Shown: piece by piece, positions 1 to 64,000 of the stretch
Position numbering within the stretch: the stretch's first letter is position 1
How the letters are laid out: every line of letters starts with the position of its first letter
Assembly (NCBI RefSeq): GCF_010537335.1
Contig: NZ_AP019711.1
Location: forward strand, 1,488,001-1,552,000
Direction of reading: 5' to 3'
Length of the DNA stretch: 64,000 bases
DNA from: Amedibacterium intestinale
GTDB taxonomy: Bacteria; Bacillota_I; Bacilli_A; Erysipelotrichales; Erysipelotrichaceae
The notes under the pieces: generated by a model
Databases searched by the model: none
What the model was told of the DNA's origin: nothing
The model's input: the letters and a program-made list of their open reading frames with translations, nothing else
Program-made: the position numbers and the translations under genes

Positions 1-13
1 CTTTTACTGTCAT
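1..13 (-). CDS. 5' end of an unidentified gene running off the left edge
   Basis: Only four codons (M-T-V-K) are in the window. The call rests on the complete signal in front of them: an AGGAGG ribosome binding site at 23-28, nine bases from the ATG, and a consensus promoter further upstream. Nothing can be said about the product. Confidence 0.55.
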
Positions 14-42
14 TTTCAAAGTCCTCCTTCATTAACACCAAT

Positions 43-71
43 ATTATACGAACTTCTTACCTAAAAGTCAA
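43..71 (-). promoter_or_regulatory. Sigma-A promoter of the left-edge gene
   Basis: On the minus strand the -35 is TTGACT (66-71), the spacer is 17 bases and the -10 is TATAAT (43-48), a near-perfect housekeeping promoter. It fires away from clpP, so the two genes are divergent. Confidence 0.8.
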
Positions 72-183
72 TTGAGAATTCTTTCACTTATGCATTTTTT
101 CAATTCTTTTCCAGTACTTTTTCACATAGGTATAAAACAAGAGATAAATCGCATACTATATAGCATATTAAGGAGGAAAAACA

Positions 184-753
184 ATGGTTGTTGTACCTAC
201 AATTTTAGAAAGAAGTAACGATAAAGAATATATGTATGATTTATATTCTTGTCTTTTAAAAAAAAGAATTATTTTACTTAATGGTGAAATTGATGATACG
301 ATGTCAAACAGTATCTGTGCACAGCTTTTATACTTATCAAGCCTAAGTAAAGACCCTATCCAAATCTATATAAATTCCAATGGGGGAAGTATTTCCGCAG
401 GGCTTGCTATTTATGATATCATGCAATATATACCATGTGAAATCTCTACTATCTGCATGGGTTTATGCGCTAGCATGGCTGCTGTAATACTAGCTGCTGG
501 TACAAAAGGAAAACGCTGTGCTTTAAAGCATGCAGAAGTCATGATTCACCAGCCTCTTGGTGGTATGCAAGGGCAGGCAAAAGACATGGAAATCGCAATG
601 AAACACATGAGCCGAACGAAAGATACCATCTATGAAATTTTAAGTAACACGACTTCCCAGCCAAAAGAAAAAATACAAATAGACTGCGACAGAGATTATT
701 TCATGAACGTCCATGAAGCGAAAGTCTATGGTATTATAGATCACATCATTTAA
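184..753 (+). CDS. clpP: ATP-dependent Clp protease proteolytic subunit (ClpP, divergent)
   Basis: A 189-residue ClpP serine peptidase, the usual length. The Ser-His-Asp triad is in place: S97 in GLCASMAA, H122 in MIHQPLGG and D171 in DRDYFM, the same numbers as in E. coli ClpP. AGGAGG sits seven bases before the ATG. Several positions differ from ordinary Firmicute ClpP: the oxyanion stretch has CASMAAVIL where MAASMGAFL is usual, and NTTSQP replaces DRTGQP. No clpX or other Clp ATPase adjoins it. It assembles a barrel that degrades proteins delivered by a Clp unfoldase; this copy may be a second paralogue rather than the housekeeping one, which is inference. Confidence 0.93.
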   Translation: MVVVPTILERSNDKEYMYDLYSCLLKKRIILLNGEIDDTMSNSICAQLLYLSSLSKDPIQIYINSNGGSISAGLAIYDIMQYIPCEISTICMGLCASMAAVILAAGTKGKRCALKHAEVMIHQPLGGMQGQAKDMEIAMKHMSRTKDTIYEILSNTTSQPKEKIQIDCDRDYFMNVHEAKVYGIIDHII

Positions 754-794
754 AAAAGTCTGAATTTCCTCAGACCTTACATAAACAGTTTTCA

Positions 795-824
795 AATAAA
801 AAAAGCGAGATTTTAAACTCGCTT
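795..824 (-). terminator. Intrinsic terminator of the three-gene minus-strand operon
   Basis: The minus-strand hairpin AAGCGAG/CTCGCTT overlaps the stop codon of the gene ending at 813 and is followed by a run of T. A second hairpin (GTCTGA/TCAGAC, 758-775) with a T6 tail on the same strand lies just behind it, giving tandem terminators facing clpP. Confidence 0.8.
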
Positions 825-1472
825 CATTATTTCGTGGATATTATCTTCATAAGGTGTACCCTTACAATGTTCCAATGCAGGGGTAAAATACTTCATCATA
901 TTTTCACGATCATTTTCATAAGAGTATTGTAAACCAATCAAATATTCAAATGTACCAACAATCATTTTTTTATCATCACCAAGAGGAGTCTTTCCATCCC
1001 ACAAAGCTTCTAATTTCTGTTTTACCTCATCAATATATTTGCTTTCTTTCTTCAAAAGAATACTATATTGCATTTCTAAATCCCTGCAAACATTTTCTCC
1101 ACCATTTGCCTTAACAAAATCAATCATATCACGAGCTTTCTTTGCACGTCCCTGCTCTAAATAATAGTAAAACCCTCTATTCCCCAAAGCAATTTTGTAT
1201 TTTGCTTTTACACGCATATTTTTCATCATTGCAAACTGATTTTCAACATCATCTTTGCGTCCTTCACTCATATATCCTGACAAACGCATATTTTCTCTAT
1301 CAAATGCAGAATAGGATACTTTACACATAAAAGAGTCAATTGATTTGTAATATTTGTTAAAATCTTCTTTTTCAAGAGCCTTTACGATTTTATTCCAAGA
1401 TAACTTACGCATCACTAATGGAATACAAGCTAATATAACTACAAACAACAGTATAATCAATAAATTTTTCAT
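813..1472 (-). CDS. Membrane-anchored helical repeat protein, function unknown
   Basis: The 219-residue product has one N-terminal hydrophobic segment (residues 3-21) followed by a soluble, charged, helix-rich domain whose spacing resembles TPR-like helical pairs (for example MRVKAKYKIALGNRGFYYY followed by a second helix). No catalytic motif was seen. It is the last gene of an operon with two other unknown genes and ends in tandem terminators. The upstream ribosome binding site (GGATGGAAGA) is weak. It may be an envelope-associated scaffold, which is only a guess from topology. Confidence 0.6.
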   Translation of the reverse strand: MKNLLIILLFVVILACIPLVMRKLSWNKIVKALEKEDFNKYYKSIDSFMCKVSYSAFDRENMRLSGYMSEGRKDDVENQFAMMKNMRVKAKYKIALGNRGFYYYLEQGRAKKARDMIDFVKANGGENVCRDLEMQYSILLKKESKYIDEVKQKLEALWDGKTPLGDDKKMIVGTFEYLIGLQYSYENDRENMMKYFTPALEHCKGTPYEDNIHEIMKRV

Positions 1473-1530
1473 TTTCTTCCATCCAATCTTTTAAAAATAT
1501 AAAACATTAAGTAAATAATTCCTATATTTT

Positions 1531-2091
1531 TTATTTCTTGTTTTTTGTTAAACACGCAAACAATTCAAACAATGCCATAAAAACTGAAGCCACAGCAAAA
1601 GCATAGTTCAGATACAAAACAACACCTGTATAACCCTGCTGTTTTACATTTATTACCAGCAAGGTTGCTAATAAAATAAATAAGACAATTTTTAAGATTA
1701 CTTTATTTAAAGGCTTTTGTCTTTCAGCATCTACCTTACTTATTTTCTTTTCCGGAACAAAATTTGTCATTTGTGTTAAATTTGATAAAAATCTTCTAAA
1801 TTTAAATTCCATAAAAGCATACACTGCAATACCTAAAACAACACAAAGCCATAAAGGAAGTTTAAATGCATAGATAATGACAATTGCAGCGATTCCTAAA
1901 AAGAAACGCATACTATACAATTGATATGTTTTCTCCACATCTTTTAACAAGTATGCTCTTTTTGAAAAACGATCATAGTACACTGGTCTTTGACGTGAAT
2001 CAAAATATACATTCATACCACCGATTTCAGGTGTAGTTTTTTTATCAACCTGTTTTACACGATTTGATCTCTTGTTTTTCATATTTGCCAT
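1531..2091 (-). CDS. Multi-pass membrane protein, function unknown
   Basis: 186 residues. A basic cytoplasmic N-terminus of about 60 residues precedes two hydrophobic stretches (about 61-98) and two more near 131-150 and 155-180, so four membrane segments are likely. The start is supported by GAGGTG five bases upstream. It is 12 bases behind the gene that ends at 2104, in the same operon. No family recognised. Confidence 0.6.
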   Translation of the reverse strand: MANMKNKRSNRVKQVDKKTTPEIGGMNVYFDSRQRPVYYDRFSKRAYLLKDVEKTYQLYSMRFFLGIAAIVIIYAFKLPLWLCVVLGIAVYAFMEFKFRRFLSNLTQMTNFVPEKKISKVDAERQKPLNKVILKIVLFILLATLLVINVKQQGYTGVVLYLNYAFAVASVFMALFELFACLTKNKK

Positions 2092-2103
2092 ACAAACACC
2101 TCT

Positions 2104-2670
2104 TTACCACGCAACAATTTCTTCCTGCTCTTCTTCTGACTTAGCAGGCCCTCTCTTAAAATCATAATAAGTTGTTAACCAGCCAGCATCTTCTGGTTTT
2201 TCACTGCTTTCTAAAGTTTCTCCATACAACGATAAGAAATCTGTTTCAGATAATTTATCACCCACTGAATTAACTCTGTAAAACTTAGGAGCTTTTCCGA
2301 TTTGCATAAACATTGTATCAATCATCATATAATCAGCAACATGACTTGCTTTTGTAGAAAATGAAACTTCATCTAACAACGTTCTACAAAACTGCTTAAC
2401 CATACCTTTATCTACATTACCTCTGAAAATAATAAATGGAATCTTATTATTTGTAACCTTCAATGCTTGACTGAATGTAAACTTATTAACAATATTGACA
2501 TAGCACTCATCAATAATTTGTTCCATATATGATTGATAATCTTCATCTGACTTTAACATATCCTCATTCAATCGAATATTAAAATATACGGTTGGATGAA
2601 TCGAACAATGTTTATACAAAGTACCCATTAAATTTGTTGCATAAAGTACTGGATATTTCTTATCTTTCAT
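2104..2670 (-). CDS. Conserved-looking soluble protein, function unknown
   Basis: 188 residues with no signal peptide and no membrane segment. The start has GGAGGTG eight bases upstream. The protein is acidic at its C-terminus (SEEEQEE). No motif I can name is present. As first gene of a three-gene operon with two membrane proteins it may act with them at the inner face of the membrane; this is inference from context only. Confidence 0.55.
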   Translation of the reverse strand: MKDKKYPVLYATNLMGTLYKHCSIHPTVYFNIRLNEDMLKSDEDYQSYMEQIIDECYVNIVNKFTFSQALKVTNNKIPFIIFRGNVDKGMVKQFCRTLLDEVSFSTKASHVADYMMIDTMFMQIGKAPKFYRVNSVGDKLSETDFLSLYGETLESSEKPEDAGWLTTYYDFKRGPAKSEEEQEEIVAW

Positions 2671-2718
2671 AGTAGAAGCACCTCCAAAAACTGCTCTCTA
2701 ATTATAATATATAAATTT

Positions 2719-2753
2719 TAAAAATAAAAGGACCATGGACAATTCATGGTCCT
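2719..2753 (-). terminator. Terminator of the PTS IIB-IIC-IID operon
   Basis: Nine-base-pair hairpin AGGACCATG/CATGGTCCT with a TTTTATTTTT tail on the minus strand, just after the IID stop codon. Confidence 0.85.
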
Positions 2754-2787
2754 CTTAAAAGTATAGTTACAAAACTTAGTTTATTAA

Positions 2788-3792
2788 CTATTCTGGCATT
2801 GTTACTTTAACACCATTTTCATTTAACTGATCAACAATTTTCTGAGTTGCATCCCAAGCTTCCTGACCAGTTTTTTCTGGAGCAGCTGGAGCTGGGTATT
2901 CATACCATTCAACCAATGGTTTATATCCACCGTTAATTCCTGCACCATTTTCATCGATAGCTTTAGAATCACCTGTCCAGATACCGAATGCACAACCAAC
3001 GATACCTGCAACCAAAATCAATACGATACATTTGATTGGAGTCCATCCTTTTTTGATCAATGCATATAAACCACAAGTGATTAACAATGGAATCAATTTA
3101 GGAAGGATACCATCTAATAATGACTGAACATTAATAGCTGGATCAGCAATTGCAATACGAACAGTTGTAGAACCATAGTTAGCAATCAATGCACCTACTG
3201 TAAAGATACCTAAGATAGAAGCTGCACGAGTAAATTCTTTTGCGTTAGATGTTAACATACCAACAGCAGAAGTTCCTAAGTTATAAGACCAGTGCATTAA
3301 GAAATAACGAATTGCGAACTGCACAGCATTGAAAATTACTAAGAATAAAATAGCACCTATGATAGAAGCATCGTTTAATGCCATATTAGCTGTAATACCA
3401 CCAACAATTGGTACTAAAGTTAACCAGAACAATGCATCACCGATACCACCTAATGGACCAGCAGCAGAGATACGTACAGAACGAATTGTCTGTGTATCAA
3501 CTTTATTCTGTTCCAATGAAAGAACGATACCCATAACGAATGTTACTAAGAATGGATGCGTATTTAAGAAGTCCAAGTTGTGAGCCATAGAAGCTTTCAA
3601 GTCTTCTTTATTTGTATGGATTTTTGTCAAACCTGGTAAAATAGCCCATAACCAACCTGCAGCCTGCATACGTTCATAGTTGAATGAAGCCTGCAAGAAA
3701 CAAGACATCCATACCATTTTATTTAAAGTCTTTTTATCCAGTTTTGCAGCTGGAGTCAAATCTTGATAATGTTCAGGAATATTATATGCCAT
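2788..3792 (-). CDS. PTS mannose/fructose/sorbose-family IID component
   Basis: One of the two membrane subunits of a mannose-family phosphotransferase permease. The N-terminus (MAYNIPEHYQDLTPAAKLDKK), the early MVWMSCFLQASFNYERMQ and the glycine-rich RISAAGPLGGIGDALFW are IID hallmarks; hydrophobic segments lie in the C-terminal half. At 334 residues it is longer than the usual 270-300 because of a hydrophilic insert near 270-310. The ATG at 3792 is chosen over a GTG three codons earlier because GGAGGTG then lies six bases upstream. It overlaps the IIC gene by 11 bases, so translation is probably coupled. Confidence 0.95.
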   Translation of the reverse strand: MAYNIPEHYQDLTPAAKLDKKTLNKMVWMSCFLQASFNYERMQAAGWLWAILPGLTKIHTNKEDLKASMAHNLDFLNTHPFLVTFVMGIVLSLEQNKVDTQTIRSVRISAAGPLGGIGDALFWLTLVPIVGGITANMALNDASIIGAILFLVIFNAVQFAIRYFLMHWSYNLGTSAVGMLTSNAKEFTRAASILGIFTVGALIANYGSTTVRIAIADPAINVQSLLDGILPKLIPLLITCGLYALIKKGWTPIKCIVLILVAGIVGCAFGIWTGDSKAIDENGAGINGGYKPLVEWYEYPAPAAPEKTGQEAWDATQKIVDQLNENGVKVTMPE

Positions 3793-4609
3793 CTGAAACA
3801 CCTCCTGCTCCTATACCAGCATTAGCTTTAATTTTAGAGTTCATCTGGTAATCGTAAAGAGCGATAGCCAAACCAACCATAGCACACATTAACAATGTAG
3901 CACCTGACATTCCTGGAACTGCAGCACAGATATTTGCCATAACGAAACCAGCAAATAAGAATCCCCACATTTCTCCAGACATCATAACTTTCATCAAGAT
4001 AGCGAAACCAACAAATTTCATAGCTCCACCAGCAGCATCTAATCCAGCCATTACCCAAGACCACTGGAATGAGAATGCACGTAAACTATCACCTAAAGCA
4101 GATGCACCATATACACCAGCTACAGCTAATACACCAAACAAGCATCCTAAGATTGCCATTTCAGTGTAGTTAACCATTGCGATACCTTTAGGATCTGCAT
4201 TTTCAGCAGCTTTATCAGCTTTAGCCATAAGACCTGACATAATTGTAAATGTTAAAGTAACAGCGTACTGTCCAAATACAGCAAATGGAATAGCTAAACC
4301 AACAGCTAAACCAACACCATCAGCAGTTGGTTCCAAATTCATTGCGATAGCAAATGCAGCTGTCATGATTGTACCCATGATAGCGTTAGGAGGCTGAGCT
4401 CCACCGATTGGCATACTACCAATCTGAACTAGCTGGTAAGCACCACCAACTACGATACCTAATTCAAGATTTCCTAAAATCGCACCCATGATTGGTCCTA
4501 ATACAACCGGCTGGTACAAAGATTCCAAGAAACTGAACTGGTCAATACCCATAATGAATGCTACTACGAAGATCATAATAGCTTGAACGATTGAAATATC
4601 AATACTCAT
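3782..4609 (-). CDS. PTS mannose/fructose/sorbose-family IIC component
   Basis: 275-residue integral membrane subunit of the sugar channel. The motif GGAYQLVQIGSMPIGGAQPP (about residues 60-79) is characteristic of the family, and hydrophobic segments cover most of the length. The start has AAAGGAG eight to nine bases upstream. IIC and IID form the translocation pore while IIB phosphorylates the incoming sugar. Substrate cannot be read from this subunit alone; the AgaS neighbour suggests an amino sugar. Confidence 0.95.
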   Translation of the reverse strand: MSIDISIVQAIMIFVVAFIMGIDQFSFLESLYQPVVLGPIMGAILGNLELGIVVGGAYQLVQIGSMPIGGAQPPNAIMGTIMTAAFAIAMNLEPTADGVGLAVGLAIPFAVFGQYAVTLTFTIMSGLMAKADKAAENADPKGIAMVNYTEMAILGCLFGVLAVAGVYGASALGDSLRAFSFQWSWVMAGLDAAGGAMKFVGFAILMKVMMSGEMWGFLFAGFVMANICAAVPGMSGATLLMCAMVGLAIALYDYQMNSKIKANAGIGAGGVSDGI

Positions 4610-4642
4610 TATTGTTTCTCCTTTCAATTCCTTTAATGAATT

Positions 4643-5119
4643 TTATTTAAATAGTTTGTTAATGTCTTCAGAAGGTGTATCTGGAACTCGTTTAATTTCA
4701 AGTTCTACACCAAGATCCTGAAGTTTTTTGAAAGTTGCAACATCATCATCATTTACTGCAACAGAAGTAGCAACCTGACGTTTTCCTTCTGCCATGTGCA
4801 TGTTTCCGATGTTAACTTTCTTAATTGGCACTCCGCCTTCCACAAGTTTTAATACATCCTGTGGAGTTTCACAGATAATAGCAATATGCTGTGCTGGACT
4901 CGCTTTACCGATAATATCGATAGTCTTCTGAATACTGAAGAAACGTGTCTGTGCATATGCAGGTGCTGCCATGTTCATTAATCCCTGACGGAATGTGTCA
5001 GTAGATACTGCATCATTAGCAACTAACAATAAGTTAGCACCTACAACACCACACCACTGTGTTGCTACCTGTCCATGAATTAAACGGTTGTCAATTCTTG
5101 TAAGTACAATATCTGGCAT
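4643..5119 (-). CDS. PTS mannose/fructose/sorbose-family IIB component
   Basis: 158 residues, the family length. It opens MPDIVLTRIDNRLIHGQV, in which H15 is the phosphorylated histidine that passes the phosphoryl group from IIA to sugar. An upstream TTG start at 5179 is rejected because it would add 20 non-homologous residues; AGGAG lies about 12 bases before the ATG. It is the first gene of the IIB-IIC-IID operon, divergent from the AraC-type regulator. Confidence 0.94.
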   Translation of the reverse strand: MPDIVLTRIDNRLIHGQVATQWCGVVGANLLLVANDAVSTDTFRQGLMNMAAPAYAQTRFFSIQKTIDIIGKASPAQHIAIICETPQDVLKLVEGGVPIKKVNIGNMHMAEGKRQVATSVAVNDDDVATFKKLQDLGVELEIKRVPDTPSEDINKLFK

Positions 5120-5360
5120 CTGGTCTTTTCTCTCCTTTCCTTTTTCTAGACTTGAACGAATCTTGTTTGTTAAATCCAAATCCCAAAGGAATGATTCAAC
5201 AAGTAACCCCTTTCAGTTCACTATCGATTTTATGCGAAAACAACTCTAAATTCTTTGTAATTTTTATTACTCATTTTGTACTTTTTAGTATTTTGTAGCA
5301 AATTCTATAATAAAAATCACAACCTTGCATAATTTTACATAATTTTTGCAAAAAAATCCA

Positions 5361-5390
5361 TATCACAAAATTATCGTTGATTATGTGATA
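5361..5390. promoter_or_regulatory. Inverted repeat in the divergent PTS/regulator intergenic region
   Basis: TATCACA (5361-5367) is mirrored by TGTGATA (5384-5390) across 16 bases, in the very AT-rich 413-base gap between the IIB operon and the AraC-type gene. It is a candidate operator for that regulator. No sigma-54 (-24/-12) signature and no good catabolite response element were found here, and the IIB promoter itself is not clear. Confidence 0.4.
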
Positions 5391-5500
5391 TAAAAAATAT
5401 AGAATCTATATATCTATCACTTTTTAGTAAAAATGAAATTATTTTCATAAAATACACATAATTTTATCAAGAGTTTTTCCTTTTCTACTTTATAAACTTT

Positions 5501-5509
5501 TGTTATACT
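5501..5509 (+). promoter_or_regulatory. Extended -10 promoter of the AraC-type regulator
   Basis: TGTTATACT is a TGn-extended -10 element (TATACT at 5504-5509) 24 bases before the start codon; the -35 is poor. Its position shows that a TTG at 5500 cannot be the translation start. Confidence 0.55.
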
Positions 5510-5532
5510 ATAGAAAAAAGGAGAGTGTATAC

Positions 5533-6705
5533 ATGTTTACCAAAACAACAAGCTTTGCTTTTAGTGAATATGGAGAAATCGTTAATAAAAGTGAGTATAA
5601 ATTCCCTCAAAAAAATATACATTCTACACTTCGTATTAAAGAGAAGAGTTTTACTTCTTTTCTTTCCTATGATCATGATGTATATATTCAGGCTACTTCA
5701 GGAATCGTTATGTTAGTCGTATGCAAAGAAGGGGATATAAAAGCTCCAGAGCAATTTATTATTCATAGGACAATAAAAATCAAAAAAGGTATTCTATTTA
5801 ACTTCATAAGCATTTCACATTCAGCACGTATTCTTATGAATACAGATACTAAGGCAAAAAAAACAACACATCCTCTTCCAAAAGATGCTCCTATTGTATA
5901 TGAGCCAATCATTCCAAGTTTCGAGATCAAAGAAATATTATCTTATTTTTATCAAGTAAGAAATGCCAGTTATGAATTTCCAGGTGAAGAACATGAATTT
6001 TGGGAATTGACTTTTATTGATAATGGTGAGTTAACAACAACAGTTAATGATGAGGAATATAATCTTGATGAAATGGATTTGATTTTATATGCTCCTGGTC
6101 AATATCACACACAAAAAACCGGGCATTCGAAGTCCTGCAGTTATTTAACGATATTATTTGATATGGAACTTCCAGATGCATATTTATTAACAGATCGTGT
6201 GTATCATGCTCATCGAGATATTCAAAATGCACTTAACAATTTTATTAAAGTATCAAGCAATGATATGCTGTATGATAACGAACTCATGCTTTGTTATTTA
6301 AAAGAGTTAATTATACGTATTCTACAGTATGATTTTTTATCAAGCTCACCAATCGCTTCCACCCCTATGCAGCAGCGCTTTGAAAATGAATTATTAAATG
6401 AAATCATTGTTTATATAAATGATATGATATATAAACAATTGACTATAGAAGAGATATGCAACAAATTTTCCATCTCTAGATCTAGTTTACAGCTTTTATT
6501 TAAAAATAATTTAGGCACCGCCCCTAAACAATATATCAGTGATTTAAAGCTTAATAAAAGTAAGCATCTTATCAAAGAAAGTATGTATACAATAAGTGAA
6601 ATTGCCAGTATGCTAGGCTTTACAAGTATCCATTATTTTTCCAGAAAATTTAAACAGCAGTTTGGTATTACGCCTACTGATTATGCAAAAACTATCTACA
6701 ATTAA
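5533..6705 (+). CDS. AraC-family transcriptional regulator of the PTS locus
   Basis: 390 residues. The last 100 residues hold the paired AraC helix-turn-helix: LTIEEICNKFSISRSSLQ followed by ISEIASMLGFTSIHYFSRKF and QFGITPTDY. A cupin-like sensing domain with EFWELTFIDNG and APGQYHT occupies about 145-210, and an unrecognised domain fills residues 1-130. AGGAGA lies eight bases before the ATG. It sits between the two PTS/AgaS transcription units and is transcribed oppositely to both, the usual position of a local regulator. Activation by the imported sugar phosphate is inferred. Confidence 0.9.
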   Translation: MFTKTTSFAFSEYGEIVNKSEYKFPQKNIHSTLRIKEKSFTSFLSYDHDVYIQATSGIVMLVVCKEGDIKAPEQFIIHRTIKIKKGILFNFISISHSARILMNTDTKAKKTTHPLPKDAPIVYEPIIPSFEIKEILSYFYQVRNASYEFPGEEHEFWELTFIDNGELTTTVNDEEYNLDEMDLILYAPGQYHTQKTGHSKSCSYLTILFDMELPDAYLLTDRVYHAHRDIQNALNNFIKVSSNDMLYDNELMLCYLKELIIRILQYDFLSSSPIASTPMQQRFENELLNEIIVYINDMIYKQLTIEEICNKFSISRSSLQLLFKNNLGTAPKQYISDLKLNKSKHLIKESMYTISEIASMLGFTSIHYFSRKFKQQFGITPTDYAKTIYN

Positions 6706-6765
6706 AATAACTATAGCTTTTCTTTCATAATCCTTAATCTTGCTTTATAATTATAAGTCATATAT

Positions 6766-6805
6766 AAAAAATACACCTCTCCATATGGAATTAGGTGTAT
6801 TTTTT
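6766..6805. terminator. Bidirectional terminator between the regulator and IIA
   Basis: Perfect 13-base arms AAAAAATACACCT/AGGTGTATTTTTT give a hairpin with T runs on both strands, serving two convergent genes. Confidence 0.9.
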
Positions 6806-6847
6806 ATTCATAAGCTTATCTTCTTTTTTCTTATTGATTCGTGAATC

Positions 6848-7276
6848 TTAGATACCATCACTAGATTCTACTTGTTCAACTTCTTTAAGTTCAAAACGAA
6901 CTACCTGATCTTTACCTGTATTCAATGCCATATTTGTTAAAGTTTCTAAATCTTCAATAAATTTACGACCCATTGCTACTTCTACAAGCATTGGAAGGTT
7001 TGTACCAGCAACTACCTGAACATTTCCTCTTGGGAAACCTACTTCTACAGCCGTTTTAAATGGAGAACCACCTGGTAAATCAGAAAGAACTAAAATTCCT
7101 TCGCAATCTTTTAATTCATCCATCGCACTCGTTAAAGCTGCACGAAGTTCATCAATTCCCCACTCCTGTACGAAATCGATTGCTTTATAGTTTTCCTGTT
7201 CTCCACCAATCAGGTTTAAAGAACTAGTTAATCCACTACCAAAATTTCCATGACCTGTTACGATTAATCCAATCAT
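6848..7276 (-). CDS. PTS mannose-family IIA component
   Basis: 142-residue cytoplasmic subunit that takes phosphate from HPr on H9 (MIGLIVTGHGNFGSGL) and passes it to IIB. The LSDLPGGSPF stretch (about 84-93) is also typical. It is 54 bases behind agaS in the same transcription unit, separated from the IIB-IIC-IID genes by the oppositely oriented regulator. AGGAGG-like sequence precedes the ATG. Confidence 0.95.
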   Translation of the reverse strand: MIGLIVTGHGNFGSGLTSSLNLIGGEQENYKAIDFVQEWGIDELRAALTSAMDELKDCEGILVLSDLPGGSPFKTAVEVGFPRGNVQVVAGTNLPMLVEVAMGRKFIEDLETLTNMALNTGKDQVVRFELKEVEQVESSDGI

Positions 7277-7330
7277 ATTGTTCCTCCTTATATATGTATC
7301 AATTATTTTATACGATTTTTCATTTAAAAT

Positions 7331-8506
7331 CTATCTTTTTGTATATGGATGTAAAATTACACCTTTAACAACACGATTTACTTCTCCAGTTGGACATGGA
7401 TTATCTGGTGTAATACCATAAGATAATGATTTAAACAATGCTAAAATCTGTGCACATACGATATAGTTGAATCCCAGGAATGCATTATCGTGTTCTTCAT
7501 TTAATTCACATGCATAAGCATAATCTACAAGAGAAGCAATTTCTTCATCTTTCTTATTCATGATTGCAACGATTTTGTTTCCTTTACGCTGTCCACTCAT
7601 TTCTTTGATCAAATCTACTTCATACTGACGAGTGTATGGATCATCACTTACATAAACAACTGTCAATGTTTCATCGTTGATGATTGATTTAGGACCATGT
7701 CGGAATCCCATTGGTGTATCAAACATAGTTGCTACTTTACCAGCAGTAAGTTCCAGCATTTTCAACTGGCTTTCCTGTGCAATACCTTTTAAGCAGTTAG
7801 CTCCTAAATATACGATACGATTGAAATCATATTCTCCTGCAATATTTTTGAAGAATTCATAATCCTTCATTGTTTTTTCAGCAGCACTGATAACATCTTC
7901 CAACTCCGCTTTTACACTGTCTAATTTATCTAAGCTGAAGCATAACAATGTTGCCAGCATCATATTTGAGAAACTTGAAGTCATTGCGAAACTTTGATCG
8001 TGTGTTTCTGGAGTCAAGTTAATTGCGTATGCATTATCTCTTGTTTCTGCAGCTTTTGATAAAGCACCTTCTGCGTTACATGTAATGAATAAGTGGTAAA
8101 CATTTTCTCCACATACTTCATCTGCTACATCAACAGCACCAACAGATTCAGGAGAGTTTCCACTACGTCCATAAGAAATTAATAATGTTGGTTTATTCTG
8201 TGATAGATAATTTTCTGGAGTAGCTACGATATCTGTAGTTCCATAAGATTTTGTTTTGAAATTTGTTCTTTTCGCAACATATGTATAAATAGCATTACCA
8301 ACAAATTCACTTGTTCCTGCACCTGTTAAGATAATATCATAATCATCATGTTTTGTTACATTTTCAATAAATGCTTTTAATTCTTCTTTAGAGTCTTCAA
8401 TCTGTTTGATTGTTTTTCTCCATGTTGATGGCTGCTGATTGATTTCTGCAGCTGTAAAGATTCCTTTTAGGTTTTCCCATTCAGATTTGTCTTTTCCAAA
8501 AATCAT
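7331..8506 (-). CDS. agaS: AgaS-type SIS-domain sugar-phosphate deaminase/isomerase
   Basis: 391 residues with two sugar-isomerase (SIS) domains: DIILTGAGTSEFVGNA with LLISYGRSGNSPES in the first half, and RIVYLGANCLKGIAQES with GFRHGPKSIINDE in the second. Length and features match AgaS of the GalNAc/galactosamine cluster, which deaminates and isomerises galactosamine-6-phosphate. Co-transcription with IIA and a nearby mannose-family permease supports an amino-sugar pathway. AAAAGGAG lies seven bases before the ATG. No deacetylase (agaA/nagA) or tagatose-phosphate kinase/aldolase is in the window, so the pathway must be completed elsewhere. Confidence 0.88.
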   Translation of the reverse strand: MIFGKDKSEWENLKGIFTAAEINQQPSTWRKTIKQIEDSKEELKAFIENVTKHDDYDIILTGAGTSEFVGNAIYTYVAKRTNFKTKSYGTTDIVATPENYLSQNKPTLLISYGRSGNSPESVGAVDVADEVCGENVYHLFITCNAEGALSKAAETRDNAYAINLTPETHDQSFAMTSSFSNMMLATLLCFSLDKLDSVKAELEDVISAAEKTMKDYEFFKNIAGEYDFNRIVYLGANCLKGIAQESQLKMLELTAGKVATMFDTPMGFRHGPKSIINDETLTVVYVSDDPYTRQYEVDLIKEMSGQRKGNKIVAIMNKKDEEIASLVDYAYACELNEEHDNAFLGFNYIVCAQILALFKSLSYGITPDNPCPTGEVNRVVKGVILHPYTKR

Positions 8507-8523
8507 GTTATCGCTCCTTTTCT

Positions 8524-8580
8524 GGTATAATATACCCTTGAATTCGTTTACATTATAATACTCAGTTATCTAAAAAACAA
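8524..8580 (-). promoter_or_regulatory. Promoter and candidate operator of agaS-IIA
   Basis: TTGTTT (8575-8580), 17 bases, TATAAT (8552-8557) form the promoter. Just downstream, GGTATA-A-TATACC (8524-8536) is a perfect palindrome between the promoter and the ribosome binding site, well placed for a repressor or for the AraC-type regulator. Confidence 0.65.
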
Positions 8581-8659
8581 TTCCTAGTATAGAAGGTTGT
8601 TAATTTGTGCAAAAAACTTGCTAATTTGATATATTTATTTTTGATAATTAAATCATTTT

Positions 8660-8691
8660 TGAAAAAAACCTTTGCATTCTTTACAAAGGTT
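8660..8691 (-). terminator. Terminator of the GNAT gene
   Basis: Hairpin AACCTTTG/CAAAGGTT followed by T7 on the minus strand, touching the stop codon. Confidence 0.85.
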
Positions 8692-9604
8692 AATATGTTT
8701 CATGAATCCATAAAGGTTTATGTAATAAAGCAAACGCTTCTTTTACGGAGCTAATATCACAACAAAACAGTTTGTTAAACAATTCATAATTATTAATATG
8801 TGCCATAATATAAGAATTCTTTTTTGGTATCGCTAATGGAAATAACTTTTCCAGTTTCTCGCTAGGACTTACATTTATAAATATCTCTTCTGCTTTTCCT
8901 ATTGCACATTTCAACATTCGAAGCAAGGCGATAGAATCTAAATAGATAGCTTCTTCTACATGTACTTCTCCATTTTTCATACCAAATATCAAATACCCTT
9001 TTACTTCTTTGTTTTCATCACGATAAATTACCATCTGCTTTTGTGTCGCAACCAGTTCTTTCTGCATCATTTCATAAGAATCCAATGTTCTTTCATAAAA
9101 TCCATCAAAACGAGAAGTAAATTTTTGATACACTTCCAACAGTTCTTTTAACTCTGCACTGTAAGATACATTCTGAATCGTTACTTTATTTAATTCCTCT
9201 TTTTTTATCATATATTGTTTTTGATAATAAATTGTATGAAACCCAAATGGTTCATACAAACGCGGCTGAAATGCAGGCACAAGAGTAATGAGATGTGTAT
9301 GAGCTGCTTCATCTAACATTGACTCTGTCAACTTTCGCATATATCCTCTTCTTCGATAATCAGGTGATGTAGATACTCCACATAAAAAACCGCAAACAAG
9401 TTTTCTTCCATGAAAATGCAATACATGGCGATTCATCTGCAAACTGCTTACAATCTTTTGATCCTTTTCTTCAATCAGACAAACTCCTGAATCAAAAAGA
9501 TGTTTAAAATAAAAATTCAAATAATTGCGATCTAATGTAGGATAGGATTGTTTCCATAATTGATAGACTTCACTTTTATCATAAACTCTTGCTTCTCTTA
9601 ACAT
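8690..9604 (-). CDS. Eis-like GNAT-family N-acetyltransferase
   Basis: 304 residues. The N-terminal GNAT fold has the acetyl-CoA loop VSTSPDYRRRGYMRKL (about 77-92) and YEPFGFHTIY typical of Eis-type (COG4552) enzymes. Eis proteins usually run near 390-400 residues with a second GNAT-like unit and a C-terminal sterol-carrier-like domain; this protein appears to keep only part of the latter. The acceptor substrate is unknown. GAGGA lies seven bases before the ATG, which is three bases after the stop of the 86-codon membrane gene. Confidence 0.8.
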   Translation of the reverse strand: MLREARVYDKSEVYQLWKQSYPTLDRNYLNFYFKHLFDSGVCLIEEKDQKIVSSLQMNRHVLHFHGRKLVCGFLCGVSTSPDYRRRGYMRKLTESMLDEAAHTHLITLVPAFQPRLYEPFGFHTIYYQKQYMIKKEELNKVTIQNVSYSAELKELLEVYQKFTSRFDGFYERTLDSYEMMQKELVATQKQMVIYRDENKEVKGYLIFGMKNGEVHVEEAIYLDSIALLRMLKCAIGKAEEIFINVSPSEKLEKLFPLAIPKKNSYIMAHINNYELFNKLFCCDISSVKEAFALLHKPLWIHETY

Positions 9605-9607
9605 AGC

Positions 9608-9868
9608 CTATTCCTCATCATGAACATCACTTTCACTATATTCCACATCTATGACACTATCATCATATATTTGTCTGCTATCTTCAAAATAAGTGTCTGC
9701 ATCTTTTTGTATATCTTCCATGTTTCTTTTTATCTTATGCCTGATATATAAAAGGAAAATTCCTACCACAAGCAATATGATGATTACCAGTGGCAACAAA
9801 ATTGGAAGTATCGCCAAAAACAAATATATCAAACCAATACATACAAAAATATAAATTAAAGTTTCCAT
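9608..9868 (-). CDS. Small membrane protein with acidic tail
   Basis: 86 residues: one or two hydrophobic segments covering residues 3-44, then a basic hinge (RHKIKRN) and a strongly acidic C-terminus (SESDVHDEE). GAGGA precedes the ATG. It lies between an XRE regulator and a GNAT gene in one operon. No family recognised. Confidence 0.65.
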   Translation of the reverse strand: METLIYIFVCIGLIYLFLAILPILLPLVIIILLVVGIFLLYIRHKIKRNMEDIQKDADTYFEDSRQIYDDSVIDVEYSESDVHDEE

Positions 9869-9945
9869 GGAAATCCTCGCTTTCTTTTTCTTTATTATAA
9901 AACATTTTTTTCATGATGTATATTGAAAAAGAGGGAATATGTCCC

Positions 9946-10233
9946 TCATAAAAATAATTCTCTTTCATCTACTCTCAATGCTTTCGCCAAGAGTTCCACT
10001 ACCCGAAGCGACACATTTCTTTTTCCTAATTCCACATCGGAAATATAATGTTGCTGGAAACCGCATAAGTCTGCCAAATCTTCCTGTGTCAAATGCTGCT
10101 GCCTGCGCAGTCTTCGAACATTACGTCCAAATCGGGTTTCAATATTCTCAAATTCATATAATATTTCCTGCTTCTTTTGTTTTTCCACCATCTCCTTTTC
10201 AGAAGCAATGAGAGTCTTATCATGTTTCTCCAT
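9946..10233 (-). CDS. XRE-family helix-turn-helix regulator
   Basis: 95 residues. Residues 33-95 form a Cro/C1-type HTH (FGRNVRRLRRQQHLTQEDLA, then GFQQHYISDVELGKRNVS). A charged coil of about 30 residues precedes it. GGGAG lies five bases before the ATG. It is within the small-gene operon downstream of whiA; target unknown. Confidence 0.88.
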   Translation of the reverse strand: MEKHDKTLIASEKEMVEKQKKQEILYEFENIETRFGRNVRRLRRQQHLTQEDLADLCGFQQHYISDVELGKRNVSLRVVELLAKALRVDERELFL

Positions 10234-10281
10234 AAAGACTCCCTTCTGGAAAGTGTTACCTTCTTTCCAATAAGTATTTTA

Positions 10282-10827
10282 TCATATTTTATTTATATTC
10301 CCTTTTTTTGCTTTCTTTTTTTTATTGAAATATCCAAATATGATACTTCCCCATAAAAGAAAAGCAATTCCAAAATATAGGGGGCCTTGAAAAGCAGGAG
10401 AATGGGATTCTTCCTCTGTATCCTTTGCGATAACATTTGTCGCATTATACGCCTCTTCCATTCTTTTTTCATATGTATACTGTGGATTTTTAATAATTGG
10501 ATAGGCATACCCCTTTTTTAACAGTTCTTCCTGAAGCAGCATTTCATCCGCAAAAAGATAAACAGGAAGATCCTTTGTTATTTTTGAACTTGGATCAATT
10601 TCAAAAGTAACTGTATTTGCTTCTTCTAATAAAGAACAAGTCATATCCCATCCTTTATCATCCGTTATTTTCGTATTAAATAAAGAAAGATTCAATTCAC
10701 TTCCTTCACTTTTCACAATGATCTGATCTTTTTGACAAGAAACCATTTCTGCTTTATAACTTTTCTCATGTAAAAAAGGAAAAAGTGCAGTTAGAACGAT
10801 CATGAACAGTTTCATCTTCATCACCAT
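10282..10827 (-). CDS. Membrane-anchored thermonuclease-like protein lacking catalytic residues
   Basis: 181 residues: an N-terminal signal or anchor (residues 3-17), a domain whose order of strands resembles staphylococcal-nuclease folds (VTFEIDPSSK, LPVYLFADEMLLQEELLKKG, YTYEKRMEEA), and a C-terminal membrane segment (about 147-166) with a lysine-rich tail. In active nucleases two arginines and a glutamate do catalysis; here the RLLxVDTPE segment reads LSLFNTKIT and the KYGR segment reads KDLP, so those residues are missing. It is probably a binding or structural relic. The fold assignment is by eye and moderate in certainty. Several alternative ATG/GTG starts lie within five codons. Confidence 0.55.
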   Translation of the reverse strand: MVMKMKLFMIVLTALFPFLHEKSYKAEMVSCQKDQIIVKSEGSELNLSLFNTKITDDKGWDMTCSLLEEANTVTFEIDPSSKITKDLPVYLFADEMLLQEELLKKGYAYPIIKNPQYTYEKRMEEAYNATNVIAKDTEEESHSPAFQGPLYFGIAFLLWGSIIFGYFNKKKKAKKGNINKI

Positions 10828-10853
10828 TTCTATTTTGCACTTTTCTTTCTCTT

Positions 10854-11801
10854 TTATACATTGCGATACTGATTTGCAATTTCTTTTAATTTAGCTAAAC
10901 GATGTTTCATACCAGATTTTGAGATTGTTTCATCAAACTGTTCTTCACAATACTCACAAAGTTCAAGTAAGCTTGCCTCTGGCATAGCTTTACGGGCATA
11001 AGCTGCATTCTGAAGTTTTACAGGTAAAGCATCTAAACCTTTATAATTTTCAATCCACTGAATATCTTCCAGCTGACGTTTTCCTGCTGCCATGCTTTTC
11101 ATTTCATTCGCAAGTTCACAATTATCTAATCGTGTTAAAGAATTCATAAAATCTCTTTGAATACGACTATCTTCAAAGGTAAATACAGCTTCACTTGCAC
11201 CTACACAACGTAAAAAATCACTGATTTTATCACTCGCTTTTAAATAAACTACATCGTTATTTCTACGTTTAATATATTTTGCAGGCAAATTAAATTTCTG
11301 CATGATCTTCTGAATAAACTTTGCCAATTCTACATTTGTTGTACTTATCTCCAAATGATAATTGCTTTTACTAGGAGAGTTTACAGAACCTCCCGCTAAA
11401 AATGCACCGGCCAAATACGCTCTTGCACAGCACTCTTTCTTTAACAGCTTCATAGATGGGTGTGTCTGCAACCCTTTATCTGTAAAGATTTCCAAATCTT
11501 TCAAAATTTCCATCGCTTTATTTTCTACACGTATTACATATACATTATTCTTTTTTAGTTTCATTTTTCGAATAACGGATAATTGTGTCACCACATCATA
11601 TCGTTCCTTCAAAAGCTTATAAATTCGTTTCGCAGTTGTCGCATTTTCTGTTTTTACTGTTAGATGCAATCCACTGGAATCAAAATTCATAGTAGAGCAC
11701 ATCTGTAAAACCGCACTTAACTCTGCCCGCATACAACATGTATGCAATTGATTTGCGGCAATTTCTGCCTTCACATCTGTTGTAAAAGACACAATCATCA
11801 T
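10854..11801 (-). CDS. whiA: WhiA, DNA-binding regulator with LAGLIDADG-like fold
   Basis: 315 residues, full length for the family. The N-terminal part (SFTTDVKAEIA, then CCARAYLAGAFLAGGSVNSP near 125-145) is the degenerate LAGLIDADG module and the C-terminal part (EASLLELCEYCEEQFDETIS with KSGMKHRLAKLKEIA) is the helix-turn-helix. In Gram-positive bacteria WhiA affects cell division and chromosome segregation. It overlaps yvcK by four bases in the conserved rapZ-yvcK-whiA order. Confidence 0.97.
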   Translation of the reverse strand: MMIVSFTTDVKAEIAANQLHTCCMRAELSAVLQMCSTMNFDSSGLHLTVKTENATTAKRIYKLLKERYDVVTQLSVIRKMKLKKNNVYVIRVENKAMEILKDLEIFTDKGLQTHPSMKLLKKECCARAYLAGAFLAGGSVNSPSKSNYHLEISTTNVELAKFIQKIMQKFNLPAKYIKRRNNDVVYLKASDKISDFLRCVGASEAVFTFEDSRIQRDFMNSLTRLDNCELANEMKSMAAGKRQLEDIQWIENYKGLDALPVKLQNAAYARKAMPEASLLELCEYCEEQFDETISKSGMKHRLAKLKEIANQYRNV

Positions 11802-12742
11802 CCTATCTGTTCAATTAACTCTTTTACTATATCACGAATCTTATTTGAATCATGACGAATTAAATTATCTTCGAAAGATAATATATCTCGATATAAAATA
11901 TCAAAAGTATGTTCTTTTTCTACTACTTTTATTGGCTCACTGCCCATTTTCTTATATTTCTCTAATATTTCAGAAGAGGCTTTGTTACTGTGTGTTACAA
12001 CAATATCAACTGCACCTTCAAAAGAATGCTTCTGCAAAGCACGTACATGATCTTCCAATGAGAAATGATCTGTTTCTCCCGGCTGACTCATTGCATTACA
12101 AAAATAAATCTTTGGTGCCTTGTTGTTTTTTAATTCCTCCACAATACCATCTACAATTAAATTAGGAATAATACTTGTATATAAGCTTCCTATTCCATAT
12201 AAAATAATATCTGCATCATGAATTGCCTGTAATGCTTCTCTTGTAGGCTCTACAGGTTTATCATAAAATACCTTTCCTATACGATTATTAAACTCTGGAA
12301 TATTGCTTTCTCCTCGTACAATCGTACCATCTTCCATTATGGCATATAACGTAATGACCTGTAAAGAGCAAGGAACGATATTTCCTTTTACTTTTAAGAA
12401 TTTTGAAAATGTACGAATAGCTTCCATAAAACCACCGCTTGTTTGAGTCATAGCCGTAAGAATTAAATTTCCTAGATTATGACCTCCAACATCTTCATCA
12501 TCCCCTTCAAAACGAAAGTTCATCAAAGAAGTAAAGATAGTTTCCTCTTCTGCCATTGCACACATGACATTTCGTATATCCCCCATTGCTGGAATATGAA
12601 ACTGACGGCGAATACGCCCTGTACTTCCTCCATCATCCGCAACTGTTACAATAGCAGTCAAATTAATATCCTCAATTTGTTTTAAACCTCTAAGCATTAC
12701 AGAAAGACCGGTACCTCCACCGATAACAACAACATTTTTCAT
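11798..12742 (-). CDS. yvcK: YvcK/GlmR, UDP-sugar-binding gluconeogenesis factor
   Basis: 314 residues of the CofD-like family. VVIGGGTGLSVMLRGLK at the N-terminus, VADDGGSTGRIRRQF near 34-48 and GGHNLGNLIL near 86-95 are family signatures. In Bacillus the protein binds UDP-GlcNAc and stimulates amino-sugar synthesis. It follows rapZ by five bases and overlaps whiA. Confidence 0.97.
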   Translation of the reverse strand: MKNVVVIGGGTGLSVMLRGLKQIEDINLTAIVTVADDGGSTGRIRRQFHIPAMGDIRNVMCAMAEEETIFTSLMNFRFEGDDEDVGGHNLGNLILTAMTQTSGGFMEAIRTFSKFLKVKGNIVPCSLQVITLYAIMEDGTIVRGESNIPEFNNRIGKVFYDKPVEPTREALQAIHDADIILYGIGSLYTSIIPNLIVDGIVEELKNNKAPKIYFCNAMSQPGETDHFSLEDHVRALQKHSFEGAVDIVVTHSNKASSEILEKYKKMGSEPIKVVEKEHTFDILYRDILSFEDNLIRHDSNKIRDIVKELIEQIG

Positions 12743-12747
12743 TCGTC

Positions 12748-13611
12748 TTATCCCACTTTCTTATCTCTATGTGATTTATAACAATGATACTGATCCTTAT
12801 AATGTGCATATAACCAATTTGTTATAGACACACTTCGATGATGCCCCCCTGTACAGCCAATCCCTACCATTATATGATTTTTATTTTGATTTTTATATTG
12901 TACAAATGCAAAATCAAGTAAGGATTTTATATTTCTTATACACTCTTTGGTTTCTTCAAACCCCATAACATAATCATATACTGGAGCATCATCTCCGGTT
13001 AGACTTTTTAACTCCTTTATATAATATGGGTTTGGAAGAAATCTGACATCAAAAATAAAATCAGCATCTAGTGGAACACCATGTTTAAATCCAAAAGAAA
13101 CAAATGATATAGAAAGTGCAGGCTGCTTATCCATGGATAGTTTTTCCATTAGAATGCTCTTTAATTCTCCCTGTCCAAGCTTTGTAGTATCAATATGTAA
13201 AATAGCTCTATCATTTAATTCTTCAAACATATCACGTTCATATTCAATTGCTTCCTCTAAAGTCGTTGCTTTTCCACTTTGAATCATCGGATGATGTCTT
13301 CTTGTAAATTTATAACGCAATAACAGACACTGATCTTGTGCATCTAGAAAAACAACCGTTACCTTCAAATCCAGACTTTCAAAATATTGTAAAAATTTTG
13401 GATAGTCCTGCGCTGTTGTTGCCAAAGCAAGATTTGAATAGCGCTCATCCAACTCTTTATTTTTTTTCCTAATAATTTTTCCAAGGTTCTCAATCAACTG
13501 TACTGGAAAATTATCAATACAATGATAACCCATATCTTCTAATATACCCATACAGGTTGTTTTCCCTGCACCAGACATTCCCGTAATAAGTACGATATTT
13601 TGATTTTCCAT
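12748..13611 (-). CDS. rapZ: RapZ/YvcJ nucleotide-binding protein
   Basis: 287 residues. P-loop GMSGAGKT (11-18) and the C-terminal GIGCTGGHHRSV characterise the family, which in E. coli controls glmS mRNA decay and in Bacillus hydrolyses nucleotide. The ATG at 13611 is preferred to the GTG three codons upstream because GAGGTG overlaps that GTG and sits six bases before the ATG. It heads the rapZ-yvcK-whiA operon; a weak TGn-extended -10 (TGGTAAACT) lies about 25 bases upstream. Confidence 0.95.
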   Translation of the reverse strand: MENQNIVLITGMSGAGKTTCMGILEDMGYHCIDNFPVQLIENLGKIIRKKNKELDERYSNLALATTAQDYPKFLQYFESLDLKVTVVFLDAQDQCLLLRYKFTRRHHPMIQSGKATTLEEAIEYERDMFEELNDRAILHIDTTKLGQGELKSILMEKLSMDKQPALSISFVSFGFKHGVPLDADFIFDVRFLPNPYYIKELKSLTGDDAPVYDYVMGFEETKECIRNIKSLLDFAFVQYKNQNKNHIMVGIGCTGGHHRSVSITNWLYAHYKDQYHCYKSHRDKKVG

Positions 13612-13881
13612 AAGTTTCACCTCGCTATAAGTTTACCACAGCCTATACATATGTACCAGTTTAACTGATATTTTAATTACTAAAATTGTTTTCTCAAAAT
13701 ATTGCATTTTACAACATGATATATTCCTAATCTTTTATAACAACTAACTAAGCGAAAAATTATATTTTTCATTCTGTAAGCAATGCATGATAAAAAGGTT
13801 CCATATAGAGGGATCTTGACTTTCTCTTGACGATCATAGAATTAACATTTGAGTGTAAGCACAAAATAGTGTATACAAAAT

Positions 13882-13926
13882 AAAGCAGAAAGATTTCCAA
13901 TTTTGTTTATATTTTCTTTCTGCTTT
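13882..13926. terminator. Hairpin in the rapZ-zwf intergenic gap
   Basis: Twelve-base perfect arms AAAGCAGAAAGA/TCTTTCTGCTTT with T-rich flanks on both strands. It probably ends the pgl-gnd-zwf transcript although it is 160 bases beyond the zwf stop. The rest of the 474-base gap 13612-14085 shows two TTGAC hexamers near 13818 and 13829 on the plus strand without convincing -10 partners, and no gene. Confidence 0.6.
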
Positions 13927-14085
13927 TTATTAACAATATATTTTTTCTGTTTTAGCGATTCATTCCAAAAATTTATACCCTCCTATTTCTTACATAATTC
14001 ATTAATATCAAAGATTCTGACACTTTTTACACTTTATCTTTACAATAAGAAACGAGCTGCACTTTTGACTCTTTCTTCCTTTTTA

Positions 14086-15486
14086 TCAGGAAATCGAATT
14101 CCATTTATGATGATGACGCATTAATAATTCATCAGCCTCTGTTGGTCCATCGCTATCTGCCATATAGGTAAATAATGGCAATTGTTCCTGTTTCATTCTT
14201 TCTTTTAACTGTTCTACATAACTCCAGCTGTATTCAATCTGATCCCATTTTGAAAACCATGAGGTATCCTGCTGAACAGCTGCCTGTAATAAACGCTCAT
14301 ATGCTTCAGGAGTATTGATTCGATTAAAATCAGAACAGCTTTGACAGAAGTCCATACTTGTTGTGACAATTTCATCGCTATCTCCCGGTTTCTTTATATT
14401 AAACTGAAAATACACTCCTTCTGTCGGCTGTATACGAATTAACAAAACATTCGCATCTACATCTGGATTTGTTCTTTTAAATGTAATCACAATTTCCATC
14501 TCTCTGCGATTTAATTTCTTTCCTGTACGAATATAGAATGGAACATCTTTCCAGCGTTCATTGTCCACAAACAATCGCAATGCCGCATATGTTTCTGTCA
14601 TAGAATCATCTTTTACTTGATTTTCTTTTTGATAATGAAAATATTGTCCCAAAACAACACTGTCATGAATATCAAGCTTTTCTACAGAGCGCAATGCATG
14701 CAATACATCTAATTGTTTCTGATGCATATCTTCTCCAAAAAAAGTTGCAGGCTGCTCCATAGCGACAAGGGATAAAATCTGAAATAAATGATTCTGAACC
14801 ATATCCTTCAAAGCTCCGCTTTGATCGTAATATCCTCCACGATTCTCTACTCCAACAGTTTCTAATGCACTAATCTGTACATGCTCTATGTACTTAGCAT
14901 TCCATACATCTTGAAAAATAGGATTCATAAAACGAATGGCCTGCATATTGCGAACCATTTCTTTTCCAAGATAATGGTCAATATGAAAAATATGATTTTT
15001 TGTAAAGAAAGCTTCTAAGTCCTTATTCAATGCCTTAGCAGAAGCCAGGTCCTCACCAAACGGTTTTTCAATAATTACTTTCCCAAGACAAGCGTTCTCT
15101 ACTTTTTCCAAACCTTTCGCAATAACTGCAAAAAATCGAGGGGCAACCGCAAAATAGAAGATATGATTTTTTAAATGATGTGCTTTATAGAAAGCATCCA
15201 GCATTTCATAATTATTTAAATCCGTAAAATCCATCTGTACATAATGAATGCGTTTTGAAAAACGTTCGTATTCATCTATCCGATAAGGAAGCCGAGCAAA
15301 TTTTTTCACCCAATCTTTCACTTCTTCACAATAACTATCATGGTCATATGCTCGACGGCCAATGATAACAATTGAAAAATCATCAGCCAATTTTTTTTGT
15401 GCCTGCAGATTATAAAAAGCAGGCAGCAATTTACGGAATGTCAAATCACCTGTTCCACCAAAAATAGTAAATGTTAAATTTTCCAT
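14086..15486 (-). CDS. zwf: Glucose-6-phosphate 1-dehydrogenase
   Basis: 466 residues. The coenzyme loop GGTGDLTFRKL (10-20) and the active-site motif IDHYLGKE (169-176) are intact. It oxidises glucose-6-phosphate to 6-phosphogluconolactone and makes NADPH. The ATG at 15486 has GGGGGAAA upstream and starts one base after the gnd stop codon; a longer frame would run into gnd. It is the last gene of the pgl-gnd-zwf operon, which carries all three steps of the oxidative pentose phosphate branch. Confidence 0.97.
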   Translation of the reverse strand: MENLTFTIFGGTGDLTFRKLLPAFYNLQAQKKLADDFSIVIIGRRAYDHDSYCEEVKDWVKKFARLPYRIDEYERFSKRIHYVQMDFTDLNNYEMLDAFYKAHHLKNHIFYFAVAPRFFAVIAKGLEKVENACLGKVIIEKPFGEDLASAKALNKDLEAFFTKNHIFHIDHYLGKEMVRNMQAIRFMNPIFQDVWNAKYIEHVQISALETVGVENRGGYYDQSGALKDMVQNHLFQILSLVAMEQPATFFGEDMHQKQLDVLHALRSVEKLDIHDSVVLGQYFHYQKENQVKDDSMTETYAALRLFVDNERWKDVPFYIRTGKKLNRREMEIVITFKRTNPDVDANVLLIRIQPTEGVYFQFNIKKPGDSDEIVTTSMDFCQSCSDFNRINTPEAYERLLQAAVQQDTSWFSKWDQIEYSWSYVEQLKERMKQEQLPLFTYMADSDGPTEADELLMRHHHKWNSIS

Positions 15487-15487
15487 A

Positions 15488-16888
15488 CTATTTCCCCCAT
15501 TCGTGATGAAAACTTCCGTCCTTATCAATACGTTCAAATGTATGAGCACCAAAATAATCTCGCTGTGCCTGAATCAGATTAGCTCCGACATGATTTTTTG
15601 TAAATAAATCTAAATAGCTGATTGCATTGGCCATAGCAGGAACAGGAATTCCACTTAACATCGCCTGTGCCGCAATCTGTCGTAATGCGTTTTCATAAGA
15701 AATGACACGTTTTTCAAATACTTCATCAAGCAATAAATGAGATAAATTCTTTTCATGTTCATATGCCCTTGTAATATCATTTAAAAATTTTGCCTGAATG
15801 ATACAGCCTGCGCGGAAAATAGATGCAATCTTGCCAAGGGGAAGATTCCAGTCATATGCTGTACTTGCTTGTTTTAAAAGATCAAACCCTTGTGCATAAG
15901 CAATAATTTTTGCAGCATATAGACTTTTACGTACATCTTCAATTAATGTTTCATGATTAGGGATTTTTGCAATCTTTATTCTAGGATAATGTTCTTCTGC
16001 TGTTTTTCTTGTTTCTTTATTTGACATCAAGCGCGCATTTCCGGCAGCAGCAATCATAGAAACATCAATTCCCTGTTTCAAGGCCTCCATATTCGTCCAT
16101 CGTCCAGTGCCTTTTTGCTGAGCGCTATCTTTAATCATATCGACTAAACTTTGCGTGCTCATATCATCCATTTCCTGAAATATTTCTGAGGTAATACGAA
16201 TTAAGAAACTGCTTAGTTCACCTTTCTGATATTCTTCGAAAATTTTTCCTATTTCCTGATTATTAAATTTCCCAATATGTTTTAAAACAAGATAAGCCTC
16301 TGCAATCAGCTGCATATCCGCATATTCAATTCCGTTATGCACCATCTTTACATAGTGACCAGCTCCATTTTCACCAATATACGTACAACATGGAGTGCCA
16401 TCTTCACTCTTAGCCGCAATATTTTCTAAAATGGATCGAATTTCTTCATATGCTTCACAATCCCCGCCTGGCATAATGCTTGGTCCTTTTCGAGCGCCTT
16501 CTTCACCACCTGAAATACCAATTCCAAAATAATGCAACCCCTGTCTTTTCACATATGCCTCTCTACGTATGGTATCTTCAAAGAATGAATTACCGCCATC
16601 CATAATAATATCGCCATTTTCAAGCAACGGAAGCAGTTGTTCAATCACAGCATCTACTGCTTTTCCTGCCTTTACCATCAGCATTACTTTACGAGGTTTT
16701 TCCAAAGATTTTACAAACTCTTCCAATGTCTCATAAGGGATAAAGTTTTCATGGGGATTTTTTTCCACCATTTGTTTTGTGACTTCATAACTGCGATTAT
16801 ATCCTGCTACTTTATATCCATGATCTGCCATATTCAAAGCTAAACTTCTTCCCATGACAGCCAATCCTATAATACCTATCTGATTCAT
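15488..16888 (-). CDS. gnd: 6-phosphogluconate dehydrogenase (decarboxylating)
   Basis: 466 residues. N-terminal dinucleotide fold GLAVMG (8-13), substrate motif GISGGEEGAR (124-133) and catalytic K181 in KMVHNGIEY are present. It converts 6-phosphogluconate to ribulose-5-phosphate, CO2 and NADPH. The ATG at 16888 is chosen because AGGAGG then lies six bases upstream; the ATG two codons earlier directly abuts that site. Confidence 0.97.
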   Translation of the reverse strand: MNQIGIIGLAVMGRSLALNMADHGYKVAGYNRSYEVTKQMVEKNPHENFIPYETLEEFVKSLEKPRKVMLMVKAGKAVDAVIEQLLPLLENGDIIMDGGNSFFEDTIRREAYVKRQGLHYFGIGISGGEEGARKGPSIMPGGDCEAYEEIRSILENIAAKSEDGTPCCTYIGENGAGHYVKMVHNGIEYADMQLIAEAYLVLKHIGKFNNQEIGKIFEEYQKGELSSFLIRITSEIFQEMDDMSTQSLVDMIKDSAQQKGTGRWTNMEALKQGIDVSMIAAAGNARLMSNKETRKTAEEHYPRIKIAKIPNHETLIEDVRKSLYAAKIIAYAQGFDLLKQASTAYDWNLPLGKIASIFRAGCIIQAKFLNDITRAYEHEKNLSHLLLDEVFEKRVISYENALRQIAAQAMLSGIPVPAMANAISYLDLFTKNHVGANLIQAQRDYFGAHTFERIDKDGSFHHEWGK

Positions 16889-16905
16889 ATACATCCTCCT
16901 CTCTT

Positions 16906-17832
16906 TTATTCATAGCACACAATACTTACACCTTGTGCTATGGCATCAACTGTATCTTTTTCTTCCAATAAACCATTTTCATCAATCGCAAACGCAACTA
17001 AATTATCACTATTTCGATTTGCGACAAACAAGTAACGATCATCAAGGGAAAGATTGATATCGCGAGGATGATCGCCTCCACTTGAAATCACCTGTAAAAT
17101 CGCAAAACTTTGTGTATCTACAACATAGACACGATTTACTTCACGAACGGATATATACAATCGTTTTTCATTTTGACTCAAACGAATTGCAGCTCCTCCG
17201 CCTTTTTCATTCTCTTTCAGCAATGAGATTTTCTTTAAAATCGTATTAGTCTCTAAATCAATAGCAAACACTTCACAGCTATCTTCACTAACCATATATA
17301 ATATATGATCATCATGACTTGCAACACCATGGCGAATCCCTGTATGTTTTGGAAATGAAAGAACTCTTTTAAATTCCAGAGTATCACGATCATACACATA
17401 TACATGGTCTAATAAACGACATGGCACATATACATGCGACTTCGTTAAAATTGCCTGATGTGCTCCCGAATGTTCTTGAATCTCAACTTTTTTATCTTCC
17501 ACTAACTGATGATTTTCAAAACAATAGCGAATCAGTGTTCCTTCATGATAATTAACTGTATATATATAAGTTTTATCTTGTCCAACATAACATGCCGTAC
17601 AGCTTTCTTTTCCGGCTTTATATGTTTGTCCATCTTTCAAAACACATATACCTGCAGCTTCTTCCTGTATTGGAAATACAAAACGATTATAATCATATGA
17701 TAAATATTTTGCATCTCTTGTTTCAAAGTATACACTTGTTTCTATAAATTTATCTTTTTCAGTATCAAATACAAAAGAGTAAACTCCTTTGCTTGGTGCA
17801 TAAGTTCCTACCCAACCTTTTATTGTTTTCAT
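16906..17832 (-). CDS. pgl: 6-phosphogluconolactonase, beta-propeller type
   Basis: 308 residues of the seven-bladed propeller lactonase family (PF10282). Repeated blades are visible as DKTYIYTVNYHEGTL, KSHVYVPCRLLDHVYVY, EKRLYISVREVNRVYVV and DDRYLFVANRNSDNLVAF; SSGGDHPRDINLS is the conserved family stretch. It hydrolyses the Zwf product to 6-phosphogluconate for Gnd, which explains the operon. The enzymatic role is inferred from family plus context. Confidence 0.9.
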   Translation of the reverse strand: MKTIKGWVGTYAPSKGVYSFVFDTEKDKFIETSVYFETRDAKYLSYDYNRFVFPIQEEAAGICVLKDGQTYKAGKESCTACYVGQDKTYIYTVNYHEGTLIRYCFENHQLVEDKKVEIQEHSGAHQAILTKSHVYVPCRLLDHVYVYDRDTLEFKRVLSFPKHTGIRHGVASHDDHILYMVSEDSCEVFAIDLETNTILKKISLLKENEKGGGAAIRLSQNEKRLYISVREVNRVYVVDTQSFAILQVISSGGDHPRDINLSLDDRYLFVANRNSDNLVAFAIDENGLLEEKDTVDAIAQGVSIVCYE

Positions 17833-17868
17833 AACAAGCCTCCATTCATATCATTACTGCTTATAATC

Positions 17869-17897
17869 ATCATACAAGAGTGTCATTTTAAAAGCAA
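17869..17897 (-). promoter_or_regulatory. Promoter of pgl-gnd-zwf
   Basis: TTGCTT (17892-17897), 17-base spacer, TATGAT (17869-17874), followed by an AGGC-type ribosome binding site before pgl. Confidence 0.7.
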
Positions 17898-18138
17898 TTT
17901 GCATGCTCAACCGAAATATCTTGGGATACTTCCCTGATTTCTCTTATGATGTATTATAGCTAACACAATATATAGACATGAAACTAAAGTTATAGATATA
18001 TCTTTTAACAATAAAGATGGAGTATTTTATTGTCACATTTGTGCTATCATTCCTTCAAGCAACAAAATACTTGCATAAAAAATGACGCTCTCTATCATTA
18101 TTTACTTGTATGAAATATTATATCCACAATTTTTGATT

Positions 18139-18210
18139 AACATTTTGAGAATTGTAAAACATGATAAAATTAGCACTTTAGTGCAATTTTATTGCATACC
18201 TGCTGCATTG
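18139..18210. repeat. Cassette-end module, copy 3 (most decayed)
   Basis: AACATTTTGAGAATT (18139-18153) matches the rpsI-tail core at 13 of 15 bases, and TTTTATTGCATACCTGCTG begins 48 bases to its right. It is the outermost of three such modules. Between them a stem GCACT-TT-AGTGC with AATTTT/AAAATT flanks (18166-18190) may act as a terminator. The 240 bases to its left, up to the pgl promoter, contain nothing I can assign. Confidence 0.6.
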
Positions 18211-18239
18211 CCATTGCTACTCACAAAACTTATATCCGC

Positions 18240-18437
18240 TTATTCTGCATTATTATTAGATTATGATACAGCTTCAACCTGAGCAATTAATTGTTCCTTA
18301 TCAGTTCACAAAATCAAACCAATGGAAGATTATCATTTTCATCGTTTATTTCTGCTGCATAATAATTCAAATACATATTAAGTTGTCCAACTGCTTTTGG
18401 CATCAATTTAATCGTCTTTAATTCAAGCAATACACAT
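18240..18437 (-). pseudogene. Fragment of a DUF1016 (YhcG-type) PD-(D/E)XK nuclease gene, copy B
   Basis: On the minus strand one frame reads VLLELKTIKLMPKAVGQLN then MYLNYYAAEINDENDN, the nuclease core and C-terminal region of DUF1016 proteins, including the E-x-K of the active site. It then hits a stop, loses about 28 codons and resumes as EQLIAQVEAV with further stops. There is no N-terminal part. Its final stop is 30 bases from the cassette-end motif, as in copy A. Confidence 0.75.
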
Positions 18438-18568
18438 GATCTTTATCGGCTTGTTTTCTGGAATTTACAAGAATGAGATGGAAATTAGATTAAACATATT
18501 TAATATTTTGTAAACAAGTGTATATATTTTACATATACTATAATTATCATAATATATACTTAAATCTT

Positions 18569-18690
18569 TTGACATATGCGTGCATAATTGTATGTTGAAG
18601 GTAGAAATACCGCAAACAGTACGGCTCCTACCGCCATAAGTGTAGGGCGTTAAAGTGTGGAGGGATGCATAATCCTTCCTTTTAATTTTT
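18569..18690 (+). ncRNA. Candidate small structured RNA
   Basis: TTGACA (18569-18574), a 16-base spacer and TATGTT (18591-18596) could be a promoter. The following 90 bases are more GC-rich than the surroundings and fold into GGTAG/CTACC (18600-18632) with an inner CCG/CGG pair, CGCC/GGCG (18632-18649), and a terminator hairpin GGAGGGAT-GCATA-ATCCTTCC with a T-rich tail (18659-18690). I recognise no Rfam family. It may instead be a remnant of a transposon end. Confidence 0.4.
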
Positions 18691-18910
18691 TATAAAACAC
18701 TTAGCATTATTCTTCATCAGAAGAAAACCAAAGAAATTAAATTTGGTTACTGTAATTATGATTTGTTAGAAGATAAAATGAAGGAATGGGAAACTCAAAA
18801 CCATTGATGATATCTGAGTCTTTTTCGCATATTTGAGAATATGGGGTTAGAATATTGTATCTTACGTTTCGCATATTTATCGCTTACCGTTTTTAATTGA
18901 TAAATATACA

Positions 18911-18971
18911 AAAAAAACTCAAATCGAGTCTTAGCCGATAAATAAAGGCTTTTGATGATTGATTTGAGTTT
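18911..18971 (-). terminator. Terminator behind cassette-end module 2
   Basis: Eleven-base arms AAACTCAAATC/GATTTGAGTTT with an internal AGCC/GGCT pair and T7 on the minus strand. It lies about 30 bases beyond the pseudo-rpsI tail, as the real terminator does behind rpsI. The sequence differs from the other two, only the arrangement is shared. Confidence 0.75.
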
Positions 18972-19002
18972 CTTTGAATTGTTTTGAATATTCCCAAAAA
19001 TC

Positions 19003-19075
19003 AACGTTTTGAGAACTCCGAAGCCTTATAAAACAAGGGTTTTAAAAGCGTTTTTGTTGCATACGTATTGCATTG
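19003..19075. repeat. Cassette-end module, copy 2
   Basis: AACGTTTTGAGAACT (19003-19017) is identical over 15 bases to the last codons of rpsI. On the minus strand it reads E-F-S-K-R-stop, like the rpsI C-terminus. TTTTGTTGCATACGTATTG starts 49 bases to the right. It closes the cassette that carries the DUF4143 ATPase. Confidence 0.75.
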
Positions 19076-19134
19076 TCAAAGCATCTTATAACAACATATC
19101 ACTATTCTTTAATAGCAATAGCTTCTTAGGAGTT

Positions 19135-20406
19135 TTAAAAGATTTCAACTCTATTTAACAAGAAATCAATTAAACTGCAATGATAAATCCCGTGATTGTC
19201 ATAATAATTATGAGATATATCATTCCTAATGATAATCTTTTTAAAGAAGTCATTCGTTAGTTTCAAAGAATTCAATTCAGAATTTATTTTTTCTTCTTCA
19301 TCCATTCTTAATGCTGATTGAATATATATTCTTTTATCACCATCATTGACCACAAAGTCTACTTCTTTTACAGCTGTAGTTCTATTTGTACGATCATATA
19401 CGACTCCTACATCAACTGAGTAACCTCTTCTTATCAACTCAAGATATATGATATTTTCCATTAAATGACCAGGATCAAATTGTCTAAAATTTAGTCTAGC
19501 ATTTCTAAGTCCAACATCTGTAAAATAATATTTATTCGGGTATTTAAAATATGATTTCCCTTTTATATCATATCTTTTTGCTATCAAGATTAAAAAAGCA
19601 TTAACAGAATGATTAATATAATGACTAACAAGAATATTGTCTATTTTCTCTTTCTTCTCATTAGAAATGGCATTTGCGACTTTTGTAGGATTTGTTAAAG
19701 ATGAGATTTGTGAAGATAAGTAGTCAAGAATTTCTTCTAATATATCTTCCCTTTCTATACGATTCCTTTCCTTAATATCTTTAATATAGACTTCCTCATA
19801 AAGTGATAACAAATATTTTTTCTTAGCATTATCATCTTTTAATTGTGTTAACCTTGGCATTCCTCCATAGAGCATATATTCTTCTAAGCATTTTCTTTCA
19901 TCTCCACCCTTATATGAATAATACTCTTCAAAAGATAGAGGATAAACATGAATTTGAGTTGATCTTCCTCTAAATTCAGTTAAGATATCACTTGCCAACA
20001 TTTTAGAATTTGAACCTGTAACATATACATCTATATTCTTATATGATTTTAATTCATTTAGCATGTCATAAACAGTTACTTCAATATTGCCATTTTCTTT
20101 GTCAATAGTTTTTATGCTCATCTGAATTTCATCAATAAACACATAATACTTACTGTCATCATCTTTTATAACCGATTCAACATAATCACATAAAAGAATA
20201 GGATTACGATATTTATAGTATTTTCTTTGATCCAGTGAAATAGCAATAATATTTTTATCTGATACTCCTGTTGATATAAGATAATCTCTAAATAATTCAA
20301 ATAAAAGAACTGATTTCCCACATCTTCTAAGACCAGTGATTACTTTTACTTGTCCGTCCCACATACTAGATTTAATTTCTTCTAAATAAAAATCTCGATT
20401 AATCAT
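19135..20406 (-). CDS. AAA-type ATPase with DUF4143 domain
   Basis: 423 residues. Walker A GLRRCGKS (25-32), Walker B YYVFIDEIQ (about 92-100) and a sensor TGSNSKML are intact; the C-terminal half is DUF4143 with a nuclease-like KEVDFVV strand near 340. Such proteins (COG1373) are abundant, often horizontally spread and of unknown role. TACCTCC complement gives a GGAGGTA ribosome binding site. The gene fills one cassette of the rpsI array and has its own promoter framed by two inverted repeats. No partner gene is adjacent. A role in defence or toxin-antitoxin function is possible but unsupported. Confidence 0.88.
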   Translation of the reverse strand: MINRDFYLEEIKSSMWDGQVKVITGLRRCGKSVLLFELFRDYLISTGVSDKNIIAISLDQRKYYKYRNPILLCDYVESVIKDDDSKYYVFIDEIQMSIKTIDKENGNIEVTVYDMLNELKSYKNIDVYVTGSNSKMLASDILTEFRGRSTQIHVYPLSFEEYYSYKGGDERKCLEEYMLYGGMPRLTQLKDDNAKKKYLLSLYEEVYIKDIKERNRIEREDILEEILDYLSSQISSLTNPTKVANAISNEKKEKIDNILVSHYINHSVNAFLILIAKRYDIKGKSYFKYPNKYYFTDVGLRNARLNFRQFDPGHLMENIIYLELIRRGYSVDVGVVYDRTNRTTAVKEVDFVVNDGDKRIYIQSALRMDEEEKINSELNSLKLTNDFFKKIIIRNDISHNYYDNHGIYHCSLIDFLLNRVEIF

Positions 20407-20418
20407 ATTATACCTCCA

Positions 20419-20520
20419 TCTATAAGTGAAAATGTTTGTACTTATAGATATAATAAGCCTTTTACCTTATAAAATCAATTATTATCTATGAGTATAAACG
20501 ACTGTGTTTTAACTTATAGA
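20419..20520 (-). promoter_or_regulatory. Promoter of the DUF4143 gene flanked by two operator-like dyads
   Basis: TTGATT (20473-20478), 17 bases, TATTAT (20450-20455). Immediately downstream lies TCTATAAGT-N12-ACTTATAGA (20419-20448), a perfect 9-base dyad; upstream lies TCTATGAGT-N18-ACTTATAGA (20485-20520), one mismatch. Centres are 69 bases apart. Each dyad is also followed by a TATAAT-like box, so tandem promoters are possible. Confidence 0.6.
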
Positions 20521-20603
20521 TATATTATATACAGCTTTAAAAAAATATTCATAAATGATTTATATTTTAATTTTTATATAGACAGAATAAAAGACTTATC
20601 AAT

Positions 20604-20634
20604 AAAAAAAGATCCAAGATAATCCTGAATCTTT
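20604..20634 (-). terminator. Terminator behind cassette-end module 1
   Basis: Arms AAAGATTCAGGA/TCTTGGATCTTT pair on the minus strand with two G-U pairs and a T7 tail, 20 bases beyond the pseudo-rpsI tail. Confidence 0.75.
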
Positions 20635-20653
20635 CTTCATATTTGTTTTGATT

Positions 20654-20725
20654 AACGTTTAGAGAACTCCGACATATGATAAAATCAACTTTTTTTAGCT
20701 GTTTTGTTGCATACGTGTTGTATTG
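20654..20725. repeat. Cassette-end module, copy 1
   Basis: AACGTTTAGAGAACT (20654-20668) matches the rpsI tail at 14 of 15 bases and again reads E-F-S-K-R-stop on the minus strand. TTTTGTTGCATACGTGTTG begins 48 bases to the right. It closes the cassette carrying the DUF1016 pseudogene nearest rpsI. Confidence 0.75.
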
Positions 20726-20755
20726 ACTTAACTACTCACAAAGACTCACACCCAT

Positions 20756-21440
20756 TTATTCTGTATCATCATTAGATGATAATACAGCTTCAACCTGAGC
20801 AATCAATTGTTCCTTGTCAGGCATATATGTGACATATTTTGATGCAAAAATATTATTACTCAGACCTCCTAATGCATACTGCATATCAACATTCCCCTTA
20901 TCAGTACATAAAATCAAACCAATCGGTGGATTATCATCTTAACGCTAATTCAAGAACCCTCTTTTTGTTAGCCTCGCCATTTGATAACAACAATCTTTCA
21001 AATAATGAAGTGCTTATTTGTCTTTTTAACTCCCTTACTGACCAATTTGCATTAATCGCTTCCTTTTCATAGAAACTACGTTTATCATCATCTGATATAT
21101 ACAGTAATTCACAGTAATGTGACCAGCTTAATTTGCTAGACAGTGTCTGGCAATTTGGATATTTCAAATAAAGTAATCTCATATTTTGAAGGTTTGCTCG
21201 AGAAAATCCTTTCCCAAATTTATTTGTAAGAGTCTTCGATAGTGTAAGTAATTGCTTTTTCCCATATTCGCCACGCTCGGATTTTAACTCATCCTCAACT
21301 ATGATACGTCCTATATTCCAATATGCATTAATTAACTCATTATTAACATTTTTAATAACATTATTTCTAGCATTTACGATAATATAAGTGATTTCATTTA
21401 CTAACGATTCATTATCTAGAAAATTATTTTCCAAAATCAA
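20756..21440 (-). pseudogene. DUF1016 (YhcG-type) nuclease gene with internal deletion, copy A
   Basis: The N-terminal DUF1016 domain is intact for 168 codons from a TTG start (AAAGGAG upstream): NELINAYWNIGRIIVEDE, GKQLLTLSKTLTNKFGKGFS, LSWSHYCELLYI. At 20938 the frame breaks. The next frame carries only the extreme C-terminus DNPPIGLILCTDKGNVDM through FASKYVTYMPDKEQLIAQVE to a stop at 20756. The missing middle is the PD-(D/E)XK catalytic core, so the product cannot cut DNA. A truncated N-terminal protein could still be made. Confidence 0.85.
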
Positions 21441-21490
21441 ATACTCCTTTCAATATTAATTATTCTTATTATACCCCTATTTTAAAAAGA

Positions 21491-21532
21491 AAAAAAGAAG
21501 CATCTAAACTTCTTACAAAGTCTAAATACTTC
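21491..21532 (-). terminator. Terminator of rplM-rpsI
   Basis: Fifteen-base stem (GAAGTATTTAGACTT with AAGTTTAGATGCTTC, three G-U pairs) followed by a T run on the minus strand, 28 bases beyond the rpsI stop. Confidence 0.85.
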
Positions 21533-21557
21533 TCTAATCTTCTCACAACAATTATTA

Positions 21558-21962
21558 CTAACGTTTTGAGAACTGTGGAGCACGACGAGCTGCTTTAAGA
21601 CCGTATTTTTTACGTTCTTTAGCACGTGGATCACGAGTAACGAATCCAGCTGCTTTTAATGCAGGACGATAATCAGCACTTGCTTCCATCAAAGCACGTG
21701 TAATACCGTGACGCATAGCACCAGCCTGACCAGTGTATCCTCCACCTTTAACATTGATTTTGATATCAAATTGTTCTAAAGTTTCAGTTAATTCAAGTGG
21801 TGAACGAACAACCATACGCAAAGTTTCTAGTGGCAAGTATTCTTCTAATGTTTTACCATTAACAACAATATTACCTTTACCCGGAGTCATGAAGACACGA
21901 GCAACAGAAGTTTTACGGCGTCCTGTACCATTGTAAGTTACTGAATTTTTCTTAGCTGCCAT
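21558..21962 (-). CDS. rpsI: 30S ribosomal protein S9
   Basis: 134 residues, universal S9: [18 protein letters not shown] near the N-terminus and the C-terminal [17 protein letters not shown] ending PQFSKR, whose last residues reach the ribosomal P site. AGGAGG-type ribosome binding site upstream. It follows rplM by 13 bases. Its last five codons (21560-21574) are the sequence copied at the three cassette-end modules downstream, which marks the gene 3' end as an insertion target. Confidence 0.98.
21560..21574. repeat. Putative attachment core within the rpsI 3' end
   Basis: AACGTTTTGAGAACT on the plus strand covers the stop and final FSKR codons. Identical or near-identical cores recur at 20654, 19003 and 18139 in the same orientation, but without the GTTGCATACG motif that follows the other three, consistent with this being the chromosomal end. 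Confidence 0.65.
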
Positions 21963-21975
21963 TTCTTATTCCTCC

Positions 21976-22413
21976 TTACCCTTTGATTTTCAGCTCAACT
22001 GGTTTCTGAGCTGCATGTGGATGTTCACTACCTGTGTAAACAAACAAGTGTCTACGCATTCTGTCTCCAAGTTTTGTGTGAGGCAACATACCATAAATTG
22101 ATCTTTCAACCCATTCAACAGTATAGTTTTCTTTCATAACACGTGCAGTACGTGTACGAAGTCCTCCAGCATAACCAGAGTGGTTGTAGTATTTCTTAGT
22201 TTCTAATTTGTTTCCTGTCATAACGATTTGGTCAGCGTTGATTACGATAACGAAATCTCCACAGTCAACGTTTGGTGTGTAAGTAGGTTTGTGTTTTCCT
22301 CTTAACACTGATGCTACTTCAGTAGATAAACGACCTAAAGTCATTCCTGCTCCATCTACTACGTACCAAGTACGTTCTACTTCAGCAGGTTTTGTAAAAG
22401 TTGTTTGGCGCAT
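21976..22413 (-). CDS. rplM: 50S ribosomal protein L13
   Basis: 145 residues: MRQTTFTKPAEVERTWYVVD, ADQIVMTGNKLETKKYYNHS and MLPHTKLGDRMRRHLFVYTG are typical. The ATG at 22413 has AAGGAAG eight bases upstream. An upstream TTG at 22503 is the -35 element of the promoter and is not a start. Expression is probably autoregulated through the leader described next. Confidence 0.98.
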   Translation of the reverse strand: MRQTTFTKPAEVERTWYVVDGAGMTLGRLSTEVASVLRGKHKPTYTPNVDCGDFVIVINADQIVMTGNKLETKKYYNHSGYAGGLRTRTARVMKENYTVEWVERSIYGMLPHTKLGDRMRRHLFVYTGSEHPHAAQKPVELKIKG

Positions 22414-22433
22414 ATTTTTTACTTCCTTTCCTA

Positions 22434-22467
22434 TGTAGTTTCCGGGGCTACAAAGGCATAAGTGCCT
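22434..22467 (-). promoter_or_regulatory. L13-type ribosomal protein leader
   Basis: Between promoter and rplM the transcript forms two small hairpins, AGGCA-CTTA-TGCCT and TGTAG-CCCCGGAAA-CTACA, resembling the Firmicute L13 leader at which L13 represses its own operon. Matching was by eye against remembered features. Confidence 0.6.
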
Positions 22468-22474
22468 ATTTAAT

Positions 22475-22503
22475 AGTTTATATTCAAAATGTTTTAAAGT
22501 CAA
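22475..22503 (-). promoter_or_regulatory. Promoter of rplM-rpsI
   Basis: TTGACT (22498-22503), 17 bases, TAAACT (22475-22480), directly upstream of the leader hairpins. Confidence 0.75.
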
Positions 22504-22586
22504 CAGAATTTTATCAAAAATTTTTAAACTTTTTTTATCGCATCTTGTAAAATCTTCTTCTATGAAATACGTTTCCTATCTCTTTG

Positions 22587-23378
22587 TTAAAATTGATGAA
22601 ACTTAATCGTATCTATAATATTAATACCTAGCCCTTCCAAAAAAGAAATCGCTTCATCTCGATACTTATTGTTTTCCATTGCTTTGGGTTCATGAGCGTC
22701 AACACCTATAATAGTCTTATTCCCTACTTCTGCAGCTATTTTCCAAAATTCAGGATGAGGATACTGTGTAGTATTCATAATGTCATTATATGCTGCACCT
22801 GCTAAATTATATTCTAAGGGAATATCCATATCTTTTGCAGCCTGGCATAAACGATAGCTCTGCTGTTTTGAAAATTCATCAAATTTTCTTCGTCCTCGCA
22901 TAAATAAATCTGGATGACATAAATAGGAATACAATCCTGTTTTCATCCCTTCAATTGCTTCATCAACATATTTTTCAAGCATATCGTCTTTCTCACAAGC
23001 TGTACCAAAATACACTCTATCCTCATCTGTTTTATAATAATGATTGCCAAAGATGATGTAATCCAAATGATATTCTTTTAACAATTCTTTTAGCCAAGGC
23101 ATATACTTAGGAAAATATTCACATTCTAAACCTATTTTAATAGAAATCTGATTTTTATATTTTTCTTTTAAAGCAGAAACGCTTCTATAATAGTCGTGAA
23201 ACTGACTATCCTTCATACGCATATGTGCAACAAAATTGCTATCATATTTCCAGGGGGAATGATCAGAAAATCCGATTTCTTCATAACCATTTTTAATTGC
23301 ACTTAAGACATACTCTTCATCAGTTCCAGAAGCATGCATACATCGATAAGTATGCATATGATAATTTGTTTTTCTCAT
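22587..23378 (-). CDS. PHP-domain phosphatase, HisJ family
   Basis: 263 residues. Metal-binding PHP motifs are visible: NYHMHTYRC (5-13), GFSDHSPW (36-43), GLECEYF, FGNHYY, LCHPDLF and GVDAHEP. The best-known family member is histidinol-phosphatase of histidine synthesis. No other his gene is in the window, so a different phosphoester is possible. It is a monocistronic-looking gene between rplM and the tRNAs. Confidence 0.82.
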   Translation of the reverse strand: MRKTNYHMHTYRCMHASGTDEEYVLSAIKNGYEEIGFSDHSPWKYDSNFVAHMRMKDSQFHDYYRSVSALKEKYKNQISIKIGLECEYFPKYMPWLKELLKEYHLDYIIFGNHYYKTDEDRVYFGTACEKDDMLEKYVDEAIEGMKTGLYSYLCHPDLFMRGRRKFDEFSKQQSYRLCQAAKDMDIPLEYNLAGAAYNDIMNTTQYPHPEFWKIAAEVGNKTIIGVDAHEPKAMENNKYRDEAISFLEGLGINIIDTIKFHQF

Positions 23379-23509
23379 ATAATAAACACTTCCTCATTTT
23401 ACTAGCTTACTATACCACAAATCAAAAAAACATATAATAGCTAGTGCTTTATTTTTTTAATTAAACACTCCACCAATTAAAAGAGAATCCATTTAACCTT
23501 ACTAAATGT

Positions 23510-23535
23510 AAAAAAAGATTCCATGTGGAATCTTT
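23510..23535 (-). terminator. Terminator of the tRNA operon
   Basis: AAAGATTCC-ACAT-GGAATCTTT followed by T run on the minus strand, 12 bases beyond tRNA-Ala. Confidence 0.9.
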
Positions 23536-23546
23536 CTAGTTTATCA

Positions 23547-23622
23547 TGGTGGACCGTAGCGGGATCGAACCGCTGACCCCCTGCGTGCAAGGCAGGTGCT
23601 CTCCCAGCTGAGCTAACAGCCC
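23547..23622 (-). tRNA. tRNA-Ala (anticodon TGC)
   Basis: 76 bases with encoded CCA. Cloverleaf parts are clear: acceptor GGGCTGT/ACGGTCC with the alanine identity pair G3-U70, D arm AGCTCAGCTGGGAGAGC, anticodon stem-loop CCTGC-CTTGCAC-GCAGG, and T arm GCGGTTCGATCCCGC. It is 19 bases behind tRNA-Ile. Confidence 0.98.
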
Positions 23623-23641
23623 ATATGTATATTAAATTCGA

Positions 23642-23718
<77 letters not shown>

Positions 23719-23740
23719 GTCTTCCATCGAATGCCTTAAT

Positions 23741-23769
23741 ATAATACCATCCTCCTATCCCTATGTCAA
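23741..23769 (-). promoter_or_regulatory. Promoter of tRNA-Ile-tRNA-Ala
   Basis: TTGACA (23764-23769), 17 bases, TATTAT (23741-23746), 22 bases before the mature tRNA-Ile. Confidence 0.9.
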
Positions 23770-23856
23770 CAACTTTTTTATAATTTTTTTCAATCCTTAA
23801 TTTTACCTCTTTTTAGTAAAAAACAATTCTCAAAAAAAAGAGCTTATAACTAGCTC

Positions 23857-24714
23857 TTAATTGTTCATAAATTCTTTTATTTGCGGAAGTCTGTTTTTTG
23901 TATCCTCATATCCCAAATCAAACCACTTCTGCAACAAATCTTTATCATGTGTATACCGTGTTACACCATAATCTGCACTTGGTCTTAACACAAGTGCTTT
24001 TCCTTTGTTTTCCAAATCTTTCACAATTCCCCATTGTTTATTATAATTCTCATGACGGATTCGTAAAAACTCTTTTACTTTTTTATTTCCAGGATAGAAT
24101 AAAGAAGCTAACATCAACTGCCATTTAGGTGCAGGCTTTCTAATATAATTTTCTTCTTTTGTAGAAATAAAAACATGTTTTTCCATCCCATTTCGAATAC
24201 TTTGTTCAATTGGAATCATATCAACAAGACCTGCATCCATACATTTATGTCCTTTAAAATAAACAGGTCTAGTTAACAAAAACAAAGAGCAGGATGCTTT
24301 CATAAGATTTTGTTCTTCCGGATCAAAATCTTCTTTTGGATAATATTCCACCTGATCATTATCCATATTATAAACACCAATATCCAGTTTTGTTGGATTT
24401 TTCATAAACGTCTTATAATCCAGTGGTTCATGTTTTTCAATAAATTTACAAACATAATCAATCCCAAAGACTCCTTTTTCATGAAGTAAGGGAGAAAGTC
24501 CTATTGCTTTTGGATCACTAGCTGCCTCAACACCACTAAAGCGAAGTCGTTCTCTTTGTTTTGCGACAAATGGCAACAAAACTTCTGCTCCTGCACTAAT
24601 TCCAACAGTATATGGAAAATTAATATCATTATCTAGAAAGCACTGTAAAACACCGCAGGTATATGCTGCTTTTGTTCCTCCGCCTTCACAAATCAATCCA
24701 ATTTTTTTACTCAT
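23857..24714 (-). CDS. Patatin-like phospholipase/acyl hydrolase
   Basis: 285 residues with the patatin catalytic dyad: nucleophile S40 in GISAG (38-42), oxyanion loop EGGGTKAAY (10-18), and D160 in MDAGLVDMIP (D-A-G instead of the commoner D-G-G/A). These enzymes cleave acyl chains from lipids. The ATG at 24714 has GAGGTG eight bases upstream. It is the last gene of a group with a GNAT enzyme and cardiolipin synthase, consistent with a role in membrane lipid turnover. Confidence 0.9.
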   Translation of the reverse strand: MSKKIGLICEGGGTKAAYTCGVLQCFLDNDINFPYTVGISAGAEVLLPFVAKQRERLRFSGVEAASDPKAIGLSPLLHEKGVFGIDYVCKFIEKHEPLDYKTFMKNPTKLDIGVYNMDNDQVEYYPKEDFDPEEQNLMKASCSLFLLTRPVYFKGHKCMDAGLVDMIPIEQSIRNGMEKHVFISTKEENYIRKPAPKWQLMLASLFYPGNKKVKEFLRIRHENYNKQWGIVKDLENKGKALVLRPSADYGVTRYTHDKDLLQKWFDLGYEDTKNRLPQIKEFMNN

Positions 24715-24744
24715 AACTATCACACCTCAACGATAAAATTATAA

Positions 24745-25230
24745 TTATTTTTTTAATATTGTAAAGTTTTCTTTTTTCATAACGAAATTGGTCAAATATG
24801 TATCATTACGTAACACTTCCTGTTTTTTAATGATCTTGTAACCTCTTTTTTCAAAAAAACGACAAGCTGTTATGGAGGAATGCGTTTCAAAACCAAGCGC
24901 CTTGCTTTGTTTTTCCAAAGCATCGCACAATGCACTTGCAATTCCTTTTCTTTGATGATCCTTATGCACATACAAATGATCTAAATATCCAGTTTTATCC
25001 ATATCCGCAAACCCAACAATCTGATGATTGATACAGGCTACCAGCGTTTCATGGCATAACAAACTAGTTTTAAACTTTTCCACATTCATGCCTTCCACCC
25101 ACGCTGCAAGCTGTTTGCTGTCATAATCTTTTTTGTTAACAGTATAAATCGTATCTTTAAACAGTTGTAGTATGATTTTTAAGTCAGCTTCAACATATGG
25201 CCTTATTTCCAAATCTATTTTCTTTTTCAT
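24745..25230 (-). CDS. GNAT-family N-acetyltransferase
   Basis: 161 residues. The acetyl-CoA loop LYVHKDHQRKGIASALCDAL (about 100-119) and the C-terminal FFEKRGYKIIKKQEV are classical GNAT features. The ATG at 25230 is preferred to TTG two codons earlier. It is 16 bases behind the cardiolipin synthase gene. Substrate unknown. Confidence 0.88.
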   Translation of the reverse strand: MKKKIDLEIRPYVEADLKIILQLFKDTIYTVNKKDYDSKQLAAWVEGMNVEKFKTSLLCHETLVACINHQIVGFADMDKTGYLDHLYVHKDHQRKGIASALCDALEKQSKALGFETHSSITACRFFEKRGYKIIKKQEVLRNDTYLTNFVMKKENFTILKK

Positions 25231-25246
25231 CTGCAATTTCTCTCTT

Positions 25247-26776
25247 TTACATCATAGGAGAAAATAAATTTAAAATAGAGCGCAAGATACGAACTGGAAG
25301 TTTTACCTTTAAACAATCTTCTAAAGTAATCTGCTGTGATTTTTCCAAAGTTTCCAAATAGTCTTTCTTAACATCCATAACAACTTTGCTTTTATAAAAC
25401 CATACACCACATTCATAATGAAGATAGTAAGATCGATAATCCATATTTACCGTTCCAACAACTGCCATCTTATCATCTACTACAAACGTTTTTCCATGTA
25501 CAAAACCTGGTGTATATTCATAAATTTTAACACCAGCTTCAATTAATGAACGATAATTAGAACGTGTTACCATAAATACATACCATTTATCAGGAATATG
25601 AGGAACTAAGATACGTACATCAATTCCATTTTTCGCAGCTAATATCAATGCTGTTTTCATTTCATTATCAATAACTAAATAAGGCGTTGTCGCATACACA
25701 TAAGAATTCGCACCATTAATCATATTGATATGTGTGTATTCCCCTATGTTTTCAGAATCCGTAGGACTGTCACTATAAGGCTGTACAAAACCATCGTTTT
25801 TAAAATTCATATTTTCTGCTTTATATTGGAAAAAGTCATCTTTTACATCTTCATCGTAATTCCAAAACTGTAAAAACATCATCGTAAGATTCCATACAGC
25901 TTCCCCTTTCAACATGACGCCGCAATCTTTCCAATGTCCAAAACGTTCTTTTTTATTTATATATTCATCCGCAAGGTTAATTCCACCTGTCATTCCAACT
26001 TTTCCATCAATAATAAGTATTTTACGATGATCGCGGTTGTTCATCTGAATAGCCAGTCTTGGACGAATCGGATTAAACACCTTTGTCTTAATACCTAATT
26101 TACATAAAACCTGTGCATAATCAGGCTGAAGCGTTGTAATACATCCAAAATCATCATACAGCACACGAACTTCTACGCCTTCTTTCACTTTTTGAATCAA
26201 AATATCCAAAATCGTATCCCACATAATACCTGGGGCAATAATGAAATATTCTAAAAATATAAATTTTTCCGCTTTTTTCAATTTTTCTACAATTGCCTTA
26301 AACTTTTCTTCTCCAATTGGAAAGAATGTTGTTTCTGTTTGTTTATAAATTGGAAAACGTGCATTTTTCCACAAATAATTTGCCTGTTTAAATGCATTTG
26401 AATCTTCTTCCTGCAATTCTTCCATAATTTCTGCATTCTGCCAAAAAATTCCCGGATATTTTTTTGCCGCTTCATTGTCACGAACACGAAGTTCCTTAGG
26501 TACTTTCTGACCGCCAAACAACAAATAAATCAAACCGCCAAAAACAGGGAGCCCCATGATCAACATGACCCATGTCATCTTATATGTCGGATTATCATCT
26601 TTATTTACTATATAAATACTAATGATAAAGCTAAGGGCAATCAAAAAGAAATAAATTGCCACGAAGTATTCGCTTAATTTAAAGACAATACCAAAAAACA
26701 CTGCCAGCTGAATAAGGATCAATACCCCAACAATAAAGATTTTATTATGTAACAAAGATAAAATTTTACGAAGCAT
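25247..26776 (-). CDS. cls: Cardiolipin synthase (phospholipase D family)
   Basis: 509 residues. Two N-terminal membrane segments (about 12-60) precede two HKD catalytic motifs, HRKILIIDGKVGMTGG near 248 and HGKTFVVDDKMAVVGTVNMD near 427. It condenses phosphatidylglycerol into cardiolipin at the membrane. The ATG has GGAAGGAGG seven bases upstream. It is 18 bases after the preceding membrane gene, and followed by GNAT and patatin genes. Confidence 0.95.
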   Translation of the reverse strand: MLRKILSLLHNKIFIVGVLILIQLAVFFGIVFKLSEYFVAIYFFLIALSFIISIYIVNKDDNPTYKMTWVMLIMGLPVFGGLIYLLFGGQKVPKELRVRDNEAAKKYPGIFWQNAEIMEELQEEDSNAFKQANYLWKNARFPIYKQTETTFFPIGEEKFKAIVEKLKKAEKFIFLEYFIIAPGIMWDTILDILIQKVKEGVEVRVLYDDFGCITTLQPDYAQVLCKLGIKTKVFNPIRPRLAIQMNNRDHRKILIIDGKVGMTGGINLADEYINKKERFGHWKDCGVMLKGEAVWNLTMMFLQFWNYDEDVKDDFFQYKAENMNFKNDGFVQPYSDSPTDSENIGEYTHINMINGANSYVYATTPYLVIDNEMKTALILAAKNGIDVRILVPHIPDKWYVFMVTRSNYRSLIEAGVKIYEYTPGFVHGKTFVVDDKMAVVGTVNMDYRSYYLHYECGVWFYKSKVVMDVKKDYLETLEKSQQITLEDCLKVKLPVRILRSILNLFSPMM

Positions 26777-26794
26777 AAAAAAGCCTCCTTCCAA

Positions 26795-27736
26795 TTAAGA
26801 AAGTTTACAAAGATAATTATAAAGCATTTCCACTACATCATCCGCCATACTTTCTTCTATATGTTTATCTTTTGAAGTACATGTTGTTGTTAAACATAAC
26901 TCATTATCTTTATCCAAATCCCCTCTTGCGATAACAACAGCATGAGAAAATACTCCCATCGCATTTTGCATACGCATTGTTTCTGATAACTTAACCAAAT
27001 CGATGTTCTCTTTTTGTTTTAATTTTACAGCCATTTTTCGCATATTCGGATTATATCCAATCTGAATAACAGATCCTTCACCAATACAATCAATACAGAT
27101 AAAATCTGGATTTTTGTTTTCTTGTATAAATTTGTCAACTGCAAGCTGTGCTCCATAATACCTTGTTTTATTTTTATCCGTAAACAAGAATCCAACCTTT
27201 CTTTTTTCATCTTTTCCTAGTTTCTGTGCCAGTTCTATCGCTGTTGCCACAGACAAAGAATATCGATTGTAATTGTTGCGATTCGCAATTCCAATTGTCA
27301 TAAGATACAAAAGGAAAAAGATTAGAAAATATATAAACAAAGAAATCCCAAAAGCCAATTGTGGTGATGTAACAAAATGATCCGCAATCCACAGCATCAC
27401 AAAAACCATCAAATATAATAAAATAACTGGTGCAAACATAGGAAGCACACTTTTATTTGCAGATTTATTCCCATTTAAAGGATAGTAAGAAACTCTTCTC
27501 CAAAAACAGTGCTGAGGTGTATCAAAGGGTATAACGATGACTGTTTTCATCGTTTTTATATTTCCAAACAAATAATTTTCTGCTTTTGAAAATACTTTTC
27601 TTCCACTTATCATTGTACCTTCATAACCTGCATCTTTCATATCCTCAAACAACACCAAAGAAGCTTTTCTTTTTTGTCGTCTTGAAAAACGTACGCCATA
27701 TTCTTTTGTATATTTATCTATTATTTTTTTATTCAT
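26795..27736 (-). CDS. Two-TM protein with degenerate M28-peptidase-like domain
   Basis: 313 residues: a basic N-terminal domain of about 100 residues, two membrane segments (about 101-148), then a domain whose strands resemble M28 zinc aminopeptidases (LSVATAIELAQKL, RKVGFLFTDKNKTRYYGAQ, FICIDCIGEGS). The metal-binding D-N-S and E-E positions of true M28 enzymes are not kept. The fold link is tentative. AGGAG lies eight bases before the ATG at 27736, and a TATAAT box (27764-27769) lies just upstream. It appears to head the cls-GNAT-patatin operon. Confidence 0.6.
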   Translation of the reverse strand: MNKKIIDKYTKEYGVRFSRRQKRKASLVLFEDMKDAGYEGTMISGRKVFSKAENYLFGNIKTMKTVIVIPFDTPQHCFWRRVSYYPLNGNKSANKSVLPMFAPVILLYLMVFVMLWIADHFVTSPQLAFGISLFIYFLIFFLLYLMTIGIANRNNYNRYSLSVATAIELAQKLGKDEKRKVGFLFTDKNKTRYYGAQLAVDKFIQENKNPDFICIDCIGEGSVIQIGYNPNMRKMAVKLKQKENIDLVKLSETMRMQNAMGVFSHAVVIARGDLDKDNELCLTTTCTSKDKHIEESMADDVVEMLYNYLCKLS

Positions 27737-27810
27737 CCTGCACACTCCTAAACCAATACTGTAATTATAACGTAAACCTACTTTTTTTAATACCCTTTCT
27801 TTTGGAATCA

Positions 27811-27900
27811 CTATAGAAAGCATAGATAGTTGATAAAATATATCAAAAATATTCCCACGCATAAAACCATTACAAACAGAAGATATATTATTTTTCGCAT
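27811..27900 (-). CDS. 29-residue hydrophobic peptide
   Basis: A short frame, ATG to TAG, encodes a peptide that is almost entirely one membrane helix (RKIIYLLFVMVLCVGIFLIY). AGGGGG sits seven bases before the ATG. It lies 74 bases upstream of the two-TM gene and on the same strand. It could be a small membrane protein of the same operon; composition alone in AT-rich DNA makes chance possible. Confidence 0.45.
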   Translation of the reverse strand: MRKIIYLLFVMVLCVGIFLIYFINYLCFL

Positions 27901-28067
27901 ATATTTACCCCCTGTTTTAGAATATTCTTCTTATTTAAAAAGGTATAGACACTATTTAGAAATACAGCATTTCTTTTATTTTATTTAATTTTATTATCAA
28001 TTTCATTTATTATAAGCTACTAAACATCACTTATCTAGTATAATTTTATCCCAGGAGGTAGGAAATC

Positions 28068-28316
28068 ATGAAGAAAAAAGACGCTTTTTTAATTCAATGT
28101 GGGGAAGTAATTAAAGAAGCTATTTCTTTCCATGATACAACACAGAAAGAAATAGCAGAAAAAATGCATATGTCTCCTCAATCTTTGAACAGTTACTTAA
28201 ACGGAAGAACAACTTGGAGAATTGATGATTTTTGTAGAATCGCAAGACTTTTAAACCTTGATCCTAACCATATATTAGGATTTCATACAGATAGAGAAGT
28301 GCGAAGTGAATTATAA
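28068..28316 (+). CDS. XRE-family regulator, apparently cut short by an in-frame stop
   Basis: 82 residues: a Cro/C1 HTH with TQKEIAEKMHMSPQSLNSYL (about 25-44) and NGRTTWRIDDFCRIARLLNL. AGGAGG is seven bases before the ATG and TATAAT lies upstream. After TAA at 28314 the same frame stays open for 25 more codons (KFFHSMSKEQKQKIIQLISY...) to a TAA at 28392; that stretch looks like the normal C-terminal helix of such regulators. It is either a nonsense mutation or chance. Confidence 0.85.
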   Translation: MKKKDAFLIQCGEVIKEAISFHDTTQKEIAEKMHMSPQSLNSYLNGRTTWRIDDFCRIARLLNLDPNHILGFHTDREVRSEL

Positions 28317-28395
28317 AAGTTTTTTCACTCCATGTCAAAAGAACAAAAGCAGAAAATTATACAATTAATTTCTTATTTTATTATGCAATGTTAAA

Positions 28396-28432
28396 AAAAC
28401 TGAGTAGTTTTTCAATCAACACTCAGTTTTTT
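28396..28432. terminator. Bidirectional terminator between XRE gene and modC
   Basis: AAAACTGAGT/ACTCAGTTTT with A and T runs outside; the modC stop codon lies in the loop. Confidence 0.9.
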
Positions 28433-29449
28433 ACTCTTTAACACACATAAACATTGTTTTGGAAAAACAATCTGTTTCTGCTTTGTAATACATTCTTCTT
28501 TACATAGCAGCCATTTTGCACAAGTGCCCTTGTTTCTTACAAAACTATAAGTTCCATTTAAATTCGAAATTGTTTTTACAACCTCAATCTCATAACTGTT
28601 TTCAGATTGTTTTTGTGAGCATATATCTTCTGCACGTATCGCAGCATGTGTATATGAAGTATTTAAAGCTATATCACTTTTTAATACCATGTCCCAGTCC
28701 TTCGCATAAAAAGTATACGAATCAAGTATTTCAATCTCAGATATGTTTTCATATCCTGCCTGGATAGCTCCATAAACGGTTTCAGGGTGATGAAATATTT
28801 TTTCCTTGTTTCCTTTTTCCACAATCCTTCCATGATTCAACAAAGCAATTTGATCAGCTAAAGAATACACTTCTTCATTATCATGTGACACATAAATAAC
28901 ACACCCAGAAAAGGTTTCTAAAAGATGCTGCAATTCATAACTTAATTTCTTTTTTATATACTTGTCCATAGCAGAAAACGGTTCATCTAGTAATAAAATT
29001 TGTGGATTGGAGGCCATGGTTCTTGCAAAAGCACAGCGCTGTGCCTGTCCACCCGATAAATGCGACGGGTATACATCTGCCAGTTCCATTAAATCATAGG
29101 TTTTCATGATCTGTTCTGTTTTCTGTTTACGTATTGTTTTATCTTGAACTGCACATGCGATATTTTCCTTCACTGTCATATTCGGAAATAAAGCATAGTT
29201 TTGAAACATAAAGCCACAGTGTCTTTTTTGAATAGGAACATTGATATGATTTTTAGAATCAAACACAACAACATCATTGATAGCAATATAACCTTCATCC
29301 GGTGTTTCTATTCCCGCAATACATTTTAATGTCATACTTTTTCCACATCCACTAGGACCTAACAGTGCAAACACGCCATCTTCACAATCTAAATCTACCT
29401 GCAGTAAAAAAGAGCGAAGCTGTTTTTTGATATGTATCGATAGTTTCAT
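28412..29449 (-). CDS. modC: Molybdate ABC transporter ATP-binding protein
   Basis: 345 residues. Walker A GPSGCGKS (31-38), Q-loop Q83, signature LSGGQAQRCAF (131-141) and Walker B ILLLDEP (151-157) are complete. A C-terminal extension of about 100 residues corresponds to the regulatory TOBE-like region of ModC. It overlaps modB by four bases (ATGA). Substrate is assigned from the neighbouring modA and cofactor genes. Confidence 0.93.
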   Translation of the reverse strand: MKLSIHIKKQLRSFLLQVDLDCEDGVFALLGPSGCGKSMTLKCIAGIETPDEGYIAINDVVVFDSKNHINVPIQKRHCGFMFQNYALFPNMTVKENIACAVQDKTIRKQKTEQIMKTYDLMELADVYPSHLSGGQAQRCAFARTMASNPQILLLDEPFSAMDKYIKKKLSYELQHLLETFSGCVIYVSHDNEEVYSLADQIALLNHGRIVEKGNKEKIFHHPETVYGAIQAGYENISEIEILDSYTFYAKDWDMVLKSDIALNTSYTHAAIRAEDICSQKQSENSYEIEVVKTISNLNGTYSFVRNKGTCAKWLLCKEECITKQKQIVFPKQCLCVLKSKKLSVD

Positions 29450-30111
29450 TTTTCTACCTTCTTCCATTTATAAGAAGTAACATACTGCATAACAAGGATG
29501 CAGGCAGTAGAGAACAACAAAATACACGCTACCCAGATATAGGCAGTTTGAAAATCACCCGATTGCATCGCAGAATAAATTGCCATCGATATAGTTTGTG
29601 TTTTTCCTGGAATATTCCCTGCCACCATAATCGTTGCGCCAAATTCACCAAAGGCTCTGGTAAACGCAAGAAGGATTCCAGAAACAATCCCTGGTATACA
29701 ATTTGGTATAACAATTTTCCAAAAGATCGTTATTTCTTTCATTCCTAATGTTCTTGCCACAAGGCATAAATTTTCATCCATTTGTTCCATCGCACTTTGT
29801 ACACTACGATATATCAATGGAAATGCAACTATGAAAGAAGCAAAGACGCCTCCCCACCAGCTAAATATGATTTGTATTCCCACACTGTCTAAAAACTGTC
29901 CAAAAGGATATTGTTTACTGAAAAACAGCAGCAAGAAGAATCCAATCACTGTAGGAGGCAATACCATCGGCAGCAAAAAGATAATATCCATGATCTTTCT
30001 TGTTTTTTTCCAGTGCAAAGACTTATACGCAAGAAATAAACCACTAATAAACACAAGCAGTGTTGCCAATAAAGCAATTTTTAAAGAAATGAAAAATGGT
30101 GAATGAAACAT
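29446..30111 (-). CDS. modB: Molybdate ABC transporter permease
   Basis: 221 residues, five or six membrane segments. The cytoplasmic loop ARTLGMKEITIFWKIVIP (about 130-147) is the EAA motif that docks on ModC, and PLVIYRS-like and LPMVLPPTVIGFFLL stretches are usual for ModB. One base separates it from modA. Confidence 0.94.
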   Translation of the reverse strand: MFHSPFFISLKIALLATLLVFISGLFLAYKSLHWKKTRKIMDIIFLLPMVLPPTVIGFFLLLFFSKQYPFGQFLDSVGIQIIFSWWGGVFASFIVAFPLIYRSVQSAMEQMDENLCLVARTLGMKEITIFWKIVIPNCIPGIVSGILLAFTRAFGEFGATIMVAGNIPGKTQTISMAIYSAMQSGDFQTAYIWVACILLFSTACILVMQYVTSYKWKKVEK

Positions 30112-30112
30112 A

Positions 30113-30880
30113 TTATTCTACCTGAAATCCATTATCTTTAAACACGTTTTTAGCATCATCACTTTGCAGATATTCCATAAATTCTTTTGCGGCTTCTTTA
30201 TGCTTGCTGTCTTTGATAATTGCTATAGGATAGCGAATTTCTTTATGTGAGTCGTTTGGAAAGCTATCAACAACACGTACTAAATCACTGCTTTTCGCAT
30301 CACTTCCATAAACGATTCCACAATCCGCCTGTGATGTTTCAACCCAGTTTAAAACCGCTCGAACATCTGAACCATATACAATTTTGTCTTTCAATGTATC
30401 AAACATACGCAAAGAATCCAGCGCTTCTTTTGCATATTGTCCAGCAGGCACACTGGCAAACTCACCCACAGCAATCGCTTTTACACTGTCTTTTTCTAGA
30501 TCATCAATACTCTTGATCGCTGTATTATTTTTTCCAGCAATCAAAACCAAATCATTTTTCAGTAATACGCCTCTTGTATCCGCATCAATTTTGCCTTTTT
30601 CCTCTAAAGTATCCATCTGTTTATCTGCTGCAGATATAAAAATATCAGCTGGTGCTCCCTGTTCTATCTGGTTTTGCAGTGTTCCACTTGCCCCATAAGA
30701 ATAATTGATTACTATATTTTCATTTGGATACATCGTTTTAATTTCTTCCAAAGCATCCTTCATACTGGCAGCTGCCAACACAGTAATTTCTTCTTTTTCT
30801 TTTCCTGTATTGGAACAAGCGCATAACATAAGAGCTAACATTCCCGCAAATAACAATCTACTCATTCTTTTTTTTCTCAT
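30113..30880 (-). CDS. modA: Molybdate-binding lipoprotein
   Basis: 255 residues. A basic signal peptide ends in the lipobox LCAC, with C22 as the likely lipidated residue. VLAAASMKDALEEI, NYSYGASGTLQNQIEQGAPADIF (read in parts) and YPIAIIKDSKHKEAAKEF are ModA features. It captures molybdate outside the membrane. The ATG at 30880 overlaps the stop of the MogA gene as ATGA, so a TTG four codons earlier is not needed. Confidence 0.94.
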   Translation of the reverse strand: MRKKRMSRLLFAGMLALMLCACSNTGKEKEEITVLAAASMKDALEEIKTMYPNENIVINYSYGASGTLQNQIEQGAPADIFISAADKQMDTLEEKGKIDADTRGVLLKNDLVLIAGKNNTAIKSIDDLEKDSVKAIAVGEFASVPAGQYAKEALDSLRMFDTLKDKIVYGSDVRAVLNWVETSQADCGIVYGSDAKSSDLVRVVDSFPNDSHKEIRYPIAIIKDSKHKEAAKEFMEYLQSDDAKNVFKDNGFQVE

Positions 30881-31368
30881 TTTCTTGCACAATTCCTTTC
30901 TATATTCATCATGATTCCTAAAGCATGTGGAAGTTCTTCAATGATTGCCTCCATACATTCTTTAACTGCCTTGGGACTTCCTGGAAGATTAATGATCAAC
31001 GTTTGTTTTCTTGTAGCTGCAACCGCTCTTGAAAACATGGCACGTTTTGTAAATTGCATAGAATAGGCACGCATTGCTTCCGCAATTCCTGGTACCATAC
31101 GCTGTGCAATTGCCACAGTAGCTTCCGGCATACAATCTCTTTGTGATAAACCTGTCCCTCCACTTGTTAGTAAAAGCTGTGGTTTTATGTTATCACAAAT
31201 ATCTTTCATTGCTTCTTCCAATTGCTGCTGCTCATCTGGCAATATTCTACAGTCAACCACTTTATAGCCTTGCTCTTTCAACAATTCCTTTAAATAAGGC
31301 GTACAGAGATCTTCTCGTGTTCCTGCATATCCTTGATCACTAGCAATCAGTATCGCTGCCTGATACAT
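30877..31368 (-). CDS. MogA/MoaB-type molybdopterin adenylyltransferase
   Basis: 163 residues of the MoCF-biosynthesis fold: TSGGTG (68-73), RDCMPEAT (77-84) and LPGSPKAVKECMEAI are diagnostic. It activates molybdopterin with AMP before metal insertion. The ATG at 31368 has AGGAGA eight bases upstream; it lies inside the preceding MOSC gene, overlapping by 29 bases. Confidence 0.92.
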   Translation of the reverse strand: MYQAAILIASDQGYAGTREDLCTPYLKELLKEQGYKVVDCRILPDEQQQLEEAMKDICDNIKPQLLLTSGGTGLSQRDCMPEATVAIAQRMVPGIAEAMRAYSMQFTKRAMFSRAVAATRKQTLIINLPGSPKAVKECMEAIIEELPHALGIMMNIERNCARK

Positions 31369-31786
31369 AAAACTCATCTCCTATCTGAATATCTCCACCT
31401 TGTAAAACTTTCGCAAATACCCCTTGTTTTGGCATGATGCATTCACCCATACGCTTATAAATTTCACAATGAGTATGACATTCTTTTCCAATCTGTGTAA
31501 GTTCTAAGATTACATCCTTGCATTTCATGATTGTACCAACAGGTAGATTTACAAAATCAATACCGTCCACAATAATATTTTCTCCAAAAGCACCTGCTTC
31601 TACATTGGCACCTTTTTCATTAAAGGCACGAATACGCTCATACGACAACAAACTTACCTGTCGATGCCAATTACCTGCGTGTGCATCATGTTCAATCCCA
31701 TAATCCTTTATTAAATGTATTTTCCCTACATTTTGTTTTACTGTCCCTCTTTTGGGACTTATACATACCGCAACAACTTTCCCCAT
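31340..31786 (-). CDS. MOSC-domain protein
   Basis: 148 residues. GIEHDAHAGNWHRQVSLL (30-47), GAFGENI and the conserved cysteine in QIGKECHTHCEIYK (about 96-109) are MOSC features. MOSC domains handle sulfur or molybdenum cofactor; in these gene groups a role in sulfuration or cofactor transfer is likely. It is one base after the moaA stop. Confidence 0.9.
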   Translation of the reverse strand: MGKVVAVCISPKRGTVKQNVGKIHLIKDYGIEHDAHAGNWHRQVSLLSYERIRAFNEKGANVEAGAFGENIIVDGIDFVNLPVGTIMKCKDVILELTQIGKECHTHCEIYKRMGECIMPKQGVFAKVLQGGDIQIGDEFYVSGSDTDC

Positions 31787-31787
31787 C

Positions 31788-32765
31788 TTAACCTCCTATT
31801 TTTGACATTGGTTTTGTTTCCTTATCCTTATGATCTTCGGATAAAAACGCATGAGATTTTGGTTTATGATAAACCATATTTGCAATACGATGTCTTACTT
31901 CTTCCACATCATGTTTTTTTAGTGGCTCTTTTAGATCACATCCATAAGAATATTGTAAACATGGTTTTAAAAAACCATCGGCAGTCAATCGCAAACGGGA
32001 ACAGTTTGCACAAAATTCATGTGACAAAGCACTAATAAAACCAATATATCCTTGAAATCCTTCTAATGCATAATAACTGCATGGTCCATTTCCTAATGAT
32101 TTATGAACTTCCTTCAATTCTCCATATGCATCTTTGATCCACGAACGAACAACTTCCTCTTCCAATCGTTTTTGCTGTTTTCCCATACCAATCGGCATCA
32201 ATTCAATAAAACGAACGTGCAATGGATACTCTTTTGCCAGATTTACAAGTTCTATAATTTCTTTTCTTGTTCGCTCTTTTACCGCAACAACATTAATTTT
32301 TATATGCATGCCTAAAGATAAGGCATGTAAAATACCTTTCCACACCTTGCTTACTCCATATTGTCCAGTAATACGATGATAAATTTCTTCATCCAAGGTA
32401 TCTAAACTTACATTGATATGACGAATCCCTGCCGCATATAAATCTTCTACCTGTGCATCTAATAAAATTCCATTGGTTGTAAGTGTTACTTCCTCAATAC
32501 CTTTTACCTTCAACAAATTCTTAACAAGCACAGACACATTTTTTCTTACCAGAGGCTCTCCGCCTGTTAATTTAATTTTACGTATGCCACTTTGCGCAAA
32601 AATTTCTACAAGCTCTATAATTTCATCATAAGTTAAAACATCTTCTTTTTCTTCAGAAATTTCTTTTGGCATACAGTATGTACAAGCAAGATTGCATCTT
32701 TGTGTAATCGAAATACGAAGATAATCAATATTTCTTCCAAACGTATCTTTCATACATTTACTCAT
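31788..32765 (-). CDS. moaA: GTP 3',8-cyclase MoaA
   Basis: 325-residue radical SAM enzyme making the first intermediate of molybdenum cofactor. The N-terminal cluster motif is C24-x3-C28-x2-C31 (RCNLACTYC); a second cluster is formed by [19 protein letters not shown]; the C-terminus ends in the functional GG (MSKIGG). The ATG at 32765 has GGAGA eight bases upstream and overlaps moaC by eight bases. Confidence 0.96.
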
Positions 32766-33243
32766 AAGAAAAATCTCCGCTTTTTCCACCACTTTTTTCT
32801 ACTAAATGGACATGTTCAATATGCATATGTTTATCAATGGCTTTACACATATCATAAATAGTTAATAAAGCAGTGGTTACGGCTGTTAAGGCTTCCATCT
32901 CCACACCGGTTTTCCCATCTGTTTTTACCGTAGATACTGCTTCTATACACCCTTTATCTTCATGGATATGAAATTGTACCTGACACTTTCCAAGCATTAA
33001 AGGATGGCACAAGGGAATTAAATCACTTGTTTTCTTGGCGCCCATAATTCCTGCAATCTGTGCAACACCCAAGACATCTCCTTTTTTTACTTTTTTCTTC
33101 AACAAAGCCTGCATGATATCTTCACTGACATAAATTTCACCTTTTGCCACTGCTGTTCTAGAAGTAATTTTCTTTTCACTTACATCGACCATAACAGCAT
33201 TTCCATGTTCATCAAAATGTGTTAATTCCATATTCTCACTCAT
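32758..33243 (-). CDS. moaC: Cyclic pyranopterin monophosphate synthase MoaC
   Basis: 161 residues: [53 protein letters not shown] and KSGGKSGDF are all MoaC signatures. It completes the conversion started by MoaA. The start is set two bases past the stop of the preceding MoeA-like gene; the ribosome binding site there is weak, and ATG four codons further in is possible. Confidence 0.94.
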
Positions 33244-33245
33244 TT

Positions 33246-34274
33246 CTATAAAATCTCTTTCCCAAAACTGCAGTTTGGATAATGACATTCTTTGCATTGC
33301 ATACAAAATCCGCCATTTCCTAATCTTGCGATATCTTTTTTCGTTAATTTAATTCCACATGCAATTCTTGGAAGACATAAATCAAATACGGTTGCCTTTG
33401 CATACATGACACAACCTGGAAGTCCTACAATTGGTGTATCATCTTCAAAATAACCAAGCAAAAACATGGCACCTGGAAGAACTGGGGCTCCATAAGATAC
33501 GATATTTGCTCCACTTAATCGAATAGATAGCGGAGTAACATCATCTGGATCTACACTCATACCTCCTGTGCATAAGATCATATCTACCTTAGCTTCTTTC
33601 ATAGTACGTATTGCTTCTGTAATTTGTTCTGGCTTATCATCCACAATCATATGCATACATACTTCTATGCCATATTCTTTTAATTTATCTATGATAACCG
33701 GTGTAAAGGTATCTTTGATACGTCCGTGATATACCTCACTTCCTGTTGTGACTACACCTGCTGTTTTTAATACGAAAGGACGAATGGCTAACAAAGGCTT
33801 ATCTTTCGCTTTTTGTTTAACCTCTTCCATTTTTGCTTTACTTACCATTAAAGGAATCACACGCATTCCAGCAAGTTTTTCTCCTTTTTTCACAAGAGAA
33901 TAGTTGCTTCTTGACGCAATCATGATTTCTTCTGTTTCATTGATGTCGCATAAACGCTCTACATCAACATCCAGCATGCCATCCACTTCTCCAATTACCT
34001 CAATCTTTCCTTCTCTAATTGCAGAAGGGTGCATATATTCATTTTCACAAAGAGAATATAAGATTTTTGCGGCATCATTTTCATGCAGCATATCTTCCTT
34101 TTGTTCCCATACATATAAATGTTCTTTTCCAAGCGATAATAAAACAGGAATATCTTCTTCTTTTACAATATGCCCTTTACGAAAAGGGGTATCTTTTACC
34201 TCATCTTTGATAATTCTTGTAATATCATGACATAATACATGCCCTATCGCATCCACTGTATTGATTTTTTTCAT
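33246..34274 (-). CDS. MoeA-like molybdopterin-binding protein with Cys-rich tail
   Basis: 342 residues, shorter than MoeA (about 400). The central MoCF fold has [17 protein letters not shown] and [16 protein letters not shown]. The C-terminus adds [15 protein letters not shown] (323-337), four cysteines spaced C-x2-C-x2-C-H-x3-C that could bind metal. Its position in a selenium-linked molybdenum hydroxylase cluster suggests a specialised metal-insertion protein. AGGAGAGGG is five bases before the ATG; it is the first gene of the unit that runs through modC. Confidence 0.85.
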
Positions 34275-34303
34275 AGACACCCTCTCCTCTTTTGTTCTTT
34301 TTC

Positions 34304-34332
34304 AATATAGCACATTTTTTTAAGTTGATAAA
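34304..34332 (-). promoter_or_regulatory. Promoter of the moeA-like to modC unit
   Basis: TGC-extended -10 TATATT (34304-34309) with a weak -35 TTTATC (34327-34332) at 17 bases, in the 96-base gap before the MoeA-like gene. Confidence 0.45.
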
Positions 34333-34370
34333 GAAAGAAACCTTACCAATACTCATCTATTTCTTTTCTT

Positions 34371-35369
34371 TTACCATAACATATCTGCTTTTTCTAACAA
34401 TACACAGGCATCTCCCCCGCATACCATTCCTTCTTTGGCTGCATCTTCATTCGATAATGAAAAATACATAACTTGTGATGTATCTAAACTTTGAAATAAA
34501 AGTTCTGCCTGTTTTTGCACTGCATATTCCAAATTTCCTCCACCAACACTTCCCTCAATATGTCCATCTTTAAAAATCAGCATCTTGCTTCCCATTTCTC
34601 TTGGAGTAGAACCATGATGATATAAAATAGTCGCCAGGATACAATCCTTTTCCACTTTTTTCCAAACACTTTCTGTTGTGGATTGTGGACGTAACTGCGC
34701 TCTTTTCTGAATCAATTCTGCCACGATACTTATTGCAATTTCAGCAGGTGTATCCGATTGAATAGCAATTCCGATTGGGGCATGCACCTCATCCAGCTTT
34801 TCTTTTTCATATCCCTGCATCAGCAAATGCTCCCTAATGATATTGTTTTTTCTTTTTGAACCAATCATCCCTACATAAGCATAGGAAAGCTGCAGCACTT
34901 CTTTCAAACACTTTTCATCATTCAAATGTCCTCTTGTCACAAGTACAAAATATGCATCTTTTTGAAAATGATAACAAGAAAACAGCTCATCAAAAGGCAT
35001 GCATAGGACTTCTTCTGCCCATGGAAAACGATGGGAATCTGCAAACTCTTTTCGATCATCAAAGACATGAACTTCAAAATCACACATTTGTGCCATCTGT
35101 GCCAAGAAAAGCGCAATCGTTCCTCCACCCATAATATATAACGGTGTTTTGGGAAGTACACATTCTAACATATAAGAAGTATCTCCATCTTTCCAATAGG
35201 CACTTTTCTTCTCATGAAAAAGTTCTTTTATATGTTCACTCTGTAAAAAGGAAGGAAGTTCTTCTGCCTTTTCCACAAACCAGCATCTTTTTTGTTTTGT
35301 ATCATCCAATTCATGCAGTGCAAACATCGTCACACCTTTTTTAATTTGTTCTTGCATTTTCTCTAACAT
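34371..35369 (-). CDS. XdhC/CoxI-family maturation factor with swapped domain order
   Basis: 332 residues. The Rossmann-type XdhC_C part comes first: GGGTIA (81-86), VFDDRKEFA, YVGMIGSKRK (165-174), HAPIGIAIQSDTPAEIAISI (196-215). The XdhC_CoxI part follows: ATILYHHGSTPREMGSKMLI (246-265), GSVGGGNLE, MVCGGDACVLL. In ordinary XdhC the order is reversed. XdhC proteins bind cofactor and help insert its sulfido (or here possibly selenido) ligand into molybdenum hydroxylases. AGGAGGG is six bases before the ATG. Confidence 0.9.
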   Translation of the reverse strand: MLEKMQEQIKKGVTMFALHELDDTKQKRCWFVEKAEELPSFLQSEHIKELFHEKKSAYWKDGDTSYMLECVLPKTPLYIMGGGTIALFLAQMAQMCDFEVHVFDDRKEFADSHRFPWAEEVLCMPFDELFSCYHFQKDAYFVLVTRGHLNDEKCLKEVLQLSYAYVGMIGSKRKNNIIREHLLMQGYEKEKLDEVHAPIGIAIQSDTPAEIAISIVAELIQKRAQLRPQSTTESVWKKVEKDCILATILYHHGSTPREMGSKMLIFKDGHIEGSVGGGNLEYAVQKQAELLFQSLDTSQVMYFSLSNEDAAKEGMVCGGDACVLLEKADMLW

Positions 35370-35380
35370 ACGCATCCCTC

Positions 35381-35608
35381 CTACAACAAAATTTCTACAA
35401 CCTGTTCATATACGACTGATTCCTTTGAAAGATAATCCAGCAGTTCCATTTTTAAAGACAAAGGAGATTTCCATGCTAATCCACACCCTGATGATAACGA
35501 TGTCGGTAAAGGAATCAGCCTTCCTTCTATAGGACAATTTGCCTCAAAACGCATTGCATCATTTGTTGTAGAAAAACTTACAATCAGCCATGTTTGTTTT
35601 ACTCGCAT
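35381..35608 (-). CDS. DUF3343 putative Se/S carrier protein
   Basis: 75 residues. The motif IPLPTSLSSGCGLAWKSP carries the conserved Cys of the DUF3343 family, proposed to carry sulfur or selenium in selenium-metabolism clusters. The ATG lies inside the end of the cysteine desulfurase gene (10-base overlap) with GGAGG just upstream, so the two are probably made together. Confidence 0.85.
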   Translation of the reverse strand: MRVKQTWLIVSFSTTNDAMRFEANCPIEGRLIPLPTSLSSGCGLAWKSPLSLKMELLDYLSKESVVYEQVVEILL

Positions 35609-36726
35609 ACTTCCTCCATAATTTCCTGTAATGCCTTCAGCGCAATATCGACTTCTTCTTTTGTATTGTCTTTTGAAAAAGAAAACCGTAATAACCCACA
35701 TGTTTCTGTATGCAGCTGTTTATGCAGCAAAGGTGCACAATGAATTCCACCTCTTACGCATATATCATAGTTCTGTGAAAGAAGATCCATCGCTTCCTCA
35801 CTTGCTATTCCATGTAAGCGCAAGGAAACAAGCGCACATCGATTTGTATTTTCTTCACATAAGATTTCCACATTGGAAATCTGTTTCACCTTTTCTATAA
35901 AATATGTACAAATACGTTGTTCCTGTTTCTTGTTTTCTTTACTTTCTTCTTTTAATGCCGCCTGCAAGGATGCAATCAGTTCTATCGGCAAAGTCCCAGC
36001 TTCCAAGTGTTCCGGAAGATTTTTTGGCTGCCTTTTTTCAAAGGATGAAAATCCACTTCCTCCACTTAATAAAGGATCGATAGCATATGCCTGTTTCATA
36101 ACGATAGCACCTATTCCTCTTGGCGTACGCAGCCCTTTATGTCCACTAAAACATAAAATATCAATTCCCATTTCGTTCATGTTAATATCCATATGTCCCA
36201 CTGCCTGTGCTGCATCAACGATAACAAGCATTCCATACGCATGTGCAATTTCCGCAATCTGTTTTACTGGCTGTATCACTCCAAATACATTGGAAACCAA
36301 TGTCATGATCATTGCTTTCGTATTGGGCTTTCTCTTGGAAATGAATTCCTCTATATCAATTGTTCCATCTTTCTTAAAAGAAAGAATATCCACTTCTACC
36401 CCTTGTTTTTCCATCTCATACAAAGGACGCAAGATGGAATTATGTTCCAATGCTGTTGTAAGAATATGATCACCTTTATGAAACATTCCTTTGATGATGA
36501 TATTGAAAGCCATAGTCGTTCCACTTGTAAACACAACTTCTCCATTTTCCGCATGAACGTATTTTTTTATATCTTCTCTTGTCTGATAAAGCATTCGTGA
36601 TGCCTGCAAGGAAGCTTCATAACTCCCTCTGCCTGCATTGGCATACGTATTTGCGGCATAAACAAAAGCATCCAGTGTTGCCTTTGACTTTGGAAAGGAA
36701 GTAGCCGCATGATCAAAATATATCAT
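35599..36726 (-). CDS. Cysteine desulfurase family protein (selenium cluster type)
   Basis: 375-residue class V aminotransferase fold. The PLP lysine is K197 in FSGHKGLRTPRG and the catalytic cysteine C330 in GGIHCAPLLH; N-terminal YFDHAATSFPK is typical. In this context it probably releases S or Se from cysteine or selenocysteine to DUF3343/YedF carriers rather than serving iron-sulfur synthesis; that is inference. GAGGG precedes the ATG. Confidence 0.92.
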   Translation of the reverse strand: MIYFDHAATSFPKSKATLDAFVYAANTYANAGRGSYEASLQASRMLYQTREDIKKYVHAENGEVVFTSGTTMAFNIIIKGMFHKGDHILTTALEHNSILRPLYEMEKQGVEVDILSFKKDGTIDIEEFISKRKPNTKAMIMTLVSNVFGVIQPVKQIAEIAHAYGMLVIVDAAQAVGHMDINMNEMGIDILCFSGHKGLRTPRGIGAIVMKQAYAIDPLLSGGSGFSSFEKRQPKNLPEHLEAGTLPIELIASLQAALKEESKENKKQEQRICTYFIEKVKQISNVEILCEENTNRCALVSLRLHGIASEEAMDLLSQNYDICVRGGIHCAPLLHKQLHTETCGLLRFSFSKDNTKEEVDIALKALQEIMEEVCE

Positions 36727-36762
36727 TTTATTCCCTCTTTTCTATATACATCGAAAAACTGT

Positions 36763-36788
36763 AAAAAACTCACGGGATTCATGAGTTT
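36763..36788 (-). terminator. Terminator of selD-yedF-yqeB
   Basis: AAACTCA/TGAGTTT hairpin with T6 tail on the minus strand, between yqeB and the cysteine desulfurase gene. Confidence 0.75.
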
Positions 36789-36813
36789 CTTTCACTTCTT
36801 ATATCTTATATTC

Positions 36814-37602
36814 TTAAAGATTATGCAAATGTAAAATAGCTTCTACTACTCCACCAGCAATACAGCGTGCTTTATCAGAAATCGTTGTACAGTTTTCTAC
36901 CTGTTCCTTTCGAGGATCAATATCTGCCATTTTCAATCCTTTCCATACAGAAAAACCATCCGGAAGAATTCCTCGTAAAACACCACTTAAACTTGCTTCT
37001 ACACATACATTTCCAACCATCGCAATACACTGCCCTTTTTCTACGATATCACCGATTTTTGCCTTGCAATGTAAAATTCCTGTTTCCGGGGCATGAATAA
37101 CTCTTTCTTTTCCATATCCGCCAATCACTCCTGGTATTCCTGTATTCACAATGGCTTTTCCTTCATAATATACAACACCTAAAGAATGTCCACGTTTTGT
37201 TTCCACAACAGCATGAACATCTTTTCCTGCTTCAAATCCAGGACCTAAACCAATAACAATTTTTGCCATATCGATTCTTGTTCCCAAGTTTTTTTTCGCC
37301 AAGATGGCATCCACGACAACATCTGGATGAAGTTTCGAAATGCTTTTTCCATCTGGATCAACAAGCAAAGCAATTTTCTTATCGCTTAAAATTTTTTCTA
37401 CTTCCTGTATACATTCTGCTTTTACACACCATACATTTTCTACACTGGCTTGCCCATGATATACCGCTTCACTAAAAGATACATAACGACGAATCGATGT
37501 CGGTTTTTCACATTCTAAAAGAATGACTTCAAAACCGCATTGAAATAGCTTGTACGCTGTTCCACTTGCTAAATCACCGCCACCTCTTACAATTACTCTC
37601 AT
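36814..37602 (-). CDS. yqeB: YqeB, selenium-dependent molybdenum hydroxylase accessory protein
   Basis: 262 residues. N-terminal dinucleotide-like [19 protein letters not shown], then VDPDGKSI, DAILAKKNLGT, IGLGPGFEAG and GVIGGYGKERVIHAP match the YqeB family, found with SelD in organisms that have selenium-dependent molybdenum hydroxylases. It overlaps yedF by four bases (ATGA). Confidence 0.93.
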   Translation of the reverse strand: MRVIVRGGGDLASGTAYKLFQCGFEVILLECEKPTSIRRYVSFSEAVYHGQASVENVWCVKAECIQEVEKILSDKKIALLVDPDGKSISKLHPDVVVDAILAKKNLGTRIDMAKIVIGLGPGFEAGKDVHAVVETKRGHSLGVVYYEGKAIVNTGIPGVIGGYGKERVIHAPETGILHCKAKIGDIVEKGQCIAMVGNVCVEASLSGVLRGILPDGFSVWKGLKMADIDPRKEQVENCTTISDKARCIAGGVVEAILHLHNL

Positions 37603-38198
37603 GGACGAATCACTCCACTAGCCAGCATTTGTCTTTCCACAATTTCATACATATTGGTAACTTGACCAATAGCTACTTCATCAACAAGTCCATAATGAGA
37701 CAGACAGGTACCACAGCTTAAAATTTCAACCCCTAAAGATTCCAGTGTTTTCAAATCCTCTAATACAGCAGAGCCTTTACAGGCAAGTTTTAATCCTCCA
37801 TTATAGAAAATAACACAGGAAGGTAAAACATCCATCTGTGTGAGTGCATAGATAAATCCTTTCATCAATACGTTTCCCAAAACATCATCTCCCTGTCCCA
37901 TGACTTCTGAAGAAATCACAACAATTTTCTTAGACAATGTATCTTTTTGACACACAACAGGTTCTTCTATTATATTTTCACTTTGTTCTTCCTCTTTTGT
38001 AAGATTCACTACAAAAACATCTTCCTTTTTTTCACTATGCATTTGATAATTCTTTTGTTTTGCCAGTTTCATAAGATTTTGTACTGCAATCTCATTATCC
38101 ACAACAATTTCAACTGCCTTTTCCTCTTTCATTGCATCTTTTGCAAGTATCACAGGAATCGGACATTGTTTTCCTCTGGCATCAATGATTTTTTTCAT
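37599..38198 (-). CDS. yedF: YedF-type selenium metabolism sulfurtransferase
   Basis: 199 residues in two domains: an N-terminal TusA/SirA-like domain with the active C12-P13 ([11 protein letters not shown]) and a C-terminal DsrE-like domain with [20 protein letters not shown] and CGTCLSHYG. Likely carries S or Se between the desulfurase, SelD and the cofactor. Overlaps selD by four bases. Confidence 0.93.
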
Positions 38199-39226
38199 TC
38201 CAATTCTCCCTTCACATAAATTTCATAAGGCTGTTTCTTTTCAATTCTTCCTACAATGTTACATGATTCCTGCATAATTTGAAGTTCTTCTAACAAACTT
38301 TGCGCATCTTCTTTTGAAACACTTATTAACAGCCCTCCACTTGTCTGTGGATCAAACAAAATTTCCTCCATCGCAAAATCCACATTTTCAAAATGAACCT
38401 TGCCCTCTAAAAAGTTTCGATTTTTTTGTCCGGCTGCCGTAATATAAAACTCCTCTGCATACCCATGAACATTTGGCAACAAAGGAAGTTTACCTGCATC
38501 AACATGCGCACTGTATGCACCATCCAGCATTTCATGCAAATGCCCTAAAAAGCCAAAACCTGTCACATCTGTACAGGCATGTACATGATATTTTTTCATT
38601 ATTTCACTCGCATAGCGATTTAAGGTTGTCATAGAATGAATCATTTTCTGATAGGCATCATCATCTAATGCCCCCATACGATGGGCACTCAATAAAATTC
38701 CTACTCCCAGCGGCTTACTTAGAATTAATACATCTCCTTCTTTTACACCGCAGTTTTGATAAATATGATTGGGATGTATGGTGCCAGTTACACTTAACCC
38801 ATACAAAACATCCTCTCCCTGAATGGAATGACCTCCAGCAAGCACACCACCAGCTTCTTCTACTTTAGAAGCACCTCCCATTAAGATTTCTCCTAAAATA
38901 TTTAAGTCCTCTTTTTCAGGAAAGCTAACAATGTTTAAAGCACTAATCACTTCTCCTCCCATTGCATATATATCACTTAATGCATTTGTTGCCGCAATCT
39001 GTCCAAAGGTATACGGATCTTCTACCATGGCAGGGAAAAAATCAAGCGTTGATACGATTGCCAGATCTTCACGAAGCTGATAAACTGCAGCATCATCCTT
39101 TGATGCATACCCTACCAAAAGATGCTCATCTATTTTTCTTGGAAGTTTTGAAAGTACATGATCAAGTGCATGGGCACCAAGTTTTGCACTGCATCCTCCA
39201 CTTTTACAAAACAATTTCTTTTCCAC
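38195..39226 (-). CDS. selD: Selenide, water dikinase
   Basis: 343 residues. It makes selenophosphate from selenide and [12 protein letters not shown] carries C12 (codon TGC) at the position that is Cys or Sec in Sel[32 protein letters not shown] and [10 protein letters not shown] follow the family. A GTG start at 39226 is chosen because GGTGAT lies just upstream; alternative TTG/GTG codons exist four codons earlier. No selA, selB or tRNA-Sec is in the window, fitting an orphan SelD that feeds a molybdenum hydroxylase. Confidence 0.94.
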
Positions 39227-39254
39227 ATATATCACCAAATTTCTACATCTATAT

Positions 39255-39283
39255 TTTACAATATTTTTTGTTTATTTTATACT
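39255..39283 (+). promoter_or_regulatory. Promoter of yqeC
   Basis: TTTACA (39255-39260), 17 bases, TATACT (39278-39283), in the short divergent gap with selD. Confidence 0.7.
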
Positions 39284-39302
39284 ATTTTCAGGAAGTGATA
39301 CC

Positions 39303-40010
39303 ATGAATACCATACAACTTATCATCGATCAAGAAAAGCTTCAAAAACAGCACTGCATTTCTGTAATTGGAGGAGGTGGAAAAACCTCTTTCTGTTTTGC
39401 GCTAGGTGATAAATTCTCTAAACAGGAAAAAACGATCGTAACAACAACGACACACATGTTATATCCAAAACATCTAACAAGCAAGCAAATCAGTCTAAGC
39501 GAAGACATCAGGGAAATACAATCAAAACTTTCTTCTAATCTTTTATTCCTTGCGAAACCTTATCAAGGTAAAAAACTGCAATCGGTATCATCTGAAGTTT
39601 TATCAGCAGCTTTATCTTGTTGCGATAAAATGATCATAGAAGCAGATGGCTCCAGACAATATCCATTAAAATTCGAAAAAGAAAACGAACCAGCAGTTCC
39701 CTCTTTTTGTGAATGTGTCATCCAAATCGTAGGAGCTAGTGCCTTTCATAAAAAAGCATGTGAAACCATTCATCGCTATCCTTTGGCAAAACAGCATTTT
39801 CAATGGAAAGAAGACACTAGAGTTGATGTTTCTCTTATGGCACAGCTTATCACCTATAACTTTAACAAAACACACGCACAGCAAAAAATCGTTATCATCA
39901 ACCAGATGGATACAGTTACTGACAAACATTTGCTGGCACCCCTAAAACAAATCCTTCCTTATCCTGTATACTTTTTCTCTCTACTAAATGATATCGTATA
40001 TAAAATGTAA
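39303..40010 (+). CDS. yqeC: YqeC, putative selenium-dependent hydroxylase accessory protein
   Basis: 235 residues. A P-loop-like CISVIGGGGKTSFCFALG (18-35), TTTTHMLYP and EADGSRQYPLKF mark the YqeC family that accompanies YqeB and SelD. AGGAAG precedes the ATG. It is divergent from selD but belongs to the same pathway. Confidence 0.92.
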   Translation: MNTIQLIIDQEKLQKQHCISVIGGGGKTSFCFALGDKFSKQEKTIVTTTTHMLYPKHLTSKQISLSEDIREIQSKLSSNLLFLAKPYQGKKLQSVSSEVLSAALSCCDKMIIEADGSRQYPLKFEKENEPAVPSFCECVIQIVGASAFHKKACETIHRYPLAKQHFQWKEDTRVDVSLMAQLITYNFNKTHAQQKIVIINQMDTVTDKHLLAPLKQILPYPVYFFSLLNDIVYKM

Positions 40011-40098
40011 TCTTTTATTGTAAAAAAGCAAACTCCATACTAAAATATAAAACGATTAAAAAAAGTATATGTAAGATTTATGGAGGATCACTATAGAA

Positions 40099-41286
40099 AT
40101 GTTAAATAGTAAAAATAAAACTCATAAACGTTTTAAAATTCTTATCGCAGGCTTCGCTGTCCTTGCCCTTCTTTTATTTTTGACAATTGCAAACTGGACA
40201 CGTATACAATTAGGATATAAAGGATATCCTGCACAGGAACGAAAAATTTTACTTTCTTTAAGCGATGATGAAATCAAAGAATATTTAGATTATGATAAAG
40301 TTATTGATTTATCAAAATGGAATGCATTCCCTAATGAAAAACATTATTTGGATTATGACCTTTTAGTAAGCAGTAACAAAAACACAGAAGAAATCATCTC
40401 TTATGTAGATACCTTCTATAAAAAGGATTATAAAGATTTAAGTGCACTTGGTTATCAAAAAGAAAATTTACGTTTTTTGATGCAGAAGCTATCTTTATCT
40501 GAGTTTCAAATAGTAATCCAAAACAAACTTACATGGGAACAAATCAACCCTTATTTTGCAGTTCAGGGATATATCGTAAAAGATTTTCCTGCCTATATCA
40601 AATCAAAAAAATCTCCAAAAGATGCTGTTATGCAGATTTCTTATCGTATGATTGATACAAGAAACAAAGCAGATAGAAAATATGCAATTAAAGATCCATC
40701 ACACATAACAACACTTATTAAAAAAGGATTTTATATTCCAGAAAGCTATGTTCCAGAAAATCTTGTAGAAGTCAACATTCCCAATGCCCCTGACAACACC
40801 AACAGTCAAATGCGAAAAGATGCGGCAGATGCTTTAGAAAATATGTATAAAGATGCACAAAAACAGGAATTGCACCTTGTAATCAACAGTGCTTATCGTT
40901 CTTATGAGGAACAAAAGAAGATATATGATGAATATTTCCGTATTTATGATTCTGTGACTGCTTCAAAGCTTGTCGCAATTCCTGGCTGCAGTGAACATCA
41001 GTTAGGTTTAAGTGTAGACTTAACAAGCCAAAATGTTCTTGATGGAACCTATAGTTTGTTTGGTAATACACCAGAATATCAATGGGTAATCAATCATGCA
41101 CATGAATATGGCTTTATTCTTCGCTATCCTAAAGATAAAACAAACATCACAGGAACTGCAAATGAGCCATGGCATTTTCGATATGTAGGAAAAAAAGCCG
41201 CCAGGGAAATGTACGAAAAAAACTTAACATTAGAAGAATATACCCTAAAACATGGATTTTCGTATCCTGTAACTTTACTTGAATAA
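40099..41286 (+). CDS. VanY-type D-alanyl-D-alanine carboxypeptidase
   Basis: 395 residues: N-terminal membrane anchor (about 12-30), a helical region, then an M15B zinc peptidase domain. SAYRSYEEQ, SEHQLGLSVD (zinc His and Asp near 300-307) and EPWHFRY (zinc His near 355) are intact. It trims stem peptides of peptidoglycan outside the membrane. GGAGG is about 12 bases before the ATG. No vanH/A/X genes nearby, so housekeeping cell-wall remodelling rather than glycopeptide resistance. Confidence 0.92.
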   Translation: MLNSKNKTHKRFKILIAGFAVLALLLFLTIANWTRIQLGYKGYPAQERKILLSLSDDEIKEYLDYDKVIDLSKWNAFPNEKHYLDYDLLVSSNKNTEEIISYVDTFYKKDYKDLSALGYQKENLRFLMQKLSLSEFQIVIQNKLTWEQINPYFAVQGYIVKDFPAYIKSKKSPKDAVMQISYRMIDTRNKADRKYAIKDPSHITTLIKKGFYIPESYVPENLVEVNIPNAPDNTNSQMRKDAADALENMYKDAQKQELHLVINSAYRSYEEQKKIYDEYFRIYDSVTASKLVAIPGCSEHQLGLSVDLTSQNVLDGTYSLFGNTPEYQWVINHAHEYGFILRYPKDKTNITGTANEPWHFRYVGKKAAREMYEKNLTLEEYTLKHGFSYPVTLLE

Positions 41287-41292
41287 AAGAAA

Positions 41293-41345
41293 GTCTTTCT
41301 TCCTAAAACTCCTGTTAACACAGATTTTAGAGAGAAAGACCTTTT
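41293..41345. terminator. Bidirectional terminator between carboxypeptidase and brnQ
   Basis: Long stem GTCTTTCTTCCTAAAA/TTTTAGAGAGAAAGAC (two mismatches) with CTTTTATTAT on the plus side and T-rich sequence on the minus side. Confidence 0.8.
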
Positions 41346-41359
41346 ATTATATTAGAATC

Positions 41360-42697
41360 CTATATATTTTCATTTTTCTTATTCATTGGCCAAAATGGCA
41401 AGAATCCAATGAAAGCACCTATAACAGCAGGTATGATCCACCCAAGTCCCAGACTATAGAAAGGAAGATAATCATGAAACAAAGATGTTATCCCAAAACT
41501 AACACCGGCACTTTCCAGTGCACTTACAAAGGAAGCAAGAAAAGCCATGAACATTCCGCCAACATATACCATTCTTCTATGTCCAATATATTTTTTCATA
41601 AACGATAATAGAATCAACACAACACTTATTGGATAAATCATCATCAAGACCGGTAAAGAAATAGTTATCAATTGAGATAAACCAACATTGCTGATAACAA
41701 AACTAAATATACAAACAGCTGCCGCAATCTTTTTATAAGAAACAGATGGAAACAATTCTTTAAAATAATCTGAAAATGCAGTTGTCAAACCAATGGAAGT
41801 TGTTAAACAAGCCAAAAGAACCGCAATACCAAGAATCACTCCCCCAACATTTCCAAACAAACTGCTTGTCAATGCATGTAACAATGCACCTCCATTGGAA
41901 AAAGAAGTAGATGTAATAGCTCCTGCATAAGTAAGCATAAAATATACCACTGCTAAAAAGAAAGCTGCACCAAGTCCACTAAAAATCGTATACTTTACAA
42001 TACTTTTTTTATCGGTAATTCCATAACTTCGAATCGCATTGATCACAATGATTGCAAATGCCAAACCTGCAGGTCCATCCAATGCGTTATATCCTTCTAT
42101 CATTCCTTTAAAAAAAGGAATAGAAACATAATCCTGTTGAGGAGCACCAATTGTTCCATACTGTATCATTTCTGAATTTACTGGATTTGTAAAAATACAG
42201 CCAACAAAAATCATAACAATGCTAATCAGCAAAATAGGTGTCATATATTTCCCTACAACATCTACAACTTTGTTTGGATTGCTGCTCAAATAATACGTAA
42301 GCAAAAAGAAACCTGCTGTAAAAAGCAAGGAAAAGATCCATGCATTATGCTGTGGCACATAAGGAAGCAATGCAAGTTCAAAAGAAACACTTCCTGTTCT
42401 TGGCAAAGCAAACAATGGCCCTATCAACAGATATACCCCAACAGAAAGTACCACCGCAAACTTTTTACTTACAAGTCTTCCTAAATCACTCATAGAATTT
42501 CCAACAAGGACAACCCCAATCATTCCTAAAATCGCAATTCCTGCATCCGTCACAAGAAATCCAGCCAATGCATGAATAAAATTTGTACCAGCCAATTGTC
42601 CCATAGCAGGTGGAAAAATCATATTCCCTGCCCCAAAGAAAATCGCAAACAAAGTCAGTGAAACAGAAAGAAGCTGCTTAGCATTTAATTTTCCCAT
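41360..42697 (-). CDS. brnQ: Branched-chain amino acid transporter, BrnQ family
   Basis: 445 residues and about 12 membrane segments. LTLFAIFFGAGNMIFPP near the N-terminus and LPRTGSVSFELALLP are BrnQ signatures. It imports Leu, Ile and Val by cation symport. The ATG at 42697 has GGGGAG six bases upstream. Monocistronic. Confidence 0.95.
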   Translation of the reverse strand: MGKLNAKQLLSVSLTLFAIFFGAGNMIFPPAMGQLAGTNFIHALAGFLVTDAGIAILGMIGVVLVGNSMSDLGRLVSKKFAVVLSVGVYLLIGPLFALPRTGSVSFELALLPYVPQHNAWIFSLLFTAGFFLLTYYLSSNPNKVVDVVGKYMTPILLISIVMIFVGCIFTNPVNSEMIQYGTIGAPQQDYVSIPFFKGMIEGYNALDGPAGLAFAIIVINAIRSYGITDKKSIVKYTIFSGLGAAFFLAVVYFMLTYAGAITSTSFSNGGALLHALTSSLFGNVGGVILGIAVLLACLTTSIGLTTAFSDYFKELFPSVSYKKIAAAVCIFSFVISNVGLSQLITISLPVLMMIYPISVVLILLSFMKKYIGHRRMVYVGGMFMAFLASFVSALESAGVSFGITSLFHDYLPFYSLGLGWIIPAVIGAFIGFLPFWPMNKKNENI

Positions 42698-42863
42698 ATA
42701 AAACTCCCCTTTTCTTAAATTGTTATCAATCATAACGTATTCTTTTAAGAAATACAATAATATTTAAAAAGATTTAGAAATTGTTACAGCATTCGTAAAC
42801 ACACATTCTTTTTCGTTTCTATACACAAAACATTCTCTATCTTATTATGCCATCATCACTTGT

Positions 42864-42893
42864 TAAAAAGCCACAAGCAAGACCTTGTGACTT
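42864..42893 (-). terminator. Terminator of the polysaccharide deacetylase gene
   Basis: AAGTCACAAG/CTTGTGGCTT hairpin with T5 tail on the minus strand. Confidence 0.85.
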
Positions 42894-42901
42894 CTTTCTC
42901 T

Positions 42902-44125
42902 TTATTGAATAGATGCGATAAAAGATTCCAGTGAAGCATCTCCTAAAACACGAACTCTTTTCAAAGATGTAGGATCATCCCCTTTAAATACTTTTCCATA
43001 CTCCGTACTAAAAGAACATAAGATATTCGCATCCTTTACTGCCTGTTTGGCATCTTCTGTTACATCTCCATATGGATACGCAAAAGCCTCTGTATTCTGA
43101 ACGATAGTTTGTGCCTTTACTAAATCATCTTTGATTTCATCTTTTGTTAAAGCACTAATAATACCCCCATGTCCAATTGTTCCTCCACCAATATGCATAT
43201 TATAAGAATGAGACTGAAAACTAATATACTCACTTGCATACTTTTTCACTTTCTCTTCCCCATTTTTAGAAGCAATTATATAGGATGTAGCAGGTACTTG
43301 ATATTTCTCCAACAATGGAATTCCATACTCCAAAAAACCTTTTTGCCCATCATCAAAAGTTAAAATAATACTTTTTTCAGGTAAGTCTATTTCTCCCTTA
43401 ATATATGCATATAATTCCTTATAAGAAGGAAAATAATAATTTTGAGAAGTTAAATATGCTAATTGATCTTCTAAATCTGTATCTAACAAATAGTTAGTAT
43501 TGATATTTTCAGGTACATCCTCTTTTGTATATACATAATGATACATCATGACAGGAACTCCATTTACATTCTCTTTAAAATCTTTTTCAGAGACAACCTG
43601 TACGATTCTTTTTCTGGAACACTCTACCCCCTGTTTGTTTTTCACTTTATAAACAACTTCATATTTTCCAGGTTTGCTAGTATCCACATTCCCTTCTATT
43701 TTTACTTTATCTGTAAGATTTCCTTCTATTTTATCAATCGCATGACATCCAGACTCAATATATTTTTGATTCTGTTTCACATAAGTATGTGCAGAACCAT
43801 TTAAATTCATTACAATTTGTTTATTATCCAGAACTTCCACTGTGCGTGTTACCTTTTGTTTCTTATATGTATAACGAAGCTTGTATGTTCCTGATTTTGT
43901 CGTATCTACTTTTCCTTCCATCTCTGCTTCAGGAATATTTACACCAAGCTCTTGATAAGCAGAATCTAGCATAAGTAGCTGTTTTTCATTCCCCACCAAT
44001 TCTAACGGCTTAGAATTATCCATAACATAAGAAATGCCCTTTACAATTCCAAAAGCAAGCAAACATATTAAAATCAAACCAGTAACAATTACCAGCAGCA
44101 AACGCTTTTTATTTATTTTTCTCAT
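42902..44125 (-). CDS. Membrane-anchored polysaccharide deacetylase with two Ig-like repeats
   Basis: 407 residues: membrane anchor (about 8-33), two DUF5011-like Ig repeats (about 40-98 with VDTTKSGTYKLRYTY and 103-178 with VDTSKPGKYEVVYKV), and a CE4 deacetylase domain with TFDDGQ (256-261) and metal ligands H306 and H311 in SHSYNMH. It probably deacetylates a cell-wall or surface glycan. The repeats may place the enzyme away from the membrane. Confidence 0.9.
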   Translation of the reverse strand: MRKINKKRLLLVIVTGLILICLLAFGIVKGISYVMDNSKPLELVGNEKQLLMLDSAYQELGVNIPEAEMEGKVDTTKSGTYKLRYTYKKQKVTRTVEVLDNKQIVMNLNGSAHTYVKQNQKYIESGCHAIDKIEGNLTDKVKIEGNVDTSKPGKYEVVYKVKNKQGVECSRKRIVQVVSEKDFKENVNGVPVMMYHYVYTKEDVPENINTNYLLDTDLEDQLAYLTSQNYYFPSYKELYAYIKGEIDLPEKSIILTFDDGQKGFLEYGIPLLEKYQVPATSYIIASKNGEEKVKKYASEYISFQSHSYNMHIGGGTIGHGGIISALTKDEIKDDLVKAQTIVQNTEAFAYPYGDVTEDAKQAVKDANILCSFSTEYGKVFKGDDPTSLKRVRVLGDASLESFIASIQ

Positions 44126-44237
44126 ACATCTTCCTCTTTCATTATCTTCACAACAGAACTAGTGTAACATTTTAGGTTATATGTGTCGAGATATAATTCA
44201 AACTATACTACCCATGACACTTCCCTGCTTCTATACA

Positions 44238-44286
44238 AATAAAAAGTATGAAACATACGCTCATTGCAGTGTACTTCATACTTTTT
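44238..44286 (-). terminator. Terminator of the surface protein gene
   Basis: Perfect 12-base arms AAAAAGTATGAA/TTCATACTTTTT, 31 bases beyond the stop codon, symmetrical enough to work in both directions. Confidence 0.85.
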
Positions 44287-44316
44287 AATAATTCTATTAC
44301 AAACAAGGAAAACAAA

Positions 44317-46941
44317 TTAGAAATCCTGTTTTCTATATTTTCTATAAACAACCATTCCCAAAACTCCTGCAGAAACAAGCAACATAACACTCAAAAGCAT
44401 CATATTCATTGCAATCCCTGTCTTAGGATCATCTGTATGAACAACAGGTGCTTTCTTAATGGTAAATTCTGTAGTAGCTGTACCAGTTTCGGAAACAATA
44501 GAAAGCGTATGCTTACCAGCAGATAAAGTTTCCAGATAAGAAGCTTTTAAAGTAACAGTGGTACTGCCTTCTTTTACCTCATAATTTGCCTTATCAAGTT
44601 CTTTCCCATCAACCTGTACTTTAATAAAGTGATTAAAAGATGCATTAGAAGTAAAAGATAATGTATTCTTATTCCCTTTCTGCCATGTACCATTCGCACC
44701 AGCAATAATCATAGCCTGAAATTCAGGATCTATCCCTTCACAAACAGTACATTTGCCATTTTCATAGCGATGACCTGTAGCAGGAATTACTGTACTTTCA
44801 AGACTTATTTCATTTTCACCTTGTGCATCACTAAAATGTTTACCACAAGTTGCACATGTCCAGTATGCAATATTTCCAGCTTCTGTGCAGGTTGCTGCTT
44901 TCATTTCTGTTTTCACCAGTTTATGACCTAATGCCGTAATATCCGTCATTTCTTTTACTACAACATAAATATTTCCATTAAACTCTACTGTTGCTGTATA
45001 AGCACTAATCCCCATCTTTGTACATGTTGCAGGTATTTTTACTACTGAAGTCATAGTAACTTTTGGAGTTGCTTTATGAGTTCTGTCATTTTCACAGGTA
45101 AATACAACTGTTGCTGTTTTTCCATCATTTGACCACTGCCACTTCGGTTCACTCCATTGATGATCAGCATTTACGGTTATTTTATATACAACATTATTTC
45201 CTGCTTTATCAGTAGCAACGATTGTCTGTTCGTTTACTGCTGATGCCACTGTATAAAAACCATCAGAGTCAGGTATAACTTCCTTTCCGTCAATCGTCAC
45301 ACTACTAAGATTATCATCCTCAACGGTGAACATAATTTCTCCACAGTAAGTCTTTCTGTCCTCAATACCATTCATTACAGGTGCTTTTGCATCGTATTCA
45401 ATACCTTCAACAGTGATTTTCTTGTTCTCACTAATGTTTGATATGACATAATTTCCATTATTGTCACTCTGAATTTCAGCATCGTTTACCTTAATTACAA
45501 AATTTTCTCCGGGATAATATCCTTTATCAAAATCAACTGTAAAAGAAAAATCTCCGTTATATGGTATGTTTGTATCTCCTGTATAGTTAATGTTGTACCC
45601 TTTTTCTTGCGGCAATGTGATCGTGTAATGGTTTAATACAGGAGTAAATACTGCTGAATACAAAACAGATGCACTGACTGTTTCTCCATCAACAATAGCT
45701 GGATTCCAACCTGAAAATTCATAACTGTACTGCGCATCTCCCTGTTTTTCAGGTGTCTGCCCATCATAAACAAGAGGTGTTCCATATTCCATAAAATCTG
45801 TTTTATCTGAAATACCATTGCTGTCTGTATCCCAACCGATTTCATATTTTACTTTGTTTGTTTGAGGCTGCATTCCGGTATAAGTTCCTCCAACATTTAC
45901 CTGAATATTTCCTTCATTTACGACATTACCCTCATTTGTTAATGTAGTATCCTTACCTACAGTTAACACAGCGTCCTTATTAACTAGCAAGGTTTCATCT
46001 TTACCTATGGTATAATCTGATGCTAGTTCGTAATTTCCATACACACAAGATTCATTGGAATTATCATTTCTTACAATTTGATGTACTAGTGAATCATCAA
46101 TTGTATATCTTTCATATGGTGCAAGACTCCTATGTTGTCCATTGGCAACAACAAGGCTGTTTTTAATGTTTATTTCATTTGCTTCAATTGCACTGCTGTC
46201 TGCATCTCCCATATTTCTTACATTTCCGGCATTTACTGTTACTACACTGTTTTCAATGGTTATGTTTATACCATCCAGACCATTTCCGGCCATAAGCCCT
46301 CGACTCCACCACGCATTTTCATTGTCCGGTGTTTGAGTATTCATTGTACTGTTCTTGATATAGATACTTCCTGCTTCACTTCGAATTGCTTCATTTCTTG
46401 ATACTTCGGTTTTGCCGGTAGTTGCAGTAATATTGACATTATCAATGATGATATTTTTTGCTATAAATATAGCATATGTTGTATCGTGCGTATCTGCACT
46501 TTTTATATCAAGAGAACCTCCACCTAAAAGAGTAAGACCATATGCAAAATTATATGCATTCGTTATTCCGGCTGAATCTGAGTCATCCGCAGAAGCAATA
46601 ATCTTATTATCTCCCTTCAAATCAATTGTTAAGTCTCCCCCCTTAAACAAAATACCTGCACCATAGCTTGTACTACTTACGCCGGCAATTGTCGCATTGT
46701 TCAAATACAGCGTTCCATTTGCATCATAGTACACATTGTAATTTGATTCATCAGATGATGTAAGAACACCATTTTCGTCCGTCATCCAATATCCTTCCTG
46801 CGCTACGTCAACCTTAATATTGCCTACTGTCAACTCTGTAGGATTATGTTCAGCTGCAAAAGCTTCGCTCGGCAATAATCCGCTCATCACCATAAACGAC
46901 AGCAATATTGCCAGTGTTTTATTGAATAATTTATGTTTCAT
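44317..46941 (-). CDS. Large secreted surface protein with wall-sorting-like C-terminus
   Basis: 874 residues. A signal peptide (to about residue 29, SEAFAAEH) is followed by a beta-helix-like domain rich in short repeats (LYLNNATIAG, GDLTIDLKGDN, GSLDIKSADT, IIIDNVNITATTG) to about 290, an InlB-like repeat (YEFSGWNPAIVDGETV), Ig-like modules, and two Cys-containing ATCTEAGNIAYWTCATCGK-type repeats. It ends DPKTG, a hydrophobic segment and YRKYRK, i.e. the layout of a sortase signal with D in place of L. Probably an adhesin or glycan-binding protein. Its start overlaps a 31-codon frame and it lies downstream of a HTH/LuxR regulator. Confidence 0.85.
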   Translation of the reverse strand: MKHKLFNKTLAILLSFMVMSGLLPSEAFAAEHNPTELTVGNIKVDVAQEGYWMTDENGVLTSSDESNYNVYYDANGTLYLNNATIAGVSSTSYGAGILFKGGDLTIDLKGDNKIIASADDSDSAGITNAYNFAYGLTLLGGGSLDIKSADTHDTTYAIFIAKNIIIDNVNITATTGKTEVSRNEAIRSEAGSIYIKNSTMNTQTPDNENAWWSRGLMAGNGLDGINITIENSVVTVNAGNVRNMGDADSSAIEANEINIKNSLVVANGQHRSLAPYERYTIDDSLVHQIVRNDNSNESCVYGNYELASDYTIGKDETLLVNKDAVLTVGKDTTLTNEGNVVNEGNIQVNVGGTYTGMQPQTNKVKYEIGWDTDSNGISDKTDFMEYGTPLVYDGQTPEKQGDAQYSYEFSGWNPAIVDGETVSASVLYSAVFTPVLNHYTITLPQEKGYNINYTGDTNIPYNGDFSFTVDFDKGYYPGENFVIKVNDAEIQSDNNGNYVISNISENKKITVEGIEYDAKAPVMNGIEDRKTYCGEIMFTVEDDNLSSVTIDGKEVIPDSDGFYTVASAVNEQTIVATDKAGNNVVYKITVNADHQWSEPKWQWSNDGKTATVVFTCENDRTHKATPKVTMTSVVKIPATCTKMGISAYTATVEFNGNIYVVVKEMTDITALGHKLVKTEMKAATCTEAGNIAYWTCATCGKHFSDAQGENEISLESTVIPATGHRYENGKCTVCEGIDPEFQAMIIAGANGTWQKGNKNTLSFTSNASFNHFIKVQVDGKELDKANYEVKEGSTTVTLKASYLETLSAGKHTLSIVSETGTATTEFTIKKAPVVHTDDPKTGIAMNMMLLSVMLLVSAGVLGMVVYRKYRKQDF

Positions 46942-47033
46942 AAAGCCTCCTCCTTTACTATCTTTTCATAACATTTATTCCATTGAAAAATACTTCTAAA
47001 ACCAGTTTTTGCTACGATATCACTTAACATCAT
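46938..47033 (-). CDS. 31-residue upstream reading frame overlapping the surface protein gene
   Basis: ATG to TGA; the stop overlaps the start codon of the surface protein (ATGA), the arrangement used for translational coupling. GGAGG lies 10 bases before the ATG. The peptide (MMLSDIVAKTGFRSIFQWNK...) recalls the first helices of an AraC-type HTH but is far too short to be one, so it may be a leader peptide or a gene remnant. The downstream gene also has its own AGGAGG inside this frame. Confidence 0.5.
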   Translation of the reverse strand: MMLSDIVAKTGFRSIFQWNKCYEKIVKEEAL

Positions 47034-47090
47034 TTATTTCTCACCTCCATTTTTAATGCATAACAAGAGATACCGATTTATAAACACATG

Positions 47091-47118
47091 ACTATATACA
47101 ACTATCTATATTTTTCAA
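47091..47118 (-). promoter_or_regulatory. Probable promoter of the surface protein transcript
   Basis: TTGAAA (47113-47118), 16 bases, TATAGT (47091-47096), giving a leader of about 50 bases before the 31-codon frame. Confidence 0.5.
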
Positions 47119-47141
47119 AAAGGAAAATCGTTATAGTATAA

Positions 47142-47187
47142 AAGAGCACAATATCCCATAGAATGCCATGGATTTTACTGTGCTCTT
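47142..47187 (-). terminator. Possible terminator downstream of the LuxR-type regulator
   Basis: Nine-base arms AAGAGCACA/TGTGCTCTT with an inner ATCC.CAT/ATG.GAT pair and T4 on the minus strand. It stands between the regulator and the surface protein promoter. On the plus strand it could serve equally as a terminator. Confidence 0.45.
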
Positions 47188-47359
47188 ATTATAAAAAATA
47201 TAGATTGTTGTGCAGAAGAATTAATCTTTTTATTATAAGTGTAATTTTTTTCTACAAATGCATTAAGAGCACTTTAGTGAATTTTATCTTCCAGCTTTTC
47301 ACTTCAAGTATTCACTTACTTAATACACCTTTATTATACTTTAATAAATTTAGAAGTAC

Positions 47360-47392
47360 TATCCCCCATTTCAGAGGTTGAAATGGGGGATA
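47360..47392. repeat. Perfect 14-base inverted repeat without T tract
   Basis: TATCCCCCATTTCA and TGAAATGGGGGATA are separated by GAGGT, 27 bases beyond the stop codon of the LuxR-type gene. The stem is unusually stable and GC-rich for the region, but no T run follows on either strand. It may be a weak terminator, an mRNA 3' end protector or a mobile palindromic repeat. Confidence 0.7.
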
Positions 47393-47418
47393 TGGAATTG
47401 CTAATTCTTTGTCCTTTT

Positions 47419-48621
47419 TTATTGCAGCATATATTTTTTCAAGTCTTTTCTGTTTTCTACCTGAAGTTTTTTCATTGCCTCAGAAATGTGATCTTTTACT
47501 GTATTTGCCGAAATATTCAGGTGTTTTGCGATTTCCTGTGTTGTCCAGCCTCTTGCCGCAAGCATAGCAATAGCAAACTCTGTGGTAGTCAGATCATCCG
47601 CAACATCATGTCCTGTTATCGGGTTATGAACTCTACGCCATCCGGAAGAGAAACGATAGGTGATATCGATAATTCTTTTAAAATCTTTTGGCCATTTTGG
47701 TTTTATTTCTGCTTCCAGCATAGCTCCTAAAAGACCATGATGTTCCCCAAAACCTTCAATAAGATCATCTAAGCGTGCAATGTCCCATGCAGCAAGTAAA
47801 TGAAACTTTGCTTTTTTTGGCTGTTTTAAACTCATATAGTCCATGACAGCTACTAAATGCAAATAAATAGCAGGAATTGGATAATTTGATGCTCCCATCG
47901 CAAGAGTAGCTTCTACAATCCCAGCACTGTGTTCGTATTCCTCTTTCAAATAAAGATAATGAGCCTGCACATATAGTGCAAATGCTCGAATACCTGGTGC
48001 CAGCAAAGGTAAGAATTCTTCAGTGGATGGCATTTCCTTTGGCAAAGGCAAGTGCAAAAGCACAGCTGCTCCAAATGCTACAAAGGCTTCTACTGCATGT
48101 ACTGATGGTTTGGTTTTTCCATCGTTTGCCAATGTATTTTGAATTTCCTGCAAAGCATGACGGGCATGGTCAATTCGCCCCATTGTCAAACAGGAGTAGG
48201 CAAAGATCCAGCAGGTAGAAAGTCGGATTTCTTTATCTGCTGCACTAAGATAAAGTTCTGTTTTCTTCATGGCCTTTTCGGCCTGTCCACTAAAATAATA
48301 GTATTCTGCCATGGCAATATCCTTTTTTTGCCCTTCCTTCATATTTTTGATTGTTTCCAGACAATGTCCTGCTTCAAATGGTGTGTTCATCAAGGGCATA
48401 AATCCAGAAAACAATTCTTTTACTTTTGTCTGTTTAAGATTGACTGACTGCTTTTTCTGCTTGCGAGGATCGCCTGGTTTTTCTGCATCAAAAGGAACTG
48501 CCCATGCTTTTCCAATCCTTTGTGCACCAGAAACACGCCCCTCTACACAGTATTGATTCACTCTTCGCTTTGATACGCCCCATTTTCCCGCAGCTTCTTG
48601 AACAGATAGATAACGTTCCAT
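47419..48621 (-). CDS. Regulator with N-terminal excisionase-like HTH and C-terminal LuxR HTH
   Basis: 400 residues: an N-terminal MerR/excisionase-type domain (RYLSVQEAAGKWGVSKRRVN, residues 3-22, then GRVSGAQRIGKAWAVP), a long TPR-like helical centre (about 70-320), and a LuxR-type HTH (MLAARGWTTQEIAKHLNIS, then NTVKDHISEAMKKLQ) at the C-terminus. Two DNA-binding domains flanking a sensor are uncommon. AGGAGG is six bases before the ATG at 48621. It probably controls the surface protein gene just downstream; that is inferred from adjacency. Confidence 0.85.
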   Translation of the reverse strand: MERYLSVQEAAGKWGVSKRRVNQYCVEGRVSGAQRIGKAWAVPFDAEKPGDPRKQKKQSVNLKQTKVKELFSGFMPLMNTPFEAGHCLETIKNMKEGQKKDIAMAEYYYFSGQAEKAMKKTELYLSAADKEIRLSTCWIFAYSCLTMGRIDHARHALQEIQNTLANDGKTKPSVHAVEAFVAFGAAVLLHLPLPKEMPSTEEFLPLLAPGIRAFALYVQAHYLYLKEEYEHSAGIVEATLAMGASNYPIPAIYLHLVAVMDYMSLKQPKKAKFHLLAAWDIARLDDLIEGFGEHHGLLGAMLEAEIKPKWPKDFKRIIDITYRFSSGWRRVHNPITGHDVADDLTTTEFAIAMLAARGWTTQEIAKHLNISANTVKDHISEAMKKLQVENRKDLKKYMLQ

Positions 48622-48718
48622 CATACACCTCCTATAGAAATCTTTCTTTATCATGTTTCTTTCTAGTTTTAAAATATACAAAAAGGAATTCTTTCATAAG
48701 AACTCCTCTTTTCTTTAA

Positions 48719-50158
48719 TTATGGATGAAGCTGTGCATATAGCTGACAGTATGTATTTGCACTTCTTTCCCAGCTAACATCACAATTCATGGCATTTCGA
48801 ACCAGAACTTTCCAGTCTTCTGGACGATCATAGTAAACATGAACTGCGTTGTTCATAACATTGATCATTTCATCGCTGTTGTAGTTGGCAAAACTAAAGC
48901 CAGTTCCACTCTTTTCAAATTCATTGTATGGAGTTACCGTATCTTTTAGACCTCCAGTTTCTCGTACAAGTGGAAGTGTACCATAACGCATAGAAATCAA
49001 CTGAGAAATTCCACATGGTTCAAACAAGGAAGGCATAAAGAATAAATCACTTGCGGCATAAATACGATGAGCCAACGCATCATTATATCCGTTGTAGAAA
49101 ACGATTTTTCCTTTGTTTCCTTCTTCAAGCTGACGCATTTTTTCTTCTATACTTGCTTCTCCACTGCCTAAAATTGCCAGCTGAATTGGCATAGCACATA
49201 TTTCAGAAAGTTTTTCCATCATTAGATAGAACCCTTTCTGCCATGTTAAACGAGAAACAACACCTACGAGCATCACATTTGGATCTTCTCTTAATCCAAG
49301 TTCTTTTTGTAAAGCAAGTTTATTCGCTTCTTTTTGTTTCTTCACATTCACTTTGTTGTAATGATATGGAATATCTGGATCAGATTTCGGATCCCAGTAT
49401 TCAATATCAATTCCATTGGTAATACCCCATAAATCATATTTACGAATATTTAACACCATTTCCAAATGTTCACCAAATTGAGGTGTTAAAATTTCCTGTG
49501 AATAGGTTGGAGATACTGTTGTGACTTTATCCGCATATAAAATACCAGATTTCATAAAGCTGATGCCGCCATCATATCGTACATTTCCATTATCGTATAA
49601 ACGATAATCAAGTCCTAAACAGCTATCCAGCATTTCTACACCAAAATTTCCCTGATAGGCAAGATTGTGAATTGTATATACATGACGAATATTGCGATAA
49701 CGTTCATCAAAACTATGTCCTTCTTTGCACATAACAGGAATCATACCTGTATGCCAGTCATGACAATGCATGATTTCAGGGAAGTAATTCAACTGGTTTA
49801 ACATTTCAATGACTGCTTTTTGAAAATATGCAAAGCGTTCTCCATCATCTGCATATCCATACATGTTATCTCTTTCAAAATAACCTCTATGTTCCACAAA
49901 ATAAAATTTTACATCTTTGCGCATCGTTGACCAGATATTTACAGGTACTTCATGATAGTTAATAGAAACTGTATATTGTGCTTCCAGCTGCATTTCATCA
50001 TGAAAATTCTGTGCAATCTTTAAATACATAGGAAGTACTACACGTACTTCATGTCCTTTTTTTACCAGTTCCTGTGGAAGAGAACCAATAACATCTGCCA
50101 GACCTCCACTCTTAATGAATGGAAGTCCTTCGGATGCGACCATTAATATTCTAGCCAT
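48719..50158 (-). CDS. glgA: Glycogen synthase (ADP-glucose)
   Basis: 479 residues, GT5 family. The ADP-glucose loop KSGGLADV (16-23), HDWHTGMIP and FEPCGISQL are present. It elongates alpha-1,4-glucan from ADP-glucose supplied by GlgC. Its ATG shares one base with the glgD stop (TAATG). Last gene of glgC-glgD-glgA; no branching enzyme or phosphorylase is in the window. Confidence 0.97.
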   Translation of the reverse strand: MARILMVASEGLPFIKSGGLADVIGSLPQELVKKGHEVRVVLPMYLKIAQNFHDEMQLEAQYTVSINYHEVPVNIWSTMRKDVKFYFVEHRGYFERDNMYGYADDGERFAYFQKAVIEMLNQLNYFPEIMHCHDWHTGMIPVMCKEGHSFDERYRNIRHVYTIHNLAYQGNFGVEMLDSCLGLDYRLYDNGNVRYDGGISFMKSGILYADKVTTVSPTYSQEILTPQFGEHLEMVLNIRKYDLWGITNGIDIEYWDPKSDPDIPYHYNKVNVKKQKEANKLALQKELGLREDPNVMLVGVVSRLTWQKGFYLMMEKLSEICAMPIQLAILGSGEASIEEKMRQLEEGNKGKIVFYNGYNDALAHRIYAASDLFFMPSLFEPCGISQLISMRYGTLPLVRETGGLKDTVTPYNEFEKSGTGFSFANYNSDEMINVMNNAVHVYYDRPEDWKVLVRNAMNCDVSWERSANTYCQLYAQLHP

Positions 50159-51273
50159 TATATTTTATCATTCCTTTTCACGTACAGCGGATGTTCTGAT
50201 ACAGAACAAACTTCTTTTTTATTTACGATTCTTGCTCGTTTATCCACTACTACATTATTAATGTGTACATTTTCTCCGATAACAGCCCCTGGAAGAATGA
50301 CACTGTTTTCAATAACAGCACCTTTCTTAACTTCAACACCACGTCCAATAACACTATTAATTACATTTCCTTCAATGGTACATCCATTGGAAATAATGCT
50401 ATGTCTTACTACAATATCTTTGTAATACTGTGTTGGACAGGAATCATTGGTACGTGTGTAAAATGGCCAGTTATCATCAAACAAATCTTCTCCCTTATCA
50501 TAATCCAAAAGCTCCATATTTCCTTTATAATAGCTTTGGAAATCATTGATGCAGGCAACAAAGCCACGATGTGCTACACCTCGAATATCCAATTCTGTAC
50601 ACATATCATTTACGATATCTCTAAACCAATATAAAGAACTTGTATTTGCAGCTTTTTTTACTAAAGATATAAACAGCTCTTTACTTAATACATAGGTTTC
50701 TAAGGAAATAGCACGAGCTTTGGCATTTCCTCTGTTTCTTTCCAATGATAACAATCCTTTTTGTTTATTAAGATTTACCACATCACAGTCGATAAATGCT
50801 TCCTTTGCATTATCTACATTTTGATACAGCATTGTAATATCTGCACCACTTTCCATATGGATATCTAATAATTTACTAAAATCCTGACGATATACCATAT
50901 GACTTGGTGCCAGCACTACATATTTTTGACTAATATCTTCAATTGCATTTAGATTATACATCAATGCATTTACATCTGTGTTATAAAAATCTTTATCATC
51001 TAATGAAGCAGCCGGAAGAATATGCAGCTTCCCTCTTTTTGAATTTATATTGTAATGCCGCCCTGTTCCCAAATGTTCAACAAGTGATCTTGGATTTGAT
51101 TTTACTAGAACTTTAATATGATTAATTCCGCTGTTACTCATATTTGAAATTGGAAAATCTACCAGTCGATATCTCCCTAAAAAGGAAAATGCGGATACTG
51201 GACGATAATCACCTAATCCCTTTATATTTACGTTTGCAGTTTCAAAATTTACAATACCAAATGCATCACACAT
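50158..51273 (-). CDS. glgD: Glucose-1-phosphate adenylyltransferase regulatory subunit GlgD
   Basis: 371 residues, related to GlgC but lacking its GGRGTRL nucleotide loop: the N-terminus reads MCDAFGIVNFE. C-terminal hexapeptide repeats (IEGNVINSVIGRGVEVKKGA, then ENVHINNVVVD) form the left-handed beta-helix. GlgD pairs with GlgC in Firmicutes and modulates it. The ATG at 51273 is one base after the glgC stop with AGGGGTG six bases upstream. Confidence 0.95.
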   Translation of the reverse strand: MCDAFGIVNFETANVNIKGLGDYRPVSAFSFLGRYRLVDFPISNMSNSGINHIKVLVKSNPRSLVEHLGTGRHYNINSKRGKLHILPAASLDDKDFYNTDVNALMYNLNAIEDISQKYVVLAPSHMVYRQDFSKLLDIHMESGADITMLYQNVDNAKEAFIDCDVVNLNKQKGLLSLERNRGNAKARAISLETYVLSKELFISLVKKAANTSSLYWFRDIVNDMCTELDIRGVAHRGFVACINDFQSYYKGNMELLDYDKGEDLFDDNWPFYTRTNDSCPTQYYKDIVVRHSIISNGCTIEGNVINSVIGRGVEVKKGAVIENSVILPGAVIGENVHINNVVVDKRARIVNKKEVCSVSEHPLYVKRNDKI

Positions 51274-51274
51274 A

Positions 51275-52411
51275 TTACTCACCCCTTACTCTTTTACTGA
51301 CAAGCTCAATGTGTTCACTGTCAGGATCTCCAACGACACAGCCAGCATCTACTTTAACACCTTCCATAAGAATCGCACGATGTATGATTGCACCTTCGCC
51401 AATTTCAACACCAGGCATTAAAACAGAATCATTGATTTGTGCATCTTTTTCTACTTTTACATTGGTAAATAGTACAGAGTTATTAATCTCCCCATTAATA
51501 ACACATCCCTGATTGATATAGGCATTGTTGATTTTGGCATCCACTCCAATGTATTGTGGCACTGCTGCAACATCTTCTGTATAAATTTTCCAGTTTGAAT
51601 CATTTAAATCCAGCTCATTGTTGGAACTTAACAGATCCATATTTGCTTCCCATAAAGAATCTACTGTTCCAACATCTTTCCAATACCCTTTAAATTCCCA
51701 CGCAAATAAGCGTTTTCCATCGTTTAGTAAATTTGGAATGATATCTTTTCCAAAATCGTGATTGCTGTTTGGATCATCTATATCTGCTACCAGCATCTTG
51801 CGTAACAGTTTCCAGTTAAAGATATAAATCCCCATAGATGCCAGATTGCTTTTTGGATGTTCTGGTTTTTCTTCAAACTCTACGATACGTCCATTTTCAT
51901 CTGTATTCATAATTCCAAATCGACTTGCTTCTTTCATTGGTACAGGTAAAACCGCAATCGTCGCATCTGCACCGCAAGCTTTGTGATGAGCAAGCATTTT
52001 TGAATAATCCATCTTATAGATATGATCCCCTGAAAGAATCAAAACATATTCAGGATTCTGGTTATCGATAAAATCGATATTTTGTGAAATCGCATCTGCA
52101 GTACCCCTATATACGTCAAAAGCTGCACCGTCTTTTTCACGTGGAGGAAGGACATAAACTCCACTGTCTTTAGCGTCCAGTCCCCAACGCTGACCAGCAG
52201 CCGCATAGGAATTCAACAATACACTTTCATATTGAGTTAGTACTCCAACTACATTAATGTTAGAGTTTGCGCAGTTACTTAATGGGAAATCAATAATACG
52301 ATATTTCCCACCGTAATATACTGCAGGTTTCGCAATTTTTTTAGTTAGGTCATACAGTCTTGTACCTCTTCCCCCAGCTAAAATCATTGCCAGCATGTTG
52401 TTTTGTCTCAT
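51275..52411 (-). CDS. glgC: Glucose-1-phosphate adenylyltransferase catalytic subunit GlgC
   Basis: 378 residues. [20 protein letters not shown] (11-30), [20 protein letters not shown] and [10 protein letters not shown] are the catalytic and substrate motifs; hexapeptide repeats fill the C-terminus. It makes ADP-glucose, the committed step of glycogen synthesis. AGGGGTG precedes the ATG. First gene of the operon. Confidence 0.97.
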
Positions 52412-52459
52412 GTGTTAATTCACCCCTTGAAAAAATAGATATGCCATTTATATAATATC

Positions 52460-52476
52460 TTATACTATAAGTATAA
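52460..52476 (-). promoter_or_regulatory. Palindrome upstream of glgC
   Basis: TTATACT-ATA-AGTATAA is a perfect dyad about 50 bases before glgC, overlapping possible -10 boxes (TATAAG, TATACT). A candidate operator or promoter core; no good -35 found. Confidence 0.35.
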
Positions 52477-52559
52477 ACCTTTTTAACTAAATTTCCAGTA
52501 ATAAAGTGTTAAATTTTCATTTTTCTGTATGCGTTTTCACATATATATAATTTAGTTAA

Positions 52560-52616
52560 AAGAAAAGCATGCTTAACCTAATAAAGTTTCTGTTTAAACT
52601 TCGGTTCTGCATGCTT
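52560..52616 (-). terminator. Terminator of the rlmH transcript
   Basis: AAGCATGC/GCATGCTT outer stem with inner AACC/GGTT and AAGTTT/AAACTT pairs and TTTTCTTTT on the minus strand. Confidence 0.75.
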
Positions 52617-52673
52617 ATTATATGTATGACAATTTAAGGATTTGTATCTTAAATAAAAAAACTTATCGACAAA

Positions 52674-53150
52674 TTATTTATGGTATGGATTATGATTTAA
52701 GATCATAAATGCACGATATATCTGTTCCAAAACTAAAATACGTGTCATTTGATGCGTAAATGTTAAATCAGATAACTTCCATCGATAGTTTGCTCTTTGG
52801 TATATGTTTTTTCCTGGCCCAAGGGAGCCGGCTATCACAAAAGTAATATTGCTGGATTGATAGGTTTGCAGTTTTTCAAGTTTTTCCGCAAACTTTTCAC
52901 TGCTGATCATTTCTCCCCAAAGATCTAACAAAATCACATACTCATTATCTTTTATTTTCGACAACAAGCGCTCTCCTTCTTTTTCTTTTACTTGCTCATT
53001 TTGTGCATCACTGTTTGTTTGTGGAGCTATTTCATCGGCTACTTCTATCATTTCCAAACGAGTAAAAGGGCGAAGTCTTTTTTCAAATTCTTCAATCTGT
53101 GCTTTTGAAAACTTTTCCTTTATTTTTCCTACCGCAACTATTTTTATCAT
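52674..53150 (-). CDS. rlmH: 23S rRNA (pseudouridine1915-N3)-methyltransferase RlmH
   Basis: 158 residues of the SPOUT family: MIKIVAVGKIKEKF, the knot with YVILLDLWGEMISSEKFAE and FVIAGSLGPG, and the C-terminal LVLEQIYRAFMILNHNPYHK. The 3' end is the staphylococcal cassette integration site in other genomes, but no direct repeat is seen here. It closes the dnaB-walJ-rlmH series. Confidence 0.97.
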   Translation of the reverse strand: MIKIVAVGKIKEKFSKAQIEEFEKRLRPFTRLEMIEVADEIAPQTNSDAQNEQVKEKEGERLLSKIKDNEYVILLDLWGEMISSEKFAEKLEKLQTYQSSNITFVIAGSLGPGKNIYQRANYRWKLSDLTFTHQMTRILVLEQIYRAFMILNHNPYHK

Positions 53151-53186
53151 AAATCTCCTTTCAAAAATGCCGCATATTGCGGCATC

Positions 53187-53939
53187 TTACATTTCTTTAT
53201 TTCCACCTATATAAATAGAAAACTGATCAGCTGGATATAAACGCATTCCATCATAATTAACTTGTTTGCTATCCAAAATCTGTTTTAAAGTAGACAATGC
53301 CATTTCTCTTGTATTTCCTTCTTGTGAAATATGTGCCAATACGATTTCCTTTGTTTTTTCTTCTGAGATCACTTCACTTAAAATATGAGCACTGTCTTCG
53401 TTGCATAAATGACCATAATCATTAATAATTCTTTGTTTTACATAAACCGGACGTTTTGTCTGCATAAGCATTTCAATATCATGATTGCTTTCAAAAATAT
53501 AGTAATCCGCATCTTTCAAGTAGTCTTTCACTTCTTTTTTGATATATCCTGTATCTGTCACATATACAAGTTTTTCATTTCCACATTCAATAAGATAGCC
53601 AACCGTATTTTCACAATCATGACTCATGGGAAGTACGGTAATATGAAAGTCTTTGATTTGAAAAGTATCAAATGCTGAAATGTTTCGCAAATTTGATGTT
53701 TCTATATTTTGTGCTGCATAAGTAGGCAGTTCTTCAAACATTTTCAATTGAGAAATATGATCCGTATGCGTATGTGTAATTAACAAAGCATCTGCTTTCA
53801 TAGGATCATACGACAATTGTTCAAAGCAGCCTTTCAAATACTTCTTTGTTGTCCCGCAATCAATAATCAGACTACTGCTGTTATGTTTGACAATACAGCA
53901 GTTTCCTTTTGAGCCACTCGCTAATAAAGCAAATTTCAT
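53187..53939 (-). CDS. walJ: WalJ/YycJ-type metallo-beta-lactamase fold hydrolase
   Basis: 250 residues. LLASGSKGNCCIVKHNSSS at the N-terminus, metal motif THTHTDHIS and MSHDCENTVGY, VTDTGY, ESNHD are family features. In many Firmicutes it belongs to the walRK operon; here those kinase genes are absent and it follows dnaB. AAGGG is eight bases before the ATG. Confidence 0.92.
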   Translation of the reverse strand: MKFALLASGSKGNCCIVKHNSSSLIIDCGTTKKYLKGCFEQLSYDPMKADALLITHTHTDHISQLKMFEELPTYAAQNIETSNLRNISAFDTFQIKDFHITVLPMSHDCENTVGYLIECGNEKLVYVTDTGYIKKEVKDYLKDADYYIFESNHDIEMLMQTKRPVYVKQRIINDYGHLCNEDSAHILSEVISEEKTKEIVLAHISQEGNTREMALSTLKQILDSKQVNYDGMRLYPADQFSIYIGGNKEM

Positions 53940-53952
53940 AGTTATATCCCTT

Positions 53953-55293
53953 CTAATATCCATTATGGGCAATATTGAAAAAGGCAGAGATTGACTTTTG
54001 AAAGGCAAGTTCTACCCTTCCTGTTGCCCCATTACGATGTTTGGCAATATCCACATCGGTTTTATCTGTCGGATTTTCTTCTCCATCATGTTCTTTATTG
54101 TAATATTCATCACGATATAAAAACATAACGATATCCGCATCCTGTTCAATCGCTCCAGATTCACGCAAATCTGACAACATAGGATGTTTATCTGGTCTTG
54201 TTTCAACAGAACGTGACAGCTGTGACAATGCGATAACCGGACACTCCATTTCTCTTGCTAAAGATTTTAAAGAACGCGAAATTTCGGAAATTTCCTGCTG
54301 ACGATTATCAGAACCACGACCACTTCCACTAATCAGCTGAAGATAATCGACAACGACCATATCTAGTCCATGTTCGCTTTTTAATTTTCGACATTTTGAA
54401 AATACTTCACTGATTTTCACATTGGAGCTGTCATCCACAAACAGTTTGGTTGCCATTAATTCGTTTGCGGCTTCATTTAATTTATTAAATTCTTCATCAC
54501 TGATAAATCCACTTCTAAGTTTGCTGGATTCTACAGCGCTTTTCGCACTTAAAATACGTTTCATCAAAGCTTCTGCAGGCATCTCCAATGAAAAAATCGC
54601 AATCGCACCTGGATTATAGAAAGATGCATTCAATGCCAGATTCAACGCAAATGCGGTTTTCCCCATGGCAGGTCTTGCGGCCAGAATAATCAAATCGCCT
54701 CGCTGAAAACCATTGGTCATATTATCCAAATCCGTATATCCTGTTTTTATACCTGTAATTCGCGTATCCGAATTTCTTAACTTCACCAGTTCCTGCATAA
54801 CAGTGGAAACAACCTGTCTGCTGGAGCGAAACTCAGTGGCTTTTCGATCACGAGTAACATTTAAAATGTCGCGTTCTGCTTTATCCATGATCTCATCTAA
54901 TGAAGATGCACCATCAAAGCCTTCTTCTACAATTTCCTGTGCTGTTTCAATCAAACGTCTTACATGTGCCTTACTTTTAATAATTTCTATATAAGACATA
55001 CTGTTTGCTGGAGAAATCGCGGTATCGCTTAATTTAATAATATAATCGGCTCCTCCAACTAAATTCAACTGTTCTTTATCCTGTAAACGTGCAATCAAGG
55101 TTGTTACATCTACTGGCTTTCCACTGTCACAGATGTCCATCATAGCAGAGAAAATACGCTGATGAATATCCAGATAAAAATCTTTTTCCTGTAGATTTTG
55201 ATCAAATACAACACCCGTAACATTTGGATAAATCATCATTCCGCCTAAAATCGCCTGTTCTGCTTCGTTACTGTGCGGTAATTCTCTGCTCAT
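53953..55293 (-). CDS. dnaB: Replicative DNA helicase DnaB
   Basis: 446 residues. An N-terminal primase-interacting domain (PHSNEAEQAILGGMM) and a RecA-type motor with Walker A ARPAMGKT (206-213), VVVDYLQL and SQLSRSVETR. It unwinds DNA at the fork (called DnaC in Bacillus). GGAGGAG precedes the ATG; 11 bases behind rplI. Confidence 0.98.
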   Translation of the reverse strand: MSRELPHSNEAEQAILGGMMIYPNVTGVVFDQNLQEKDFYLDIHQRIFSAMMDICDSGKPVDVTTLIARLQDKEQLNLVGGADYIIKLSDTAISPANSMSYIEIIKSKAHVRRLIETAQEIVEEGFDGASSLDEIMDKAERDILNVTRDRKATEFRSSRQVVSTVMQELVKLRNSDTRITGIKTGYTDLDNMTNGFQRGDLIILAARPAMGKTAFALNLALNASFYNPGAIAIFSLEMPAEALMKRILSAKSAVESSKLRSGFISDEEFNKLNEAANELMATKLFVDDSSNVKISEVFSKCRKLKSEHGLDMVVVDYLQLISGSGRGSDNRQQEISEISRSLKSLAREMECPVIALSQLSRSVETRPDKHPMLSDLRESGAIEQDADIVMFLYRDEYYNKEHDGEENPTDKTDVDIAKHRNGATGRVELAFQKSISAFFNIAHNGY

Positions 55294-55304
55294 AAGCTCC
55301 TCCT

Positions 55305-55754
55305 TTATTTTTCACTTACATGTACTCGAATTATACCTATAACTTTATTTTTATATAAATCAACTTTAATATCTGTATAACCTAAAGAAGATACCGCTTC
55401 TTTATCAATAAACTTACGTTTTTCAATATGAATTCCATGTACTCTTTGCAGTTGTTCTACGATCTGCTTACTTGAAACACTTCCAAATACACGTCCACCT
55501 TCCCCGGTTTTCACATGAAACTGCAATGTAATTTTAGAAAGCTTTTCTTTTAACGCAACCGCATCACTTTCTCTTTGTTTTTCTTCTAAATCATGCTGCA
55601 GATTTTGTTCATCAAGAATTTCTTTGCTTTTTTTCGTAGCTAATACCGCAAGTTTTTGTTTTAACAGAAAATTTCTTCCATATCCATCACTAACTTCTAC
55701 GATATCTCCTTTTTTTCCTACTTTTTTAACATCACTTAACAGAATCACTTTCAT
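55305..55754 (-). CDS. rplI: 50S ribosomal protein L9
   Basis: 149 residues: [36 protein letters not shown] and a connecting helix to the C-terminal domain ([17 protein letters not shown]). It overlaps the end of gdpP by 23 bases, with GGAGG nine bases before its ATG. Confidence 0.98.
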
Positions 55755-57723
55755 CTGTATTTTCCTCCTTAATTTCTTCTAAATATGCATCAATTGTTTC
55801 CTGCAGTTCTTTTTTCACTGCTTCTACACTCGTATTTTTACGCTGTAAAGCGGCCGCACCAAAATGTCCTCCACCATGCATCATCTCCATGATTCTTTGC
55901 ACATTGATAACACCTTTGCTTCGAGAGGAAGCCGCGACACTTTCAGCATCTGTTTTCGCTAATACAAAACTAGCTTCAATTCCTTTGATCTCCAAAAGAC
56001 TATCTGCCACTTGCGACATTAAGGTTCGACTCATCTGATAGCGCTCATCAACTGCCGCAATGATCATATTGTCTTTATACATGCTGGCATATTTCATAAT
56101 ATTTGTTTTAGCCGCAAAAGAACGATAATCTTCTTTCAACATATTTTCCGCCTTTAATGGATCTACACCATGATTTTTTAAGTAAGCCGCAGCTTCAAAT
56201 GTACGACTTCCTGTTCTTTGACGGAAACGGTTTGTATCTACCAAAATACCTAAGTACATAAACGTAGCTTCTATCTCGCTTAACTGTACGGTATTTGTCT
56301 GATAAGGCAAGAACTCTGCCGCAAGTTCACAGGTAGAGCTTGCACTTGTTTCCACATACACAAGAATTGGATTTCCTACAAAATCTTCACTTCTTCGATG
56401 ATGATCAATAACAATAATTCGATTTGCATTGTCCAAAGTTAATGGTGCTCCTGTCTGATTTGGATTATTGTGGTCAACAACAATCAATAAATCTTCATCT
56501 TTTATCATGCGAGAAGCTTCTCCATCTTCAAGAAAGCGATGTCTACCATTCAAATCATCATAGAAGCTGTCAAATGCTTCCTTCAGCTGTGATTCAATAC
56601 CACCACTCTTACTTACAACATATACTTCCTTGCCATAAGCCGCAGCCATTCTAGACATGCATAAAGCTGCTCCCATGCAGTCAAAATCCATTTCTTTATG
56701 TCCCACAACAAACACACGTTTCGATTCTATAATAGCTTCTGAAACAGCCTGTGCCATAACACGTACACGTACCTTGCTTCGTTTTTCTCTGGCTTCACTG
56801 TTTCCCCCAAAATATTTTACACTTTCTCCAAACTTTTTCACAGCCGCCTGATCCCCGCCACGACTTTGTGCCAGTTCCAGCAAATCATTTACCATGGTAT
56901 CTAATAGCTGATAATCATCTGTACCACGTGCAAAAGACATACTCAGTGTAATAGAAGCATCAATTTCCTCTGCATTTTTTCGAACGATGTTCAAAATAGA
57001 AAAGCGATCTTTTATAACTTCAGATAAAATCCTTTCATTTAAAAGAACTAAAAATCGATCACTTCTTAAACGGCGAATAAACATGCCATACTGTCCTGCC
57101 CATTCTACCAAAGGCTGACGTACACTTGTGTTGATCTGTGCCATCTTTGCTTCATCTTCATATTGCTGAATTTCCATATAGTTATCCAGCTGCAGCAAAC
57201 CAACAACAACGCCATCCGCTTCAAAACGATCCTTTAAAGTTTTTACTTCTGTAATATCTTTTACAAATAAAACCTGTCCGTCTTCTTTACGTAAAATTTC
57301 ATAAAAACGATCGCTATCTTTCGCAACAATGCTATCCACTTCACCACGAAATAAATCCGAAATTTGTGAAATCCAGCTTGTCAGTTTTTTTCCTACAATA
57401 TCAATATGACGTTCTTCTAAAAAATCATTGATCCATGTCGCATTATACTGTTCATCGTAGGTAATGATTCCAATTTCTCCATAAGACAATGCATCCTTAG
57501 CATCATGTCCTAAAATATGAGATATACTAATATCACTTTCTTTTCGATCACTTTGAAAACGCCAGACGATCCATATAACAATCGAAATGTTAAATACGAC
57601 CAAAATAATCATCGGCAAAATTCTTACACCATCAAAATCCGCTATAAACAATGCCAAAAGCGCAACGATTTGCGCAAAAATAACAAGTGCAATTTGTATT
57701 TTAAAATTCTCCAGACGATCCAC
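55732..57723 (-). CDS. gdpP: Cyclic-di-AMP phosphodiesterase GdpP
   Basis: 663 residues: two N-terminal membrane segments (about 8-52), a PAS-like domain, a degenerate GGDEF domain (about 165-300), then DHH/DHHA1. DHH motifs [35 protein letters not shown] and [10 protein letters not shown] are intact. It lowers c-di-AMP, which controls potassium and osmotic balance. A GTG start at 57723 is chosen because GAGGTG lies six bases upstream; it overlaps the yybS end. Confidence 0.95.
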
Positions 57724-58636
57724 GAATGACACCTCGTTTCCATATTTGCAAATAAATATCTTTTAAATCGATAAACATATCCAAAATACCAATACAGCCA
57801 ATGGCCATCTGCACATACGGTACAAATGCTGCCAGCAAAACAAGAAATACAAATTTCTTCTGTTTTGATAAAAGCAGTGCATAGCACAGAGAAATTACCC
57901 CATAAAAAATGGCAGTAACTTTCGCTATCCCATATAAGAACACAAGGATTCCTAAAACCTCTTGGTTTAATTTTATCACATTTCGCATAAAATACAGCAC
58001 CCAAATGAAGAAGATAAGCAATCCTGCATAAGATGGAAGATGTATTTCAAAGATTGTTTTTATCTTTCTTGTTTCTATATGCAAACGCATAAGCAAAACG
58101 TGTGCAAATAAATGAATGCACAACGCCTGCATCGCACTTAACAGAATCGTTGATACCAGAATGATCATTCCCGTTAGTTTTGCCAAGTCTAAATCCTGTC
58201 CTATATGAAACAAAGATAATAATTGACTTATCATTTCTATGTCTTCCTTGGGATCATATCCAAATAAAGATGCTAGAAAAAACGTTGTTACCAAATAAGA
58301 AAGAAATGTAAAAACTGCAGTTCCCATATACAATACTCCGTTTTTCCATTTTTTTCTTATCCCTTCACCATAAAACAATCCACAAACATTGCAGCTAAAC
58401 AAATAGAAAATGGTTGTCGGTGAAGAAATCATAAAAGAAAGGAGCGTTGTACTAAATGCCGCAATAAGTCCATTCCTGATTCCATATTTTGCAGTATAGA
58501 TCAAAATAGGAAACGTCAAGATCCAGTACATCAAAGCTTCCGGCATACCTCCAAGCTGTAGATTTACAAACAACATCAAGCCAACCAAAGCTACCATCAT
58601 AGCTCCTTCTGTTAATTTTCTTGTTTGTGTAACCAT
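57701..58636 (-). CDS. YybS-like DUF2232 membrane protein
   Basis: 311 residues, about eight hydrophobic segments; LTEGAMMVALVGLMLFVNL at the N-terminus and VLYFMRNVIKLNQEVLGIL toward the end fit the DUF2232/YybS family encoded next to gdpP in Firmicutes. Substrate or role unknown. AAGGGG is eight bases before the ATG. The terminator at 58664-58702 separates it from rpsR. Confidence 0.85.
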   Translation of the reverse strand: MVTQTRKLTEGAMMVALVGLMLFVNLQLGGMPEALMYWILTFPILIYTAKYGIRNGLIAAFSTTLLSFMISSPTTIFYLFSCNVCGLFYGEGIRKKWKNGVLYMGTAVFTFLSYLVTTFFLASLFGYDPKEDIEMISQLLSLFHIGQDLDLAKLTGMIILVSTILLSAMQALCIHLFAHVLLMRLHIETRKIKTIFEIHLPSYAGLLIFFIWVLYFMRNVIKLNQEVLGILVFLYGIAKVTAIFYGVISLCYALLLSKQKKFVFLVLLAAFVPYVQMAIGCIGILDMFIDLKDIYLQIWKRGVIRGSSGEF

Positions 58637-58663
58637 AAGCAACACCCCTTCTTATATATCTAT

Positions 58664-58702
58664 ATGAAAAGAAAACCTCCACCAGCTTTTGCAGTAGAGG
58701 TT
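58664..58702 (-). terminator. Terminator of rpsF-ssb-rpsR
   Basis: AACCTCTAC/GTGGAGGTT stem (one G-U) with TTTTCTTTTC on the minus strand, 9 bases beyond the rpsR stop. Confidence 0.85.
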
Positions 58703-58711
58703 GTACCATTT

Positions 58712-58942
58712 TTATTCGCTAACGTATGGTAATAAAGCCATCTGGCGAGCACGTTTAATTGCTGTAGCCAGCATGCGCTGGTACTTTGCGCGTGTTCCAG
58801 TTACACGTCTAGGAATAATTTTTCCGTTTGCAGAAATAAATCTTTTTAATAATTCAACATCTTTGTAATCGATGTATTCAATTTTATTTTTTGTGAAATA
58901 ACATACTTTCTTACGTCCCATGCGCTGTTTTTTGAAAGCCAT
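58712..58942 (-). CDS. rpsR: 30S ribosomal protein S18
   Basis: 76 residues: [31 protein letters not shown] and [27 protein letters not shown] is seven bases before the ATG at 58942. It partners S6 on the ribosome, hence the operon. Confidence 0.98.
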
Positions 58943-58963
58943 ATTCATTCTCCTTTCTACCAA

Positions 58964-59434
58964 TTAAAATGGTAAATCATCACTTGCAATATCAAGTGTA
59001 TCACTTGACGCAAAATCACTGGAGTAGGACTGCTGAGCACTCATATCCGGCTGATAACCCTGATTCATCGGCTCATAATCTGGCGTGTAGACATTTGCTG
59101 TCATATTGCTAGAAGCGCTTTTTGGTTCTAAGAACTGAACCGTATCAGCAACTACTTCTGTCACATACACACGTTTGCCCATTTGATCATCATAACTGCG
59201 TGTCTGGATTCTTCCTTCCACACCAACCAAAGAACCTTTATGTGTATATTGTGCAGTATTATCCGCAACTTTATTCCAGCATACGCAGTTGATAAAATCC
59301 GCTGTCGGCTGTCCTTCTGTTTTAATTCTGCGATCACACGCAACAGTAAAAGACACTACACTGGCACCAGAACCTGTTTTACGAAGTACAGGATCTTTTG
59401 TCAGACGTCCTACCAATACTACACGATTGATCAT
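58964..59434 (-). CDS. ssb: Single-stranded DNA-binding protein
   Basis: 156 residues: OB fold MINRVVLVGRLTKDPVLRKT, VSFTVACDR, FINCVCWNKVADNT, then a flexible Gln/Ser-rich linker and the acidic tip DDLPF that binds replication partners. It lies between rpsF and rpsR as usual. Confidence 0.98.
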   Translation of the reverse strand: MINRVVLVGRLTKDPVLRKTGSGASVVSFTVACDRRIKTEGQPTADFINCVCWNKVADNTAQYTHKGSLVGVEGRIQTRSYDDQMGKRVYVTEVVADTVQFLEPKSASSNMTANVYTPDYEPMNQGYQPDMSAQQSYSSDFASSDTLDIASDDLPF

Positions 59435-59455
59435 AGTCCATCTTCCTTTCTTTTA

Positions 59456-59749
59456 TTATTCTTCGTCCTGAGTTTTAACTACTAAGAAACGAACGATGTT
59501 GCTGTTGATACGAGCCAAACGTTCGAATTCGTGAATTCCTTCGTTGTTAGCTTCAACATTAATTACAACATAGTAACCTTTGTTCATGTGTTTGATTTCG
59601 TATGCGAACTCTTTTACACCCCATTCGTCAACCTTTTCGATTTTTCCTTCATGGTCTGTAATGATCTTGTGAAGTCCGTCCATAACCTCTTTACGAGCAG
59701 CGTCTTCCAAAGATGCGTTCACAATGTACATGATTTCGTATTTTTTCAT
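59456..59749 (-). CDS. rpsF: 30S ribosomal protein S6
   Basis: 97 residues: MKKYEIMYIVNASLED, KVDEWGVKEFAYEIKHMNKG and RINSNIVRFLVVK. AGGAGG is eight bases before the ATG at 59749. First gene of rpsF-ssb-rpsR and preceded by an S6:S18-type leader. Confidence 0.98.
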   Translation of the reverse strand: MKKYEIMYIVNASLEDAARKEVMDGLHKIITDHEGKIEKVDEWGVKEFAYEIKHMNKGYYVVINVEANNEGIHEFERLARINSNIVRFLVVKTQDEE

Positions 59750-59769
59750 TCTGTACACCTCCTCATGGT

Positions 59770-59805
59770 CTATAGGCCCTATTTTATATAGAGCGGGGAG
59801 TAGAT
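59770..59805 (-). promoter_or_regulatory. S6:S18-type ribosomal protein leader
   Basis: On the minus strand TCTA and TAGA enclose a bulge with CTCCCCG, a 6-bp stem CTCTAT/ATAGGG and loop ATAAA. The CCG-containing bulge on a short stem is the feature bound by the S6-S18 complex in the known leader. An alternative GTAGA/TCTAC hairpin overlaps it upstream. Structure drawn by eye. Confidence 0.6.
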
Positions 59806-59823
59806 AAATCTACCCGTTTACAG

Positions 59824-59853
59824 ATTATAACACTCTTTCTTTCTGATTGTAAA
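59824..59853 (-). promoter_or_regulatory. Promoter of rpsF-ssb-rpsR
   Basis: TTTACA (59848-59853), 18 bases, TGT-extended TATAAT (59824-59829). Confidence 0.8.
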
Positions 59854-60037
59854 GACTTTATCTTCAATTTTCTTAAAGAACCTGCACTTTGCAACAAATA
59901 TTGTTTTCTTCTTCTAAAAATTGTTGTAGACTTTTTTTCTTCTGCTTGTATAATAAGCATGAAAACCACAAAAAGTCAGCTGTATAAAAAATAAAAAGTG
60001 ATGTTATGGATAAACAAGGAAAGGATGGATATTTTAA

Positions 60038-60538
60038 ATGAAAGTAAAAGATCTTTGTCTGATTGCGGCAATGGCCGCTATTGAAATGGTTGTCTTCACT
60101 TCCTTTTCTTTTGTTTTATATTTAGAATGCATCACCTTCACAATTATATTATTTGCGATGACTTTTACCAGAAAACAAGCTGTATTTGCCGCAATTGTAT
60201 TTACGATTCTTAATTTATCTATACAAGGTGTCACTCCATGGTCTATGATGTACTGCCTGATCTATCCCCTATACAGTTTCTTAATTGCCACATTACGCCC
60301 TTTTTTAAACAAGCATTTCCTATGTCTTGTTTTCCTATGTGCTCTTTTATCTTTTTTAAGCGGGCAGCTCGTTCAACTTCCTTTTATGCTCATTTCCAAA
60401 AAAGTAACCCTTCTTTATATTCTTTCAGGACTACAGGTATCTATCCCGCAGGGAATCGTATCAGGTATCTTCTGTTTTATCTGTTACAAACCTGTATACA
60501 ATATATTACATAGAATAGAAACAAGAAATTTACATTAA
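60038..60538 (+). CDS. Membrane protein resembling an ECF transporter S component
   Basis: 166 residues, about five to six hydrophobic segments. The N-terminus KVKDLCLIAAMAAIEMVVF and the TPWSMMYCLIYPLYSFLIA stretch resemble substrate-binding S components of ECF vitamin transporters. No EcfA or EcfT gene is nearby, as is common when a shared energising module is used. Ligand unknown. A GGATGG-type site precedes the ATG. Confidence 0.65.
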   Translation: MKVKDLCLIAAMAAIEMVVFTSFSFVLYLECITFTIILFAMTFTRKQAVFAAIVFTILNLSIQGVTPWSMMYCLIYPLYSFLIATLRPFLNKHFLCLVFLCALLSFLSGQLVQLPFMLISKKVTLLYILSGLQVSIPQGIVSGIFCFICYKPVYNILHRIETRNLH

Positions 60539-60605
60539 ACAACAATATATAATATAAAAGTTTCAGTAATGAAGCTTTTTCTTTTATTAAAATCCCATAT
60601 TTTTT

Positions 60606-60644
60606 GATTATGCTCCATATAATCACTAAAAAAATGGTACAATA
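60606..60644 (+). promoter_or_regulatory. Promoter region of the SNF2 gene with dyad
   Basis: TGG-extended -10 TACAAT (60639-60644) lies 25 bases before the start. TGATTAT-N7-ATAATCA (60606-60626) is an inverted repeat just upstream, a possible operator. Confidence 0.4.
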
Positions 60645-60668
60645 ATATGATGAAGACGGGGTGTTACA

Positions 60669-63600
60669 ATGGAAATTACAGATGTTCAGATTCGCGAATT
60701 TGCGCATAATGATACAATTTTAAAAGAAGGAGAAGAATTGTGGAAAAACAATGCTGTTGTATCCTTTGATTTTGATGATTTTTCAAACCCAGACATTATC
60801 CTGATCAATGCAAATGTAAAAGATGAAAAAGGGTATCAGGAAGTAAATATGTCAATCGATAAAGATGATGTCATCATACGTGCACATTTATGTAACTGCA
60901 AACAGCACAGCGAACAGTTAAGCTGCAGACACTGTGTTGCTGTATTATATAAGGTAAAAGAAATTCTTGAAAAAAAATATCCATCAAAACAAGAACATAC
61001 AGGAGATGATGCTACACTTGTCCAATTGCTGGAAACCTATGAAAAACAAAATGTATATGCTTCTTTGGCATACACTTTTCAGGAAAAAATGCATCTGGAA
61101 CCTGTAATAGAAATCCATGATCATTCCTTTCTTGCCTTAACGCTAAAGATAGGAACCAATTATCGTTATATCATTAAAAATATCTCACAGCTGATAGATG
61201 ACATTCAGGAACATGTCACAAAAGCCTATGGTAAAGAATTAGAATTTTTCCACCATTATGACAGTTTTGATGAGGAAAGCCAGAAATTGCTTGATTTTAT
61301 TATTTCTCATATGCATGACTCTGTTTATATAAAAAAAGAAAATACATCACAGGCATGCCTAAAAAATAAAAGTTTATTATTAACACCAGATGCACTTGAT
61401 TCTTTTTTCAATTTATATGCAGGAAAAGAAATCATGTATCGTTTTAAGGAAAAAACACTTACCAATCTGCATTTTGTAAAAACAAATCCATCTTTTACCT
61501 TAGATGTAAAAGAGAATCGCTCTACCGATAGTTTTTCCTTTAGGATAGAAGAAAAAGATAATGTAATACTAGAAGGCAGAAAACACCTGTATGTTTTACG
61601 AAAAGGCTTTTTATATCAATCCACTCCTTCTTTCTATATAAACATGCATCCTCTGATTCAATCTTTCTATTACGCAAAAAAAGAACTTTCTGTATCAAAA
61701 CAATTAATGCCATCTTTTTATACAAACATATTATTAAATATAAAAGAGTATATTCAAATACAGGGAGATGATATATCTCTTTATGCCCCAATGCCTTTAG
61801 AATGCAAAGCCTATTTAGATATGCCTAAACATAACTGTATCAGTGTAAAACTTATTTACAGTTATGGAAAAATGGAATATAACGCATTTTTACAGCCTTT
61901 ATTATCTTCTGGAAGAAATATCAAAGAAGAAATGGCAGTACGCTCTTTGTTATCAAGATATATAACACGTATTGATACCAATGAAGGAATCGTCTATATT
62001 GAAAATTCACAGGATGCGATGTATACATTTATTACACAAGGTGTTGATGAACTAACAAAAAAATGCATCATGTATGCAACAGAAGCATTCTCTCGCATGC
62101 AGGTACGCTCTTCAACTTCCATATCTATGGGAATACGTATGGAAAGTGATTTGCTGCATATTGACTTTGATACTTATGACTTTCCAAAAGAAGAACTGCA
62201 AAACGTATTGGAAGCCTATCGTTTAAATCGAAAATACTATCGTATGAAAGATGGTTCCTTTGTTAGTCTTGAAGACAATGCTTTACAGGAATTATCCTTA
62301 TTGCTGGATGGAATGAATGTGAGCGCATCCCAATTAGAAAATGGAAATCTCATCGTTCCAAAGTATCGTTCCTTATATATAGATAAAAGTTTAGAAGATG
62401 CAGATATGATGAAAATTGATCGTGATGCCAGTTTCAAAGATATCATTCGTGGAATCCATAACATTAAAGATGCCGATTACCCTGTCCCTCCTAACCAGAA
62501 ACATATTTTAAGAAACTATCAAAAGATTGGATATCGCTGGTTAAAAACAATGGCCAATTATGGCTTTGGCGGCATTTTGGCAGATGATATGGGAATAGGA
62601 AAAACCATACAGGTCATTACTTTATTAGAAGATGAAAGAATCCAGCATCCAGAAAGTGTTTCTCTGGTTATTTGCCCTAGTTCTTTACTGTTAAACTGGC
62701 AAAGTGAAATACAGAAATTCTCTAAAGATTTATCCTGCATCATGATTAGCGGTACAAGTGAAGAAAGAAAAAGACAAATACAAAACTGTAAATCATATGA
62801 TGTCGTTATTACCTCGTATGATTATATAAAAAGAGATATTGAACAATATGAAGATGTTCTTTTTACATATCAAATTCTTGACGAAGCACAGTATATTAAA
62901 AATCATACAACTAAAAATGCAACTTCCGTAAAACAGATACAGGCGAAACATCGTTTTGCTTTAACTGGGACACCAATTGAAAACTCATTGGCAGAACTAT
63001 GGTCGATTTTTGATTATCTTATGCCTGGATATTTATACAGCTATCCATACTTTAAAAAGCACTACGAATTTCCAATCGTAAAAGAAAATGACCCAGCTAC
63101 AGTAAAAGAACTGCAGCGAATGGTAGAGCCTTTCATTCTTCGTCGTGTGAAAAAAGATGTATTAAAAGAATTGCCAGAAAAAATAGAAAAAACAATGATG
63201 ATTGAACTGGATGAGGAAACTCGAAAATTATATATGGCAAATGTTAACAGCATGAAAGAAGATTTAAGAAAGAATCTAAATGAAAAAGGTGTTGCCGCAA
63301 GCAGGATTCTTGTATTAACGATGTTAACAAGACTTCGTCAGCTATGCTGTGATCCTCGCCTTGTCTATGAAAATTATGCTATGGTGGGAAATAAGATCAA
63401 TGCCTGTATGGAATATATTGAAACTTGTTATGAATCAGGTAAAAAAGTACTGTTATTCTCCCAATTCACTTCTTTATTATCTTTATTAGAAGAAGAACTG
63501 CATAAGCGAAATATCCGTTATTACCTGTTAAAAGGATCAACGCCAAAAGATAAGCGACAGGAATATGTCAATGCTTTTCAAAATGACAATACCCCTGTAT

Positions 63601-63893
63601 TCTTAATATCTTTAAAAGCTGGCGGTACCGGTTTAAATCTAACAAAAGCAGAAGTTGTTATCCATTTTGATCCATGGTGGAATATTTCTGCACAAAACCA
63701 GGCTACTGATCGTGCGTATCGTATTGGGCAGCATAACAACGTACAAGTAATCAAAATGATTGCGAAAGATACCATTGAAGAAAAAATCATGAAACTCCAA
63801 GATAAAAAACAAAGTCTTAGTGATACGATCATCCAGCAAAATGAAGGAATCATTACACAAATGAGCAAAGAAGAAATTTTAGATTTGTTCTAA
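60669..63893 (+). CDS. SNF2-family helicase with N-terminal SWIM zinc finger
   Basis: 1074 residues. The SWIM finger is C75-x-C77-x8-C86-x-H88. A long middle region (about 100-600) has no clear domain. The SNF2 motor follows: LADDMGIGKT (about 637-646), ILDEAQ box near 736, LTGTPIENS, LFSQFTS, GGTGLNL and QATDRAYRIGQ near 1010. Such enzymes translocate on duplex DNA and remodel bound proteins. The gene is single, with its own promoter and terminator, and common in Firmicutes, so it is probably housekeeping rather than part of a defence system. Confidence 0.94.
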   Translation: MEITDVQIREFAHNDTILKEGEELWKNNAVVSFDFDDFSNPDIILINANVKDEKGYQEVNMSIDKDDVIIRAHLCNCKQHSEQLSCRHCVAVLYKVKEILEKKYPSKQEHTGDDATLVQLLETYEKQNVYASLAYTFQEKMHLEPVIEIHDHSFLALTLKIGTNYRYIIKNISQLIDDIQEHVTKAYGKELEFFHHYDSFDEESQKLLDFIISHMHDSVYIKKENTSQACLKNKSLLLTPDALDSFFNLYAGKEIMYRFKEKTLTNLHFVKTNPSFTLDVKENRSTDSFSFRIEEKDNVILEGRKHLYVLRKGFLYQSTPSFYINMHPLIQSFYYAKKELSVSKQLMPSFYTNILLNIKEYIQIQGDDISLYAPMPLECKAYLDMPKHNCISVKLIYSYGKMEYNAFLQPLLSSGRNIKEEMAVRSLLSRYITRIDTNEGIVYIENSQDAMYTFITQGVDELTKKCIMYATEAFSRMQVRSSTSISMGIRMESDLLHIDFDTYDFPKEELQNVLEAYRLNRKYYRMKDGSFVSLEDNALQELSLLLDGMNVSASQLENGNLIVPKYRSLYIDKSLEDADMMKIDRDASFKDIIRGIHNIKDADYPVPPNQKHILRNYQKIGYRWLKTMANYGFGGILADDMGIGKTIQVITLLEDERIQHPESVSLVICPSSLLLNWQSEIQKFSKDLSCIMISGTSEERKRQIQNCKSYDVVITSYDYIKRDIEQYEDVLFTYQILDEAQYIKNHTTKNATSVKQIQAKHRFALTGTPIENSLAELWSIFDYLMPGYLYSYPYFKKHYEFPIVKENDPATVKELQRMVEPFILRRVKKDVLKELPEKIEKTMMIELDEETRKLYMANVNSMKEDLRKNLNEKGVAASRILVLTMLTRLRQLCCDPRLVYENYAMVGNKINACMEYIETCYESGKKVLLFSQFTSLLSLLEEELHKRNIRYYLLKGSTPKDKRQEYVNAFQNDNTPVFLISLKAGGTGLNLTKAEVVIHFDPWWNISAQNQATDRAYRIGQHNNVQVIKMIAKDTIEEKIMKLQDKKQSLSDTIIQQNEGIITQMSKEEILDLF

Positions 63894-63901
63894 ACAAAAA
63901 G

Positions 63902-63928
63902 AACTGTGCGCAAAAAACACAGTTTTTT
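63902..63928. terminator. Bidirectional terminator after the SNF2 gene
   Basis: AACTGTG/CACAGTT with T6 on the plus strand and CTTTTTG on the minus strand, between convergent genes. Confidence 0.85.
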
Positions 63929-63948
63929 AAGGAAGAAAGAAAATATGT

Positions 63949-64000
63949 TTAATCCATCATTTGTGTTCGAACGACATCAACAATCATTGCGATAAATTCT
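63949..64000 (-). CDS. 3' end of an unidentified gene entering from the right edge
   Basis: A minus-strand frame is open from the edge for 16 codons (EFIAMIVDVVRTQMMD) and stops with TAA at 63949, just before a bidirectional terminator. The plus strand offers only a 16-codon frame here. Too short to identify. Confidence 0.45.
   Translation of the reverse strand, partial: EFIAMIVDVVRTQMMD

Follow-up and report, generated by a model that had tools for sequence, protein, structure and literature searches.

The window analysed here, a stretch of 64,000 nucleotides from Amedibacterium intestinale, carries on its minus strand an ORF that from its sequence we take to be rpsI, and beyond it a crowded run of features:

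18126..18164, minus strand: degenerate, att-like copy of the rpsI 3' end (77% over 39 bp, E 6e-4)
18569..18596, plus strand: promoter-like pair, −35 TTGACA with a worn −10 TATGTT (site scan, relatives' sequences)
18597..18690, plus strand: predicted gene of an orphan type III antitoxin RNA (homologues, covariance model)
18600..18611, plus strand: 5' hairpin GGUA-GAAA-UACC, with GUAGAAAU at 18601-18608 (fold, alignment)
18623..18646, plus strand: possible H-type pseudoknot (S1 18623-18625/18633-18635; S2 18627-18631/18642-18646)
18650..18655, plus strand: UUAAAG, unchanged in 9/9 alignment rows
18659..18690, plus strand: intrinsic terminator, stem 18659-18679 and T tract (site scan; stem kept in alignments)
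18685..18807, plus strand: C-terminal remnant of a ToxN/AbiQ-family toxin, 40 codons and stop (sequence comparison)
19003..19058, minus strand: degenerate, att-like copy of the rpsI 3' end (68% over 57 columns, E 0.004)
20646..20668, minus strand: degenerate, att-like copy of the rpsI 3' end (83% over 23 bp, E 0.03)
21558..21962, minus strand: rpsI, presumed integration target (ORF, translation)

Since degenerate rpsI 3' ends recur at three sites, the region is interpreted from its sequence as several elements stacked by integration at rpsI. At least three units seem to lie within 18126-21962, namely those with a DUF1016_N gene (20934-21440), an AAA_14/DUF4143 ATPase (19135-20406) and the antitoxin, the RNA and its toxin tail being the unit most distant from rpsI. 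The stretches around 18131-18304 and 20646-20820 resemble each other at 74-84%, and no integrase ORF was noticed in the stack (18126-21962).

The RNA island and its toxin tail

An earlier note had described the segment 18569-18690 as a GC-richer island in AT-rich DNA, reading on the plus strand against the surrounding genes, and both points hold: the GC content is 0.436 over 18597-18690 as against 0.269 (18000-18568) and 0.297 (18700-19100) at its sides, and the main ORFs around it are on the minus strand. The TTGACA (18569-18574) and TATGTT (18591-18596) pair, spaced by 16 bp, is the top promoter-like site in 17800-19200 (scoring 10/12), and the terminator-like site with T tract at 18659-18679, a single site that allows two parses, is the sole one in that interval, where 0.3 would be expected. 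Folding of 18590-18695 gives a z of −3.15, with 1 of 200 dinucleotide shuffles equally good or better. The three stem-loops first proposed stand in so far as the RNA is structured, but it parses better as a 5' hairpin followed by one possible H-type pseudoknot and then the terminator. Within this arrangement the motif GUAGAAAU of the 5' hairpin is unchanged across the 9 alignment rows and, since ToxN prefers to cut at AAA^U, is possibly a ToxN cut site, while UUAAAG possibly serves as a 3' processing site.

Similarly the promoter-like pair is present, but its TATGTT is better seen as a worn form of the −10 box of relatives, which is TATAAT in all eight with a full-length RNA; bases are missing at this place in the window. 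A −35 element, TTGACT or TTGACA, could be read 16 bp upstream of TATAAT in five of those eight. The promoter that type III loci need 5' of the RNA is therefore present in relatives and worn in the window. The terminator hairpin between RNA and toxin is present, as in the ToxIN-family layout.

The DNA immediately 3' of the island, which had been taken as non-coding, holds the last part of a toxin gene. Directly after the terminator a frame open to its stop matches toxin residues 149-184 (72%, E 2e-10), and compared with its counterpart in G154, one of the relatives described below, it is 87% alike over 39 aa and agrees at 94/106 bases of DNA. Pfam recognises no family in the 40-residue remnant by itself, which counts against a type III assignment. 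From the end of the RNA match to the toxin stretch there are 457 bases in G154 and 3 in the window; about 450 bp of the toxin gene is missing, and similar AT-rich sequence lies at both deletion edges. A search of the window's own genome for a second ToxN returned the remnant alone at E<=10 and nothing at E<=1e-10.

Homologues and the gene behind the RNA

BLAST of 18560-18700 against 194 genomes (own and relatives) found something at E<=0.1 in 70. Besides the own genome, nine genomes of the order have strong homologues (G154, G139, G053, G128, G156, G039, G022, G129 and G147; 84-94% DNA identity, E 6e-12 to 2.5e-39); the matches beyond these are short stretches and are taken as chance. We infer that G022 is Holdemanella biformis DSM 3989, G128 Faecalibacillus intestinalis, G154 a Thomasclavelia sp. 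and G156 strain VE202-01, and that G039 and G053 are uncultured Erysipelotrichales members. The RNAs of the window and G154 match at 88/92 positions, including the whole of a 38-base core (38/38) that is common without any change to the window, G154, G139 and G053. On these comparisons the island is a genuine RNA gene. That it might be a chance GC-rich patch draws on the frequency of promoter-like sites in the surrounding AT-rich DNA (20 observed in 17800-19200 for 9.6 expected), but with homologues in two families and BLAST E values down to 2.5e-39 its probability is close to nil.

An order-wide covariance model search at E<=0.01 gave 15 matches in 13 of 315 genomes. The window RNA scores 111.8 bits, being itself one of the nine sequences from which the model was built. 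Three weak matches, G023:C355 (L084), G113 (L085) and G039:C3 (L087), were dropped as terminator-like or coding, which removes two genomes and leaves 12 loci in 11 genomes. One of these lies outside the window in the same genome (C1:1682226-1682312, L086), a weak and worn second match of 31.5 bits whose likeness to the antitoxin RNA could possibly be coincidence. Homologues with structure, the check put forward in the earlier note, were thus found, and the contrary outcome did not occur. Phage records gave the RNA query a single chance-level match (E 0.4) and plasmid records gave none, and the RNA pattern is absent from the viral contigs searched.

In G053, G039, G128 and G154 an unbroken frame for a whole ToxN/AbiQ-family ribonuclease toxin of ~180 residues starts shortly 3' of the RNA terminator, and the RNA-terminator-toxin order is the type III toxin-antitoxin gene order. 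All four proteins are ToxN_toxin PF13958 by Pfam (E 4e-34 to 2e-36), as is the open part of a fifth relative's toxin (E 3e-27), and phmmer matches the toxin to the ToxN and AbiQ structures 4ato, 2xd0, 7d8o and 4glk. By tblastn 76 plasmid records were matched; among the 20 listed, 19 are annotated as ToxN/AbiQ and the top identity is 38.9%. NCBIfam matched none of three full toxins, which again counts against the assignment, and nothing in the window's ATPase, DUF1016 protein or toxin remnant. Toxin matches at E<=1e-5 occur in 27 of 393 genomes, G129 and G237 not being among them and G022 being counted through a different ToxN locus; more distant ones occur at four loci in viral contigs (24%), and two in phage records. 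G152 has another toxin fragment, which begins close to the end of a contig.

Across the 12 loci the toxin is unbroken in the four just named and damaged in another four: G139 has one stop, G156 has several, G147 keeps a partial toxin and has lost the 5' part of its RNA, and G237 retains short fragments (E 4e-4 to 0.01, in a small database). The window has the tail only. At the remaining three no toxin was found near the RNA, within 8 kb in G022, within 3 kb in G129 and at the second own-genome match. In G022 and G129 the toxin-less RNA still has its terminator and a −10 box reading TATAAT. In H. biformis (G022) the RNA is flanked by an integrase and an AAA-type ATPase, adjoining rpsI. The integrase of this element has one weak match (26%) in the window's own genome, far off. 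At L064 (H. biformis, 38-6117) the element by rpsI has an ATPase ORF, a relaxase-like ORF (by eye) and a Phage_integrase protein (Pfam), and carries the toxin-less antitoxin RNA with an AAA-type ATPase (by eye).

Two other origins suggested for the RNA fare poorly against this record. The guide-RNA origin, from a remnant transposon (a TnpB omega-RNA), could draw on a transposase-like ORF that in G129 ends ~790 bp upstream of the RNA (by eye), but no such ORF was noticed at nine further loci inspected in the same way, and it is an unbroken ToxN frame, not tnpB, that lies 3' of the RNA in four genomes, with wrecks in four more and a tail in the window; we consider this origin very improbable. 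A structured RNA ending in a terminator would equally suit a riboswitch or other cis-regulator severed from its gene. Because a ToxN frame, wreck or tail adjoins the RNA, the gene it was cut off from was a toxin gene and not a regulated metabolic one; no other gene type recurs in what was read of the 12 loci, so that a severed cis-regulator, too, is scarcely to be entertained. In Rfam (release 15) there are eight matches up to E 10, none overlapping the RNA. The idea of a cassette-borne small RNA outside any Rfam family was accordingly sound, with no match at gathering thresholds. This absence itself says little, because in the gathering scan of nine loci, all unmatched, four clear tandem-repeat ToxN antitoxins included as controls (L061, L048, L062 and L055) also went unrecognised.

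Possible pairing within a probable, repeat-free antitoxin

All nine full-length RNAs of the family could fold into an H-type pseudoknot at one shared position, seven having the form GGC-U-CCUAC-C-GCC-6 nt-GUAGG, G022 a longer form and G039 a variant. Units of other ToxN loci (G023, G178, G135 and a viral contig) have the same layout in different letters. The pseudoknot score is modestly beyond chance, as 59 of 2000 shuffles of the window's 48-nt core are as good. Covariation is weak. Among the nine close sequences there are no two-sided base changes, which counts against the type III reading. A 12-row alignment, itself fitted to the structure, has nine pairs with two-sided change as against 0 of 500 shuffles; L012, where the 5' hairpin is probably misaligned, accounts for four, the weak match L086 for another four and G237 (L082) for the ninth. 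The G237 change is C-G to U-A in S2, and in a neutral simulation of its core with 13 changes all 8 pairs were kept in 3240 of 200000 change sets, which lends mild support to a conserved pairing.

In print, criteria for type III loci demand a tandem antitoxin array (PMC8860590, PMC5086642, in the portions available). The family RNAs have none, which counts against a type III assignment: over ~330 bases upstream and periods of 22-79, 0 of 9 family loci beat shuffles, whereas 14 of 21 other ToxN loci did in the same test (a set that includes two near-identical viral contigs and one locus with an atypical 23-base period). In a second set of ToxN loci, 27 of 30 once three partial or broken ones were excluded and with eight shared with the first, repeats of period 28-59 were found in 16; G180 counts as repetitive under the first test alone. 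Because other ToxN loci also fail the repeat tests, repeat-free antitoxins may not be limited to the family here, and some of the repeat-free ToxN loci may not be toxin-antitoxin loci at all. By eye, L045 (G146) and L108 (G120) look like single-unit type III antitoxins ahead of ToxN-family genes. A separate group, L046, L050, L053 and L054 (G051, G210, G110 and G224), has ToxN-family proteins from one genus with similar upstream DNA, in which a promoter-like pair was seen by eye and neither tandem repeats nor a ToxI-like unit was recognised; L054 entered the first repeat set, the other three both sets.

Relic or antidote, and known type III systems

Overall we hold it very probable, on comparative sequence grounds, that the RNA is a type III antitoxin of the ToxN/AbiQ family, carried by an element at the rpsI 3' end, whose toxin gene was lost by an internal deletion. 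Type III toxin-antitoxin pairs are a known form of phage defence. At intact loci of the family the promoter would drive the RNA, with most transcripts stopping at the terminator to give antitoxin and readthrough supplying a small amount of toxin. The toxin would then trim the RNA at A-rich sites, and the pseudoknot would keep it inactive until the RNA decays, for instance upon phage infection. Such a pair could stabilise its element and abort phage infection, as in ToxIN.

Having lost its toxin, and with a worn promoter, the orphan in the window is most likely a weakly transcribed, decaying relic. Should the RNA still be transcribed, it would counteract a cognate ToxN introduced by a sibling element. 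Alternatively, selection might retain it as an anti-addiction or counter-defence RNA that neutralises ToxN when sibling elements bring it in or abortive infection releases it. This we judge unlikely. The core is unchanged between the window, G154, G139 and G053, yet the adjoining remnant differs from G154 at 12 of 106 bases; however, conservation of the core may predate the toxin loss, and the −10 box of the window is worn. The RNAs of G022 and G129 persist with promoter and terminator and no toxin adjoining, but the second match in the window's own genome is also toxin-less while weak and heavily worn, the G237 RNA beside its toxin fragments resembles decay, and G022 has a different ToxN locus elsewhere in its genome (32%, L056). 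Suppression of ToxN by free-standing ToxI mimics of phage TE, as described in the sections available of PMC3475682, favours selection. The wider proposal, that repeat-free, toxin-less RNAs are kept on rpsI elements of gut Erysipelotrichales as antidotes to sibling ToxN modules, is more doubtful again. Were it true, an element or its host would survive or switch off the ToxN addiction or phage defence of competitors for the integration site. With the orphan copies one could test directly whether a lone RNA antitoxin can serve as an anti-addiction gene between mobile elements.

Screens that ask for tandem repeats could overlook this family, which lacks them, and toxin-less copies escape toxin-based screens. 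No orphan or repeat-free type III antitoxin was recognised in the parts of the open-licence literature searched. ToxN/AbiQ itself is already reported in the same class, from Clostridium innocuum (PMC9942572, in excerpt).

The family resembles ToxIN/AbiQ in its PF13958 protein, in the order of promoter, structured RNA, terminator and toxin, and in the layout of its possible H-type pseudoknot; it differs in having one possible pseudoknot unit without tandem repeats, a 5' hairpin in their place and, in the window, the tail only of a toxin. In the accessible text of PMC8860590 and PMC5086642 ToxIN-family antitoxins have 2.8-5.6 repeat copies, and antiQ with 0.8 copies is inviable (PMC5086642). A closer case for a single unit is CptIN of Eubacterium rectale, where one 45-nt pseudoknot repeat on an engineered plasmid neutralised the toxin, although natural cptI has two repeats and belongs to a different type III family (PMC4627078, as far as available). 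For the setting, the accretion described for streptococcal IMEs, with tandem and decayed elements at the rpsI 3' end (PMC5357655, in part), is a likeness drawn from other bacteria, and the window stack has no integrase ORF noticed in it. Like the pseudo-ToxI of phage TE the window RNA is ToxI-like and without a toxin; pseudo-ToxI is phage-borne and works only after repeat expansion (PMC3475682, in the same sections), whereas the RNA described here is a chromosomal single unit within an rpsI element.
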